From Natrinema gari JCM 14663 (GTDB taxonomy: Archaea > Halobacteriota > Halobacteria > Halobacteriales > Natrialbaceae): a stretch of 54,338 bases of DNA. Position numbers and translations under genes: made by a program. The notes below the pieces were generated by a model. The model ran no database searches and was not told the origin of the DNA. It saw nothing but the letters and a program-made list of their open reading frames with translations. Where the stretch lies: contig NZ_AOIJ01000030.1 in assembly GCF_000337175.1 (NCBI RefSeq), positions 83,705 to 138,042 on the forward strand. The letters run 5' to 3'. Positions 1 to 54,338 of this stretch are shown in pieces (position 1 is the stretch's first letter; the number at the start of each line of letters is the position of its first letter).

Positions 1-19
1 AGATGTGTATAAGAGACAG
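1..19. other. Tn5/Nextera transposase mosaic-end adapter, not genomic
   Basis: The first 19 bases read AGATGTGTATAAGAGACAG, identical to the Tn5 mosaic end used in tagmentation libraries. The elp3 coding frame on the minus strand runs up to base 20 and no haloarchaeal sequence is expected before it. This is untrimmed library adapter at a contig end, not a transposon scar. Confidence 0.97.
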
Positions 20-943
20 CATCTCCTTGCTCATCCCCGGCTGGCCCGGCATCATGTGAAAGCCCACTTTGAACGCCGAGTCGCGCAGCCGCTGGTTGGC
101 GTCGATCGAGGCCTGTGCGCCGTGGCCGCGGTGCATGTCGCGGTTGATCCGCTCGTAGGTCGTCTGTACCCCCACCTCGACTTTGGTGCCGCCGAGATCG
201 AGCATTCGGTCGATCTGTTCGGGGTCACACCAGTCGGGTTTCGTCTCGAACGTCGTCCCGATGTTACGGATGTCCGCGGTCTCGTTTTCGGCGATGACGT
301 CCTCGAGGTATTTCCACTCGTACGCCTCGGGATCTTCGGCGAAGCTAACCCCCTGTGCCGGCTCGGGCTCTTTGTCGACGTCGTAGTCGTTCATCGCCTC
401 GAGGGCTCGCTTGACGAACCACTCCTGATAGTCGTGGCTGCGGGCGGTCATCGTCCCACCCATCAGGATCAGTTCGACCTTGTCGACGGGGTGGCCGATC
501 TGGCGCAGTTGCTCGAGTCGCAGCGTCACCTGGCCGTAGGGATCGTACTCGTTTTGGACGCCGCGGGCGGCGGCGGGCTCCTCGCCGGTGTAACTCTGCG
601 AGGAAGAGAACTCGGAGTCGGGGCCGCCGGGGCAGTAGAGACACTTGCCGTGGGGACACCGCTCGGGCGAGGTCATGATCGCGACCGGCGAGACGCCGGA
701 GGCCGTCCGGACCGGCTTGCGCTGGAGCACGGTCTCCAAGTCCTCCCGGTGCTCCTCGGGCGCGTAGTCCAGCAACTCGGAGTTCTTCGGCACCTTGGGT
801 GCCGAGTGTTCCGAACAGGCCTCGAGTTTGGCTTTCTCGACCTCGTCGCGCTCGACCTCGCCGGCGAGGATCCGCTCGACGAGCGTCTCACAGACCCGCT
901 CGAACGCTTCGGTTTCGGTCGGTTCTGGCGTCTCGGTACTCAC
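20..943 (-). CDS. elp3: Elp3 tRNA uridine-34 modification enzyme, 3'-truncated by contig end
   Basis: Reading from a GTG at 943 gives the N-terminal 308 codons of the archaeal Elp3 radical SAM/GNAT enzyme, which starts 5-carboxymethylation of wobble uridine-34 in tRNA using acetyl-CoA. Visible features are the radical-SAM cysteine cluster CPHGKCLYC followed by PGGPDSEF, and the later stretches LMGGTMTAR, VEVGVQTTYE and GFHMMPGQPGM. The frame stays open when read upstream of the GTG, but the start VSTETPEPTE matches the usual haloarchaeal beginning. The rest of the radical SAM domain and the whole C-terminal acetyltransferase domain lie beyond the contig edge. It is divergent from the Mrp operon. 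Identity is near certain; the truncation is an assembly edge, not a mutation. Confidence 0.95.
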
Positions 944-1050
944 TACACGTGATTCGTCGCCGTTCGCGAATAAGCGTGTCGGACTCCCGGATCGAGTCGC
1001 CGATTCGAGCCGACGCGCGTGCGTCGATTCCACGTACAGTCGCGGCTTCC

Positions 1051-1068
1051 GAAAGGTAATCGTTTAAG
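1051..1068 (+). promoter_or_regulatory. Promoter of the Mrp operon (BRE/TATA-like)
   Basis: The sequence GAAAGGTAATCGTTTAAG lies 31-48 nt before the mrpA ATG at 1099. A purine-rich BRE-like part followed by TTTAAG at this distance fits a leaderless haloarchaeal transcript starting at or just before the ATG. It is assigned by position and composition only. Confidence 0.5.
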
Positions 1069-1098
1069 GGTGGTCTCCCCCTACCCTCGGCGTACTGA

Positions 1099-3531
1099 AT
1101 GTCTCCCGACCTGGCGATGGTCATCGCCGCGGTCGCGTTACCGTTCGTCGTTGCAGCACTCACGCCGGTCGTCTTTCGCGTCCTCGGAGAGGGAACCGGG
1201 TTCGCCGGGACCGTCGTGGCGCTCACCTCGTTCGGCCTCCTCGCGACCCAGTACGGGTCGGAAGGGACCGTCGGACTCGAGTGGGTCCCCTCCCTCGACC
1301 TCGCGCTCCGGTTCTACGTGGACGGCTGGGCGCTGCTGTTCGCGATGTTAGCGTGTGGTATCGGCGCGCTGATCTTCGCCTACTCGCCCGCGTACATGCA
1401 CGGCGAATCGAGCCTCGTCAGGTACTACGCCGCATTGCTCGCCTTCATGGGCTCGATCGTCGGCGTCGCGCTCGCCGCCGACCTGATCGCGATGTTCCTC
1501 TTCTGGGAACTCACCAGCCTCGCATCGTTCGTTCTCATCGGCTACTACACCGCGGACGACTCCTCACAGTACGCCGCCCGGATGGCCATGCTCATCACCG
1601 TCGGCGGCGGCCTCTTCCTGCTCGTCGGCCTCCTCTTGCTCTCGCTGGTCGCGAGCGATGTCCTCGGTTCCGGCGCTGCGTTCAACCTCGCAGCGATGCT
1701 CGAGAACCCTGAAACGATGCAAGCGGCCCTGCGAGAGCGGGGATTGTTCCTCCCGGTGCTCGGACTGCTCGCGATCGGCGCGGGGACCAAGTCGGCACAG
1801 GTGCCGCTTCACTTCTGGCTGCCGAACGCGATGGCAGCGCCGACGCCCGTCTCGGCGTTTCTCCACTCCGCGACGATGGTCAAGGTCGGCGTCTACTTCA
1901 TCGGCCGGGTCCGCCCGATGCTCGTGAGCACCGAGTGGCTGTTCCTCTTTGCGACGCTCGGCCTGACGACGATGACGGTCTGTGCGATCCTGGCCGTCGC
2001 CTCGACGGACATCAAGGAACTGCTCGCTTACTCGACGGCGAGCCATCTCGGGCTGATGGTCGCCGGCTTCGGCTTTACGTCGGTCTACGGCGCGGAGACC
2101 GGCGTCTTCCACCTGCTCAACCACGCGCTGTTCAAGGCCGCGCTGTTCCTCGTCGCCGGCATCATCGCCCACGAGGCGGGGACGCGAGAGATCGACGAAC
2201 TCAGCGGGCTCCGCCACGATCTGCCGGTGACAGCGGTGATTACGACCGTCGTCGCGCTCAGCATGGCTGGCATTCCGCCGTTCAATGGGTTCTACTCGAA
2301 GGAACTCCTCTTCGAGGCCGCAGTCGAGGCGAGCCATCACCACGACATCGGCCTGCTGGGCTGGCTCTACCCTGCCGTTGCCGTCTTCGGCAGCATCTTT
2401 ACCGTCCTCTACTCGCTGCGATTCCTCTCTCTGTTCTTCGGCGAGCGACCCGAGGCGCTCGGCCACGTCCACCGGCCGCCTGTCACCATGCTCGTCCCAC
2501 CGGCCGTACTGGCGCTGCTCGCCGCGGTCGTCAGCGTCGATCCCCAACTCGCCGTTGACGCCATCGTCCAGTCCGGACTCGAAGCGACGGCGGTCGAGCC
2601 CCATGCCATGCACGTCGGCCTCCCGACGTCCTACTCGCCCGCGCTGGGGATGAGCGCCGTCACGATCGGCGTCGGGCTCGTCGCGTACCCGTCCTACGGT
2701 CGGCTCCACGACGCGATTCGATCGATCCCGCGGGCAGTGCCGCCGATCGGAGCGAGCTGGTGGTACGATACCGCCGTCGACGGCCTCAGCGACGAGGGGC
2801 GAGCGTTCGCCGAAACGGTCCACGACGGCACCCTCCGTACGTACGCGACGTGGACGCTGACGGCGACTTGTACGCTCGCGCTCGCCGGCTTCGTCGCGGC
2901 CGGTGCCATCGTGCCGACCGAACTGGGCGTCGAGGTCTCGCTCGCCATCGCCCTCGTCTTGCTCGTTGCCGTGATCGGCGGCGTCGCCGTCGCGACGGCC
3001 GGCTCACACATCGCCGGCGTGCTCACCCTGTCGATCCTCGGGTTCATGGTCGCCATTTTCTATATCCTCGCGAGCGCACCCGACCTCGCCCTGACTCAGC
3101 TCGTCGTCGAGACGCTGGTGCTCGTGATCTTCCTGCTCGTGATCGAGGAGATCCCCGAGCGCTACGAGGTCGAGATCGGGGCGGTCGCCCGCGACGCCGT
3201 CCTCTCGGTCCTCGTCGGCGCGACCGCGTTCGTCACCGTCCTCGTCACGACCGGGACCCGTCCCGACGGCCCGAGCGAGATCGCTCGTGCCTACGCCGAA
3301 CAGGCCATTCCGCGGGGTGGCGGGGCCAACATCGTCAACGTCACCCTCGTCGACTTCCGTGGCTTCGATACCCTTGGCGAACTCGCCGTGATCACACTCG
3401 CCGCGATTTCGATCCTGACGCTGATCGTCATGCGTGACCGCGACGGCGACCGAACCGCGATTCGCGACGGCGATGAACTGACCGGCGACGATTCCGCGGG
3501 GCCACCCAGCGACGGGGGTGCCGACGAATGA
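1099..3531 (+). CDS. mrpA: Mrp-type Na+/H+ antiporter subunit A (NuoL-like plus MbhE/DUF4040 C-terminus)
   Basis: This 810-aa polytopic membrane protein is the large subunit of a multisubunit Na+(K+)/H+ antiporter. Residues about 60-450 match the NuoL/MrpA proton-translocating family: FWELTSLASFVLIGYY holds the conserved transmembrane glutamate, and SATMVKVGVYF the conserved lysine. After about residue 600 come further helices typical of the MrpA C-terminal DUF4040/MbhE module (FYILASAPDLALTQLVVETL), so both modules are fused as in classical MrpA. The C-terminus is a short hydrophilic acidic tail. It is the first gene of mrpABCDEFG; its TGA overlaps the mrpB ATG by 4 nt. The operon is expected to pump Na+ out for pH and salt homeostasis. 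Confidence 0.95.
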   Translation: MSPDLAMVIAAVALPFVVAALTPVVFRVLGEGTGFAGTVVALTSFGLLATQYGSEGTVGLEWVPSLDLALRFYVDGWALLFAMLACGIGALIFAYSPAYMHGESSLVRYYAALLAFMGSIVGVALAADLIAMFLFWELTSLASFVLIGYYTADDSSQYAARMAMLITVGGGLFLLVGLLLLSLVASDVLGSGAAFNLAAMLENPETMQAALRERGLFLPVLGLLAIGAGTKSAQVPLHFWLPNAMAAPTPVSAFLHSATMVKVGVYFIGRVRPMLVSTEWLFLFATLGLTTMTVCAILAVASTDIKELLAYSTASHLGLMVAGFGFTSVYGAETGVFHLLNHALFKAALFLVAGIIAHEAGTREIDELSGLRHDLPVTAVITTVVALSMAGIPPFNGFYSKELLFEAAVEASHHHDIGLLGWLYPAVAVFGSIFTVLYSLRFLSLFFGERPEALGHVHRPPVTMLVPPAVLALLAAVVSVDPQLAVDAIVQSGLEATAVEPHAMHVGLPTSYSPALGMSAVTIGVGLVAYPSYGRLHDAIRSIPRAVPPIGASWWYDTAVDGLSDEGRAFAETVHDGTLRTYATWTLTATCTLALAGFVAAGAIVPTELGVEVSLAIALVLLVAVIGGVAVATAGSHIAGVLTLSILGFMVAIFYILASAPDLALTQLVVETLVLVIFLLVIEEIPERYEVEIGAVARDAVLSVLVGATAFVTVLVTTGTRPDGPSEIARAYAEQAIPRGGGANIVNVTLVDFRGFDTLGELAVITLAAISILTLIVMRDRDGDRTAIRDGDELTGDDSAGPPSDGGADE

Positions 3532-3992
3532 CGACAGTCATCATGCGCACGACCGCTCGAGCGATCGTCCCGATCATCCTGGTCGTCGCGATCTCGCTGT
3601 TCTTCGACGGACACAACCTCCCCGGCGGCGGGTTTATCGGCGGCGTGCTCACGACGACGGCATTCGCGATCGTCTACATGGGCTTCGGGCTCGACTTCTT
3701 GGAGCGCGGCATCCTCGGCCGCGATGTCGACCCCGGCAAGGAGCCGTCGCGGGACCGCGTCGTACTGGCGTATCGTCGCCTCTTCGCCTACGGCTTCGCG
3801 CTCGCCGTCGCCAGCGGTCTCGCGCCGCTGCTGTTCGGCAAGCCGTTCCTCACGCAGACGTTCGCGATGCTCGAGGGGGTCCCGATCTACGATCATCTCG
3901 AGGTCGCGAGCGCGCTCGCGTTCGACTTCGGCGTCTACTGCGTGGTCGTCGGTGGACTGCTGACGATCCTCTCGGTGGTGGGAGCCGAATGA
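3528..3992 (+). CDS. mrpB: Mrp antiporter subunit B
   Basis: This 154-aa membrane protein has four hydrophobic segments and the MrpB/MnhB signature near residues 30-50: FFDGHNLPGGGFIGGVLTT, where GHN..GGGF is the family hallmark. It starts with an ATG overlapping the mrpA stop (ATGA) and its own stop overlaps mrpC, indicating translational coupling. It is a structural subunit of the antiporter. No oddity is seen and the length is normal for the family. Confidence 0.95.
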   Translation: MTTVIMRTTARAIVPIILVVAISLFFDGHNLPGGGFIGGVLTTTAFAIVYMGFGLDFLERGILGRDVDPGKEPSRDRVVLAYRRLFAYGFALAVASGLAPLLFGKPFLTQTFAMLEGVPIYDHLEVASALAFDFGVYCVVVGGLLTILSVVGAE

Positions 3993-4342
3993 CCGGGGTC
4001 GTCCTCGCGGCCGCGATCGGGACGCTCTTCGCCCTCGGGACGTTCCTGCTCTTGCGCCGGGACCTCATCCGGGTCGTCTGGGGGCTGGCGATCATCAGCC
4101 AGGCCGCGAACGTCTATCTGCTGGCGATGGGCGGGATCGCACCGGCGACCGCCGAGTCGGTACCGATCCTGGCGGGTCACGGCGAGCACGTTCCGGAGAC
4201 GGCCGATCCGCTGGTACAGGCGCTCGTGTTGACCGCGATCGTCATCGGGTTCGGCATGACCGCGTTCGCGCTCGTGCTGTCGTATCGGGTCTACGAGGAA
4301 CACGACACGCTCGACGTAACTGAACTCGGTGAGAGCGAATGA
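3989..4342 (+). CDS. mrpC: Mrp antiporter subunit C (NuoK-like); possible frameshifted acidic tail
   Basis: This 117-aa protein has three transmembrane helices of the NuoK/MrpC type: GTFLLLRRDLIRVVWGLAI, then SQAANVYLLAMGG, then ALVLTAIVIGFGMTAFAL. It starts with an ATG overlapping the mrpB stop. The frame closes at GAGAGCGAATGA. Skipping one base there opens a 22-codon, almost purely acidic extension (4341-4406; mostly D with EYPKP in the middle) that stops at 4407-4409, 6 nt before the mrpD ATG. Such a tail looks like a normal haloarchaeal C-terminus, so the true gene may have carried it before a one-base indel, or the base may be a sequencing error. The core function is unaffected because all helices precede the shift. 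Confidence 0.92.
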   Translation: MTGVVLAAAIGTLFALGTFLLLRRDLIRVVWGLAIISQAANVYLLAMGGIAPATAESVPILAGHGEHVPETADPLVQALVLTAIVIGFGMTAFALVLSYRVYEEHDTLDVTELGESE

Positions 4343-4415
4343 CGACGATGGCGACAACGACGACGATGATGAGTACCCGAAACCGGACGCCGACGGCGAC
4401 GACGGGTGAGCGCCG

Positions 4416-6065
4416 ATGACGGCGATGCCCGTCGGCACGGCATCGACGCTCGTGATCGCACCGATGCTGGTCGTCCTCGTCGCGGCTGCCGGAACGCTGC
4501 TGCTCGGTCGGCACCCCCGCGCTCGGACGGCCGTCAGTCTCGCCGGCGGAGCGGGCTACGCGATCGCGGTCGCGGCGATCGACTGGTATATCGTCCTCGC
4601 GCCGGACGCACCCGGAATCGCGACGTACCAGGTCGGTGACTTGCCGGCCCCCTTCGGGATCACGCTCGTCGCCGACGGCCTGTCGGCGTTCATGCTAACA
4701 ATGGTCGCGACCCTCGGCATCGCGTCGCTGGTCTTCTCGACCAGACACCTCCCCGACGGCGAGAGACGCAGTTACTACTTCCCGCTCTTTCACTTCCTCG
4801 CGCTGGGTGTCACCGGTGCGTTCCTCACCGGCGATCTGTTCAACCTCTTCGTCTGGTTCGAGGTGATGTTGATGGCCAGTTACGTCTTCGTCGCCTACAG
4901 CGGCGGTCCCCAGCACACCCGCGCCGCGTTCTGGTACGTCTCGCTCAACCTGCTTGCCAGCGCCGTCTTCCTGCTCGGCGTCGGCGGCATCTACGCGACG
5001 ACCGGGACGCTCAACATGGCCGATCTCGCACAGCGGCTCGCGAACCCGGCGGCCTACGGCCTCGAGCCCGTTCCGGTCGTCGGTCTGCTGGGCCTGTTGC
5101 TGTCGGTGTTCGCGATCAAGGCCGGTCTCGTCCCGTTCCAGTTCTGGATTCCGACTGCCTACCGGGCCGCGCCACCCCAGATTACCGCCCTCCTGGCGGG
5201 GGCGACGAAAAAAGTCGGCATCTACGCCATCATCCGACTCTCCTTTACGGTCTTTGCGGGTGCGGAGGTCGCCATCGACCTCCCGCTTCCGCTCGTCGGC
5301 GTTGCGATCACCGGCGACTCGCCGCTGCCGTTTATCGGTGCGGCGCTGTTCGTCATGGCGGCCGGCAGCATCCTTCTTGGCGGTATCGGTGCCGTCGGCC
5401 GTGACTCCATGGAAGGGGTCTTCGCGTACTCGAGCATCGGCCAGGTCGGGTTCATCGCGATCCCGGTCGCGATCGCAACGACGGCGGCCGGCCCGGAGCT
5501 GCGCAGGTTCGCGATCATCGCCGCGCTGGTGTACGCGCTCAACCACACCCTGGCGAAGGGGCTGCTCTTCCTCGCGGTCGGGACGGTCAGGTCCGCGACG
5601 GGAACGAGTCGCTTCGCCGACCTCGGTGGCCTGGCCAAGCGGTCGCCGCCGCTCGCACTCGCCGTGTTCGTTGGCTCGCTTGCACTCGTCGGTATCCCGC
5701 CACTGTCCGGCTTCTTCGGGAAGTTCCTCGTCTTCGACGCCGCCGCTCGAGCGGGCTCCGGGCCCGTTCTCGTCCTCCTGCTCGTCGGATCGCTGTTGAC
5801 GATCGCCTACGCGACCCGCCTCTGGAATCGGAGTTTCTGGGGTGCACGGACGGACGCCGTCGAGGCTGCGACCGTCGACCCCGTTCAGGTCGCGATCCTC
5901 GTCGGCCTCGCGGTCGCGATCATCGCGGTCGGCGTCGGCTTCGAACCCGTTTACGAGTTCGCGGAGACCGCTGCCGAGGCCGCGCTCGATACTGAGGGGT
6001 ACGTCGACGCCGTCGATCCGCAGGCGGCGAGCGACTTGGGCGGCTTGAACGGAGGTGGACACTGA
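4416..6065 (+). CDS. mrpD: Mrp antiporter subunit D (NuoM/N-like)
   Basis: This 549-aa polytopic protein is the second proton-translocating, complex-I-like subunit. FNLFVWFEVMLMASYVFVAY carries the conserved transmembrane glutamate and LLAGATKKVGIYAIIRL the conserved lysine region; further helices run to about residue 510, followed by a short acidic tail. The start is either ATG 4416 or ATG 4425; 4416 is chosen because it lies just after the putative mrpC acidic tail. Its TGA overlaps the mrpE ATG (TGATG). Length and position (after C, before E) are canonical. Confidence 0.95.
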   Translation: MTAMPVGTASTLVIAPMLVVLVAAAGTLLLGRHPRARTAVSLAGGAGYAIAVAAIDWYIVLAPDAPGIATYQVGDLPAPFGITLVADGLSAFMLTMVATLGIASLVFSTRHLPDGERRSYYFPLFHFLALGVTGAFLTGDLFNLFVWFEVMLMASYVFVAYSGGPQHTRAAFWYVSLNLLASAVFLLGVGGIYATTGTLNMADLAQRLANPAAYGLEPVPVVGLLGLLLSVFAIKAGLVPFQFWIPTAYRAAPPQITALLAGATKKVGIYAIIRLSFTVFAGAEVAIDLPLPLVGVAITGDSPLPFIGAALFVMAAGSILLGGIGAVGRDSMEGVFAYSSIGQVGFIAIPVAIATTAAGPELRRFAIIAALVYALNHTLAKGLLFLAVGTVRSATGTSRFADLGGLAKRSPPLALAVFVGSLALVGIPPLSGFFGKFLVFDAAARAGSGPVLVLLLVGSLLTIAYATRLWNRSFWGARTDAVEAATVDPVQVAILVGLAVAIIAVGVGFEPVYEFAETAAEAALDTEGYVDAVDPQAASDLGGLNGGGH

Positions 6066-6670
6066 TGCGAGTTCGGACCTGGCCGGTCGTCGGCGTCGTC
6101 TTCGCCGTTCTGTGGGTGTTCGTCGTCGGGCAGCCGCTGACACCCATCTCGCTCGTCCGCGGCTTCCTCTCCGGATTGCTCGTCGGGCTGCCGGTGGCGT
6201 TCGTCTTCCGGCGACTATACGGCAAGTACGTGGATCTCGGGCGAGGGATTCGAGCGCTCCCCTACGCCGGGCTCTACCTGGGTGCGTTCAGCTTGGAACT
6301 CCTGCGGGCGAACCTCGACGTCGCCTATCGGGTGCTGTCGCCCGGCATGCCGATCGAGCCGGAAGTGATTCTGGTCCCGCTGCGAGTCGAGTCCGACGTC
6401 GCGATCACGGTCATCGCAAACAGCATCACGATCACGCCCGGCACCGTGACGTTGGATTACGACGAGGAGACCAACGCGCTGTACGTCCACGGCGTCAACG
6501 GCCGCCACCCCGAGGCGATCGCCGAACCGATCCGCACCTGGGAGGACTACGCCCTCGAACTGTTCGACGAGGACGCATCGCCGTCGGACCCGCCGCCGGA
6601 CATCGTCGTCTCCGGCGGGGAAAGAGACAGGGGGCCGGATCGCCAAGCGGGAGGTGTCGGCGATGACTGA
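6065..6670 (+). CDS. mrpE: Mrp antiporter subunit E
   Basis: This 201-aa protein has two N-terminal membrane segments (about residues 5-45) and a third around ALPYAGLYLGAFSLELLRANL, followed by the cytoplasmic MrpE domain. The family motif NSITITPGTVTLDY is intact at about residues 119-132. A charged acidic/Gly tail of about 35 residues follows the domain. The stop lies inside the beginning of mrpF, so the two genes overlap by 8 nt. MrpE is required for assembly or activity of the antiporter complex. Confidence 0.95.
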   Translation: MRVRTWPVVGVVFAVLWVFVVGQPLTPISLVRGFLSGLLVGLPVAFVFRRLYGKYVDLGRGIRALPYAGLYLGAFSLELLRANLDVAYRVLSPGMPIEPEVILVPLRVESDVAITVIANSITITPGTVTLDYDEETNALYVHGVNGRHPEAIAEPIRTWEDYALELFDEDASPSDPPPDIVVSGGERDRGPDRQAGGVGDD

Positions 6671-6953
6671 GAGCGATCCCGCCGTCCTCGAGACGGCGAT
6701 CCAAGCCGCGTTGGTCCTCGTTAGCGGGCTCTGTGTCCTGTGTGGCTATCGCGTGATCCGCGGGCCGACGAACCCGGACCGTGTGGTCGCCTTAGACGCC
6801 ATCGCGACGAACGTCGTCGCGATCGCGGTCCTGTTCGCCCTGTTGACCGGTCGGGGGCTGTTCATCACCGTGAGCCTCGTGCTCGCGATCATCGGCTTCA
6901 TCGCGACCGTCGCCGTCGCCAAGTTCGTCACCGACGGCGAGGTGATCGAATGA
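6663..6953 (+). CDS. mrpF: Mrp antiporter subunit F
   Basis: This 96-aa protein has three helices of the MrpF/MnhF family, with the signature RVIRGPTNPDRVVALDAI after the first helix. The ATG at 6663 is preferred over an in-frame GTG at 6654 because GGAGGTG at 6650-6656 is a good Shine-Dalgarno six nt before it. The gene overlaps the 3' end of mrpE and its stop overlaps mrpG (ATGA). Confidence 0.93.
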   Translation: MTESDPAVLETAIQAALVLVSGLCVLCGYRVIRGPTNPDRVVALDAIATNVVAIAVLFALLTGRGLFITVSLVLAIIGFIATVAVAKFVTDGEVIE

Positions 6954-7315
6954 TTCACACGATCATCGTCATCGCGCTGCTCGTCGTCGGCGTTTTCTTC
7001 CTGACCGTCGGGACCATCGGGCTGTTACGGCTGCCGAACGTCTACAACCGGATGCACGCCACGAGCAAGCCGACGACGCTCGGCACCGCCGCGATCTTCC
7101 TAGCCGGCTTCGCGGAGTTCGGCCCCGGCAGCGAGGGGCTGACCGCGCTCATCGGGATCGTCTTCCTTTTCCTGACGGTCCCCACCGGTTCGCACATGAT
7201 CGCCCGCGCCGCCGAGCGGATCGGCATTCCGTTCCTGGGCAGCGTCACCTGGCCCGATCCGTCGGCGGTCGAGCGCTCGGATCGATCCGACGAGGCCGAG
7301 TCGACCGACGAGTAG
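6950..7315 (+). CDS. mrpG: Mrp antiporter subunit G
   Basis: This 121-aa membrane protein has three helices and the MrpG/MnhG motif GLLRLPNVYNRMHATSKPTT near residues 22-41. The C-terminal 25 residues are acidic and hydrophilic. It is the last gene of the operon and is transcribed convergently toward the SHOCT gene, with only 5 nt between the two stops. Confidence 0.94.
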   Translation: MIHTIIVIALLVVGVFFLTVGTIGLLRLPNVYNRMHATSKPTTLGTAAIFLAGFAEFGPGSEGLTALIGIVFLFLTVPTGSHMIARAAERIGIPFLGSVTWPDPSAVERSDRSDEAESTDE

Positions 7316-7320
7316 GGTCG

Positions 7321-7815
7321 TCAGCGTTCGCCCTCTCGCTCTCGGTGTCGCTCCCGTTCCCGATCGACGGTTCGGGCCGGCTGACGCTGTTCTCGAGCCC
7401 GCTCCCGGGCGTCCGCGAGCGTTTCGGTATCCAGCAGCCGCTCGAGTTTGCGCTCGAACTGTGCGTCGGTCAATTCACCCGCGGCGTAGCGTTCGCGAAG
7501 GGTCTCGAGTGCGTCGTGATCGTTGGTGACGGCGTCCGTCGGCGTCGTCCCGCGGTCCTGTTCTATCTCGTCCGTCGCCGGGGCGTTCCGTTCCCGATCG
7601 TCCGCGGGTGTCTCGTCGAACAGTAGCTCGACTATCGGGACGACTGCGATGTAACCGACGAGCAACGCCGCGAGCCACCAGCCCTGATCTGTGACCATCG
7701 CACCGAGCCAGATCGCCGTGACGAGCAGCGACGCGATGCCGGATGCGTTCTCACGAACCCGAGTCGATAGCTGCTCCCCAGTGCGATCGGTACCGGTCCC
7801 CTCGATCGCATCCAT
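7321..7815 (-). CDS. SHOCT-domain membrane protein
   Basis: The 164-aa product has two hydrophobic segments (about residues 26-65: ASLLVTAIWLGAMV and WWLAALLVGYIAVVPIVEL). A C-terminal SHOCT motif follows a charged linker: LETLRERYAAGELTDAQFER and then KLERLLD. The last 30 residues are a basic/acidic RER-rich tail. SHOCT domains are short oligomerisation modules at protein ends and their role here is not known. It is convergent to mrpG. Confidence 0.85.
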   Translation of the reverse strand: MDAIEGTGTDRTGEQLSTRVRENASGIASLLVTAIWLGAMVTDQGWWLAALLVGYIAVVPIVELLFDETPADDRERNAPATDEIEQDRGTTPTDAVTNDHDALETLRERYAAGELTDAQFERKLERLLDTETLADARERAREQRQPARTVDRERERHREREGER

Positions 7816-7938
7816 ACGACGGCTTCGTACCGGGACCGCAAATACGTTATCGGGCCACGGTTTCGGCGGCCGGTATCGCCTGCCGCGGTTGGCCGCGTCG
7901 CTCCGCAGGTGCGAGACGTCGCGTTCCGACGGGAGCCC

Positions 7939-8391
7939 CTACGACGGGACCGGCGGCAGCGTCGCTTCGTCGAACCAGAACGCCTCGACCGCACGCCAGA
8001 TGTCGGCGAACTCGCTGGGGTCGGTCGGCTTCGTGAGGTACGCGTTCGCAGCCAGTTCGTAGCTCCTGACGATGTCTTCGGTCGCCGCCGAACTGGAGAG
8101 GACGAGCACCGGCAACGAGGCCAGGTTCGGATCGTCCCTGATCGTCTCGAGGACTTCGAACCCGTCCGTGCCGGGCAGGTTCAGGTCCAGCAAGACGAGA
8201 TCGATATCCGGACCGGACGCGGTCGCCGCTCGCTCTTGTAGGAACTCGAGGGCGGCGTCGCCGTCGGGGATCGCGTGGAACGTCGTGTCGAACCCCGCCG
8301 ATTTGAAGGCTTCCTCGATGAGCCGAACGTCGCCGGGATTGTCCTCGACGAGCAGGAGAGAGCCGGGACCGGTGGAGAGAGACGGTGGCAC
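7939..8391 (-). CDS. Receiver-only response regulator
   Basis: This 150-aa protein is essentially one CheY-like receiver domain. The acidic pocket is in LLLVEDNPGD, the phospho-acceptor Asp is in DLVLLDLNLPGTDGFEVL, the switch Ser region is LVLSSS and the conserved Lys is in LTKPTD. No output domain follows, so it acts as a phosphorelay carrier or allosteric partner of a haloarchaeal histidine kinase encoded elsewhere. The frame extends upstream of 8391, but the GTG at 8391 places the receiver 13 residues from the N-terminus as in its relatives; the upstream TTATTCCCC stretch looks like promoter. Confidence 0.9.
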   Translation of the reverse strand: MPPSLSTGPGSLLLVEDNPGDVRLIEEAFKSAGFDTTFHAIPDGDAALEFLQERAATASGPDIDLVLLDLNLPGTDGFEVLETIRDDPNLASLPVLVLSSSAATEDIVRSYELAANAYLTKPTDPSEFADIWRAVEAFWFDEATLPPVPS

Positions 8392-8501
8392 GATCCGGCA
8401 CTTTTCCCCACAGGGGAATAAGCCTACGTACAAAGCACGTTGGCTACGGGCCACCCGTGGTCGATTCGACGCTCACACCGGCGCTGCCGCCGCCGGACCG
8501 G

Positions 8502-10076
8502 TCACTCCCGTTCGACGAGCGTGCCGCCGGCCAACCCCTCCCACGCGACGCGATACCCGAGCCGCGAGAGCACCGCGCTCGAGTCGTCGATACCGGCCTC
8601 CGCCAGGACCGTTTCGGCGTCGGCGAGTTCCATACCGGGTTCGATCTCGGCGGCGAGCGCGTCGAGCACGGCGGGCCGGATCAGCGTCCGCCCGACGCGG
8701 TCGTGCTCGGGGACGGACGTGTCCGCGAGCGCGTCCGCACTCACGCCGTGGCGAGCGGCCAGCGTCTCCAGCGTAATCACGGCTTCGTCCGGCCGCAGTT
8801 CGTCGGGAAGCGCGGCCGCGCTCTCGGCGACGAGCTGCCGCTCGTACTCCCGGAGAACGTCAACGACGTCTTTGACTCGCACCGTCCCGGAGTACGGAAT
8901 CGCTCGGTGGTCGCGGGCGGCGATGTCCTCGCCCACGCCGAGGGACTCGTCGACGGCGACCAGCATGTCCACGTCCTCGAGTCCCGACAGCTGTGAGAGT
9001 TTCTTCGCGACGTACTCGGGCGTCCAGAAGCCCATGATCTCGAAAAAGAGGCGGAAATCGCCGTGGGCGTACTCGAAGGCAAAGTCCGGAATCATCACTC
9101 GCGTCCCCGTCGCGAGCGGCTCCGGCTCGCGGACGAGCTCCCACTCGAGGTCGAGGGTCGAGAACCGAGCCGCGAAGTCGGCTTCGACGCCGCTGTCGAA
9201 CGAAACAGCCGTCACCGGGTCGGCGTCGGGGACGCGGATCGGGTCCTCGTGGGACAGCGAGAGGGTCCGTTCGGTCCCGCGGTCGTCGATCGTTGCCGCG
9301 AGCGACCACCGCTCGCTCGTGGCGACCGTCCGGAGGAGTCGAGCGAAGCGGGTCCCGTACCGCCGCGTCGATCGAAAGAGATGGGTCGGGCCGGTGACGA
9401 CGACTTCGCGGTCCGACATTCCGGCCGCTCCCTCGCGATCGGTCCGCCGGATCTCGTACATCAATCGCAGGCGCTTGATCGCCGAGATCAGTGCTTTCGG
9501 GTCGCTCGAGCGGACGCGGAGTTCTGTGGCATCGAACAGCGCCGTCTGCGCCAGCGAGAGGTTGTACTGGGCGACCAGTCCGTCGGGATCCCAGCGCGGG
9601 TCGACCGCGGTCAGGACCTGGCGGTCCTCGAGATCGGCGTAGAGGGCCGTTTCGAGTTCGTCCGCCGACACATCGAGCGACTCGCTCCCGCGGCTCAGTG
9701 CCGCCGCGCGCTCGTCCTCGGTGACGACGCCGACCGTCTCGGCGGCCTCGAACGCGGCCCGGCGGGCACGGTCGGGCGCGATCGCCGCGTCGGTCTCGAA
9801 CGTCGCCTCGCGCTCGAGCAGCGCCGAGAATCCGCGCACGAGTTTGAAATCGGTGATGTCGCCCGCGTGTGGTGGCTCGCTCGAGTCACCCGAGCCGTCT
9901 GGCGTCCCGCGCTCGAGGTCGGTCAGCGCGGACTCGAGGGCGGCGCGTGGCTCGCCGACGTGACCCTGATACGTGCCGATGGCGCGAGCGGCGAGCGGAC
10001 GGTGGCTCCGGTCCGCGAACTGGGGCTGGTAGCCCCCGCCGGCCCGCGAGACGCGGAGCAGGTCCTTCGTCAGCAT
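8502..10076 (-). CDS. DUF790 family protein (Bax1-like nuclease)
   Basis: The product is 524 aa, starting at MLTKDLLRVSRAGGGYQPQF, the typical opening of archaeal DUF790 proteins. The C-terminal half carries a PD-(D/E)XK-like region: MIPDFAFEY, FRLFFEIMGFWTPEYVAKK and VDMLVAVDESL give the D...E-x-x...K pattern. Family members such as Bax1 pair with the XPB helicase in an archaeal nucleotide-excision-repair-like machine. The frame is open for 21 codons upstream of 10076, but that stretch does not look coding. The XPB gene that usually sits beside it is not in the flanking sequence. Confidence 0.85.
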   Translation of the reverse strand: MLTKDLLRVSRAGGGYQPQFADRSHRPLAARAIGTYQGHVGEPRAALESALTDLERGTPDGSGDSSEPPHAGDITDFKLVRGFSALLEREATFETDAAIAPDRARRAAFEAAETVGVVTEDERAAALSRGSESLDVSADELETALYADLEDRQVLTAVDPRWDPDGLVAQYNLSLAQTALFDATELRVRSSDPKALISAIKRLRLMYEIRRTDREGAAGMSDREVVVTGPTHLFRSTRRYGTRFARLLRTVATSERWSLAATIDDRGTERTLSLSHEDPIRVPDADPVTAVSFDSGVEADFAARFSTLDLEWELVREPEPLATGTRVMIPDFAFEYAHGDFRLFFEIMGFWTPEYVAKKLSQLSGLEDVDMLVAVDESLGVGEDIAARDHRAIPYSGTVRVKDVVDVLREYERQLVAESAAALPDELRPDEAVITLETLAARHGVSADALADTSVPEHDRVGRTLIRPAVLDALAAEIEPGMELADAETVLAEAGIDDSSAVLSRLGYRVAWEGLAGGTLVERE

Positions 10077-10457
10077 CGGGTTCGTGTCGGCGCGGCGTCG
10101 CCAAAAGTCACCCGGACGGGCGGCGGCGACGATCGCCACCCGTCGCGCGGACGCCGGCGGCCACGTTCATCCGTCGATTGCCGGTCGAGGGCCGACTGAG
10201 TATCTCCGTCCCGCTCGAGCAGCGCTCCGGATCGGTCGGTCCGGCGCGCGCCGTGGCTGTGTCGATTGTGGCCCACACGGGACCCCCCAGTCGGATTCGC
10301 CAACCCGCTTCGCTCGAGTCGCGCCGCGTCATGGACGGATTCGTGTCGCAACCCCTCGAACGGCTAGCCGGCCGAGGCTGCCCGATCGTCACGAACTGGC
10401 CGGACGTACTAACTCCCAGTAGAAGCAACTGGACCGTTCGAATTTCGCCCGCCGACC
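10077..10457. other. Intergenic GC-rich stretch, no gene recognised
   Basis: These 381 nt lie between the DUF790 start and the OsmC stop. Open frames exist on both strands but translate to low-complexity Arg/Ser/Gly-rich sequence without recognisable domains. The XPB helicase gene expected beside DUF790 is not here. Confidence 0.5.
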
Positions 10458-10853
10458 TCAGAACGCGTTGCTCTCGAAAGTCGTGTCCGCGTGCAGGCTG
10501 TCTTTCAGCGCGTCGTGGACTTTGCAGAGTTCGAAGGCGCGGTCGATGATTTCGTCGCCGGTGTCGTCGTCCACGTCGGCCTCGACGCGAACGTCGAACC
10601 GGACCGACTCGAGTTTGTCGTCGTCGTTGAGGTCGCCGTCGATGTCGATCTCGATCCGTCCGAGGTCGTCGACCCCGCGCTGTTGGCCGCCAACGCGCAG
10701 CGCCGGTACATAACAGGAGCCGTAGGCGGCGAGCAGCGTCTCGAGCGTATCGGGGGCCGCCTCACCGTTGGCGTCGACCGTCGTCTCGAAGTCGCGAATC
10801 TCGTTCGTCGCGCTATATCCCTCGTCGGAAACGGTGGTGACCTGCTTCGCCAT
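10458..10853 (-). CDS. OsmC family protein
   Basis: The 131-aa product begins MAKQVTTVSDEGYSATNEIR and contains the OsmC fold segments: the TLETLLAAYGSCYVPALRVG helix with its conserved Cys, and FELCKVHDALKD with the second conserved Cys near residue 115. These two cysteines are the peroxidatic/resolving pair of Ohr/OsmC-type thiol peroxidases, so a role in removing organic hydroperoxides is likely but the substrate is not known. The ATG at 10853 is chosen over an upstream in-frame start because the extra 19 residues are not OsmC-like. Confidence 0.88.
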   Translation of the reverse strand: MAKQVTTVSDEGYSATNEIRDFETTVDANGEAAPDTLETLLAAYGSCYVPALRVGGQQRGVDDLGRIEIDIDGDLNDDDKLESVRFDVRVEADVDDDTGDEIIDRAFELCKVHDALKDSLHADTTFESNAF

Positions 10854-11177
10854 AGCAGTCGAATCGTCAACGGGCGGTGCTGTAAACGTTTGTGATCGCG
10901 GGAGAGGCACATCTCGATCGGGGTCATTCCGAGTGAGCGTGCGTCCACTCGGACCAGAATCGGCTGAATACCGCGGCTACCGAAGCAGCACTCATATATT
11001 TGTCACGTCTCCCTCACCCTCGTATTCCGCGACTCGAGATGGATCATCACCAAGGAACAGCGCTTCGAACTCCCAAACGCGACCAGCGGCGAGGTCGGAG
11101 GTGTTATCCAGACTTTCCTCGAATACCCTGCGTTTGCAGTGGCATTCGTTTCCCCGCTCCGAGTCCATTAATCAAAT

Positions 11178-11372
11178 ATGGTGGTTTTCAATAGACGGGC
11201 AGCGAACACACTCAGCATCGTCTCGACCCTGGTAGACAGCGCGCTGGCGTTCCGGCGCGGCCGTCGAAAGAGCGGCCTTCTGCTCCTCGCTGCGGCCGCA
11301 CTTTCGTCTCGAGTCCCCGGCCTCGGGACAGCCGTGTCGTTGTTTCTCCGACTCGTTCGCCGGTTCCGATAG
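11178..11372 (+). CDS. Small basic membrane protein, hypothetical
   Basis: This 64-aa frame starts at ATG 11178 just after an AT-rich stretch (ATTAATCAAAT). It has a basic N-terminus with RRGRRKSG, a hydrophobic helix (LLLLAAAALSS), and a C-terminal VSLFLRLVRRFR amphipathic segment. It resembles small single-helix haloarchaeal membrane proteins. No domain is recognised. It sits in a 615-nt gap between the OsmC start and the MBL-hydrolase stop, where nothing else looks coding. Confidence 0.5.
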   Translation: MVVFNRRAANTLSIVSTLVDSALAFRRGRRKSGLLLLAAAALSSRVPGLGTAVSLFLRLVRRFR

Positions 11373-11468
11373 CTCAAGCGGGCATCGGCGACCGGGACTG
11401 AGCGCGAGGCGACCAGGACGACAAGAAAGCGCGCCGACGGTCGATACGCGCGGCGCGTTCGATCCCCG

Positions 11469-12194
11469 TTACTCGAGTGTGAACGGCTCGTCGGCCTCGA
11501 GCGTGTGGACGTCGGTGTCGCTGCCGATCCCACGGACCTCACTGGCGAACTCCTCGGGGTCCTGCTCGATCGGCGGGAAGGTGTCGTAGTGTTGTGGGAA
11601 TACGTGGTCGACATCGAGCCAGTCGACGGCGATCGCCGCCTGCATCGGGCCCATGGTGAAGTGGTCGCCGATCGGAACCGTGGCGGCGTCGGGCTCGAGA
11701 TACGGGCCGATAACCTCGCGCATCTCGGTCATGAGCGACGTATCGCCCGCGTTGTAGAACGTCGTCGCCTCGTCGTCGCTGCCCTGCGTCGGTTTCGTAT
11801 CCGAAATGACGAACCCGGCCGGCATCCCGCCGCTCGTCTCGTTTTCGGTCATGATCCCGTTGGTGTGGTCGGCGCGGGTCATCGTGACGTAGGCATCGCC
11901 ACACTCGACGGTTCCGCCGAGGTTCATCCCCATGCCGCCGACGGCATCCGCGAAGCCGAACTCCGCCTCGCAGTAGGAGACGAGTTCCGGCGTCGCGACC
12001 AGCGTCGCGTCCGAAAACGCCCCCGCGTGGGCGATGTGATCGGCGTGGCCGTGTGTCAACAGGACGTAGTCCGGCGTATCGATATCGGACGGCTCGAGGT
12101 CGGTCTTCGGATTGTCGAAGAACGGATCGATCAGCAGCTCGGTCTCCCCAACGGTGACGTGCCACGTCGAGTGGCCGTGCCAAGTGAGTTCCAT
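11469..12194 (-). CDS. Metal-dependent hydrolase, MBL fold (UPF0173-like)
   Basis: The 241-aa protein starts [13 protein letters not shown] and has the metallo-beta-lactamase metal site [14 protein letters not shown] near residue 50, a further metal-binding Asp in [10 protein letters not shown], and the late His in [11 protein letters not shown]. Spacing and size match the UPF0173 family of zinc hydrolases, whose natural substrate is not known. The start at 12194 is supported by the family beginning at a Met two residues before TWHGH; the frame is open further upstream but reads as non-coding. Confidence 0.9.
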
Positions 12195-12590
12195 AGCGAC
12201 CGATGGATTCGGACGAGACCACAATAAAGGTGGGCGAGGTCCGACCGGGCCGCCGCACATTGCGTCGCCCGACGGACCGCGTGTGGCCCCGCACTGTCCG
12301 CAACGACTGGTTTCCGACCGGTGGCGGACATGTACAATCACCAACTCTTATACGTTCGGCCTCGGACGGATAGGACGCCGCAAGCGAACTGACACACCAC
12401 GCGTGCGGTCTGGGATCGCATTCCGATCGGCTCCGGTGTACCGCGACCGCCCGTTCCGTTGCGATCGCCAGGCGGATCCACTCTCACCCATTCGGCACCC
12501 AACCACTGCGACCCCCGTGGCGTTCACGGGGCGTCAGCACACTGGGCGGCGATGCCGTGGCGTTTTTTACCCGGGGGCCGTACGGCGACT
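12195..12590. other. Intergenic region between divergent genes
   Basis: This 396-nt gap holds the promoters of the MBL hydrolase (minus) and the 87-aa protein (plus). CAACTCTTATACG near 12342-12354 and GTTTTTTACCC near 12563 are the AT-rich spots. No gene or RNA is recognised. Confidence 0.5.
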
Positions 12591-12854
12591 ATGCTCGCAC
12601 TCACGCTCGAGGAGTTCATGCTTGAGCTCAACGACGGCGCGATCAAGAACGTCGGACCGAACAACAAGGAAGCGACGGCCAAACTGTTCGACGTCGACAC
12701 CGCCGAGGCACGGGAGTTCGGCGACAAGCGTATTAAACTCGTCTTCGAAGATGAGGACGACAACGAAGTACAAGTCTCGCTGTTCCCGGAGGACGTTCGG
12801 CGGATCGCCGACGATATCGAGGCGCTCGAGGAGGATTCGCCGGTTTTCGACTGA
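12591..12854 (+). CDS. Conserved small acidic haloarchaeal protein
   Basis: This 87-aa protein starts MLALTLEEFMLELNDGAIKN and has alternating beta/alpha character with a very acidic C-terminal half (VFEDEDDNEVQVSLFPEDV). No known domain is recognised. The start at 12591 is favoured by GTTTTTTACCC about 25 nt upstream; ATG 12618 is an alternative. It lies 90 nt upstream of the RecJ-like gene on the same strand. Confidence 0.7.
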   Translation: MLALTLEEFMLELNDGAIKNVGPNNKEATAKLFDVDTAEAREFGDKRIKLVFEDEDDNEVQVSLFPEDVRRIADDIEALEEDSPVFD

Positions 12855-12944
12855 CCGCGGGGCTATACCGCGGCTGTAACGGTGACCCGCGTCGCGAACG
12901 CATTTCGACAACCGTTTTAGGGCGAAACCGCTTGGTTCGAGTAG

Positions 12945-15152
12945 ATGGGTAACTGTATCATCTGCGGCACACCCGTTGACGGCGAGATCTGTGAGAGTCA
13001 CGAGGAGGATGCCGTTTTCGAATTTCGCGGCACGTCTGCCTCGCAGCTCACACCCGGTCGCTACTACCGGGGAACCGTCGACGGCTACGCCGACTTCGGT
13101 GTCTTCGTCGACATCGGAGACCACGTCACCGGCCTGTTGCATCGAAGCGAACTCGACCAACGACTCGAGAGTCTCGACTGGGAACCGGGGGACGACGTCT
13201 TCGTCCAGGTGCTCGACGTTCGAGACAACGGTAACGTCGACCTCGGCTGGTCGATCCGCCAGCGCGAACGCGAGTTCCGCGGCAAACTGATCCAGACGGG
13301 CGACGACGAGTTCCGACCCGAGGAGTTCGAAGACGACGCCGACGAGTCGGACACCGAGACGACGACCGAACCCACAACGTCCGAGGAGTCAGCTGCCGAC
13401 AGCGACGGTCTCACCGACGACCGAGCGGCGACGGCCGGCGAGTTGCAGGCCGCCGCCGACGAAACCCAACCCGAATCGGAGACGGACGCCGTCGACGAGC
13501 AATCCCCGGCCGCGGACCCCGCCGGCTCCGTCGCGAGCAGCGGTTCGGTCGCGACCGAATCCGCCGCCGCCTCGACGCCGGCCACTGATGCCGAACCGGA
13601 CGCCGAATCCGAACCCACACTCAAGCGCACGACCATCGGCTCCATCGAGAACCAGGTCGGCAACGTCGTCCATCTCGAGGGCGAGATCACCGGCGTTCGC
13701 CAGACCAGTGGTCCGACCGTCTTCGAACTGCGCGACGAGACCGCCACTGTCGAGTGTGCGGCCTTCGAGGAAGCCGGCGTTCGCGCCTACCCCGACGTCG
13801 AACTCGACGACGTCGTCGCTCTGGAGGGCGAAGTCGAACACCACCACGGCGACCTGCAGGTCGAGACCGAATCCCTCGATATTCTCGAGGGCGACGAGCG
13901 AGACACCGTCGTCGACCGCCTCGAGAGCGCGCTCGAACGCGAGGCCCGCCCGGCCGATGTCGAGTTGCTGGCCGATCACGACGCGGTCGCGGCCGTCAAA
14001 GCGAACATCGCCGACGCGGCGACCGCGATCCGACGGGCCGTCATGGAAGCCCGGCCGATCGTCGTTCGCCACGGCGCGACCGCCGACGGCTACGTGGCCG
14101 GTGCCGCCATCGAGCGTGCCGTGCTCCCGCTGATTCGCGAAAAACACACCCGCGAGGACGCGGAGTACCACTACTTCGAGCGACGCCCGCTCGACGGCCG
14201 CGTCTACGACATGGACGCCGCCACCAACGACGTCACCGCGATGCTCGAGGCACGCGAGCGCCACGGCGAGCAGGTCCCGCTCGTCGTCCTCGTCGATGCC
14301 GGATCGACCGTCGAGTCCACCGACGGCTACGAACTGCTCTCGCTGTACGACGCCGAGGCACTCGTCATCGACGACAGCCGAGCCGACGACGCGGTTACCG
14401 ACGCCGTCGGCGTCGATGTCGCACCGTCGCTGGCCGGCGTCGACGTCGGTGCTGTCACTTCGACCGCGCTGGCAACGAACGTCGCCGCCCACGTCAACGA
14501 CGACGTGCGCGACGACCTCGAGCACCTCCCCGCAGTCAGCTACTGGGAGGACACGCCCGAGGCGTACCTCGAGCTCGCGACCGAAGCCGGCTACGACGAG
14601 ACCGGCGTCTCCGAGCGCCGCGAAGCCATCGAGCTCGAGGCCTACTATCAGTCCTACAAGGACAAGCGCGAACTCGTGATCGACCTGCTGTTCGGCGACG
14701 GCGACGACTCCGAACGGCCCCGGGACGGCGATCTCGCGGCCCACGTCTCCGAGCAGTTCCGCGACAAACTCGAGACCGAACTCGAGACGGCCCGCGAGAA
14801 CCTCACGGTAGAAGGCGTCAACGGCGTCACCGTCTCCGTGCTCGATACGGACGCCTTCACCCACCGCTACAACTTCCCGACGACGATCCTGCTGCTGGAC
14901 GCGCTCCACCGCAGCGAACGGGACCGAACGGACTCGCCGTACGTCACGCTCGGCGTCGGCGACGACGAACTCCACGTCCGCGCGACGGCCACGGTCGACG
15001 TCCGCGATCTCGGCGATTCGATCGCCGAGGCGGTACCCAACGGCGGCGTCAGCGTCGTCGGCGGCCAGGACGGCCACGTCGAGTTCCTACCCGGCGAACG
15101 CGACGCGGTCCGCGAGGCAGCGCTCGAGGCGCTCGGCGAGACGCTCGCGTAA
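12945..15152 (+). CDS. RecJ-like DHH-family protein with Zn ribbon, S1 and OB domains
   Basis: The 735-aa protein has an N-terminal zinc-binding motif (CIICGTPVDGEICESH). An S1 RNA-binding domain follows at about 35-105 (YYRGTVDGYADFGVFVDIGD). Then come a roughly 100-residue low-complexity acidic linker, an OB-fold (GNVVHLEGEITGV, about 230-310) and a DHH/DHHA1-type phosphoesterase region (about 360-735). The catalytic DHH motifs are degenerate: the expected DADG is GATADG, the expected DHH is IDDSRAD, and the C-terminal GGGH-like motif reads VVGGQDGH. Haloarchaeal genomes carry several such RecJ paralogues; this one is probably a nucleic-acid-binding, non-catalytic member. It has its own promoter (GTTTTAGGGCG about 30 nt before the ATG). 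Confidence 0.85.
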   Translation: MGNCIICGTPVDGEICESHEEDAVFEFRGTSASQLTPGRYYRGTVDGYADFGVFVDIGDHVTGLLHRSELDQRLESLDWEPGDDVFVQVLDVRDNGNVDLGWSIRQREREFRGKLIQTGDDEFRPEEFEDDADESDTETTTEPTTSEESAADSDGLTDDRAATAGELQAAADETQPESETDAVDEQSPAADPAGSVASSGSVATESAAASTPATDAEPDAESEPTLKRTTIGSIENQVGNVVHLEGEITGVRQTSGPTVFELRDETATVECAAFEEAGVRAYPDVELDDVVALEGEVEHHHGDLQVETESLDILEGDERDTVVDRLESALEREARPADVELLADHDAVAAVKANIADAATAIRRAVMEARPIVVRHGATADGYVAGAAIERAVLPLIREKHTREDAEYHYFERRPLDGRVYDMDAATNDVTAMLEARERHGEQVPLVVLVDAGSTVESTDGYELLSLYDAEALVIDDSRADDAVTDAVGVDVAPSLAGVDVGAVTSTALATNVAAHVNDDVRDDLEHLPAVSYWEDTPEAYLELATEAGYDETGVSERREAIELEAYYQSYKDKRELVIDLLFGDGDDSERPRDGDLAAHVSEQFRDKLETELETARENLTVEGVNGVTVSVLDTDAFTHRYNFPTTILLLDALHRSERDRTDSPYVTLGVGDDELHVRATATVDVRDLGDSIAEAVPNGGVSVVGGQDGHVEFLPGERDAVREAALEALGETLA

Positions 15153-15301
15153 GACCCGTCTTCTGCCGTCATCTGCCGATCGAACAGCGACGGCTCCGGC
15201 TATCGGTCCGTTTCGGTCGGCCGATGGGAGATGGATACGACTGCTCGCGGCCACGAATTTAGTTCAGCAGGTTTAATTCAATCGCTCTGAAACGGTGTCG
15301 C

Positions 15302-15685
15302 ATGGCGGCGTCGACGTGGTGGTACGGCATCGTTCCGTTTCCCGTCGTGGTACTGACGACGGTGATCACTCGTGTCGCGTTCCGCGCGTTCGTTGCTGCG
15401 ACTCATCCGTCGACTGACGCGCCGCTGGGTGCGGGCGTCGCCTGGTTCGTCCTACAGACGCTCTCGTTCTGGATGGGGATCCTCGTGGCCGTGGTCGTCC
15501 TCGGGTGTTTGCTCGCGGACTGCCGGGCGCTCAGCGGGAACGAGGCGTGGTCGCCGAGCAGTTGGTGGGGTGTCGCCGGCGTCGTCCATCTCGGCGGGGC
15601 CGTCTTCCCGAAACTCTTGCTCCTCTCGGTGCCGGCGCTTGCCGCGTATCTGTACCGTCGCCACGTCCGTCTCGGACGCCCCTGA
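15302..15685 (+). CDS. Hypothetical integral membrane protein
   Basis: This 127-aa protein has three clear hydrophobic segments (about 5-32, 42-68 and 88-118) and a short basic C-terminus (YRRHVRLGRP). GGTTTAATTC at 15270-15279, about 23-32 nt before the ATG, is a good TATA element for a leaderless transcript. No family is recognised. Confidence 0.75.
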   Translation: MAASTWWYGIVPFPVVVLTTVITRVAFRAFVAATHPSTDAPLGAGVAWFVLQTLSFWMGILVAVVVLGCLLADCRALSGNEAWSPSSWWGVAGVVHLGGAVFPKLLLLSVPALAAYLYRRHVRLGRP

Positions 15686-15769
15686 GAGAACACACGTCGG
15701 GGGCGTGTCTCGCTGCGGCCATCCATCGCGTATTCGGCCCCAGTCCCCGCGTGGACCTGGACAGTATCG

Positions 15770-16285
15770 CTACGGCTCGAGGTCCCGTTGCCGGCCCTTC
15801 GGGACCATCGAGCGGAGTTCGCCGTGGACGTAGAGGCCGACGCCGATCGCTTCGGCCTCGCCCGCGATCTCGTGGGCGGCGATCAGATACCCCCAGTCGC
15901 CGTCCCACCACTCGAGCATCTGGTCCTCACCAGCGGCGAAGCGACGCGCCTGCTCGCGGTCGAGGTCGATCACGCACTCGGTGGCGTGGTCGCCAAAGCG
16001 TTGGACGACGTCCGTCGTGGGTTTCCAGTGTTCCTGTCGCGTGCGGAGACAGGTCATCCCGATCGCTTCGATCTCCAGCGGCGTCGGGGCCTCGCCGCGG
16101 TAAATCCAGATCTTTCCCGCCCCCTTCTCCCAGAAGGTGTAGTCGTCGAACGTCGCCGGTGGGATGCCGAATCGATCCGCGAAGTAGTCGACTACCGCCT
16201 CGCGCGTCGCTCGCCCGTCGACGGTGCGTTCGGCTTCGGTCGCGGGGAGCCGGTCGAACCGCTGGCCGTCGTTGCCGTCGGCCAT
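15770..16285 (-). CDS. Conserved haloarchaeal protein coupled to RNA methyltransferase (possible PUA-like RNA-binding partner)
   Basis: This 171-aa protein starts MADGNDGQRFDRLP at 16285; its ATG overlaps the stop of the NOP2/Sun methyltransferase upstream on the same strand (TGATG), so the two are translationally coupled. The sequence contains FWEKGAGKIWIY, a beta-rich middle and VGLYVHGELRSMVPKGRQR near the end, reminiscent of the PUA-like domains fused to other NOP2/Sun enzymes. That similarity and the coupling suggest it supplies RNA binding to the methyltransferase; this is inference. No catalytic motif is visible. Confidence 0.75.
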   Translation of the reverse strand: MADGNDGQRFDRLPATEAERTVDGRATREAVVDYFADRFGIPPATFDDYTFWEKGAGKIWIYRGEAPTPLEIEAIGMTCLRTRQEHWKPTTDVVQRFGDHATECVIDLDREQARRFAAGEDQMLEWWDGDWGYLIAAHEIAGEAEAIGVGLYVHGELRSMVPKGRQRDLEP

Positions 16286-17193
16286 CAGGCGGTCACCTCC
16301 AGTTTCGCGACGAAGAACCCGCCGGTGTCGTTCTGGTGAGGATAGATCCGGGCCGCCCGCTCGAGACGCTCGTCGAACGTCTCGCCGTCCCACGCCGTCA
16401 GTCCCGGCGCGTGCTCCAGTTCGAGGTCGAAGTCGACGACGCGACAGGGCTCGTTGTCGAGGGCATGCTGGACGACGGCTTCGTTCTCTTCGGGGGCGAA
16501 GGTACACGTCGAGTAGACGACCGTCCCGCCCTCGCGGGTGGCCTGGATCGCTCGCCGGATGATCCCCTTCTGGATGCCCGCCACGGAGGAGATGTGGCCC
16601 TCCGACCAGTTGTCGAGCGCGTCGGGGTTCTTCCGGATCGTCCCTTCACACGAACAGGGCGCGTCGACGAGGGTCCGGTCGAACGCGTCGAAGTCGAATC
16701 GCTCGAGCGAGTAGTTGCGCGCGTCGGCGTTGGTCACGGCGAGGCCGGTCGCGCCGAGTCGCTCGGCGTTGAACCGCAGCGCCGAGATGCGGCCGAGGTT
16801 GTTGTCGTTCGCGACGACCGTCCCGCGGTCGTCCATTAGCGCCGCAATCTGGGTCGCCTTGCCGCCGGGAGCGGCACAGCAGTCCCAGACCCGGTCGCCG
16901 GGCTGTGGCTCGAGAACAACCGGCGGCACCGCCGAGACCTCCTCCTGGCCGTGGGTAAAGCCATGGAAGGAGGTCCACGTCGATCCCGGCGAGTCGATCT
17001 CGAGGGTCAGAACGCGCGGGTTCCAGTCGGCTTGGTCGTAGTCGACGCCCGCCTCGTTGAGGGCCGCGAGCGTCCGCTCGACCGAGGCCTTGATCGTGTT
17101 GACGCGGACGGCGTTGCCAAGCGGCCGCTCACAGGCCGCGAGGAACGCGTCGAAGTCGTCGATAATCGGTCGATACCGCTCGAGTGGCTCCAT
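16285..17193 (-). CDS. RsmB/NOP2/Sun-family RNA (cytosine-5)-methyltransferase
   Basis: The 302-aa protein has the full set of NOP2/Sun motifs. They are the N-terminal RNA-contact stretch (LGNAVRVNTIKASVERTL), the SAM-binding motif I DCCAAPGGKATQIAALM, motif IV DAPCSCEGTIRKN with its catalytic-region Cys, and motif VI VYSTCTFAPEENE with the second Cys. It methylates C5 of cytosine in rRNA or tRNA; which site cannot be told from sequence. It lacks a PUA domain of its own, which fits with the small overlapping partner gene downstream. Confidence 0.93.
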   Translation of the reverse strand: MEPLERYRPIIDDFDAFLAACERPLGNAVRVNTIKASVERTLAALNEAGVDYDQADWNPRVLTLEIDSPGSTWTSFHGFTHGQEEVSAVPPVVLEPQPGDRVWDCCAAPGGKATQIAALMDDRGTVVANDNNLGRISALRFNAERLGATGLAVTNADARNYSLERFDFDAFDRTLVDAPCSCEGTIRKNPDALDNWSEGHISSVAGIQKGIIRRAIQATREGGTVVYSTCTFAPEENEAVVQHALDNEPCRVVDFDLELEHAPGLTAWDGETFDERLERAARIYPHQNDTGGFFVAKLEVTA

Positions 17194-17256
17194 TGGCTCG
17201 GGGTTCGAGCGACTGGCGCTTGTGGGTTTCGAAGCCGACGCCGAACCGCCGGGCGC

Positions 17257-17517
17257 TCAGTCCCGGCAGGGCGACACCAGATCGAACGCGACACCGGCCG
17301 CGCGACGCCGCCGAGGATGGGACCGACGACGAGTTCGGTGGACGCATCGATGAGCATTCCTCCCGTCTCGAGATCAGGAACAGCAGTGCAACCACCAGTA
17401 GGCGGAGCGTCCCGACCGCGTCGAAAATCGCGATGGCCTCCGCCGTACGGACGAGCGCGTAGCGGGTGTCGGCATCACGGTCGGCGGTCTGGTCGCGGTC
17501 CGTTTCCGGCCCCCGAT
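17257..17517 (-). pseudogene. Decayed small membrane-protein gene (frameshifted)
   Basis: On the minus strand a coding-like frame reads ETDRDQTADRDADTRYALVR and then TAEAIAIFDAVGTLRLLVVA, which is acidic and then hydrophobic. It jumps to a second frame (DLETGGMLIDASTELVVGPI) and to a third (AAGVAFDLVSPCRD, stop at 17257-17259). No start codon precedes the first part; a TAA lies directly upstream. The three pieces in order look like one 85-90-residue two-helix membrane protein broken by two shifts. It overlaps no other gene and lies between the methyltransferase and PAC2 starts. Confidence 0.35.
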
Positions 17518-17547
17518 TTTATGCCGGTGACGGCCATCGGTCGGTGT

Positions 17548-18294
17548 ATGGCAGGCATCCGCGTTCACGGACCGGAGCCGGACCTCGAAAACCCCACGCT
17601 CGTCGAGGGGTTTCCGGGCGTCGGCCTCGTCGGAAAGATCGCGACCGACCACCTCGTCGAACAACTCGACATGCGCTACTACGCGAGCGTCAACTGCGAG
17701 GGGCTACCCCGGATCGGCGTCTATCGCAGCGGCGACCGGACGGCGCGGCCGCCGGTGCGTCTCTACGTCAGCGAGGAGCACAACCTCATCGCCCTCCAGA
17801 GCGATGCGCCGATCGCGTCCCAGGCCGTTCAAAGCGTCGCCGACTGTCTGACCGGCTGGATCATCGACCGCGCGGCGACGCCGATCTACCTCAGCGGCCT
17901 CCCCGCCGAACGCGAGAACGGAACCCGTCCCGACCTCTACGGCATCGCGACCGGCGACGCCGGCGACCGACTCGAGTCGACCGAGATCGCGATGCCGCCG
18001 GAGGACGGCGTCATCACGGGGCCGACGGGGGCGCTCATCAACCGCGCCGCACACGAGGACTACGGGAGCCTCGCCCTCGTCGTCGAGTGTAACCATCAGT
18101 TCCCCGACCCCGAAGCCGCGAGCGTCCTGCTCGAGGACGGGATCGGGCCGGTGGCGGGCATCGAAATCGACGTGCAGGAACTCGTCGACCGGGCCGAGGA
18201 GATCCGCGCGAAGCGAGAGCAACTGGCCCAGCAGATGCAGGCGATCGGTCAAGACGAGAGTTCGCAGGCCCAGCCGCTGCGAATGTATCAGTGA
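17548..18294 (+). CDS. PAC2 family protein (proteasome assembly chaperone-like)
   Basis: The 248-aa product begins MAGIRVHGPEPDLENPTLVE and has the archaeal PAC2-family motif GFPGVGLVGKIATDHLVEQL at about residues 22-41. A Rossmann-like core continues through IYLSGLPAE and GPTGALINRAA. The C-terminus is a short coiled coil (VDRAEEIRAKREQLAQQMQA). Eukaryotic PAC2 helps assemble the 20S proteasome; the archaeal role is presumed similar but unproven. The ATG at 17548 is chosen because the open frame upstream is not conserved-looking. Confidence 0.88.
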   Translation: MAGIRVHGPEPDLENPTLVEGFPGVGLVGKIATDHLVEQLDMRYYASVNCEGLPRIGVYRSGDRTARPPVRLYVSEEHNLIALQSDAPIASQAVQSVADCLTGWIIDRAATPIYLSGLPAERENGTRPDLYGIATGDAGDRLESTEIAMPPEDGVITGPTGALINRAAHEDYGSLALVVECNHQFPDPEAASVLLEDGIGPVAGIEIDVQELVDRAEEIRAKREQLAQQMQAIGQDESSQAQPLRMYQ

Positions 18295-18438
18295 ATTGCG
18301 GGGGCAATCGAGGCTATCGCATCAGTTAACATAATTCAGACAGCACTCGTCCTGTCTGTGGTTCTCGCTCGCTTCGTTCGTTCCGAATCACGATCCCCGC
18401 ATCCGATTGGATGTATACTTGCAGTGTTCTGGAACTGG

Positions 18439-18675
18439 CTAATTCCGAAACGGTGGAACGAGGTTGCAGGCCGCTGCGGCCACCAGACACGCAGCAATGA
18501 CGAAGAGACTGCTGAGTGCCGTCGACGACTCAATGAGAATCCCCCTCACTCCGATGAAGAGAAACAACAACGAGAATCCGAGAAGGGAAATGGTTCCAAC
18601 GACGTCTAACGCCCCATCCCCGACAGCGAGTCGGGTAGTCGTATAGTGGTCCGCTCGATCCGGATCACTATCCAT
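18439..18675 (-). CDS. Small two-helix membrane protein, hypothetical
   Basis: This 78-aa product has an acidic N-terminus (MDSDPDRADHYTTTRLAVGD) and two hydrophobic helices (VVGTISLLGFSLLFLFIGVR and LSSLFVIAACLVAAAACNLV). The start at 18675 is preferred over one ten codons upstream because an AT-rich box (CATAAATGG) sits about 30 nt before it. No family is recognised. Local GC is lower than that of its neighbours. Confidence 0.6.
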   Translation of the reverse strand: MDSDPDRADHYTTTRLAVGDGALDVVGTISLLGFSLLFLFIGVRGILIESSTALSSLFVIAACLVAAAACNLVPPFRN

Positions 18676-18935
18676 CCCGCGGTCCTTTTTTGTACCGGGA
18701 ACCATTTATGTGTGTGTATTGCCACGAGCGCGTATAAACATTACCATTGACAAATACCGCAGATTTGCTACGGAAATAACAGACAGTGACGGATAGTAGA
18801 ATAGTGAACTCGTCGCTATCGGGGTTCTGATCGAACACGCTTTCCGGTTCGATCCGATGTGACGAAAGTCCCGTCCTGCCGAATTGCGAGTCCTTGCGTA
18901 TTTTTGTTTCCCGAACGTATCCTGGCTGAACAGCA

Positions 18936-20312
18936 ATGACTATCGCTACGGAATCGTCCGATATGGTCGTCGTCGGCGGGGGAACGGGTGGCTGTTTCGC
19001 CGCCGCAACTGCCGCCCGGGAGGGGTTGGACGTCGTCCTCCTCGAGCGAAAGAGCGAGGCGGAGGGCGGTCGCATCGCCTGCGGCGACGGCATCAAAGGG
19101 GCGAGTACGTTTCCCGATGTCGTCGACCGGGAGCGACTCAGAGAGGCCGCGTTTACCAACGAGGGCATTTCCCGAGGGCTCTTCGAGAACCCACAGTCCG
19201 GCGAGTCGATCGAGATTCCGTTCGACGAGACGGGTGCAGTGATCGACCGCTTCGAATACGGTCAGGTACTGCTCGCGGAAACCGAGCGCGCCGGGGCGGA
19301 GATCCACTACGATACCGTCGTCAACGACGTGGTACAGCCCGACGACAGCGTCGAGGGCGTGACAGCGATCAGGGACGGCGAGCCGCTCGAGTACCGGGCC
19401 GACGTCGTCGTCGACGCCGCGGGGGCGCTGTCCGTGCTGCAGGATCGGACCGATCTCTCGGGGTCGACGTTCGACACGAACGTCGATTACACGCACTTCT
19501 GTTCGGCCTACCGCGAGGTGCTCGAGGTCCCCGAGCCGGTCGACTGGGATGATGCCTTGGTCTTCAAGCCGACCGAGGAACTGGGCTACCTCTGGTACTT
19601 CCCGCGGTCGGCGACGGAAATCAACGTCGGACTGGGGTTCCAGATGAGTCAGGAACCGATCGAACTGGTCGACGTGCTGAAAGACGACATCGCGACCCGT
19701 CCGGAGTTCGCTGACGCGACGGTGAAGAACAAACTGGGTGCGGCGTTACCGACGCGGCGACCGTACGACTCCGCCGTGCATCCGGGCTACGTCGCCGTCG
19801 GTGACGCCGCCGGGCACGTCAACCCCTGTACCGGTGGCGGGATTCCCGGTGCCGCGAAGGCGGGCTACTGGGCCGCCTCGATCGCCGCCGAGGCGATTTC
19901 CGACGGCGACGTGAGCGAGGCCGCGCTGTGGGAGTACAACGAGCGCGTCCAGACCGGGTTCGGCAAGCGCTTCGCGGCGATGGACTGCTACAACATCTTC
20001 GGTACCGCCCACGACCTGGACGACCTCGTTTCGATCGTCACCGCAATCCCCGGCCAGCAACTCGTCGACGCCATCGGCAAGAAAGGAACCGCCGACATGA
20101 GCCTCCGACTCAAGCTCAAGACGCTGCTCAAAACGATCGGTCACTGGGGCGTTCTCTCCGAACTCTACAAGGTCCAGCAGACCGCCGGCTCGCTCAAGGA
20201 CGTCTACGAGAGCTACCCCAGCGGGCCGGAGCACTTCGACGCCTGGCGACGCGAGCGCGACGCCGTGATGGACCGACTCTATGAGATCACCGGTGCCGAA
20301 CCGAAGTACTGA
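18936..20312 (+). CDS. Geranylgeranyl reductase family FAD oxidoreductase
   Basis: This 458-aa flavoprotein has an N-terminal Rossmann dinucleotide site (DMVVVGGGTGGCFAAATAAR), the family motif YLWYFPRS at about residues 212-219, and the second FAD contact GYVAVGDAAGHVNPCTGGGI at about 284-303. It belongs to the family that saturates geranylgeranyl chains of archaeal lipids or quinones; the exact substrate (archaetidic lipid, menaquinone or other) cannot be decided. The start is the ATG at 18936, after a 260-nt AT-rich upstream region. Confidence 0.9.
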   Translation: MTIATESSDMVVVGGGTGGCFAAATAAREGLDVVLLERKSEAEGGRIACGDGIKGASTFPDVVDRERLREAAFTNEGISRGLFENPQSGESIEIPFDETGAVIDRFEYGQVLLAETERAGAEIHYDTVVNDVVQPDDSVEGVTAIRDGEPLEYRADVVVDAAGALSVLQDRTDLSGSTFDTNVDYTHFCSAYREVLEVPEPVDWDDALVFKPTEELGYLWYFPRSATEINVGLGFQMSQEPIELVDVLKDDIATRPEFADATVKNKLGAALPTRRPYDSAVHPGYVAVGDAAGHVNPCTGGGIPGAAKAGYWAASIAAEAISDGDVSEAALWEYNERVQTGFGKRFAAMDCYNIFGTAHDLDDLVSIVTAIPGQQLVDAIGKKGTADMSLRLKLKTLLKTIGHWGVLSELYKVQQTAGSLKDVYESYPSGPEHFDAWRRERDAVMDRLYEITGAEPKY

Positions 20313-20503
20313 CTCGATCGACAGACGCCGAACACGCCGAGGCTGATCTCGTCCAGCGACCGCAGCGCCAGCGGGACGCGGGTGACGAGGGGATCGCGCG
20401 TCGCGCCGACGAGCGCGAACGCGATCAGTCCGACCGTGCTCATCACGACGAACGGATCGGCTGTCAGCAGCGGACCGATGGTCTGACCCACTGGATTCGA
20501 CAC
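20279..20503 (-). pseudogene. Remnant of a TRIC/UPF0126 cation-channel gene
   Basis: A minus-strand frame from GTG 20503 reads TADPFVVMSTVGLIAFALVG and then ATRDPLVTRVPLALRSLDEI. The first part resembles the N-terminal helix of TRIC/UPF0126 channel proteins (GLIAFALVGA) and the second resembles a later loop of the same family (LVTRVPLALR). About 60 residues remain of a family normally near 200 or more, so the gene looks collapsed by an internal deletion. The frame ends inside the 3' end of the convergent reductase gene. Confidence 0.4.
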
Positions 20504-20606
20504 GGATGGGAGCACCGTGAGCGCTCCGTCCCGGCTCCGTCGCTTGAACCCCGAACGCCTCACCGCAACCCAAACCCATTTTCGGACGCTGTGCCTTCGA
20601 CCCCTT

Positions 20607-21449
20607 ATGGGAACTGAAGACGCCGAAACGGTCGCGCCGGGAACGTGTCCGACCGCAGACGAGATGCCGATGCTCGGACTCGGCACCTGGCAGAACGACG
20701 ATGCCGAACAGTGCGCCGAAAGCGTCCGCACGGCCCTCGACGCGGGCTATCGACACATCGACACCGCACAGGTCTACGACAACGAGGCAGCCGTCGGCGA
20801 GGGCATCGCGCAGGCCGATGTCGACCGCGACGACATCTTTCTCGCGACCAAGATCTGGATCGCGAACCTCGAGCACGACGATGTCCTCGAGACCGCTCGA
20901 GACAGTCTCGAGCGGCTCGGGGTTGACTACGTCGACCTGCTGTACGTCCACTGGCCGGCCGGCGAGTACGACCCCGAAGGGACCCTCTCGGCCCTCTCCG
21001 AACTGTTCGACGAGGGCCTGATCGAGAACGTCGGCGTCAGTAACTTCCAGCCCGAGCAACTCGCGGAGGCCATCGACGTCTGTGATGTGCCGATCTTCGC
21101 GAATCAGGTCGAGTTACACCCGCTGTTGCCCCAATCTGAGCTCCGGACGGCCTGCGAGAACGACGATATCGAGGTCGTCGCCTACTCGCCGCTGGCCCGC
21201 GGAGCGGTGTTCGACCAGCCCGAGATCCAGGCGGTCGCGGAGAAACACGGCGTCACCGAGGCGCAGGTCAGTCTCGCCTGGGCCCGCGAGAAGGGCGTCA
21301 CCGCGATCCCGAAAGCAACCGGTGAGGACCACATCGAGGACAACTGGGCATCGCTGACGGTCGATCTCGACCAGGACGACATCGACACGATCGACGCGAT
21401 CGACGAGACGAGTCGCGAGGTCGATCCCGACTTCGCGCCCTGGAACTGA
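20607..21449 (+). CDS. Aldo/keto reductase
   Basis: The 280-aa protein is a complete AKR barrel: LGLGTWQNDDA near the start, the catalytic Asp/Tyr in HIDTAQVYDNEAAVG, Lys in FLATKIWIANL, His in LLYVHWPAGEY, and the C-terminal cofactor site TAIPKATGEDHIEDN. It reduces aldehydes or ketones, or oxidises the alcohols, with NAD(P)H; the substrate is not known. ATG 20607 follows a CCTTATGG context; longer upstream in-frame starts run into the promoter region. Confidence 0.93.
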   Translation: MGTEDAETVAPGTCPTADEMPMLGLGTWQNDDAEQCAESVRTALDAGYRHIDTAQVYDNEAAVGEGIAQADVDRDDIFLATKIWIANLEHDDVLETARDSLERLGVDYVDLLYVHWPAGEYDPEGTLSALSELFDEGLIENVGVSNFQPEQLAEAIDVCDVPIFANQVELHPLLPQSELRTACENDDIEVVAYSPLARGAVFDQPEIQAVAEKHGVTEAQVSLAWAREKGVTAIPKATGEDHIEDNWASLTVDLDQDDIDTIDAIDETSREVDPDFAPWN

Positions 21450-21568
21450 GCGACGACATCGGTTCTCGACCCGGCCTGCGAGAGCCGCTCGAGGTGACGA
21501 TCTGCTGACCGGTCGGCGGCGACGAAAAAGCAGGAAAGTTTACGGTACATCGGCTTTTTGGCTCGCGT

Positions 21569-22336
21569 ATGTCTACCCGCTCGCGAAGCGGCGGTGGTGG
21601 GTTCGTCGGCGCGGTGAGAACCGACGTTCGCCGGTTGCACGGAGCCTGGATGGAACTCGTCTTTCCTCGGCAGCGCGGTCGCGGTCACTCCGTCATGGGC
21701 AAGTGGGAACCGGAGACGCTCCCGCAGAAGATCGGCTATCACGGCTGGAGCACCCTGGGACTCATCGGCTTGCTCGTTCTCTATCCGCTTACCGTCCTCG
21801 GCCTCGCAACCCGCTACTACGCGGCGAAACTCGACTCGACGCAGACGCGACTCGGAATCATCGGCGTGACGGCGGTGGCGCTGGTCGGCTGGGGCGCGCT
21901 GACGCTCATCTGGGGGGCGATGTCCTATCTCGAGCAGGTCGACGTCCCGATCAACGCCGTCCTCGCGGTCGGCCTCGCCAGCATCGTCGCGACGGTCTCG
22001 ACGGCCCTCGCGGCGACGTGTTCGAAGTTCGGGGGCCGCGGAACGACGGTCGGGCTCGCGTACCCGTTCGCGATGACCGCGTTGTTCCTGCCGCCGGTCG
22101 TCGCCGCGCTCGTCACGCCGTCGCTTGAGGCGGTCGTCCTCGAACCCAGCTACGACCTCGCCGTCTGGGTGCTCGACAACGTGTTGTTCGTCGGCGGCGT
22201 AAACGACTACCTCCGCGGGAATTTCACCCTCGAGGGAGCCGCCTACGCCGGGATGTGGGTCGGCCTCTCGTTCCCGCTTGGCTGGTTCCTCGGCGGCGTC
22301 GTCGAGTTGGCGAACCTGGTTCGCCCCTCCGAATAG
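21569..22336 (+). CDS. Conserved haloarchaeal multi-pass membrane protein
   Basis: The 255-aa protein has a hydrophilic N-terminus of about 65 residues (GAWMELVFPRQRGRGHSVMG and WEPETLPQKIGYHGW) and then about six hydrophobic segments to residue 250. No catalytic motif or named family is recognised. The N-terminal conserved-looking stretch and the AGMWVGLSFPLGWFLGG helix are the most distinctive parts. Confidence 0.75.
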   Translation: MSTRSRSGGGGFVGAVRTDVRRLHGAWMELVFPRQRGRGHSVMGKWEPETLPQKIGYHGWSTLGLIGLLVLYPLTVLGLATRYYAAKLDSTQTRLGIIGVTAVALVGWGALTLIWGAMSYLEQVDVPINAVLAVGLASIVATVSTALAATCSKFGGRGTTVGLAYPFAMTALFLPPVVAALVTPSLEAVVLEPSYDLAVWVLDNVLFVGGVNDYLRGNFTLEGAAYAGMWVGLSFPLGWFLGGVVELANLVRPSE

Positions 22337-22414
22337 CCCACCTGTTCTCTTCCCCGTCGTGAACGGGCTGCCGATTCCCGGTACCATTAGGGGCTTCCCT
22401 CCTAACGATCGGTC

Positions 22415-22603
22415 ATGGAGTTCGATGGAACGAAGACGGCAGTGGCATTTCTCGTCGTAATCGCACTCGGTGTCGGAGGCATGCTCGCGACACCGATGGG
22501 AACGGACACCATCCTGATGATGGTCGCACCGTCGATGATCGTGTTCGGGTTGCTCATGCTCGTCCTCGGCGTCAAACACGGCGAGTATCGGGCGACTCGC
22601 TGA
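22415..22603 (+). CDS. Small two-helix membrane protein
   Basis: This 62-aa protein starts MEFDGTKTAVAFLVVIALGV and has two hydrophobic helices separated by PMGTDT, ending in a short hydrophilic tail (KHGEYRATR). This architecture is common among small haloarchaeal membrane proteins of unknown role. It lies 78 nt after the preceding membrane-protein gene and could share its transcript. Confidence 0.7.
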   Translation: MEFDGTKTAVAFLVVIALGVGGMLATPMGTDTILMMVAPSMIVFGLLMLVLGVKHGEYRATR

Positions 22604-22654
22604 TCGGGTCGACCGAAGCCGGTCCGAACGGTCGAACCGAACCCCGGGTATTCC

Positions 22655-23890
22655 TCACCGCTCGTCCGCTCGAGGCCCGAACGACGACCGCCCGTCGGCC
22701 TCGAGCGCTCGCAGACCGAGCCAGCAGTTCGTCAGCGGATGGTAGCCGGGTTCGACCGCCGGTCCGTGGTTCGGCCCGTCGCGGTCGTGGGCACGCGTGA
22801 GGCGCTCGTACCAGTTGCCGTACCGCGGATTGATCAGGTGTTCGCCCGCGTACGCCCAGAGCCGGTCGTACCACTCGAGGGCTGCCGGCGATGCCCGATC
22901 CGTCTCGCGGTCGGCCCGGCACAACAGCGCGCTCGCGCCGATCGCCTCGGCGTGCACCCAGCCGTACTTGTCGGGGACGATCGGTTCCCCGTCGGCCGTA
23001 ACGGTGTAATAGAGGCCGCCGTACTCGTCGTCCCACCCCAACTCGACGGCGGTCTCGAAGAGGTCGCGGGCGCGCTCGAGCAGCCAGTCCTCGGGCCGGT
23101 GGGTAGCCAGCAGCGCCAACAGCTTCGCCCACTCGGCGTGATGGCCGGGCTGGTACCCCGGTGGTCTGAACCGGTGGCGGGGACTGTCGGCGTTGTACGA
23201 CCGGTCCGGCTCCCACGTCTCCGTGAAGTGCTCCCAGAGGAGTCCGTCGGTCGCCGCAGTGACATCGCGAGTGAACCGGTCGGCGACCGTCATTGCCCGC
23301 TCGAGATACCGCTCCGTGTCCGTCGCCTCGTACGCGGCGATCAGGGCCTCGCAGGCGTGCATATTGGCGTTCTGGCCGCGATAGGAGGCGAGATCCCAGT
23401 CCGGCGACGCGCGGTCGGCGTAGAGTCCGTGGGTCGATTCCCAGAACCGCTCTTCTAAAACGCCGAACGCGCGCTCGAGTTCGGCTCGAGCGCCGGGGAG
23501 CCCCGCCTGCAGCGCCCGGGCGGCGGCAAGCAGGACGAACGCGTGGCCGTAACAGTGCCGTGTCCGGTCAGTCGGCGTCCGCCCGTCGAGGAGCCAGTCG
23601 TATCCCGCTCGTTCGTCGTCCCAGTGGACGGTCGAGAGGAATCGAAGGCCATGTTCGGCGGCGTACTCACACCAGGTCGGCCCGTCGGCGAGGACGCCCA
23701 GGCTGAAGTTGTGGACGCCGCGAGCCGTCGCGACGAGGTGTTTCGTTCGGGCGTCGTAGACGTGGCCGTCGCGTTCGTCGAGCTGTGCGACGTAGCCGCC
23801 GACGGCCGTATCCAGACAGTCCGGATAGTAGAAGTTCAATACGTCCCGAAACCGGTGACGGAGGCCGGCCCGCGTTCGGTAGACGGTCAT
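22655..23890 (-). CDS. AGE family sugar epimerase/isomerase
   Basis: The 411-aa protein matches the N-acylglucosamine 2-epimerase (alpha6/alpha6 barrel) family in length and motifs. Seen are RHCYGHAFVLLAAARAL with the catalytic-region His, GQNANMHACEALIAAYEAT, YQPGHHAEWAKLLALL with a His pair, and YGWVHAEAIGASALL. It interconverts aldose and ketose or epimerises at C2; the substrate is not known (mannose/fructose and cellobiose types share the fold). The start ATG at 23890 gives the family-typical N-terminus. Confidence 0.88.
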   Translation of the reverse strand: MTVYRTRAGLRHRFRDVLNFYYPDCLDTAVGGYVAQLDERDGHVYDARTKHLVATARGVHNFSLGVLADGPTWCEYAAEHGLRFLSTVHWDDERAGYDWLLDGRTPTDRTRHCYGHAFVLLAAARALQAGLPGARAELERAFGVLEERFWESTHGLYADRASPDWDLASYRGQNANMHACEALIAAYEATDTERYLERAMTVADRFTRDVTAATDGLLWEHFTETWEPDRSYNADSPRHRFRPPGYQPGHHAEWAKLLALLATHRPEDWLLERARDLFETAVELGWDDEYGGLYYTVTADGEPIVPDKYGWVHAEAIGASALLCRADRETDRASPAALEWYDRLWAYAGEHLINPRYGNWYERLTRAHDRDGPNHGPAVEPGYHPLTNCWLGLRALEADGRSSFGPRADER

Positions 23891-23999
23891 CAGGGCGCGT
23901 GTTCACCCGAATCGGCAATAAAGGCGAGCGAACGCGGCACGTGTTCGACGGCCCGACCCGTCGAACCGAATGGGTCAAAGACTGATCGTTACGCCGAAT

Positions 24000-24971
24000 T
24001 CACATGTACCCGAGGTCGCGCAGGCGCTCCATCAGGTCCTCCTTGTCCTGGGCGCGGCCCGCGCGCTCGGTCGTGCCCTCGAGGTCCTGCAACCAGGCGG
24101 GGTCCTCGTCGGACTTTTCCGTGCTGACTTCGCTGCCCAGCGAGCGGAAGCCGGCGAAGTACTTCGGCGAGATCGGGATGTCGTCCTGTTCGACGCCCTC
24201 GGGAAGGTCGTCGTCGGCCTCGGGGACGTAGCCCTCTTCGGGGAAGTTCTCGACGGTATCCGGGACCACGAAGTTCCAGAAGGCCTCCCAGACGGCGGCC
24301 TCGTCGAACTGCAGGATGGGCTGGATGCGGTCGTGGGGTGGGTAGATGTCGGGATCGTGGCGCGGCGAGAAGAACGTCTCGTCGGCGCGGGCCTCCTGTT
24401 CGTCCCAGCGGACGCCGGAGATGACGCCGTCGATGTCGTGCTCCTCGAGCGCGTCGTTGAGCGCGACCGTCTTCAGCAGGTGGTTGCCGACGTAGGTGTC
24501 GAGCAGGAACGGGAACGTGTCCTCCTCGTACTCGAGAATCTCGCGGACGTGGTGTTGGTTGTGCTCGGAGAGGTCGGCGATATCGATGTCGTCGCCGGGC
24601 TCTAAGCCGTGTTTGTCGACGTACTCGCCGACATCCTCGTTGCGCGCGTAGATGACCTCGAGATCCCACTCGTCGGCCCAGTGGTCGACGAAGTCGTGAA
24701 TCTCGTCGAAGTGCTGGTAGTGGTCGATGAAGACTGCTGGGGGTACCTCGAGGTCGAAGCGGTCGGCGACCTCCTTGATGAAATACAGCGTGAGCGTCGA
24801 GTCCTTGCCGCCGGTCCACATGACCGCCGGGTTCTCGTACTCCGCCAAGCCCTCGCGGGTGACCTCGATCGCCTTCTCGATCTTGTCCTGGATGTGTGGA
24901 TACTCGTCGGGGTCTTCGCCGTCGCCGTCGGAATAATCGACGGCCGCGTAGTCGGGAGCGGTCTCAGCCAT
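24000..24971 (-). CDS. Phosphoadenosine phosphosulfate reductase family PP-loop protein
   Basis: The 323-aa protein carries the PP-loop NTP-pyrophosphatase motif VMWTGGKDSTLTLYFIKEV at about residues 50-68 and the CysH/CysD-like stretch GVISGVRWDEQEARADETFF. Family members are PAPS/APS reductases or sulfate adenylyltransferase subunit CysD; the FFSPR...HPIQPILQFDE-type segment (here HDRIQPILQF) resembles the CysD/CysH fold. Sulfur assimilation or tRNA thiolation are both possible. The ATG at 24971 is preceded by an AT-rich dyad. Confidence 0.85.
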   Translation of the reverse strand: MAETAPDYAAVDYSDGDGEDPDEYPHIQDKIEKAIEVTREGLAEYENPAVMWTGGKDSTLTLYFIKEVADRFDLEVPPAVFIDHYQHFDEIHDFVDHWADEWDLEVIYARNEDVGEYVDKHGLEPGDDIDIADLSEHNQHHVREILEYEEDTFPFLLDTYVGNHLLKTVALNDALEEHDIDGVISGVRWDEQEARADETFFSPRHDPDIYPPHDRIQPILQFDEAAVWEAFWNFVVPDTVENFPEEGYVPEADDDLPEGVEQDDIPISPKYFAGFRSLGSEVSTEKSDEDPAWLQDLEGTTERAGRAQDKEDLMERLRDLGYM

Positions 24972-24975
24972 ATCG

Positions 24976-24991
24976 TAATTAGATATAATTA
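24976..24991. promoter_or_regulatory. TAATTA-N4-TAATTA dyad upstream of the PP-loop gene
   Basis: TAATTAGATATAATTA is a dyad of two TAATTA half-sites separated by 4 nt, ending 5 nt before the start codon (ATG on the minus strand, 24971). In a leaderless gene it would cover the -5 to -20 region, the right place for a repressor operator. It stands out in GC-rich DNA. Confidence 0.4.
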
Positions 24992-25281
24992 GGAGGTGTA
25001 AATCTTTTGGGTCGGCGGAAACACCTGTCGGCAGTCAGCTTCTGCGCCGTCGGGTCGCTCGCCGGTCCCACGCCACCCGAGGTCCCCGTTCGATAACGCC
25101 GTCGGTAGACGGTCCTTTGAGCGTCCGAGCGCGGTCGTAATCTACCCGTCAAGCGGCGCTCGAGTCGCGATTCCCACCCTTCGATTCGGCGCTCACACTG
25201 GACACTCGGATCGTCTGCGAGCGACTAAGGGCGACGGGCTGGCGAACGTATTACTCGATGGCCCCGAAAGAACCCGTTTGC
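24992..25281. other. Intergenic region, no gene recognised
   Basis: These 290 nt lie between two divergently oriented genes. AAAGATTTACACC on the minus strand, about 35 nt upstream of 24971, is the likely TATA region of the PP-loop gene. GGCGAACGTATTACTCG at about 25241-25257 probably holds the SDR promoter. Nothing else is recognised. Confidence 0.5.
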
Positions 25282-26028
25282 ATGCCGACACTACACGACG
25301 AGACGATCATCGTGACCGGTGCGAGCAAAGGACTGGGGCGCTCGATGGCGCTCCACCTCTCGGAGCGCGGCGCGAACGTCGTCCTCGTGGCCCGAAGCGA
25401 GGACGACCTCGCGGCCGTCGCGGACGCGGCCGACGGCGAGACGCTGGTCGCCCCGGCGGACGTGCGCGACCCCGATGCCATCGACGACGTCGTCCGTTCG
25501 ACGGTCGAGCGCTTCGGAACCCCCAACACGCTGGTCAACAACGCCGGAGTACCGGGCCGACACTTCGGCGACGACCGTGGCGCTCTCGTCAACACGGCCG
25601 ACGCGGAGTGGACCCGAATCATCGAGACCAACCTCACCGGCGTCGCGCTCTTCACGAAGCGCGTCCTCGAGGCGATGCTCGCGGCCGACGAGACTGCGGG
25701 CAACATTGTCAACGTCTCCTCGGGGCTCGGGACGGCTGCGGTCCCCAACGCTGCGCCGTACGTCACCTCCAAATGGGGTCTCGAAGGGTTCACACGGGCG
25801 GTCGCGCTCGAGGTCGAATCCGACGGGATCAACGTCAACGCGATCGATCCCGGCGGCCGGGTCAACACGCGGATCTGGGCACACCTCCCCGACGCCGAAC
25901 GACAGGAGATCCTGCAACCGGACGTGATGGACGACGCCGCTGCGCTGCTCGCGGCACAGGGGCCCGACGGCGTCACCGGCGAGTCGATGACCACCGACGA
26001 GTGGGAGGACCGACTCACCGAAAGCTAG
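25282..26028 (+). CDS. SDR family NAD(P)-dependent oxidoreductase
   Basis: The 248-aa protein starts MPTLHDETIIVTGASKGLGR. It has the glycine-rich cofactor motif TGASKGLG, the NNAG motif (LVNNAGVPG), the catalytic Ser in NVSSGLG and the YxxxK pair in APYVTSKWGLEG. The Asn of the tetrad is in IETNLTG. It is a classical SDR with unknown substrate. The inner ATG (25282) is preferred over ATG 25258 because classical SDRs begin only a few residues before the first strand. The stop overlaps by 4 nt the stop of the convergent next gene. Confidence 0.92.
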   Translation: MPTLHDETIIVTGASKGLGRSMALHLSERGANVVLVARSEDDLAAVADAADGETLVAPADVRDPDAIDDVVRSTVERFGTPNTLVNNAGVPGRHFGDDRGALVNTADAEWTRIIETNLTGVALFTKRVLEAMLAADETAGNIVNVSSGLGTAAVPNAAPYVTSKWGLEGFTRAVALEVESDGINVNAIDPGGRVNTRIWAHLPDAERQEILQPDVMDDAAALLAAQGPDGVTGESMTTDEWEDRLTES

Positions 26029-26534
26029 GGGTTCGGGTCGCAGTCGTACGACACGTCCCGAATCGTCGTTTCCTCATAGATGTAGATCGGGTCGGACACC
26101 GCGATCTGGAGGGTCACGTCGGCCGTCCCGGCGTCCGTGACGGTGTCCGAACACGATAGGACGACCTCGCCGGACTCCCCTTGGGTCAGCGACGCTGGCG
26201 ACCCGCTGACCACGAGCGTGTCGTCGGACGCACCCGCGATGGCGGTGACCTCGGCGCTGACGGTCGTATAGTCGGTGACATATCTGTTCTCGAGCGTGGC
26301 AACCGTCCGTGGTTGCTCATTCGTATAACAGATGAACCAAAAACAATCGTAGTTGGAGATCTCCCTGGAACTGTACTCGTTCTGTATCGAGAGGTACGCG
26401 TCGGTCTCCGCAGCGACGGAGGCGGATGTGTCCCGCTGTGCGACGAGTTGCTCGACGGAGCCGAGCTGTGCGACACCGAGTACCGCACCCAGCACGACCA
26501 ACAGTGCGCCGAACGCCTTCAGGGATCGGTTCAT
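26025..26534 (-). CDS. Secreted haloarchaeal surface protein, hypothetical
   Basis: The 169-aa product starts with a signal-like hydrophobic segment (MNRSLKAFGALLVVLGAVLG). Its exported part has four Cys (YDCFWFICYTNEQ, LSCSD, SYDCDPNP) and a beta-rich Thr/Ser domain. It resembles small surface proteins encoded beside DUF1102 genes. It is divergent from the DUF1102 gene, with a shared AT-rich promoter region of 121 nt. Confidence 0.7.
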   Translation of the reverse strand: MNRSLKAFGALLVVLGAVLGVAQLGSVEQLVAQRDTSASVAAETDAYLSIQNEYSSREISNYDCFWFICYTNEQPRTVATLENRYVTDYTTVSAEVTAIAGASDDTLVVSGSPASLTQGESGEVVLSCSDTVTDAGTADVTLQIAVSDPIYIYEETTIRDVSYDCDPNP

Positions 26535-26655
26535 GGGCGGCTCTGAAATCGTCGGGTGACGCTCGGAGTCACACGGCGATTCGATTGATACCGAATTATT
26601 ATATAGGAACGGTCTTAAACTTTGATATACGCGCGGCCGAGGGAGTTACTGAATT
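26535..26655. promoter_or_regulatory. Divergent promoter region of the surface-protein pair
   Basis: Two TATA-like elements are visible: TTATTATATAGGA (26596-26608) and TTTGATATACG (26621-26631), the latter about 25-35 nt before the DUF1102 ATG. The region separates two divergently transcribed, presumably co-regulated exported proteins. Confidence 0.45.
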
Positions 26656-27222
26656 ATGAAACGTCGAACGGTTTTGATCGGGTTCGGTGCGATGGTCGCC
26701 GGCGGTGGGGCCGCGTTCGGTACCGGCGCGTTCAGCCGAACCGACGCGGATCGCGGGGTCAGCGTTTCTACCACGGTCGACGACGCCGCCCTCTTGGGAC
26801 TCGCGTCCGGGTCGGGAGACGACGGCGGTTTCGTGACCGGGGGGAGCGAGGGGACGATCAGCATCGAACTGACAGCGGTCGACAACGGTGCGACCGATCC
26901 GGGACAAGGTGTCAATGATGAGTCAGTAACGGCGTTTCCGAGACTCATCGAAGCGACAAATCAATCGTCACACACGCTCGAGATATTCGTGGCGGTGCCG
27001 CCGACCGGTGGCATCATGCTCTTTCCCGAGGGCGGCTTCTCCGGCCCCGAACGGATCGCCCGACTCGACGTGCCCGAGAATTACGTTACGCTCACGCAGG
27101 GTGAGACGACGGAGTTGGGGCTCGCGCTCGACGCCGGCTACGGAACGGGCAGCATTCCCGGGACGATCGCCGACGGTGATTCGGTCGAACTCGAACTCCG
27201 TACGAGCGATCCGAACGGCTGA
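26656..27222 (+). CDS. DUF1102 domain-containing Tat-exported protein
   Basis: The 188-aa protein begins MKRRTVLIGFGAMVAGGGAA, a twin-arginine-type signal (RRTVL) with hydrophobic core, followed by GTGAFSRTDADRGVSV, the typical DUF1102 opening. The rest is a beta-rich domain with an acidic surface. These proteins are found in haloarchaeal envelopes, often with signal peptidase and related small exported proteins; no enzyme activity is known. It pairs divergently with the Cys-containing exported protein. Confidence 0.85.
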   Translation: MKRRTVLIGFGAMVAGGGAAFGTGAFSRTDADRGVSVSTTVDDAALLGLASGSGDDGGFVTGGSEGTISIELTAVDNGATDPGQGVNDESVTAFPRLIEATNQSSHTLEIFVAVPPTGGIMLFPEGGFSGPERIARLDVPENYVTLTQGETTELGLALDAGYGTGSIPGTIADGDSVELELRTSDPNG

Positions 27223-27290
27223 CCCGCTGCCAGTGAAACGACGGTCCGCGCTGTCGTGTCCTCCGCCCGTTGCCGACGGCTCGGCCGCTC

Positions 27291-27875
27291 TCAGTCGGTG
27301 ATGAACTTGTTATCCCGCCAGTTGACGCCGCCCTGCCCGGAGCCGTGGTCGCGCGGGCCTTCGACGACTTCGATGTCCGCCGGTCGGGGTTCGCCGTCGA
27401 CGATTCTGGTCGCCTCGAGATCGCCGTCCTGCTCCGAGATCGCCGTCAGGGTGCCTTTCTCGGCGGCCTCGGCGATGCCACAGAGGACGAGGAACATCTG
27501 ATACTGCAACAGCGAGTTCTGGAGGACGGTCTCGCGGTCGCCTTTGAACGCGGCGAACTCAACGAGTTCGGACTCGATCTCTTCTTCCTCTTCCTCGTCC
27601 CAACTGAAGGACTTCTGACGGCGCTCGTCCGGGTCCTCTTCGTAGACCCGGTTTTCGGTGACGCTGGCTTTGAGCTGTGCCGTCGGGGTGTACTTACTCA
27701 CCGACTGATCCTCGGCGACGGCTTTGAGTATCAGCGTGTTGTTTCGCCGCGTGATCTCGACATCGGTGATGCCGTCGGGGAAGGTCGCGTCGTCGATGTG
27801 ATCACGAAGGTCTTCGAGTGGCAGTTCGAGCGTCGAATGCAGCCGATAAACGTGTCTGGATTCCTCTGTTGACAT
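27291..27875 (-). CDS. Conserved haloarchaeal protein of unknown function
   Basis: The 194-aa protein starts MSTEESRHVYRLHSTLELPL. It has an N-terminal alpha/beta part, a middle run of seven consecutive acidic residues (SWDEEEEEEIES), a helix (LLQYQMFLVLCGIAEAAEKG) and a Gly/Arg-rich tail ending WRDNKFITD. No named domain is recognised. Composition and codon use are those of a core gene. Confidence 0.75.
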   Translation of the reverse strand: MSTEESRHVYRLHSTLELPLEDLRDHIDDATFPDGITDVEITRRNNTLILKAVAEDQSVSKYTPTAQLKASVTENRVYEEDPDERRQKSFSWDEEEEEEIESELVEFAAFKGDRETVLQNSLLQYQMFLVLCGIAEAAEKGTLTAISEQDGDLEATRIVDGEPRPADIEVVEGPRDHGSGQGGVNWRDNKFITD

Positions 27876-27994
27876 TGTGGGAAGGTGTGTACGGCGATAG
27901 TCGTGGTCTGTGAGTACGAGCGCGTGACTTATATGACCTGCTATTAGATCCGTGAACTATCAAACGGGATAAATCACTCCCGAGTGACCGTCAC

Positions 27995-28339
27995 TTACGC
28001 GTCAGTGAGTGTGTCCTCGAGTTCGCCGCGCTCGTCGAGTTCCTCGAGAACGTCGGAGCCGCCGACGAACTCGCCGTCGACGAACGTCTGCGGGATGGTC
28101 TCCCAGCCGCTCTCCTCGTTGAGAGCCACCCGGAACTCGTCGAGTGACTCGAGAACGTCGACGGTCTCGTAGTCGTCGCGGTACTGGTCGATGAGCCCGA
28201 GTGCCTTGCGGGAGTAGCCACACTGGGGCATGAGTTCGGTCCCCTTCATGAAGAGGACGACCTCGTTTTCCGCGATAGCGTCGGCGACCTGCTGGTTGAC
28301 TTCGTCCTGGTCGAGACCCTGGTTCGGTGGGAACTCCAT
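27995..28339 (-). CDS. Monothiol glutaredoxin (CGYS type)
   Basis: The 114-aa protein has the monothiol Grx pattern: VVLFMKGTELMPQCGYSRKA with the single active-site Cys (CGYS, a variant of CGFS), then WETIPQTFVDGEFVGGSDVL with the cis-Pro glutathione site and GGSD. Such proteins carry or insert Fe-S clusters. The ATG at 28339 (MEFPPNQGLDQDEV) is preferred over an upstream in-frame start because the extra 15 residues are not Grx-like. Confidence 0.9.
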   Translation of the reverse strand: MEFPPNQGLDQDEVNQQVADAIAENEVVLFMKGTELMPQCGYSRKALGLIDQYRDDYETVDVLESLDEFRVALNEESGWETIPQTFVDGEFVGGSDVLEELDERGELEDTLTDA

Positions 28340-28467
28340 GAGCAACGGTACGGCGGTGGCGGGGATATGCCTTGTGTCATCCACACTCCCGAGTCCGATC
28401 GCGGCCGGTCGGCTCCGGGTCGGACACCAGTAGGGTCGGGAGGACGGTGGGTCGTCGGGGCGACCGG

Positions 28468-29265
28468 TCAGTCGGCCGCGGTCGTCGTCTCGATGACGTC
28501 GAGTTTCTCCGCGGCGTAGCCGAAGACGTCCCGATACCCGTTCGAGGACATGAGGACGGGATAGAAGCGTTCGTCGGCGACCTGTTCGTCGCCGTCGGCG
28601 GCGGCGAAGGGGGCGCCCGCCTCGACCGGCGTGAAGTTCTCGACGAAGACCTCGTAGGTGTCGGCCTGCTGTTTCCGGATGACGTCGGTGAGCCGATAGA
28701 CGGGGAGTTCGCGGTCGACAGTGTCGCCGGGCAACGCGCCGACAGCGGTGAGGAAGGCGCGAGTCAGTCGATCGGCGTTCTGGGCCGCCGTCTCAGAGCC
28801 CTGGAGGCCACACTCGACTTCGACGGTGTCGACGGCGGAAAAGAGCCGTCCCTCCGCGAAGTTGCTCGTTTCGACCATCGCCGCTACGGGCAGTTGCGGG
28901 ACGATGTCCGTCGCCGTCTCGCTGACTCCGTTGACGATCGCGAAGGGATCGGCGTGGCTCTGCGTGGAGTGCATCGAGAACGTCAGACAGCCCTCGAGTT
29001 CCGAGACGAGCGCGGCCGCGAGCTGCCCTTCGTGGGTCTCGGCGTCCGGATCGCCGGGGAACGTACGGTTGAGGTCCTCGTCGATGAAGCGAACCCGTCG
29101 TTCCAGCGCCGCCTCGTTGGCGACGACGAGTTTGACGGGACGGTTGACGGTCGGGCGTTCGTCGAGGAGCCGCTCGACGGCACGGACGCCACAGGGTTCG
29201 TCCCCGTGGATGCCCGCGACGACTGCGATCTTCGGCGTTCCCGACCCGAGCTGTGCAACTCTCAT
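28468..29265 (-). CDS. Succinylglutamate desuccinylase/aspartoacylase family hydrolase
   Basis: The 265-aa protein has the M14-like zinc carboxypeptidase/acylase pattern: VVAGIHGDEPCGVRAVE gives the His and Glu zinc ligands, DEDLNRTFPGDP the substrate-binding DLNR motif, FSMHSTQSHADP the third zinc ligand His, and VEVECGLQG the catalytic Glu. It hydrolyses an N-acyl amino acid or similar amide; the exact substrate is unknown. The start at 29265 lies 30-40 nt after an AT-rich spot. Confidence 0.88.
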   Translation of the reverse strand: MRVAQLGSGTPKIAVVAGIHGDEPCGVRAVERLLDERPTVNRPVKLVVANEAALERRVRFIDEDLNRTFPGDPDAETHEGQLAAALVSELEGCLTFSMHSTQSHADPFAIVNGVSETATDIVPQLPVAAMVETSNFAEGRLFSAVDTVEVECGLQGSETAAQNADRLTRAFLTAVGALPGDTVDRELPVYRLTDVIRKQQADTYEVFVENFTPVEAGAPFAAADGDEQVADERFYPVLMSSNGYRDVFGYAAEKLDVIETTTAAD

Positions 29266-29514
29266 TGGACGATAATTGGGCCGCGACGTGAAAGGCGATT
29301 CGGTCTCTCACAGAACCGACCGGTCAGCGCTCGTGACCGGGCAGCCGGGACCGCGACAGGGGCAGTCGCTGTGGGCAGCGCCGCCCACCCGATCGGGGCG
29401 GACCTGTCACGTCCACGGAGTCACGGCGCGGCCGTGGGCTCCACGGGTCGATCGGTGTCTCCCGTCTCGAGAGGCCGGGCGGTCGGCAGGCGGGCGGGAT
29501 CGTCCCACCGGCGG

Positions 29515-30009
29515 TTAGTCGAGTTCGTGGACGTACTCGAAATCGATCGCCGTCGCTTCCGGTCGGCTGCCGTCGAGTGCGATCCGCCAGCCGTGCAGCG
29601 CCGTCGGATCGTCCAGCGCGTTCGTGATCGTCGTCCGGACGTCGAGCACGTCGACGCCGTAGTAGTCGTTCGGAACGTCACTGAGGTACTGCCCCGCGGT
29701 CTCGAAGAGGCTCCGCATTCCGTCGTCGTTCTCGAAGTCGAAGTGTTTGTAGGCACCCGCGGCGACCTGCACCAGCCCGTGCAGAAACGCGCTTTCCGTG
29801 GTCCCGCGTCCGTAGTTGTACCACTCCGCTTCGAAGCAGTCGTGTGACTCGTGGAACGCGCCGGCGTTAAACAGGGCGACGCCGTGGACCACGGCCCGAC
29901 GCAGCGTGCCGTGTTTCCACCCGTTCGATTCGGGCCGCTCCCGACGCCAGCCGGTCGGGTTCCCCTCGGTGGGTGGCCCGACGGTGTAGTCCCGAGTGTG
30001 GTCATCCAT
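29515..30009 (-). CDS. DUF309 domain-containing protein
   Basis: The 164-aa product contains the DUF309 motif [20 protein letters not shown] at about residues 51-70 and a second helix pair ([20 protein letters not shown]). The H-E-x-x-H-D-x-x-E-x-x-W pattern is the family's conserved core, of unknown biochemical function. The ATG at 30009 is chosen because the 31 residues before it are low-complexity. Confidence 0.85.
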
Positions 30010-30301
30010 GGGTCGTACTGAGCCGCTGGTGTGGCTCGGTGCCGCTCGAGCGCGCCCACTCGCGTGCGCCGCGGACCGGGGCGGCGACCGGCCTGCCGTC
30101 ACTGCCGGCGGTCCAGTGTGGCGTGGCGTGACCCCGGTGCCCCGCGGACGGGGGTCGTCCCGCCGACTCGAGGGACGGGGCGCTGGTGTGCTCGGCCATA
30201 GTCGATCGGAGGGCCGGTACGCGGGTAATTCCGTCGGTTATGCACACCCTATCGCTTGTAGGCACCGAATTTATGACGGTTCGACCCATCGGACGGACTA
30301 G

Positions 30302-30430
30302 ATGGCACAGCCTTACGGCCGGTGTGAGGACTGCGGCGAACGCCTCTACGCCCACATCGAGGGCGGGTACCAGTGTCTGAACTGTAAGCGGCGGTATACG
30401 GCGGCCGACCTCGAGACCCGGACGGCCTGA
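30302..30430 (+). CDS. 42-aa zinc-ribbon protein
   Basis: This very short gene encodes a 42-residue protein. It begins MAQPYGRCEDCGERLYAH and continues IEGGYQCLNCKRRYTAADLE, with two CxxC pairs (CEDC and CLNC) 14 residues apart, a compact zinc ribbon. The haloarchaeal proteome is rich in such micro-proteins. AATTTATGACGG about 30 nt upstream is a plausible TATA region for a leaderless transcript. Confidence 0.8.
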   Translation: MAQPYGRCEDCGERLYAHIEGGYQCLNCKRRYTAADLETRTA

Positions 30431-30673
30431 GCGTCGGGGCCGGTCCGCCGTCGTCGCGCCCGTGCTCGAGATGGTGGTCGAACCCGAAGAGCGGGTGGTC
30501 CTCGTCGACACCACCCGGCGGCGGATGGCCGCGTCGGCGGGGCTGACCTGTGGTTCGTCGCCGAATCGGGCCGGCGAGACGATCGTGACGGGACCGAAGA
30601 CGGCGGCTCGAGGCGTCGATGCGATCGAAACGAGACAGCAATGTTGACAGGGAGCACGGGCGTCTCGACGAAC

Positions 30674-31003
30674 TCAGAGTATGCCACGAAGGAAGAGAAA
30701 CGGCTCACGGTGGAGTGACTCGGCAATATCGTGACGCACGATTACGATGGCCAGCAAAGCGACTCCGAGAAGGAGAATGAGGACGCCAAAAAGGTCAGAC
30801 GCGAGGAGTTGCGTTGCTTCCGATGCCGTCGCCAATACGACGCTGGAAAGCACGGCAAACGAGTTATTCAAATAGTGGAGGCCGATCGGATACAGCGGTG
30901 CAACCCATAACAGGTCCGTGACACCCCGGCGCTCGAACGTGGCGTAAACGCCGACGGCGAGCATGCTCAGAAGGGAAGGAAAAAGCACGCGATACAGGAT
31001 CAC
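30674..31003 (-). CDS. Hypothetical membrane protein, second gene of pair
   Basis: The 109-aa product starts at a GTG (31003) that overlaps the stop of the upstream gene, so the pair is translationally coupled. It has about three hydrophobic helices: VLFPSLLSMLAVGVYATF, the region around LHYLNNSFAVLSSVVLAT, and FGVLILLLGVALLAIVIV. No family is recognised. Longer in-frame starts read into the upstream gene and are rejected. Confidence 0.7.
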   Translation of the reverse strand: MILYRVLFPSLLSMLAVGVYATFERRGVTDLLWVAPLYPIGLHYLNNSFAVLSSVVLATASEATQLLASDLFGVLILLLGVALLAIVIVRHDIAESLHREPFLFLRGIL

Positions 31004-31500
31004 TCGGCGGACAGGCCACTCAGCTGGGACAGTGGCCCCTCTGGAAACAACCGAAAGAACACGGCCCGTAACAAAACGAGGACACCAAGTACCCCCCCGA
31101 ACAACAGCGCCCAAATCGATGGGGAAACACCGCCTGTTTCCGCCAGATAGTGGATGTACAGGCTTGCAACGGCCCATGACAGGGTGAATGCAGCTAGGGC
31201 TCCGAGCACGATTGAGGCGAGGATCCGAGTCACTGCCGTGTCACCGGACTGGATCCGATTGCCGGAACCGAGAACTGCCGAACTGAGTCGGATTCCGTGT
31301 GCCAGCGTACCGACCAGAACGGAAAAGGCGAGGAGACCAGGAATCAGTGTTGTTACCGGAAACCAAAGCAATTCGTGGACGGTGTCCAAAAGAATCACGG
31401 ATTCGTTGACTACCCCGGCCATCAAGAGGATCGAAAGGACGGCGAGGATGGGTTCAGCTACTCGTCTCTCGACCGGGCTATTAAGGCCGAAGGCGGACAT
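31000..31500 (-). CDS. Hypothetical polytopic membrane protein, first gene of pair
   Basis: The 166-aa product starts MSAFGLNSPVERRVAEPILA at ATG 31500 and has about four hydrophobic segments; between them are short charged loops. GTTTATTGC about 10-18 nt before the ATG and GGTTTATTACT further upstream are candidate promoter elements. No named domain is recognised. It forms an operon with the overlapping downstream membrane protein. Confidence 0.7.
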   Translation of the reverse strand: MSAFGLNSPVERRVAEPILAVLSILLMAGVVNESVILLDTVHELLWFPVTTLIPGLLAFSVLVGTLAHGIRLSSAVLGSGNRIQSGDTAVTRILASIVLGALAAFTLSWAVASLYIHYLAETGGVSPSIWALLFGGVLGVLVLLRAVFFRLFPEGPLSQLSGLSAE

Positions 31501-31817
31501 GGCGTGCAATAAACACCCATTCCGACAGTAATAAACCTACTGTAGATCGGAGGTAGCCGCCTGTATCGATCGAACCGAGTCGATGTCTGCTAGGAACGTG
31601 TCTGTGCTGCACACGCGTCCTCACTTCAACATAACTCCCGGAACTTCTCACTGATTATGGGTTACAACAGAGTGACGCATGTTCTTCTGTGAGTGAGCAG
31701 CTCAAGTCAATTTCTACTACACCGCGTGCGCCGACTCAGCAAGATCGGCGAGTAACACCTACTCAGCGTCGGGACAGTACCGACCATGCGCCAAGACTTT
31801 GTTGTTCGAACTATGGA
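31501..31817. other. Intergenic region of reduced GC, no gene recognised
   Basis: This 317-nt stretch marks the change from core to accessory DNA. It contains no plausible reading frame on either strand. Base composition drops toward neutral and the sequence looks like decayed accessory DNA. Confidence 0.45.
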
Positions 31818-32136
31818 TCAGACATGAGTGGCTTGATTTAGCCTTTCACCGTCTGGGAGTTTCGAACATCGGTGTGTCGATGGTAGGTCGTTCGGTTGAT
31901 CCAGCGAAACGAGGTCCGAATCACTTGAGTCGATGATCCGAACTACGCGGATCGTCGCGTGGGCCCCATCTGTTCGCATTTGACCGTCTGTCCTTGGTGC
32001 GGTGTGGAAACACCGTCTCAAGTTGGGTGAGCCGTACTCGAGCTGCCAGTGCTGTGTATCCATGAGTTTGAACTCGGCGACGAATCGCTCGAGCGCGTCG
32101 AGAAGGGCCGTGAGTTCCTAGTCGTCAACCGTTCAT
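31818..32136 (-). pseudogene. Decayed small gene (stop plus frameshift), unknown family
   Basis: A coding-like minus-strand frame reads ELTALLDALERFVAEFKLMD, then TQHWQLEYGSPNLRRCFHTA, to a stop at 31818. Immediately before it lies an in-frame TAG. An ATG at 32136 preceded by a TATA-like CATACTTTTT is one base out of frame (MNG then shift). One Q-to-stop change plus one indel would restore a protein of about 105 residues. The function is not recognised. Confidence 0.4.
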
Positions 32137-32236
32137 AAAAAGTATGATCTCAGATCTTATCAATGCTGCCGCGATAGACGGTGAAACGACGTTCGACCTC
32201 AGTGTTGCTCAACTAGACAGTCATTTTTGGTGTACA

Positions 32237-33469
32237 TTATGGATCAATTGACTGCACGAGGAACAGGAGGGTTGTACTTTTCAAAGTAATTTCGTTGATA
32301 TCTCCGTACGTGTCATGAGTAGTTACGTACAGCGTGGGTTCCGTCGGATTCCACACAGGGTCGTCGCCTTCCTCATATTCGTAGGCCGTTTCAGAGTGGC
32401 CGACCGCTATGCCTTTGAGATCTTCTACGTCATCTATTTCGCTTTTGTCAAGGCTACTGTTAAACCAGTGGCTTATCACACAGGGGTTCCCCGAATCGAT
32501 CTGGTTTTTGATCTCCGAACGGCGCTCCCACACAGTATTCGAGGCACTATACGAGGAGTCGTAGTCCTCAATACCGTCGTCGAAGTCCGTGGGAACTGTC
32601 TCGCCATCGCTGTTGGTGCCCATAAGATCGTTGAGTTCCCACATCAAATCACAGTCGCGAGAAGATATGTTCTCATGATATCCAATACACATAGACGAGG
32701 CAGCGGGAGTACAGCCAACCCAATCGGGGCCACACAGGTTTGCGTCCCAATTCGGGACGCCGCTGATGCTTTCCGTAGAGAGCGAACTGAACGATGTCTC
32801 TTTAACCTCTTCTAGGGTTATTCGATCGGCAGTCGACTCTCTGTCGGTCTGTATAGTTGATTCTGGCTTCGAAACTGCACTTATCGGCGCTGTAAATCCG
32901 TGTTTTAGGTCGACGAATGTCGACTTTCCGTTCTCTGCAGCCTCGGCGCCTGCGACGTTCGTCGTTGGAACCTCAACCCCGAAACACATTGGGTTGTTAT
33001 ATATGAACCGCACCCCATCTTCAAGACGTCCGACCTCGCTTTGAAGCGTTCGGTTGTGTTGCAGTTGGGTCTGTGGTGCGAACCCAGTGCTGCACCTGAT
33101 AACCCCGGGTGAGTCCGGCCGAGCGCTCACCGCTATGTGTCCGACTTCTTTTCCATCAGTTTCAATCGGATAGACCCAAGCGGCCGGCCTGTACGTTCCA
33201 GTCTCAGAGACGGAATAGAACAGTTCCGGCTGAGCGAGTCCTTCCGGATTGAGGTCTGAAAACTGTTCGCGCGTGCTGTTGTGTTCAACACGAGATTTCG
33301 CTATCTGACGTGCTATCGACTCGGAAATTCTATCGGACCGCACCACTGCGGCCGAGTTGCCCTCGGCCATCCCTAGTGCGGAGCCCGTCATTGTAGGCGT
33401 TGCCAGCACGGCGGATAGGCCGCCGATTCTTTTCAGAACAGTTCGTCGTTTACTGGAATTACCAGACAT
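32237..33469 (-). CDS. Tat-exported C39-like cysteine peptidase
   Basis: The 410-aa protein begins with a twin-arginine signal (SKRRTVLKRIGGLSAVLATP). About residues 240-400 form a C39/papain-like domain: VPNWDANLCGPDWVGCTPAA has the catalytic Cys in GCTPAASSMCIGYHE, and GIAVGHSETAYEYEEG supplies the His. The region between signal and catalytic domain looks like an inhibitory prodomain. The predicted role is extracellular proteolysis in high salt. GC content is well below that of the core genome, suggesting transfer. The start at 33469 is followed directly by the signal. Confidence 0.8.
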   Translation of the reverse strand: MSGNSSKRRTVLKRIGGLSAVLATPTMTGSALGMAEGNSAAVVRSDRISESIARQIAKSRVEHNSTREQFSDLNPEGLAQPELFYSVSETGTYRPAAWVYPIETDGKEVGHIAVSARPDSPGVIRCSTGFAPQTQLQHNRTLQSEVGRLEDGVRFIYNNPMCFGVEVPTTNVAGAEAAENGKSTFVDLKHGFTAPISAVSKPESTIQTDRESTADRITLEEVKETSFSSLSTESISGVPNWDANLCGPDWVGCTPAASSMCIGYHENISSRDCDLMWELNDLMGTNSDGETVPTDFDDGIEDYDSSYSASNTVWERRSEIKNQIDSGNPCVISHWFNSSLDKSEIDDVEDLKGIAVGHSETAYEYEEGDDPVWNPTEPTLYVTTHDTYGDINEITLKSTTLLFLVQSIDP

Positions 33470-33494
33470 AACGTCTGTAGATTATGGTTGTAAT

Positions 33495-33529
33495 ACTATA
33501 AAGTTTTTCTGTGCTACTATTATTAGTAG
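33495..33529 (-). promoter_or_regulatory. Promoter region of the exported peptidase with a CTACTA-N4-TAGTAG dyad
   Basis: On the minus strand a CTTTATAGT element sits about 30 nt upstream of the start at 33469. Just upstream is CTACTATTATTAGTAG (33514-33529), a perfect dyad with 6-bp arms. It could be an operator, but it also resembles the ends of nearby mobile DNA. Confidence 0.35.
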
Positions 33530-33600
33530 ATTTCAACTACTATCGTTCGTTAAGCAAGATGTGATTCGCATGCTTTCGGCGGCTTATTGAGAGGCACTGC

Positions 33601-34135
33601 CTAGTTCAGGACCTCCTTGACCGGCGTCTTTCCGTCGAAAGCTTGCTGTGGTCTCTGACGGTTGTAGTACTGCATGGAATGTTCAAGACATTCGCGGACG
33701 CTCGCCCGACTGCCCACCCACGTATTATGGAAGCGGTTGATGTGTATTTTGAGGGCGTGAAACCACTTTTCGATCAGGTTTCGATCGGTATAGTTAACCC
33801 GGAACGTTCAATCCTACTCGAGAGAGTGCAGTCTGAGAGCCGAATTGATCGACAAGAAACTCAGCCTCGGAAAGATCGTGTTTCTCGCGGAGTTTCTGCA
33901 GAAACGCAGCCGCCGGATCAGTGCTATGTCGACTAAACAGCGCGACATCGAGAATTGTTTTTGTCTCAACATCTATTGCAGCATACAGCCAAGACTACTC
34001 GCCGTTGATCTTGACAGCAGTTCGTCAACAGCACCCCGTGACGGCGTCGCCGTCCGCTCGTTCTCTCAAGATTCTTCTCAATCCGCGTCATAGCGCTCGC
34101 TGAGCAGGTCTGCGACCAGTAGCCCAAATCAACTC
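33601..34135 (-). pseudogene. IS6-family transposase pseudogene
   Basis: Reading the minus strand with frame changes gives the order of an IS6 DDE transposase. First comes SWLYAAIDVETKTILDVALF, then HSTDPAAAFLQKLREKHDLS with EAEFLVDQFGSQTALSRVGL holding the second Asp. After a stop and shift come NYTDRNLIEKWFHALKIHIN with the catalytic Glu and the C-terminal MQYYNRQRPQQAFDGKTPVK. At least one in-frame stop (TAG before SWLY) and one frameshift (after LNVPG) are visible, and the N-terminal helix-turn-helix part is scrambled. The gene is dead. Confidence 0.8.
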
Positions 34136-34166
34136 AACAGCCTGTCCATTTCTCAAACTGGCTCAA

Positions 34167-34252
34167 CTATAGTAGCAACTGAAAGTCATTGCACACCTGA
34201 TCGCACGACAGCGTTACGATCAGTGTGTAAATCGTTTCAGTTGCTACTATAG
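34167..34252. repeat. 86-bp palindromic MITE nested in the IS
   Basis: CTATAGTAGCAACTGAAA at 34167-34184 is repeated as its exact reverse complement at 34235-34252. The inner sequence is also imperfectly self-complementary (GCACACCTGATCG against CGATCAGTGTGT). An 86-bp hairpin without coding capacity inserted in another transposon is a typical miniature inverted-repeat element mobilised by an unrelated transposase. Confidence 0.75.
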
Positions 34253-34372
34253 ATAGTGCCGCTTTTCAGAGTTTTTTAACAGCCCGATGAGAAGTACGAT
34301 TCCCGCTGGAACGAGGAGCCACCAGTCGGGCAAGAAATCGTCCGGAGGAACGGTTACGGCTAGATCCGTCAT
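34247..34372 (-). CDS. Small single-helix membrane protein, 3' end fused to MITE
   Basis: From ATG 34372 a 41-residue protein reads MTDLAVTVPPDDFLPDWWLL followed by a hydrophobic helix (VPAGIVLLIGLL) and the charged end KNSEKRHYL. The last three codons and the stop come from the MITE arm, so the original C-terminus was probably replaced by the insertion. It is downstream of the 88-aa gene on the same strand (105-nt gap). Function is unknown. Confidence 0.4.
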   Translation of the reverse strand: MTDLAVTVPPDDFLPDWWLLVPAGIVLLIGLLKNSEKRHYL

Positions 34373-34476
34373 CACAGGAGCCGTAAAAGAGAGATGCGAG
34401 TAGATGGTGATATTGCGGCTGCTATCTGACTGGACTGGAAGATCGTTCCATGGCCGCTACCACGTGACGTGGTGCT

Positions 34477-34743
34477 TCAAGCGCTATCGTCGTGATCGAC
34501 TTTGATCGTTACTTCATCGGCAGTATATCGTTTGTACGCAGCATAGGCAACGTTACCGATCCCGAGAGTCCACCACAGAGTTAATGCAGCAACGATGAGG
34601 TGGCCGAGGGCTGACCCCCAGTCCTTGTCCTTCACGCGGGCGCTTCGTTCCCCCTGGCTTTTCACCTGGTATCCCTGCGTGATGTAGTCGTCAATAACTC
34701 GCTCCATTTCGCGTTGGTCGTCAACTCGTCGAATCCGACTCAT
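34477..34743 (-). CDS. Conserved small haloarchaeal membrane protein
   Basis: The 88-aa product starts MSRIRRVDDQREMERVIDDY, with an amphipathic N-terminal half resembling small soluble domains (ITQGYQVKSQGERSARVKDK). A helix follows (LGHLIVAALTLWWTLGIGNV), then a charged tail. Such proteins are frequent in haloarchaea near mobile DNA; function is unknown. The start at 34743 is preferred over one three codons upstream. Confidence 0.7.
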   Translation of the reverse strand: MSRIRRVDDQREMERVIDDYITQGYQVKSQGERSARVKDKDWGSALGHLIVAALTLWWTLGIGNVAYAAYKRYTADEVTIKVDHDDSA

Positions 34744-34969
34744 AGTAACCAAACTGATACGGCAGGGATATAAATATTGATGTTCACTGACTATATTCCC
34801 ACGGGCGATTTGCCGTTAGACAGTAATAGTTTTATCCACTGGTTATTTGTAATATACTCGTAGTAGCATTATTCAGACACTAAATGGGTAAGTTGAATGA
34901 TAGCATACATGAGCTATCGCGTTTCCGTAGCTGATGAGTGTCTCTATCGGAGGAAACTACCGAGAGCGA

Positions 34970-34990
34970 AACCGGGCCATTTAACCCACA
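34970..34990 (+). promoter_or_regulatory. tRNA-Leu promoter (TATA-like)
   Basis: GCCATTTAACC at 34976-34986 places a TATA-like element about 30 nt upstream of the tRNA 5' end at 35014, the usual spacing for archaeal tRNA genes. Confidence 0.45.
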
Positions 34991-35013
34991 TACGGACCTA
35001 CGACAGAGTGCGT

Positions 35014-35096
35014 GCGAGGGTAGCCAAGCGGTCAACGGCGGCGGACTCAAGATCCGCTCTCGTAGGAGTTCGTGGGTTCGATCCCCTCCCCTCGCA
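35014..35096 (+). tRNA. tRNA-Leu (anticodon CAA)
   Basis: The gene folds as a class II tRNA. The acceptor stem is GCGAGGG/CCCTCGC with discriminator A. The anticodon stem GCGGA/TCCGC closes a CTCAAGA loop, giving anticodon CAA for Leu codon UUG. A long variable arm follows with CTCGTAGGAG. No intron and no encoded CCA are present. The T-arm is GTGGG-TTCGATC-CCCTC, with a T-T mismatch at the second pair where a CCCAC partner would be expected. This suggests that the 3' part of the gene was exchanged when DNA integrated behind it. Confidence 0.93.
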
Positions 35097-35111
35097 CTGA
35101 CCACAGTGCGC

Positions 35112-35132
35112 GGCAAGACGGAGCGTCTTGCC
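35112..35132 (+). terminator. Hairpin after tRNA-Leu
   Basis: GGCAAGACG-GAG-CGTCTTGCC is a perfect 9-bp stem with a 3-nt loop, 15 nt downstream of the tRNA. It is followed by CCTCGCAAACTTCT, so no long T-run is present; it may act as a processing or termination signal. CCCTCGCA directly after it repeats the tRNA 3' end. Confidence 0.45.
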
Positions 35133-35389
35133 CTCGCAAACTTCTGATGGCCGTAAAATAAGTTCGCAAGAAGTTGTAGTATATACTAAACGACATATTT
35201 TGGGGAGGGGTTCGTCACTATACAGACACGCCCTATCAGTAGAACCATCAAAACAAGGATTCCTTGTCAGCCCCCACAAAAATTGGCGTGGGATACTTGA
35301 CCAGATAATATTAGAATTTCTTCTCAATCTTATGTGGCGTAATATACTAGACGTATGGTTTTATGCATGTGGATTACTTATCATATTCT
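35133..35389. other. AT-rich island edge, upstream of mcrB
   Basis: This stretch of about 260 nt is strongly AT-rich compared with the core genome and has no recognised gene. It contains a perfect 12-bp palindrome TAGTATATACTA (35177-35188), possibly regulatory, and AATATACTAGACG near the mcrB start. Confidence 0.45.
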
Positions 35390-36619
35390 ATGGCAACTAG
35401 TGATGGGGCAGACACATATACTGTTGAGAATATTAAGGAACTACTGGATCGTCCATTAAAATCAAATACGGAGATGGCAGTTGATGTTGTGAAAAATGCT
35501 GCAGACGAAAAAGCACTCAAACTACTGATAAAAGAACACAATATCGACACAGTTCACGACGGTAAAAAAGGGCTTGGTCCTGTTAGACAAGCACTATTGG
35601 AGTCGGAAAAAGCACCCAGAAGCTTAAAACAGAAAGTTGCAACTCGTGGCGATGACACTACAGAATTGGAAAGTCTCGTGCCCGATTCCGCTCGAAAGTC
35701 GGCATTAGGGGCTTTAGAAGCAGGAAAGCCAGTTGTGCTCTATGGACCAACAGGTACTGGTAAAACTACATTTGCTAAACAACTAGCCCTAGAGACAAGT
35801 GTCGGGTATACGCTAGAGACAGCATCTCCATCTTGGACAAAACAAGATATCATCGGCCGAGTGGAGCCTGAATACGATAAGGATACTATTAGCTACCGCA
35901 AAGAACCAGGTTGCGTCTCTAAAGCTGTTCTTCGAGCACGAGACTTCAGTGAGGATTATGCTGTAATAATCGATGAGCTAACACGTTCAGATATCTCTAA
36001 GATTTTTGGTCCACTCTATACTGCCATTGAAAACAACCATCAAACCATTTTCACTACTGACAATGGAAGGACTGTTGAGTTAGATCCAAGTGTGAATATT
36101 ATATGTACAATGAATATGTCAGATCGCACAGTAAATGAACTTGATAATGCAATCACTCGACGGTTTGCAATGATTGAAATATCTGAGTACGAACAAGACG
36201 ATCGACAGACATTGTTCTCAACATGGATAGATAAGCACCTGACTGATACCATGGTTGATCCGGAGGAGCTTAAAAGGCTGTTTGAAACAGATTATTCCCG
36301 TCTAAATGGAATTGGTAGTGAGAGCAACAACGATGGAGTCATGCAGTTTGGTCCCATGCACTACGAGGACGTTGCAAACTTCATTGGTAAAACAACAAAA
36401 GTTGATGGGGTCTATGAAGATGAACCGCGTCTCGCCGTTGGTGAAGGATTTAGAACATATATTGTCCCTCGGTTGTTGAATTCAGCAACATATTCACAGA
36501 TTAACAAGCTTGTAGACCATTATGAGATACTAGATGATGAATTCGCATTTGATCTGTCACGTGCAACGGAGCTAGTACAGTCTGAACTTGAATCAGAAGA
36601 GCAGAGAATGGGTACATAA
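35390..36619 (+). CDS. mcrB: McrB-like AAA+ NTPase of a type IV restriction system
   Basis: The 409-aa product starts MATSDGADTYTVENIKELLD. After a roughly 100-residue N-terminal region comes the AAA+ module: Walker A VLYGPTGTGKTTFAKQLALE, Walker B with McrB-type context AVIIDELTRSDISKIFGPL, and the McrB signature TMNMSDRTVNELDNAITRRF. The GTPase McrB normally drives translocation of the McrC nuclease on methylated DNA. The known methyl-binding N-terminal domain is not recognised, so the target signal may differ. Base composition is AT-rich, unlike the core genome, showing transfer. Confidence 0.88.
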   Translation: MATSDGADTYTVENIKELLDRPLKSNTEMAVDVVKNAADEKALKLLIKEHNIDTVHDGKKGLGPVRQALLESEKAPRSLKQKVATRGDDTTELESLVPDSARKSALGALEAGKPVVLYGPTGTGKTTFAKQLALETSVGYTLETASPSWTKQDIIGRVEPEYDKDTISYRKEPGCVSKAVLRARDFSEDYAVIIDELTRSDISKIFGPLYTAIENNHQTIFTTDNGRTVELDPSVNIICTMNMSDRTVNELDNAITRRFAMIEISEYEQDDRQTLFSTWIDKHLTDTMVDPEELKRLFETDYSRLNGIGSESNNDGVMQFGPMHYEDVANFIGKTTKVDGVYEDEPRLAVGEGFRTYIVPRLLNSATYSQINKLVDHYEILDDEFAFDLSRATELVQSELESEEQRMGT

Positions 36620-36625
36620 CCCATC

Positions 36626-38407
36626 ATGAGTAGCAGTACTCTCCCGCATCGAGTACAAATTCGAGAGCGGGACGAGAAGACGATCGAAGATTGTCCACCA
36701 GAAATTGGGAAGCAACTCCAACGGGCTGCATTTGATAAGGTAGCCGCGAATGAGTTTGAAAAAACTCGTACTACGATAGGCAATGAAGAGGAACGTAGCG
36801 TTGTGAAAGCCACCGTAGATGACGGAACGCTCACGATATCTGTTGAGGATGTAGTGGGCGTAGTTAACCTCACCCCCACGTCGAAATTACAAATAAATCC
36901 CAAGATTGGTTGGGAAGAAATATTAGAGATGTTTCTTGCTATTCAGCAACGCAACCGCTCTCTAAGATATCATGGAATCCCGATAGATGATTTTCTCTCA
37001 GAAGACATAGAAATAAATGATATATTTGTAGTAATCACCATAAATTTTCTAAATAGCATTCAACCAATCCATCGAAACGGATTCATTAGACAATTCAAAA
37101 ATGAACAATACGATGCTGTGAGCGGCCGTGGGAGAATTAATGTCGAAGAGAGTTTATTGAACAAATCACGCGGAATCCCTAAACATCGGTTTGTTCAGAA
37201 GAAAGTAGATTATTCAACACCAGCAAACAGTCTCATCTACTTAGCCGGAAAACAACTGCTGCGCTTATTTCAGGATTCTGCCGGAGAGTATGAGCATAGC
37301 CATTTCTTCCAGATATTTAGCGAATTACGAGAACAGATAAGATATTTTGATGATATAGGCATTTCTGACGAAGGTATAAGTCTGAAAGAGATTAAGAAGA
37401 CAGATGTTAAGGATCTTCCAAGACAACGTCGTTACTACGAAGAAGCAGTCAAAACCTCTAAGACCATCCTTTCATCTACAACAGGACAGTCGCTTGAATC
37501 TGGCCGAGAAGATTTGACAATTGATTTTATCCTCGACATGGATCAAGTCTTTGAGACTTTCTCCCAATTAATTCTAGAAGAAGAAATCAAGCGTCTCAAT
37601 GATATCTCTCCTCACAATGTTGATGGAGAAGTAACTGTAGAGTATGAGCCTACCTTACAAATATTTGATGATGATACTGTGGGGACATATCGACCAGACC
37701 ATGTCCTTAAAAATTCAGAAGAAGTCATCGCAGTTCTTGACAGCAAATACTACTCACGAAATAATGATCCAAGTCAGCGAGGAGAAGTCCGATCTCGTAT
37801 GTTCAGTTATGCTTATCTATTGGACGCCGACGATATGGCGTTTCTTTGTCCATTTGGAGAACCGGTTTCAAGAAAACTCGCCCTTCGCGAAGGAGAAGTA
37901 ACACTAGTCAGGCCTGGGGGCGACTTCAGTATTGACTCCTACCGGGAGGCGATTCGTAGCTATCTTGAATCTCAGTTCGACATCGATAGATCAATTGAAG
38001 AACTTCGTGATGATCTTAGCTATCGAATTGCGCATCAAGATGTTAGGACAATAGATATAGATAATATATCCCAATATCCTTCACTTCAAGTAGGAAGAAA
38101 TAATATCACTTCCTTTGCTCGAGGAGTCCGTAGGTCTGCGATTCAACAATCAACCGAGGCTGCACGATTCGACAATCTCTCAAAGTCATTTCGACATAAA
38201 CTACTTAGTCAGATCAAAAACGGGTTTTCACCAGCTGACCAATATGATTTTTGTATCCCCCTATTCATACCAAATAATGCAAATGAAAACATTCCACACG
38301 AGAAGGACAATTGGGAAGGTGAGGCGATAAAATACTACAATGTACGAACCCGACATGGAGAAATAGTTGAGGTTTCAGATCCAAAATACATAAAACTAAA
38401 ATGGTAA
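36626..38407 (+). CDS. mcrC: McrC-like nuclease subunit of a type IV restriction system
   Basis: The 593-aa product follows mcrB by 6 nt. It shows the McrC N-terminal part (about 60-230, LTPTSKLQINPKIGWEEILE) and the PD-(D/E)XK nuclease core: TYRPDHVLKNS, then EEVIAVLDSKYYSRNN, giving D...D-x-K. The C-terminal extension of about 190 residues (TIDIDNISQYPSLQVGRNNI) is longer than in E. coli McrC and unassigned. It is expected to cut DNA together with McrB. The gene is AT-rich like mcrB and shares its operon. Confidence 0.85.
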   Translation: MSSSTLPHRVQIRERDEKTIEDCPPEIGKQLQRAAFDKVAANEFEKTRTTIGNEEERSVVKATVDDGTLTISVEDVVGVVNLTPTSKLQINPKIGWEEILEMFLAIQQRNRSLRYHGIPIDDFLSEDIEINDIFVVITINFLNSIQPIHRNGFIRQFKNEQYDAVSGRGRINVEESLLNKSRGIPKHRFVQKKVDYSTPANSLIYLAGKQLLRLFQDSAGEYEHSHFFQIFSELREQIRYFDDIGISDEGISLKEIKKTDVKDLPRQRRYYEEAVKTSKTILSSTTGQSLESGREDLTIDFILDMDQVFETFSQLILEEEIKRLNDISPHNVDGEVTVEYEPTLQIFDDDTVGTYRPDHVLKNSEEVIAVLDSKYYSRNNDPSQRGEVRSRMFSYAYLLDADDMAFLCPFGEPVSRKLALREGEVTLVRPGGDFSIDSYREAIRSYLESQFDIDRSIEELRDDLSYRIAHQDVRTIDIDNISQYPSLQVGRNNITSFARGVRRSAIQQSTEAARFDNLSKSFRHKLLSQIKNGFSPADQYDFCIPLFIPNNANENIPHEKDNWEGEAIKYYNVRTRHGEIVEVSDPKYIKLKW

Positions 38408-38561
38408 GGGTATTGGACACACTCAATATTATCTAAACTCCGATTAATATACATTCGACAGCGAGCACAACGACAAGACAAATAGCGGATCAATAGTAGA
38501 CTCGAGCCCGATCCGTTCCGCGCTATAAGCAGTAGATATAAGTCCCAACACGTCAACTGGT
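38408..38561. other. AT-rich distal edge of the McrBC island
   Basis: No gene is recognised in these 154 nt. The GC content rises sharply near 38505, which probably marks the island boundary. AGTAGATATAAG at 38531-38542 is a TATA-like element facing the structured-RNA candidate. Confidence 0.45.
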
Positions 38562-38660
38562 AAAGTGGAAGTCACGCTCCAGAATATAGGGGGCTGCACG
38601 CAAATGCCCCGGGTGCTGAGACACCCGAGACGTGGCTTCCAAAGCGACCCGCTTTGGTTG
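38562..38660 (+). ncRNA. Candidate structured RNA with a multi-branch fold
   Basis: The plus strand folds as a closed multi-branch structure. P1 TGGAAGTCACG (38566-38576) pairs with CGTGGCTTCCA (38631-38641) over 11 bp with one G-U. Inside are P2 GGGGC/GCCCC (38590-38594/38606-38610) and P3 GGGTG/CACCC (38611-38615/38622-38626). A further hairpin CCAAAGCG-ACC-CGCTTTGG (38639-38657) shares three bases with P1, so the two are mutually exclusive. A TATA-like GATATAAG sits about 27 nt upstream. No protein frame fits, and no known family is recognised. Confidence 0.5.
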
Positions 38661-38681
38661 CCATGCTTGCATACATTCTAC

Positions 38682-38699
38682 CGGGATATAAACGTCCCG
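38682..38699 (+). promoter_or_regulatory. TATA box inside a CGGGA-N8-TCCCG dyad
   Basis: CGGGATATAAACGTCCCG is an inverted repeat (arms CGGGA and TCCCG) whose centre is the TATA box TATAAA. A regulator binding the arms would occlude TBP. It probably drives the downstream zinc-finger gene, whose ATG is 67 nt further on. Confidence 0.45.
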
Positions 38700-38765
38700 C
38701 ACGACCGCGGAATCGCCCGACGGAATTAGCTTCGGCTGTGCATCGATGGTCGCGGAGTGGTCGGT

Positions 38766-39014
38766 ATGCGTAGCGGCCGCGACGAATCCGAGAGCGACGA
38801 CACCGCCGCCGACTGCGATGAGACCGCCATCGACCGCGACAGCAGCGCCGCCGACCGCGACGACACCGCTGCCGACCGCGACGGTTCGTCGCCCCCCGAC
38901 TGTCCCCGCTGTGGCGAACGGATCGCGTTCCTCACCGTCTCCGGTCCCATGACCGGCTCGGTCAGCCCCTGTGGCTGTTCGGTGCCGCCCGCACTCGTTC
39001 ACCGCGAGGACTAG
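38766..39014 (+). CDS. Small zinc-finger protein with an acidic repeat N-terminus
   Basis: This 82-aa protein begins with a roughly 40-residue acidic low-complexity part in which AADCDE, IDRDS, AADRDD and AADRDG form imperfect 7-8-residue repeats. A zinc-binding domain follows: PPDCPRCGERIAFLTVSG then SVSPCGCSVPPALV (CxxC plus CxC). Small halophilic proteins of this type are common and their function is unknown. The start at 38766 is used; a GTG three codons upstream is possible. Confidence 0.75.
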   Translation: MRSGRDESESDDTAADCDETAIDRDSSAADRDDTAADRDGSSPPDCPRCGERIAFLTVSGPMTGSVSPCGCSVPPALVHRED

Positions 39015-39226
39015 GGGCTCCCTCGAGCCTCGGCGGGCAGCCGGCCGGGCGGCGGGGGCCATCGGAACCACCACCACGTCGACATCGACCGTCGATCGGC
39101 CGGCCCGTAAACGGGGCCTCGAGCGCGTTCTCCGGCCTGACAGTGGCGTCGCTCCCTGAGCGAACCGGTCGGGCCGCGGACGGACAGGTAGGACCACTTT
39201 TCACTCACGACTCCCGACGATGGGAT

Positions 39227-40030
39227 ATGAACGAGCCCCAGTCGGACACCAGACGGGCGGCCGTCGCGATGCAGGCCGCCGCCGACGGTGCCACCGTCGC
39301 GGCGAATTCGTTTCGAACCGACCTCGACGTTGAGCACAAAGACGGGAAAACCGACGTCGTGACGCAGGTCGATCGGGACGCACAGGAGACGGTCATCGAG
39401 ACCATCCGGACGGCGTTCCCGGACGATCCGGTCGTCGGCGAAGAGGAGGACGCGCTGAAGACGGTCCCCGAAACGGGTCCGGCCTGGATCGTCGACCCCA
39501 TCGACGGCACGAACAACTACGTGCGGGGCTCGCGCGCCTTCGGCACCGCCGTTGCGGCCGTCGTCGACGGCGAGCCGGTCGCCGCCGCGTTCGACTGTCC
39601 CGCGCTCTCGGACACGTACCGCGTCGGCCCGGATGGCGTCTTCCGCAACGGCGACCCGCTGTCGGTCAGCGACTGCACCGACCCCGAAACCGCCACCGTC
39701 TGCCCGACCTTTTGGTGGGACTTCGACCAGCGCGACCAGTACGCCACGGCCGCCCGCGCGGTCGTCGACCGGTTCGGCGACATGCGCCGCTACGGCTGTA
39801 CCCAACTCGAACTCGCGCTGGTCGCCTCGGGCACGCTCGAGGGGACGATGACGAACCTGCAAACGAACCCGTGGGACACCGTCGCCGGCGTGCAGTCGAT
39901 CCGCGCGGCCGGCGGAGTCGTCACCGATCTCGAGGGAAACCGCTGGCGACACGACAGCACGGGCCTGGTCGCCTCGAACGGCGCGGTACACGACGACCTG
40001 CTCGCCGCGACCCGCGACATCGTCGCGTAG
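39227..40030 (+). CDS. Inositol monophosphatase family protein
   Basis: The 267-aa protein has the metal-dependent sugar-phosphatase motifs: PVVGEEEDALK with the first metal-binding Glu, AWIVDPIDGTNNYVRG with the DPIDGT core, and TNPWDTVAGVQSIRAAGG with the second Asp. In archaea this family includes inositol-1-phosphatase, fructose-1,6-bisphosphatase and PAP phosphatase; which applies here cannot be told. The ATG at 39227 follows a GGGATATGA context, and an upstream in-frame start would add a non-conserved 28 residues. Confidence 0.9.
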   Translation: MNEPQSDTRRAAVAMQAAADGATVAANSFRTDLDVEHKDGKTDVVTQVDRDAQETVIETIRTAFPDDPVVGEEEDALKTVPETGPAWIVDPIDGTNNYVRGSRAFGTAVAAVVDGEPVAAAFDCPALSDTYRVGPDGVFRNGDPLSVSDCTDPETATVCPTFWWDFDQRDQYATAARAVVDRFGDMRRYGCTQLELALVASGTLEGTMTNLQTNPWDTVAGVQSIRAAGGVVTDLEGNRWRHDSTGLVASNGAVHDDLLAATRDIVA

Positions 40031-40117
40031 GCCACGAGCCGACCCCGGTCAGCCGATCGGAGAGTCCCGCGCATTGAAACCGGAAACGGTAAGCGGCCGC
40101 CACTATCGGATTCCGGT

Positions 40118-41245
40118 ATGGACGACTTCATCGACCGGTTCGGGGCCGAGCGCGTCTGGGCCGCGACCGTCGCGAGTCTCGCCGCCGTCGTGGTCCTCGG
40201 CGCGGTCCTGTTCCCCCAGCGAGTGTACGTCGATTTCATCTGGCAATACTTCTGGGGGCCGGTCGTCGCCGACGCGCACAGCTGGGAGTGCGTCGCCTGG
40301 GCCGGCGGCCAAGAACTCCCCTGTAGCGAGGCCGGTGCCGGCGCTGGTCCGACCGCCGAACCGGGCTATACGTTCGTCTCCTATGGCGGCTACATCCCGA
40401 CGCTGGTCCTGTTACTGACCGGGATCATCTTCCTCATTCGCCGCCTCGAGATCGAGCGGTACCGCGCGGGCTTTTTCGCCCTGTTCCCGTTCATGCTCTT
40501 TGGCGGCGCGCTGCGGGTCGTCGAGGACGTCAACGCGACGGCCTTCGAAGCGACCGGCGAGATGGCCATCCACCTCCCGTGGTCCGGGTTCATCATCAGT
40601 CCGCTGATCTACTTTACCGTCTTCTTCATCGCCCTCTTCGCGGTCGTAACCTCGGTGTGGCTCGACCGTAACGGCTACGTTTCGGGCTACGAGTACCCGC
40701 TGGCCGGGATCGGGACCGCGGCGCTGACGATCACGATCGCGTATCTGGGGTTCGTCGCCGCGACGGAACCCTACGCGGCGTTCCACCCGCTCATTCCGCT
40801 CGTCGTACTCGTCGGCGCAACGCTGACGACGGCGATCACCTGGCTCACACTCGAGCGCGTCGCCCCGGAACTGAACCGCGGCACCCGGTCGATGGGGCTC
40901 GTCGTCATCTGGGCTCACGCGGTCGACGGGGTCGCGAACGTCGTCGGACTCGACTGGGCGACTTCCCTCGGCCTGCCGACCAACCTCGTCCCGAAACACC
41001 CGATCAACCGGGCGATCGCTAACACGACGGCCGACGTGTTGCCCGCCAATGTCGTCGCCGCCACCGGCTCGGCCTGGCCGTTCCTGCTCGTCAAGATCGC
41101 GGCCGCCGTCTTCGTCATCTGGATCTTCGACGAGACAGTCTTCGAGGACAGCCCCCGCTACGCCGTCTTGCTCATGATCACCGTCGTCGCCGTCGGCCTG
41201 GGTCCCGGGACCCGCGACATGCTGCGGGCGACGTTCGGCGTCTGA
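40118..41245 (+). CDS. DUF63 family integral membrane protein
   Basis: The 375-aa polytopic protein (about nine hydrophobic segments) shows the DUF63 hallmarks: [20 protein letters not shown] near the N-terminus, [20 protein letters not shown], and [20 protein letters not shown]. The function of this archaeal family is unknown. A Gly/Ala/Pro-rich loop ([16 protein letters not shown]) follows the first helix. Confidence 0.88.
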
Positions 41246-41376
41246 TCGGCTCCGGTTCGCGTGTTATCGTGTTCGGCTCGTCGCTCACGTGCGCTCGAGT
41301 CCAAGCTCACGCCGACCGCCCGAGCGGCGCGACCGCGAACGGGGACTTTAATCGCCCGCGGCGGGAACGAGCGTGC

Positions 41377-41655
41377 ATGAGTGAGACGAACGGGTGGTTC
41401 GCGGCCGGGGACCGCGACGATCCCGACGCGACGATGACCGCGATTCGCGAGGGCAGCGCCGACGAGCCCCGTAATTGGCCCGCCCTCGCGGTCGAGGCCG
41501 GGTTCGCGAGCGAGACCGAGGAGTACTACGACGCCCTCCGCGAGGCGACGACGGCCGCGACGCGGGCCGCGGTGACCGAACGCGAGCGGGCCGACGACCG
41601 CCAACTCGTCCACGCCATCCGGGCAATGGACGACATGGGACGAATACTATTATAG
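41377..41655 (+). pseudogene. nop5: 5' fragment of nop5 (C/D-box RNP core protein), truncated at an insertion junction
   Basis: The 92-aa product starts MSETNGWFAAGDRDDPDATM and runs through NWPALAVEAGFASETEEYYD to RQLVHAIRAMDDM. This matches the N-terminal part of haloarchaeal Nop5 (aNop56), which continues after MDD with an ERTANELAER-type helix and several hundred more residues including the NOP domain. Here the frame ends after six more codons (MGRILL) and the sequence turns AT-rich. ACTTTAATCG about 30 nt upstream of the ATG is the probable promoter. The fibrillarin gene that normally follows is absent. The identification rests on remembered family sequence and is inferred. Confidence 0.6.
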
Positions 41656-42310
41656 AATCTGTGTTTCATCCCGTTCTGGATTTCTCCCTGCTGCGACTCT
41701 GGCACCGGACTCCGTAGGCTCTGCTCGAGGTTATTTCAATCCTGGACGTGTGATGAAGACCAAAGGACCAAACTAAACACTACCCTTCCCTCCAATGGAG
41801 TGGAAATAGTAGAGTGGACTACTACTAAAGGTAGTTGGATGCTTCAGAATTATCATAGAAGTTCAAGCACATTGAGTGGAACCTTATGAGTTGAGCAGTG
41901 GTATTCTCCTGTCTTGTTGGGACGCGATGTAGATCAGCATTAGAATTTTCTTGTTAGCTCCAGCTGTAGGATGGAAGTAAGGGTTATGTGGCCTCCCCTC
42001 TAATGATCATAGCGCCGGTATCAGGGCACCACTTGTGCAAGGGGAGATGCCCTGATTCCGTCAATACCGAGCAGCTAAACCCCACTCGGGCTGCGCTAGC
42101 AGCATGTCGGCGTACGCGTCGGTCCGATTTAGGGGTTTGGTTGCTCCGAAGAGAGTCATCAATATGAGTCCACCAATCACACGACCCGACATTCGGCCGA
42201 CGTTGAACTGGATCGAACGATCGCATATCCACGACGAGAAGACGGCAGAAGACAGACAAAACAACTAAATCAAATTCCGGTCTCTCAACGCATGCCCGCA
42301 GTACAGATCG
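41656..42310. other. AT-rich junction between nop5 fragment and Cas locus, no gene recognised
   Basis: About 655 nt of lower-GC DNA without a convincing gene. A 9-bp inverted repeat ATCAGGGCA/TGCCCTGAT (42020-42028/42047-42055) closes a hairpin. A minus-strand frame (42061-42264) shows a hydrophobic stretch (GRVIGGLILMTLFGATKPLN) that could be a gene remnant but has no recognisable family. The composition suggests decayed mobile DNA. Confidence 0.45.
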
Positions 42311-42399
42311 ATTTCAGTTGGATCCCGGAGCAGTTGAAGTTTGTTCGGACCCGCTGTGGGCCAAAGCTAGTTTCAGATGGACCCTTTTGGGTTCCACTT
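42311..42399 (+). repeat. Two degenerate CRISPR-repeat-like units upstream of cas6
   Basis: GTTTCAGATGGACCC followed by TTTTGGGTTCCACTT (42370-42399) matches the array repeat at about 22 of 30 positions, in the same orientation. ATTTCAGTTGGATCC followed by CGGAGCAGTTGAAGT (42311-42340) matches at about 18 of 30, and at about 20 of 30 against the common haloarchaeal variant of the repeat. They are separated by 29 nt. They look like the remains of a second array at the other flank of the cas genes. Confidence 0.45.
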
Positions 42400-42416
42400 T
42401 CGCTCTAGCACAATCA

Positions 42417-42427
42417 CATTTATTATG
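42417..42427 (+). promoter_or_regulatory. Probable promoter of the cas operon
   Basis: CATTTATTATG is the best TATA-like element ahead of cas6, with about 58 nt to the ATG. AGGGAGA at 42471-42477, about 7 nt before the ATG, is a plausible Shine-Dalgarno sequence. Confidence 0.45.
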
Positions 42428-42484
42428 ATGCAATCGGTAAGCGTACTGCAATGACATAATGACACGAAGTAGGGAGATACACGA

Positions 42485-43291
42485 ATGCGAGTGATAGCAC
42501 ACCTGCACGCGCGTGCGGACACGGCTTACGACAACACGTACCATCATAAGCTTCGGGGTCGAATCTGGAACGCGCTTGACGGGACCGAATACGACGAAAT
42601 ACACGACGAGGATCGTCCGAAGGGATTCACGTACAGCAATCCATTTCCACCAGGAGATATGCGGGAGGGCGACGAGCGAACGTTACTCGTAGCGTCGCCG
42701 CACGAAGAACTACTCGCCAACGTCGCTGCCGATTTCAAAGACGATCGGGAGTTGAACATTGGCGAGATGCCCTTCCACGTCAATTCGGTCAACGGACTAG
42801 CGACCGATGTGGGAGAACCGGGTACGTCGGGTACGATCGAGACGGGGACGGGCGTGCTGGTTCGGATCCCGCCGTGGCGTTTCGAGGAGTACGACATCGA
42901 AACCGACCACGACGAGGCGGAATTCTGGCGACCAGAACATACGATGGAGCCGTTCCACAACCAGATCGAGAACAACCTCGACAAGAAACACGACCGGTTT
43001 TGTCCCGACTACCTGCCCGGGCCGTCCGAAACTAGCGACGACTTGTTCGACGGCGCAGACCTGATCAAGACGTTCTCAATCCCGGTGACCGTGACACAGG
43101 GTCAACGCGAGACGTGGGTGTTGAGCAAATGGCGATTCGACTACACCGTCCGCGATGACCACCACCGACGCCACCTGAATCTCGCGCTCGACACCGGTAT
43201 CGGCGAGCGGAATTCGCTCGGGTTCGGGTTCGTCAACATCACCGAGAAAGAGGACCAGCGATCGGGACGGAGGGAGCGCGTCGATGCTTGA
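42485..43291 (+). CDS. cas6: Cas6 CRISPR RNA endoribonuclease
   Basis: The 268-aa protein begins MRVIAHLHARADTAYDNTYH, with the N-terminal ferredoxin-like strand and a His in the position of the Cas6 active site (NTYHHKLRGRIWNAL). It ends with the family glycine-rich loop TGIGERNSLGFGFVNI at about residues 237-252. Cas6 cleaves the pre-crRNA in each repeat, here probably leaving an 8-nt 5' handle with sequence GUCGAAGC. It is the first gene of the cas operon and overlaps cas8b by 8 nt. Confidence 0.92.
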   Translation: MRVIAHLHARADTAYDNTYHHKLRGRIWNALDGTEYDEIHDEDRPKGFTYSNPFPPGDMREGDERTLLVASPHEELLANVAADFKDDRELNIGEMPFHVNSVNGLATDVGEPGTSGTIETGTGVLVRIPPWRFEEYDIETDHDEAEFWRPEHTMEPFHNQIENNLDKKHDRFCPDYLPGPSETSDDLFDGADLIKTFSIPVTVTQGQRETWVLSKWRFDYTVRDDHHRRHLNLALDTGIGERNSLGFGFVNITEKEDQRSGRRERVDA

Positions 43292-45413
43292 GCCCAAGCA
43301 GTTCCGCAAGGAGTACGATGGAGAACTGGAAGACGAACTCCCGGAGCGGCCGGTCTCGTCGCTCCGGGACATCCAGCACCTCTACGGACGACTGTACACG
43401 CTGGCGACGGCCGGTGGCGGCGACTACGCGGCGTATCTGACACCCGATCAGGCCAACGACCTGATCGGCGCGGAAGAGAGCCTGATCGTCGTCCGGGTCG
43501 ATATCTCCGGCGACCGGCCCGCACTCGACGCAGATGAACCCGTCAAGATCACCCAGTACGCCGTCGATCTCGTCCAGAAAGTCGCCCACTGCAAGTACAA
43601 CGCCGCGCGCGGGATCGACCACAGCGTTACTCACCGCTCGGGACGTAACAGCGATCCTGAGAAGTTGGCCCGCTACGCCTGCGAGCGCCTGACCAAGTGG
43701 GCGACTGACGATGTCGTTCAGGATGTTGCCGACGAACATCCGGATGGAGAGGTCATTCGCGGGCTGGCAACCGTCGGCGATGAGGAATCGAACCTCGACC
43801 GGATCCGGTCCGCAGTCAAAGCCGAACTCGGCGGTTCGACTACGGCACTCCTAACCGTACAGGTCCGCCGAGAAGCGGGTGCGGACTACGAGTGGCCCGG
43901 CGACGTGCCAGTGTTCAATGAGGCGATGCGTGCACGGAAACTCTCGAAACTGGTCTCGAAGGGACAGGCGACGAACTCCGCTGGCCAGGCCACTGATCTG
44001 ATCAGCGGTGAGCGCACCCGAACCGTCGGCACTGCGGAGGATCCACTTAACTACTTCCTCGGCAAGCAGATGGAGAAGTTCCCGGGGCTGGATCCGGACG
44101 AAGCGTGGCGGAGCCACCCCATCTCCGAGGACGGGGCAGTCACGCTGATGAACGCCGAGGAGTTCGTCGACGCCTGTTCCTACCGGACGTTCAACGCCGA
44201 CGTGTACTACCTCCCGTACTTCCTCGGTCGACCGACGCCTGCGGAGAGCTACAACCTGTACGCGGCGCTTCACAGCGTCACACAGGCCGACGACATGGGT
44301 CCGGTCCAGACGCTCTACGACGAGTTGGGTGATCACGAAGCGAATTCCGAGGGCCGATTGCGATTTTACGTCGCAGCGGTCATGAAACACCAGATGTCCC
44401 GCTTCGACGTGTACGGTGAGACGCTGAACGGCCGGATCCACTACCCGACTGATGTCGGCCAGAAACACGAGAAGGTCGCTGAAAGCTGGGTCTTCGACGA
44501 GGACGACGACAGGAATGAAGACCGAACACCGCCGATTCCCTCCCACGAGGAGTGGGCGCTGACGGCCCCGTTTGACCACGAGCAGAAGGTGCGCGAGATG
44601 GTCGCGTCAGGTGCCTACCTCTACAGGACCTTTCCCTTCACCGACGAGGACACCGATGCGACGGTCGATGACGAGCGAATCGATATCCACGTCTCGATAC
44701 TTGCTGGCGACCCTGTCCCGCGGCATCAACTCATCAGCGCCTACGTTGAGCGACTGCTCGATCGAGACGGCGACGACGTACCGGAACTCCTGATCGCCTC
44801 CCAGTTCGCACAGTTGTGCGCGCTCGAAAACGCCGATCTCGTGACGACGGACACCGGCGATACCGAATCGACACTGATCGACGGTCCCGATTACGACACC
44901 ATGGAACCAGAACACGCACGAAACGACGGCGGTACGGCCGCCCTCGATCGCACCGAGAAACTCGAATCGTTCATCGAACAGACGGACAGTCTTGACGACC
45001 CCGAACGGAAGGGGGCGTTCCTGCTCGGTACGCTCGTCGGCCAAGTCGGCACCTACCAGCAGGGCTACCACGACCGGTCGACTACCGTCATCGACCAGTA
45101 CCCGATCAAGTCGATGACCAAAACCAAGATCAAGCGTATCACCCAGGAGGTAATCGACAAAGATGTCGTCTACTCCCGAGAGATGGCCAAGAAAGGATCG
45201 AATATCAACTCAACGATGTACAAAGAAGTCACGAACGCTATCGTCGAAACTATGGCTGGAAACGATCCGTCAGGCTGGGTGATCAGCACCGATGATTTGC
45301 GCTTCTACTACGCCCTGGGCCTGACCTACGGTATGAACGACCGATCGACGAACGAGGACGACGCAACGACCGACGACGAAACCACCGATGAATCCCCTGA
45401 CACCAATGAGTGA
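43284..45413 (+). CDS. cas8b: Cas8b, large subunit of type I-B Cascade
   Basis: The 709-aa product is the haloarchaeal Cas8b/Csh1 type: ERPVSSLRDIQHLYGRLYTL near the N-terminus, the middle FNADVYYLPYFLGRPTPAES region, and the C-terminal segment KSMTKTKIKRITQEVIDKDV with NINSTMYKEVTNAIVETMAG. It recognises the PAM in the interference complex. In other type I-B, I-C and I-D systems a small subunit (Cas11) is translated from an internal start in the 3' part; the ATG at 44901 would give about 170 residues covering that part. The gene is GC-rich with an acidic C-terminal tail and overlaps cas7 by 8 nt. Confidence 0.92.
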   Translation: MLEPKQFRKEYDGELEDELPERPVSSLRDIQHLYGRLYTLATAGGGDYAAYLTPDQANDLIGAEESLIVVRVDISGDRPALDADEPVKITQYAVDLVQKVAHCKYNAARGIDHSVTHRSGRNSDPEKLARYACERLTKWATDDVVQDVADEHPDGEVIRGLATVGDEESNLDRIRSAVKAELGGSTTALLTVQVRREAGADYEWPGDVPVFNEAMRARKLSKLVSKGQATNSAGQATDLISGERTRTVGTAEDPLNYFLGKQMEKFPGLDPDEAWRSHPISEDGAVTLMNAEEFVDACSYRTFNADVYYLPYFLGRPTPAESYNLYAALHSVTQADDMGPVQTLYDELGDHEANSEGRLRFYVAAVMKHQMSRFDVYGETLNGRIHYPTDVGQKHEKVAESWVFDEDDDRNEDRTPPIPSHEEWALTAPFDHEQKVREMVASGAYLYRTFPFTDEDTDATVDDERIDIHVSILAGDPVPRHQLISAYVERLLDRDGDDVPELLIASQFAQLCALENADLVTTDTGDTESTLIDGPDYDTMEPEHARNDGGTAALDRTEKLESFIEQTDSLDDPERKGAFLLGTLVGQVGTYQQGYHDRSTTVIDQYPIKSMTKTKIKRITQEVIDKDVVYSREMAKKGSNINSTMYKEVTNAIVETMAGNDPSGWVISTDDLRFYYALGLTYGMNDRSTNEDDATTDDETTDESPDTNE

Positions 45414-46458
45414 ACATTACCCCACTGTCTCGAACAGATCCGAGATCGTCTTCACGTACGACGCAGTCGACGCGAACCCCAACGGTAACCCTCTCAGCGG
45501 CGCGAACCGACCACGGATCGACCCTCATACGGATCAGGCGATCGTCACCGATGTTCGCCTCAAGCGCTACCTGCGGGATCAACTACAGGACGACGGCCAC
45601 GGCGTCTACATTCGCAACGTCAAGGAAGACGGCGATCAGGCGACTCGCGAAGACCTCCTCGAGGACCGGCTCAAAGACATCGATCTCGACGATGTCGACG
45701 AGGACGATATCGAGAACGCCGTCTTCAGTCAGTTCCTCGAAAACAGCGCCGACATTCGCTACTTCGGTGCGACGATGAGCGTCGACATGGACGACGAGAA
45801 AGTCGACCATCTCCCGGATCATTTCACTGGTCCCGTCCAGTTCTCGCCCGGCAAGTCGCTCCACCGAGTCATGGAGAACGAGGAGTACAACAGCCTCACC
45901 AGCGTCATCGCGACCGGCGACGACAAGGCACAGGGCGGGTTCGACCTCGACGACCATCGGATCCAGTACGCCTTCATCGGGTTCCACGGGCTCGTCGACG
46001 AACACGGGGCCGAAGACACGCTCCTGTCGGATCGGGACGTGCGGCGGCTGGATACGCTGTGCTGGCGTGCGCTGAAGAATCAGACGATCAGCCGAAGCAA
46101 GGTCGGACAGGAGCCCCGGCTCTACCTCAGAGTCGAGTACGCCGACGAGAGCTTCCATCTCGGTGGGCTCGATCAGGACCTCGAGCTCGACGGTGAGGAA
46201 TCCAACCCCATCGAGGAACTTCGGAACGTCCGTGACATCTGTGTCGACGTGTCGGCACTGCTCGAGCGACTCGAGGATGCGTCCGATCGGATCGATACCG
46301 TCCACGTCGTCGCCAGCGATGTCCTCGAAGTCTCCGTCGACAGTGAGACGGGCGGCAACGAGTTCCTCTACGACGCCCTCGAATCGGCGGTCGGTAATGA
46401 ATCCGTCCGGGTGATCGATGTGTACGAAGACGCGAAAGCAACCGCGCCGGAGGAGTGA
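45406..46458 (+). CDS. cas7: Cas7 (Csh2-type), backbone of Cascade
   Basis: The 350-aa product starts MSEHYPTVSNRSEIVFTYDA and has the Csh2/DevR-type opening TYDAVDANPNGNPLSGANRP, which is diagnostic. Further on are IRYFGATMSVDMDDEK and VQFSPGKSLHRVM. Copies of Cas7 coat the crRNA spacer. The ATG at 45406 overlaps the end of cas8b (ATGAGTGA) and is preferred over ATG 45388, which would add six residues. Confidence 0.93.
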   Translation: MSEHYPTVSNRSEIVFTYDAVDANPNGNPLSGANRPRIDPHTDQAIVTDVRLKRYLRDQLQDDGHGVYIRNVKEDGDQATREDLLEDRLKDIDLDDVDEDDIENAVFSQFLENSADIRYFGATMSVDMDDEKVDHLPDHFTGPVQFSPGKSLHRVMENEEYNSLTSVIATGDDKAQGGFDLDDHRIQYAFIGFHGLVDEHGAEDTLLSDRDVRRLDTLCWRALKNQTISRSKVGQEPRLYLRVEYADESFHLGGLDQDLELDGEESNPIEELRNVRDICVDVSALLERLEDASDRIDTVHVVASDVLEVSVDSETGGNEFLYDALESAVGNESVRVIDVYEDAKATAPEE

Positions 46459-46461
46459 CCT

Positions 46462-47250
46462 GTGACCGAGCACGCACCGACCGGATCGGGACTCCCCGAT
46501 GGGGCTGAGACGTGCCTGTCGTTCACGGTCAGCGGACCCTGGGGACACTTCCGGCGTATCGAGGGTAACATCGTGAAACAGACGTATCGGGTCATCCCGC
46601 GGACGACTGTCGCCGGCTTGATCGCCGCGATGCTGGGCATCGAACGCGACGGCTACTACGATCTGTTCGCCCCGGGCGAGTCGCTGGTCGCAATCGAACC
46701 GACGAGCGAACTGCGGACGATGAAGCTACCGATGAACACGCTCTCGACCGCCGACGAACACTTGTCGTCGCTGAACCCTCGCGGGAAACTTTCCATCAAA
46801 CTCCCCGATCCGTCCAAGCCCCGACAGCAGCACAATTACGAGGTCCTCGTCGATCCTGCCTATCGAATCGACGTGTGGCTCGACAATGACGAGCGGTACA
46901 ACCAGCTCCGCTCGCTGCTCGAATCGGGGGAGTCGTACTACGTCCCGAGCCTCGGTCTCTCTGAGTACTTGGCGACAGTCGATTACCACGGTGAGTTCCC
47001 GATCGAGCAGGGTCCCAGCGATGACACGGTGGCTATCGACTCGACCGTCCCCGAGGCTGTTGACTCGATCATTCCTGATCCGGAGACACGCTACCAGATC
47101 GAGCAGACGCCCGCGTTCATGGAACGTGACGACGGTGGCCGGACGACAAGTGCGTTCGTCTCCTACGCCTACAACCCAGACGGTGGACCTCTCACGTTCA
47201 CTGACGTGTCGACGTACTCGGTCGATGATCGAACCGTGGTGTTCACCTGA
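46462..47250 (+). CDS. cas5: Cas5 (type I-B)
   Basis: The 262-aa product starts at a GTG (46462) 3 nt after cas7 and has the Cas5 N-terminal signature ETCLSFTVSGPWGHFRRIEG followed by YRVIPRTTVAGLIAAMLGIE. The middle KLPMNTLSTADEHLSSLNPR region and YYVPSLGLSEYLATV complete the fold. Cas5 caps the crRNA 5' handle in Cascade. Its TGA overlaps the cas3 ATG (TGATG). Confidence 0.93.
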   Translation: MTEHAPTGSGLPDGAETCLSFTVSGPWGHFRRIEGNIVKQTYRVIPRTTVAGLIAAMLGIERDGYYDLFAPGESLVAIEPTSELRTMKLPMNTLSTADEHLSSLNPRGKLSIKLPDPSKPRQQHNYEVLVDPAYRIDVWLDNDERYNQLRSLLESGESYYVPSLGLSEYLATVDYHGEFPIEQGPSDDTVAIDSTVPEAVDSIIPDPETRYQIEQTPAFMERDDGGRTTSAFVSYAYNPDGGPLTFTDVSTYSVDDRTVVFT

Positions 47251-49829
47251 TGGTGGATGCGCCGATCTCTCATCCCGCCGAGGACGGCGATGAGGCGACG
47301 TTCCTCCTCGATCACCTAGACGAGGTGGCCGGGCGGGCCGAGTCCGTCGTCTCCGCGGACGCAACGACGATCGGCGGCGACCCGCTCACTGAGATGATAG
47401 CGATCGTGGCACGGTGTCACGACTTCGGGAAGGCGACGACGTGGTTTCAGGAGTACGTGATCGACAAGCGAGATACTAGCAAGCGGACGAACCACTCCCT
47501 GTTCGGGGCCTATCTCGGGTACTACGTCCTCGACCGGCTAGGCTACGACAGCGAGGACTGCCTGGCGGCCCTCGTTGCGCTCGCGAAACATCACGGCCGG
47601 CTCCCCGATGTCGAGGAATACGTCGAAGACATTTCGCGCTTCGAGAACAAGAGTGAGGCGAGCAACGAGCGCCAGCGAGTCGTGATCGAACAGGTCGGGA
47701 ACGTCGACGACCATCGCCGGACGTTCGCACGGTCGTTCGTCGCTGACGCGACCGACGGTAACGGGTCGTGGGACGAGTTCGTCGAGCGGATCGAGGACGA
47801 GGAGGATTCCCTGTTCGATACAGTCTTCGAACATGTCTCCATGTTCGCCCTCGGCAGCGACCGCTCGGCACCTTCCGACGAGTTCTACGAACTGCTCCTC
47901 CAGCTTTGGAGTGGACTGATCCTCGCCGACAAAACGGTGGCTGCCGGTATCGAAGACGACCATCTCGCCGCGTCCGACCCGGACGCTCGTACGCTCTCGG
48001 AGTACATTGCGGACCTGGGAGGAGATGCCGACGAAGACAGTAAGGCCGACGCTCTCGATACGCTCCGTGATGAGGCGAGAAAAGACGTACTCGACGGTGT
48101 CGACCAGTTCCGCGACTCGGATGCGTCAATCGCAACGCTAACACTGCCAACCGGAATGGGCAAGACGCTGACCGGTCTCAATGCTGCCCTCGCACTCCGA
48201 AACGAAGGTGAACGTGTCGTCTACGCGCTCCCGTTCACCTCCGTGATCGATCAAGTCGCCGACGAACTCACAGACGTGTTCGACACCGACGCTCGAGACG
48301 ATCTGTTGACGATCCATCACCACCTGGCCGAGACGGTGACGAAACTCGGTGATCCAGATGATGATCCCGACGGGCATGCCCGACTCGCGGAGATGGTTGC
48401 CGAGAGCTGGCGTTCCGGGATGACGCTCACGACGTTCGTCCAACTCTTCGAGAGCCTCGTTGGCCCGAGTAACACCCAGTCGATGAAACTGCCGGCGCTG
48501 TACGATTCCGTGATCGTGCTAGACGAGCCCCAGGCGTTGCCAATGGAGTGGTGGAAGCTCGTCCGCCGTATCACGACGATCCTCACAGAAGAGTATGACG
48601 CGACGATCATCGCTATGACTGCAACCCAGCCGGCAGCAAACGACGAGGATGGCGCGTCTCAAGCCCTGTTCGACGACGCGTTCGAACTGGTCAACGACGT
48701 GAATAGATACTTCGACCACTTCGAACGAGTCGAGTACGAGGTTCACGATTCTGTACTCGCGTTCGATGACACCGACGCGACAGTAGACTACGAGACCGCT
48801 GGCCGGACGATCCTCAACGAGACCGGCGAGACCGAGTCGGTACTCGCGATCTGTAACACCATCGACAGCGCCACCGAACTCACGGATGCGATCGAGGAAC
48901 GCGAGGCGGTCGTCGACGTTGGTCGGTGTCTCGAGGAGGAACTCGGCGGTGACGGTGTCGACGTGGAAGCTCTCGTCGAGCGGGTTAAGGCGGCCTTCGG
49001 CCCGGACGAACGAGCGCTCGTCCACCTTTCTACTCGCCTTCGTCCGCGTGACCGACTCGCGCTCATCGAAGCGACGAAGCGACTCACTGAGCGCGACGTA
49101 CCGGTCGTGGCAGTGTCGACGCAGCTCATCGAGGCCGGCGTCGATATCAGCTTCGATCGAGTGTACCGCGACATCGCACCGATCGATAGCGTCGTTCAGG
49201 CGGCGGGTCGGTGTAACCGGTCGTTCGAGAGTGACCTCGGAACGGTGACGCTTTGGTGGCTCGCTCCACCAGCGGGCACGACCAAGACCCCAGCACAGGC
49301 TGTTTACGACTCTGAGGGCGTAAGCACGATATCGCTGACCGCCAGGACGCTCGACGCGATCGATGCAAGCGACGGAACCGTCGCCGAACGGACGATGACC
49401 CGCGAGGCTGTCCAGCACTACTACGGACTCATCGCCGACCGGAATCCGGGATCCCCGCAGTACGTTGAGTGGGTCGATGAGGCAAACGGAGCGGAGCTCG
49501 GGGACCTCTCGCTGATCGGCAAACGCGAGAGCGTCGACGTAGTTGTCTGCCGGACTGACGTTGATCGAGACCTAGTCGATGCGATGGAGATCGCTCTCGA
49601 CGAGTTCGACTACGGGACATTCGGCGACCGCCGCGACGAAGCCAAGGACATCACGGTCTCGCTTCCGATCTACAGTCAGGACTCGACCGAGGCCGAGACG
49701 GTCAAGGATCTCAAAAAACTCGACGATACCGATCTCCGCGTTCTCAGGCGACCGGAGAGTAAAACCTACTTTGACGAGACGAACGGCCTCGCAGTCGAGG
49801 GACCGTCCGTCGACGACCGGTTCCTATGA
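47250..49829 (+). CDS. cas3: Cas3 helicase-nuclease
   Basis: The 859-aa product combines an N-terminal HD nuclease with a superfamily 2 helicase. The HD part shows SHPAEDGDEATFLLDHLDEV and VARCHDFGKATTWFQEY, plus LVALAKHHGRLPD. The helicase has Walker A LPTGMGKTLTGLNAAL, a DEAD-box variant VLDEPQALPMEWW (DEPQ), SAT-like AMTATQPA and motif VI VVQAAGRCNRS. It is recruited by Cascade to unwind and shred the targeted DNA. All catalytic motifs look intact. Its stop overlaps the cas4 ATG by 4 nt. Confidence 0.95.
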   Translation: MVDAPISHPAEDGDEATFLLDHLDEVAGRAESVVSADATTIGGDPLTEMIAIVARCHDFGKATTWFQEYVIDKRDTSKRTNHSLFGAYLGYYVLDRLGYDSEDCLAALVALAKHHGRLPDVEEYVEDISRFENKSEASNERQRVVIEQVGNVDDHRRTFARSFVADATDGNGSWDEFVERIEDEEDSLFDTVFEHVSMFALGSDRSAPSDEFYELLLQLWSGLILADKTVAAGIEDDHLAASDPDARTLSEYIADLGGDADEDSKADALDTLRDEARKDVLDGVDQFRDSDASIATLTLPTGMGKTLTGLNAALALRNEGERVVYALPFTSVIDQVADELTDVFDTDARDDLLTIHHHLAETVTKLGDPDDDPDGHARLAEMVAESWRSGMTLTTFVQLFESLVGPSNTQSMKLPALYDSVIVLDEPQALPMEWWKLVRRITTILTEEYDATIIAMTATQPAANDEDGASQALFDDAFELVNDVNRYFDHFERVEYEVHDSVLAFDDTDATVDYETAGRTILNETGETESVLAICNTIDSATELTDAIEEREAVVDVGRCLEEELGGDGVDVEALVERVKAAFGPDERALVHLSTRLRPRDRLALIEATKRLTERDVPVVAVSTQLIEAGVDISFDRVYRDIAPIDSVVQAAGRCNRSFESDLGTVTLWWLAPPAGTTKTPAQAVYDSEGVSTISLTARTLDAIDASDGTVAERTMTREAVQHYYGLIADRNPGSPQYVEWVDEANGAELGDLSLIGKRESVDVVVCRTDVDRDLVDAMEIALDEFDYGTFGDRRDEAKDITVSLPIYSQDSTEAETVKDLKKLDDTDLRVLRRPESKTYFDETNGLAVEGPSVDDRFL

Positions 49830-50386
49830 CTGACTTGTCGGCCGACCCCGTCGAGCGGTTTCTCACCGCGGCCAGAGACGAGACCGCCGAATTCCCCTTC
49901 CGGCTGACCGGTGTCATGTTCCAGTACTACGTCGTCTGTGAGCGAGAATTGTGGTTTCTCAGCCGCGACGTGGAGATAGACCGCGACACGCCAGAGATCG
50001 TCCGCGGCAGCGACGTGGACGACTCGGCCTATTCGGATAAGCGCCGAGACGTGCGCGTTGACGGGATCATCGCGATCGACGTGCTGGACAGCGGTGAGAT
50101 CCTGGAAGTCAAACCCTCGTCGTCGATGACCGAACCAGCGCGGTTGCAGTTGCTGTTCTATCTCTGGTATCTCGATCGGGTCACTGGCGTCGAGAAGACC
50201 GGCGTCTTGGCACATCCAACAGAGAAACGACGTGAGACAATCGAACTAACCCCGGAAACCAGCGCCGAAGTCGAATCGGCTATCCGCGGGATTCGCGAGG
50301 TCGTAACCGCAGAATCACCGCCACCGGCCGAGGAGAAACCAGTCTGTGACTCGTGTGCCTATCACGACTTCTGCTGGAGCTGTTGA
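49826..50386 (+). CDS. cas4: Cas4 exonuclease for spacer acquisition
   Basis: The 186-aa RecB-type nuclease has RDVRVDGIIAIDVLDSGEIL with VKPSSSMTE (D...E-x-K) and the QLLFYLWYLDR motif (QxxxY). The Fe-S cluster Cys residues are in YYVVCERELWF and at the end in CDSCAYHDFCWSC. Cas4 trims prespacers and helps select the PAM and orientation during adaptation. It is separated from cas1 by 2 nt. Confidence 0.94.
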   Translation: MTDLSADPVERFLTAARDETAEFPFRLTGVMFQYYVVCERELWFLSRDVEIDRDTPEIVRGSDVDDSAYSDKRRDVRVDGIIAIDVLDSGEILEVKPSSSMTEPARLQLLFYLWYLDRVTGVEKTGVLAHPTEKRRETIELTPETSAEVESAIRGIREVVTAESPPPAEEKPVCDSCAYHDFCWSC

Positions 50387-50388
50387 CC

Positions 50389-51381
50389 ATGAACGACAAC
50401 TACCACGTGTTTTCCGATGGACGGATCGAACGCCAGGACGACACGGTGCGTGTCGTCACCGACGACGGCGAGAAAAAGTACCTCCCGGTCGAGAACGCCG
50501 AGGCGATCTTCCTCCATGGCCAGATCGAGTACAACACTCGTTTCATTTCATTCCTCAACCAGGAAGGCGTCGCAGTCCATGTCTTCGGCTGGCACGACCA
50601 TTACGCCGGCTCAATTATGCCAAAACGGGGCCAGACCTCCGGCCAGACAATCGTTGATCAGGTCCGGGCCTACGACGACCCGGACCATCGCCTCGAACTG
50701 GCGAAGGCGTTCGTCGATGGGAGCATCCATAATATGCGCTCGAACGTCACCTACTACAATGGGCGTGGGCACGACTTCGAGCATGTGCTGGAGGAACTGG
50801 AGGATTCACGGGCGTCGCTCGACGGAATGGGAACGATCGACGAGACGATGGGCGTCGAAGCGCGCGCCCGGAAGGCGTACTATTCGACCTTCGACGAGAT
50901 CCTTCCCGAGGGATTTGTCTTCGGCGGCAGGCAGTATAACCCACCGAATAACGAAGTCAATAGCCTGATTTCCTTCGGCAACTCGCTGGTCTACGCGAAC
51001 ATCGTCTCGGCGATCCGCGCGACTGCACTGGATCCGACGGTCAGTTACCTCCACGAACCCGGTGAACGGCGATACTCGCTGGCACTGGATATCGCCGACC
51101 TGTTCAAGCCGCTGCTCGCCGATCGAGTCATCTTCAGGCTCGTCAACCGCGGCCAGCTAACTACCGACGACTTTGAAGACGATATGAACTCCTGTCTCCT
51201 GAGCGAAGTCGGCCGTAAAACCTACTCGAAAGCATACGAGGAGACTCTCGACGAGACGATCGACCATCCGGACTTAGGAAAAAAGGTAAGCTACCAGTAT
51301 CTCCTCCGTGTCGAAGCGTACAAACTGAAAAAACATCTCCTGACCGGCGAGGAATACGTCCCGTTCCGACGGTGGTGGTGA
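50389..51381 (+). CDS. cas1: Cas1 integrase
   Basis: The 330-aa product starts MNDNYHVFSDGRIERQDDTV and carries the metal-binding catalytic residues of Cas1: Glu in GVEARARKAYYSTF, His and further acids in YLHEPGERRYSLALDIADLF. With Cas2 it inserts new spacers next to the leader. The ATG at 50389 is 2 nt after cas4; an in-frame start at 50353 lies inside cas4 and is rejected. Its stop lies 2 nt before the chosen cas2 start. Confidence 0.95.
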   Translation: MNDNYHVFSDGRIERQDDTVRVVTDDGEKKYLPVENAEAIFLHGQIEYNTRFISFLNQEGVAVHVFGWHDHYAGSIMPKRGQTSGQTIVDQVRAYDDPDHRLELAKAFVDGSIHNMRSNVTYYNGRGHDFEHVLEELEDSRASLDGMGTIDETMGVEARARKAYYSTFDEILPEGFVFGGRQYNPPNNEVNSLISFGNSLVYANIVSAIRATALDPTVSYLHEPGERRYSLALDIADLFKPLLADRVIFRLVNRGQLTTDDFEDDMNSCLLSEVGRKTYSKAYEETLDETIDHPDLGKKVSYQYLLRVEAYKLKKHLLTGEEYVPFRRWW

Positions 51382-51383
51382 GT

Positions 51384-51647
51384 GTGGTCTACATCGTCGT
51401 GGTCTACGACATGGAAGCCGACCGGACCCACAAGATGCTGAAGTTCCTTCGGAGATATCTCACACACGTCCAAAACTCCGTGCTCGAGGGGGACGTGACT
51501 GAGGGCGACCTCGAAAAGATCCGATCCGGCGTCAATGAAGTGCTCAAACCCGGAGAGTCGACGATTATCTACCGCGTCTCCTCTGAGAAGATGGTCGAGA
51601 GAACCGTCTTTGGTGACGATCCTGCTGCCGATGATCAGTTCCTCTAA
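51384..51647 (+). CDS. cas2: Cas2
   Basis: The 87-aa product reads from GTG 51384 as VYIVVVYDMEADRTHKMLKF, with the YDMEADR site of Cas2, and continues with YLTHVQNSVLEGDVTEGDLE and STIIYRVSSEK. Four in-frame GTG codons lie between 51372 and 51384; 51384 gives the family-typical start two residues before the first beta strand. Earlier starts would overlap cas1. Cas2 is the structural dimer at the centre of the Cas1-Cas2 integrase. Confidence 0.92.
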   Translation: MVYIVVVYDMEADRTHKMLKFLRRYLTHVQNSVLEGDVTEGDLEKIRSGVNEVLKPGESTIIYRVSSEKMVERTVFGDDPAADDQFL

Positions 51648-51759
51648 CCGTCCCCGGTTGTTTCATCGACCCCAGGGGGTTCAGAGGTTATCGAGGGTCG
51701 ACGGAAACGATGAAGTGTGAACGGCCAATAGAGCTGTTTACGTGGTCTGACTGGCCATG
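51648..51759 (+). promoter_or_regulatory. CRISPR leader
   Basis: These 112 nt separate cas2 from the first repeat and should hold the array promoter and the integration-guiding sequence. The region is not strongly AT-rich. ATAGAGCTGTTTACG (51729-51743) is the most promoter-like part, about 20 nt before repeat 1. Confidence 0.7.
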
Positions 51760-54338
51760 GTTACAGACGGACCCTTGTGGGGTCGAAGCGGAGTAGATCG
51801 TGCCGCCCGGGCGATCGTCGAGCCATGTTACAGACGGACCCTTGTGGGGTCGAAGCTTCGTCGTAGTACAGCGTCATCAGAGAACCTCCAGGTTACAGAC
51901 GGACCCTTGTGGGGTCGAAGCTCCTCGTTGACCATCACGCAACTCTGGACCTCGTAGTGTTACAGACGGACCCTTGTGGGGTCGAAGCTCAGGGTCCTCC
52001 ATGACGCCCACGTAAGCCTCGTACTGTTACAGACGGACCCTTGTGGGGTCGAAGCTTACTCAACGAGTCGATGCCATTGGTATCACAGAAAGTTACAGAC
52101 GGACCCTTGTGGGGTCGAAGCGACAGGCAGTTGATCGTCACCGCGTGGGGGAGTTGTTACAGACGGACCCTTGTGGGGTCGAAGCCTAGGAGCCACAACA
52201 GGTGAAATTATCACAACACTGTTACAGACGGACCCTTGTGGGGTCGAAGCACGGGGCCGAGCCGAACTCGGTGTCGGTGAACGGTTACAGACGGACCCTT
52301 GTGGGGTCGAAGCTCGAGGAGGCCTTCATCCTCGAGTTTCTGCATCCGAGTTACAGACGGACCCTTGTGGGGTCGAAGCACTACTCATGAACCTCACTGA
52401 CAAAGAGAAAGAGCTGTTACAGACGGACCCTTGTGGGGTCGAAGCGACGGTTAACCGCGTTCACAAGGCAAAATAGGGACAGTTACAGACGGACCCTTGT
52501 GGGGTCGAAGCCCCATCGCCGACGTGACCGACGCGAACGTGACCGTGTTACAGACGGACCCTTGTGGGGTCGAAGCCAAACGTTCCAAAACCTCTAACTG
52601 TTACAAACGCTATGGTTACAGACGGACCCTTGTGGGGTCGAAGCCGGCAGATACAATCGAACAATCGGATACAATTCACGGTTACAGACGGACCCTTGTG
52701 GGGTCGAAGCGAGTCCTGGTCGTCGTGGTCGGCGAGGGCCAGTCCAAGTTACAGACGGACCCTTGTGGGGTCGAAGCAAGCACATCCGCCCGGAGACAGT
52801 CAGCGCTCGGACCTGTTACAGACGGACCCTTGTGGGGTCGAAGCTCCCCGCCCCAAGGGGCGGGGTTTCCTCGCTACAGGTTACAGACGGACCCTTGTGG
52901 GGTCGAAGCCGGGAGGAGTTCGGGAGCGTCGACAGCGACGTCCAGGTTACAGACGGACCCTTGTGGGGTCGAAGCCTCCCCGCCCCAAGGGGCGGGGTTT
53001 CCTCGCTACAGGTTACAGACGGACCCTTGTGGGGTCGAAGCTCGAGCGCGATCCCAGCGCCGTCGGCGGCCACCGCGTTACAGACGGACCCTTGTGGGGT
53101 CGAAGCGCCGTCGGGAGCGTCCCAACGGTTGATCGTGCCAAGGTTACAGACGGACCCTTGTGGGGTCGAAGCGGTCGGCCAAGATCGACGCCTCGCGTGC
53201 GGGGCTTAGTTACAGACGGACCCTTGTGGGGTCGAAGCGATTTCGGCGTCTATTACCAAGCTGCAGACTATGGTTACAGACGGACCCTTGTGGGGTCGAA
53301 GCCTCGAGATCCAGATCGCTAATCGGTTCGAGGTCGTGTTACAGACGGACCCTTGTGGGGTCGAAGCGGGACGCCCTTTGCCTCTGCCAGCGCCGCGACG
53401 GAGTTACAGACGGACCCTTGTGGGGTCGAAGCGTCAAACAAGACGTTTGTCGTATGGCAAGGGGCCGAGTTACAGACGGACCCTTGTGGGGTCGAAGCGA
53501 CGCTCCCGTCTGGATTGAGTAGGGTAAACTGGGTTACAGACGGACCCTTGTGGGGTCGAAGCGATATACGCCAGGCCATGAAGCGCCGCGAAGACCTGGT
53601 TACAGACGGACCCTTGTGGGGTCGAAGCGTCGTCCAGCGCCCAGGTGAGCTGGAAGAGAAGAGTTACAGACGGACCCTTGTGGGGTCGAAGCCCGTCGAC
53701 GGCGGTATCGGTCGGCCTTCCGGGTCGGGTTACAGACGGACCCTTGTGGGGTCGAAGCAATTCCAGGCCGCCTTCGTCGCTCCCGGTCCCGGAGGTTACA
53801 GACGGACCCTTGTGGGGTCGAAGCGCCTGGACGGCATACGGAAAGTAAACCCATGAGAGTTACAGACGGACCCTTGTGGGGTCGAAGCTCTCGGAGAACG
53901 TCGACGGCGATTACGTCGTCGTCGTTACAGACGGACCCTTGTGGGGTCGAAGCTCATAATGCGGCTGGGGACTGTTCCCCAGGTCTATCGTTACAGACGG
54001 ACCCTTGTGGGGTCGAAGCCGGTGAAACCTGGGGTCCCTGGACGGTTAAGCGGGTTACAGACGGACCCTTGTGGGGTCGAAGCTTCGGACCCGTCGAAGA
54101 ACGGCGACGTCGGGTCGTCGTTACAGACGGACCCTTGTGGGGTCGAAGCCTTCCGAGCGGGGCCGGTGGCACGGCCGCGTTCGGGTTACAGACGGACCCT
54201 TGTGGGGTCGAAGCTGCTATCAGGCTGTGCATGGGGTTGTTAAAGATGCGTTACAGACGGACCCTTGTGGGGTCGAAGCGTTACTCTGCATCTCAGACAT
54301 CGGCTCCCCGCAACGTGTTACAGACGGACCCTTGTGGG
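51760..54338 (+). CRISPR. Type I-B CRISPR array, 39 full repeats plus one cut by the window end
   Basis: The 30-nt repeat begins GTTACAGACGGACCC and ends TTGTGGGGTCGAAGC, with an internal GACCC/GGGTC hairpin. It starts at 51760, 51827, 51892, 51959, 52026 and so on to 54250; the 40th copy at 54317 is cut after 22 nt. All copies appear identical. The 39 spacers are 33-38 nt long. Orientation is leader, then array on the plus strand, directly after cas2. Spacers 17 (52845-52879) and 19 (52976-53011) are the same 35-nt sequence apart from one extra 5' base. The array continues beyond the window. Confidence 0.99.

Follow-up and report, generated by a model that had tools for sequence, protein, structure and literature searches.

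Two spacers offset by one base in a Natrinema type I-B CRISPR array match the left end of a TnpB transposon

Introduction

How does a CRISPR array come to hold what is nearly the same spacer twice, shifted by a single base and with a different spacer in between, and what was that spacer taken from? The question is raised by the 54,338-nucleotide stretch of Natrinema gari DNA analysed here (the window), which ends inside a CRISPR array whose spacers 17 and 19 form such a pair. The pair carries a strong hairpin, from which the original prediction traced it to a transposon that encodes TnpB. The TnpB family is the ancestor of class 2 type V effectors, so the pair would link a class 1 CRISPR system to the family from which those effectors arose.

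Results

The array lies downstream of a cas operon on the plus strand (42485..51647), in which Pfam and NCBIfam models recognize Csh1, Csh2, Cas5h, Cas3, Cas6, Cas4, Cas1 and Cas2. The genes run in the order cas6 (42485-43291), cas8b/csh1 (43284-45413), cas7/csh2 (45388-46458), cas5b (46462-47250), cas3 (47250-49829), cas4 (49826-50386), cas1 (50353-51381) and cas2 (51372-51647). The combination of Cas8b/Csh1, Cas7/Csh2 and Cas5h with Cas3, Cas6, Cas4, Cas1 and Cas2 assigns the system to type I-B. The interval from cas2 to the first repeat (51648..51759, plus strand) is by its position the leader region. Array 1 follows on the same strand (51760..54338) and continues past the end of the window as far as position 143097 of the contig, C30; its 30-nt repeat is GTTACAGACGGACCCTTGTGGGGTCGAAGC (Rfam CRISPR-DR24). 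Intact repeats of array 1 are 100% identical, the last copy excepted, and insertions or deletions after capture therefore look rare. A McrB-like AAA ATPase and a McrBC-component protein, probably a restriction defence system, are encoded upstream of the cas operon at 35363-38407.

Another array of the host, array 2, has a variant repeat (GTTTCAGACGG...; contig C32:29971-33912, 60 repeats). The final base of this repeat is G throughout one contiguous block and C in the next, which indicates that it is copied from the repeat; we rejected derivation of this base from the protospacer-adjacent motif (PAM). Exact spacer duplicates also exist in this genome. One spacer of array 1 (GTCGAGATGG... / GTCGAGATGGCCG...) occurs at two sites separated by about 22 spacers, apparently as a true duplicate, and another (CCGCTCGAG... 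/ CCGCTCGAGCAGACC...) is identical in arrays 1 and 2. The draft assembly contains single-N joints within array 1, at repeated spacers (near C30:138043, 138912 and 140440), with none near spacers 17 to 19.

Spacer 17 (52845-52879, plus strand; 35 nt, TCCCCGCCCCAAGGGGCGGGGTTTCCTCGCTACAG) and spacer 19 (52976-53011, plus strand; 36 nt, CTCCCCGCCCCAAGGGGCGGGGTTTCCTCGCTACAG) have 35 nt in common and differ by a single extra C at the 5' end of spacer 19. They end at the same 3' position, and once the final C of the repeat is counted the two copies are identical over 66 nt. The spacer between them, 18 (52910-52945, plus strand), is unrelated to either, and our searches returned no credible protospacer for it. 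The original prediction had described this arrangement exactly in its coordinates, sequences, 1-base offset and intervening spacer. The two arrays contain 169 distinct spacers, among which no other pair shares at least 16 nt, exact duplicates aside; this excludes a chance origin of the likeness. Both spacers contain the 20-nt palindrome CCCCGCCCCAAGGGGCGGGG (52846..52865 and 52978..52997, plus strand), and these are its only two sites in the host genome. The predicted hairpin, at -19.7 kcal/mol, is tied for third among the 169 spacers (mean -8.2, sd 4.1).

A pattern search of 391 haloarchaeal genomes, allowing up to 3 mismatches, identifies the source. Perfect 36/36 protospacers occur at three sites in two congeneric genomes (G034:C26 and G034:C71, both Natrinema pallidum DSM 3751, and G091:C1), and protospacers with 1-3 mismatches occur in seven more genomes of the same genus or family. 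All of them lie, with small variations, in one context: CGAACGCGATTC, the spacer 19 sequence, then CAAGATGA. In annotated plasmid copies that include a TnpB gene, tnpB starts about 220 nt downstream of the protospacer, which places the target at the left end (LE) of the element, where the palindrome forms the near-terminal hairpin. The original prediction was thus right about an IS200/IS605 element that carries tnpB and wrong about which end was taken: the right end (RE) has a distinct hairpin (CCCGCCGTAAACGGCGGG) and matches the spacer at no better than 20/36, and we rejected it as the origin. A viral source was rejected as well, since neither the spacer nor the LE tail has an exact match in IMG/VR and the phage search returned no match spanning 80% of the spacer.

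The N. pallidum element encodes an RNA-guided nuclease of the TnpB family (NF040570, E=3e-38; PF07282). To define the boundaries of the element, we fused its N. pallidum flanks without the insertion; a search of the genus with this sequence recovered uninterrupted (empty) sites in G004 (91%) and also in the host (C30:173851-174170, 87%). By this empty-site comparison the element is 1,663 bp long, and its insertion point falls immediately 5' of ATGA (TCAT on the tnpB strand), without target duplication. With subterminal hairpins at both LE and RE, the TCAT motif and no duplicated target, its sequence has the features of an IS200/IS605 element, of the TnpB-only IS1341 type; tnpB and a 44-aa ORF leave little space for tnpA. 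The LE stems show paired changes among copies (C-G/T-A, C-G/G-C) that keep the hairpin.

Two smaller features of these elements were also seen. The RE of the N. pallidum tnpB element (L067:2297-2458, minus strand) resembles Rfam HgcC (RF00062, E=0.0018, below the gathering score), which may be a family of the TnpB guide-RNA (omega-RNA) type; Rfam finds nothing at LE. An ORF of 44-45 aa between the LE hairpin and tnpB, divergent from tnpB (L032:1332-1466, with equivalents in L019, L020, L023 and L027), has a weak ribbon-helix-helix/ParD-like match (E=0.09) and is possibly a regulator of the element.

The original prediction also held that such an element may exist in the host chromosome. This was not borne out. 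There is no protospacer copy within 3 mismatches outside the array, the only host TnpB above the cut-off (on contig C40) is 31% identical, and the site occupied in N. pallidum is intact. What remains is a relic at C30:67918, a short sequence in which RE and LE termini are fused, with a spacer match of 26/36 and no PAM; it resembles the terminal-only PATEs described in Haloquadratum walsbyi (PMC3119063). Self-targeting by spacers 17 and 19 was rejected on these grounds, and without a full target in the host they should cause no autoimmunity. A TnpB at least 60% identical is present in about half of 29 genomes of the genus, and a close relative is absent from about nine of the 29, the host among them; absence alone is therefore no proof of immunity.

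The PAM of this host was learnt independently of the pair, by searching phages, plasmids and as many as 47 related genomes with the other spacers; the congener searches scored 8-10 candidates per genome, so that the resulting table is a sample. Of the 17 other spacers for which a placement was possible, 13 have NTC in register, two are slipped by +1 (spacers 8 and 20) and two by -1 (A1_81 and A1_87), although several placements have at least 4 mismatches and these fractions are rough. The ten best matched (at most 2 mismatches) comprise six in register, two at +1 and two at -1. All 17 thus lie within one base of the register of a haloarchaeal TTC-type 5' PAM; a rough base-composition estimate gives a chance of about 4e-14 that every one of them would fall within a base of a TC. 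At the LE protospacer TTC stands directly before the spacer 19 target (context CGATTC), and TCC precedes the target of spacer 17 (context GATTCC), which is slipped by +1. The same slip is seen at unrelated protospacers for spacer 8 (52251..52283, plus strand; TTC+C, on an N. thermotolerans plasmid) and spacer 20 (53042..53076, plus strand; GTC+C, on contig C99 of N. pallidum). It is therefore a documented behaviour of this array. The skipped base is C in all three +1 slips, the same as the final base of the repeat, so these slips may instead reflect repeat trimming that differs by 1 nt. The commonest spacer length in the host is 36 nt (32%).

Discussion

We consider it likely that type I-B capture took place twice, in separate events, at one LE protospacer and so produced spacers 17 and 19; the transposon concerned circulates in Natrinema and related Natrialbaceae. 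Two captures with a 1-nt offset, as originally proposed, are the best and simplest explanation, and the host's mapped spacers show the same slips. If the array grows at the leader, spacer 19 would be the older of the two, cut beside the canonical TTC PAM, and spacer 17 would be a later capture from the same site in which Cas1-Cas2(-Cas4) slipped 1 nt into the protospacer; the sequence shows the target, its position, the PAM, the slip register and the absence from the host, and the order and the separateness of the events are inferred. The 3' ends run against this reading: a +1 slip at the commonest length of 36 nt would have shifted the 3' end as well, and those of the two spacers are identical.

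The identical 3' ends would also fit a route in which spacer 19 was captured once and copied by repeat recombination, and the copy, spacer 17, then lost a C at its junction (GCC to GC). The exact duplicates, one within array 1 and one shared between the arrays, indicate that recombination can copy spacers in this genome. Nevertheless, we think this route unlikely. Spacer 18 was not copied, so the order 19-18-19 requires more than a single tandem duplication, and a further 1-nt deletion is required in an array where all intact repeats but the last are the same. The occurrence of 1-nt slips in 4/17 mapped spacers, including +1 slips at unrelated targets, favours two captures over duplication followed by deletion. 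An assembly or sequencing artefact, the real array holding one copy or two identical copies, is very improbable: the draft does break at repeated spacers within the array, but no joint lies close to spacers 17-19, the unique spacer 18 separates the copies, and the assembly broke at a repeat-spacer-repeat stretch of 93 nt, longer than the 66 nt that the copies share.

Two captures are compatible with more than one occasion of capture. The transposon end may have been taken simply as part of chromosomal or plasmid DNA of a sister species during mating or uptake, an idea that we hold tentatively. The congener contigs that carry the perfect protospacers are chromosomal or large, N. pallidum contigs are matched by spacers 20 and 87 of the array too, and spacer capture in haloarchaeal mating has been described (PMC12814878, citing Turgeman-Grott 2019). 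We found no conflict between this idea and the target, and it would change only the occasion of capture; however, two captures at one site suggest that a multi-copy element was met repeatedly. It is tempting to speculate further that Cas1-Cas2 prefers IS200/IS605 hairpin ends as substrates, these being single-stranded while the element transposes or exposed when TnpB cuts; an end would then be captured repeatedly, and TnpB elements would feed CRISPR memory against themselves. We regard this as highly unlikely. Among the 391 haloarchaeal genomes, searched for the array 1 type of repeat in one orientation, the LE tail stands beside a repeat only in this host, and two other LE-tail matches in that survey fall outside arrays and are due to chance. 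This negative recurrence lowers the general idea, and we rejected LE as a general capture hot spot.

The expected consequence of the pair is interference with DNA that bears LE. Because the TTC PAM and the CTCCCCG seed are both kept in 17 of 22 distinct LE contexts, the crRNA of spacer 19 should guide Cascade and Cas3 onto such DNA, and spacer 19 could act on much of the element family. The crRNA of spacer 17, which reads TCC, would probably be weaker in interference. Both crRNAs would carry the -19.7 kcal/mol hairpin, which covers most of the seed and might hide it and weaken the crRNA; we infer that both spacers could provide immunity despite it. For the transposon, a constrained hairpin together with a conserved PAM and seed may make escape harder.

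Spacers against mobile elements, the TTC PAM of haloarchaeal type I-B systems (PMC3936756) and slipping (PMC5059440) are already known, and we read the present case as CRISPR immunity of the ordinary kind, aimed at a transposon family already described, in which the second capture is clearly slipped. Haloarcula hispanica type I-B, in which 94% of captures have a TTC PAM, shares the type I-B cas genes and the TTC upstream of the protospacer (PMC3936756); in contrast, the Natrinema host takes NTC, and 4/17 of its mapped natural spacers, by the rough count above, are slipped by 1 nt. Slipping in Pectobacterium atrosepticum type I-F likewise consists of 1-nt shifts around the canonical PAM, in which plus slips keep a near-normal length (PMC5059440). 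Unlike that system, the arrays here are natural archaeal type I-B arrays, and a slipped spacer stands beside the in-register twin from the same site. The element itself has the palindromes near both ends, short target motif, lack of duplication and terminal-only relics of haloarchaeal IS200/IS605 (IS1341-type) elements and PATEs (PMC3119063), and differs in that its LE hairpin is a CRISPR target. In the open literature that we searched, no paper describes spacers directed at the hairpin ends of TnpB elements, which does not prove that none exists. The value of the pair lies in being a clean natural case, in which one transposon site was captured both in register and with a one-base slip, and in which the donor, the PAM, the element boundaries and the host's empty site are all identified.

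Several other spacers of this host have targets worth recording. Many match the related plasmid-like elements G375:C6 (57.9 kb) and G307:C6, and the match positions on G375:C6 are those of plasmid NZ_CP084477.1 of Natrinema sp. DC36. The virus SNJ2 has a perfect match to spacer A2_56 and an imperfect one to A1_44. Spacer A1_87 (C30:141198-141231, past the window) has an exact 34/34 self-target at C35:19566-19599; a related plasmid match is annotated as trehalose-6-phosphate synthase. GTT precedes the target and the C lies inside the spacer. With this -1 slip the effector would read something other than TTC, which may explain how this self-target is tolerated.
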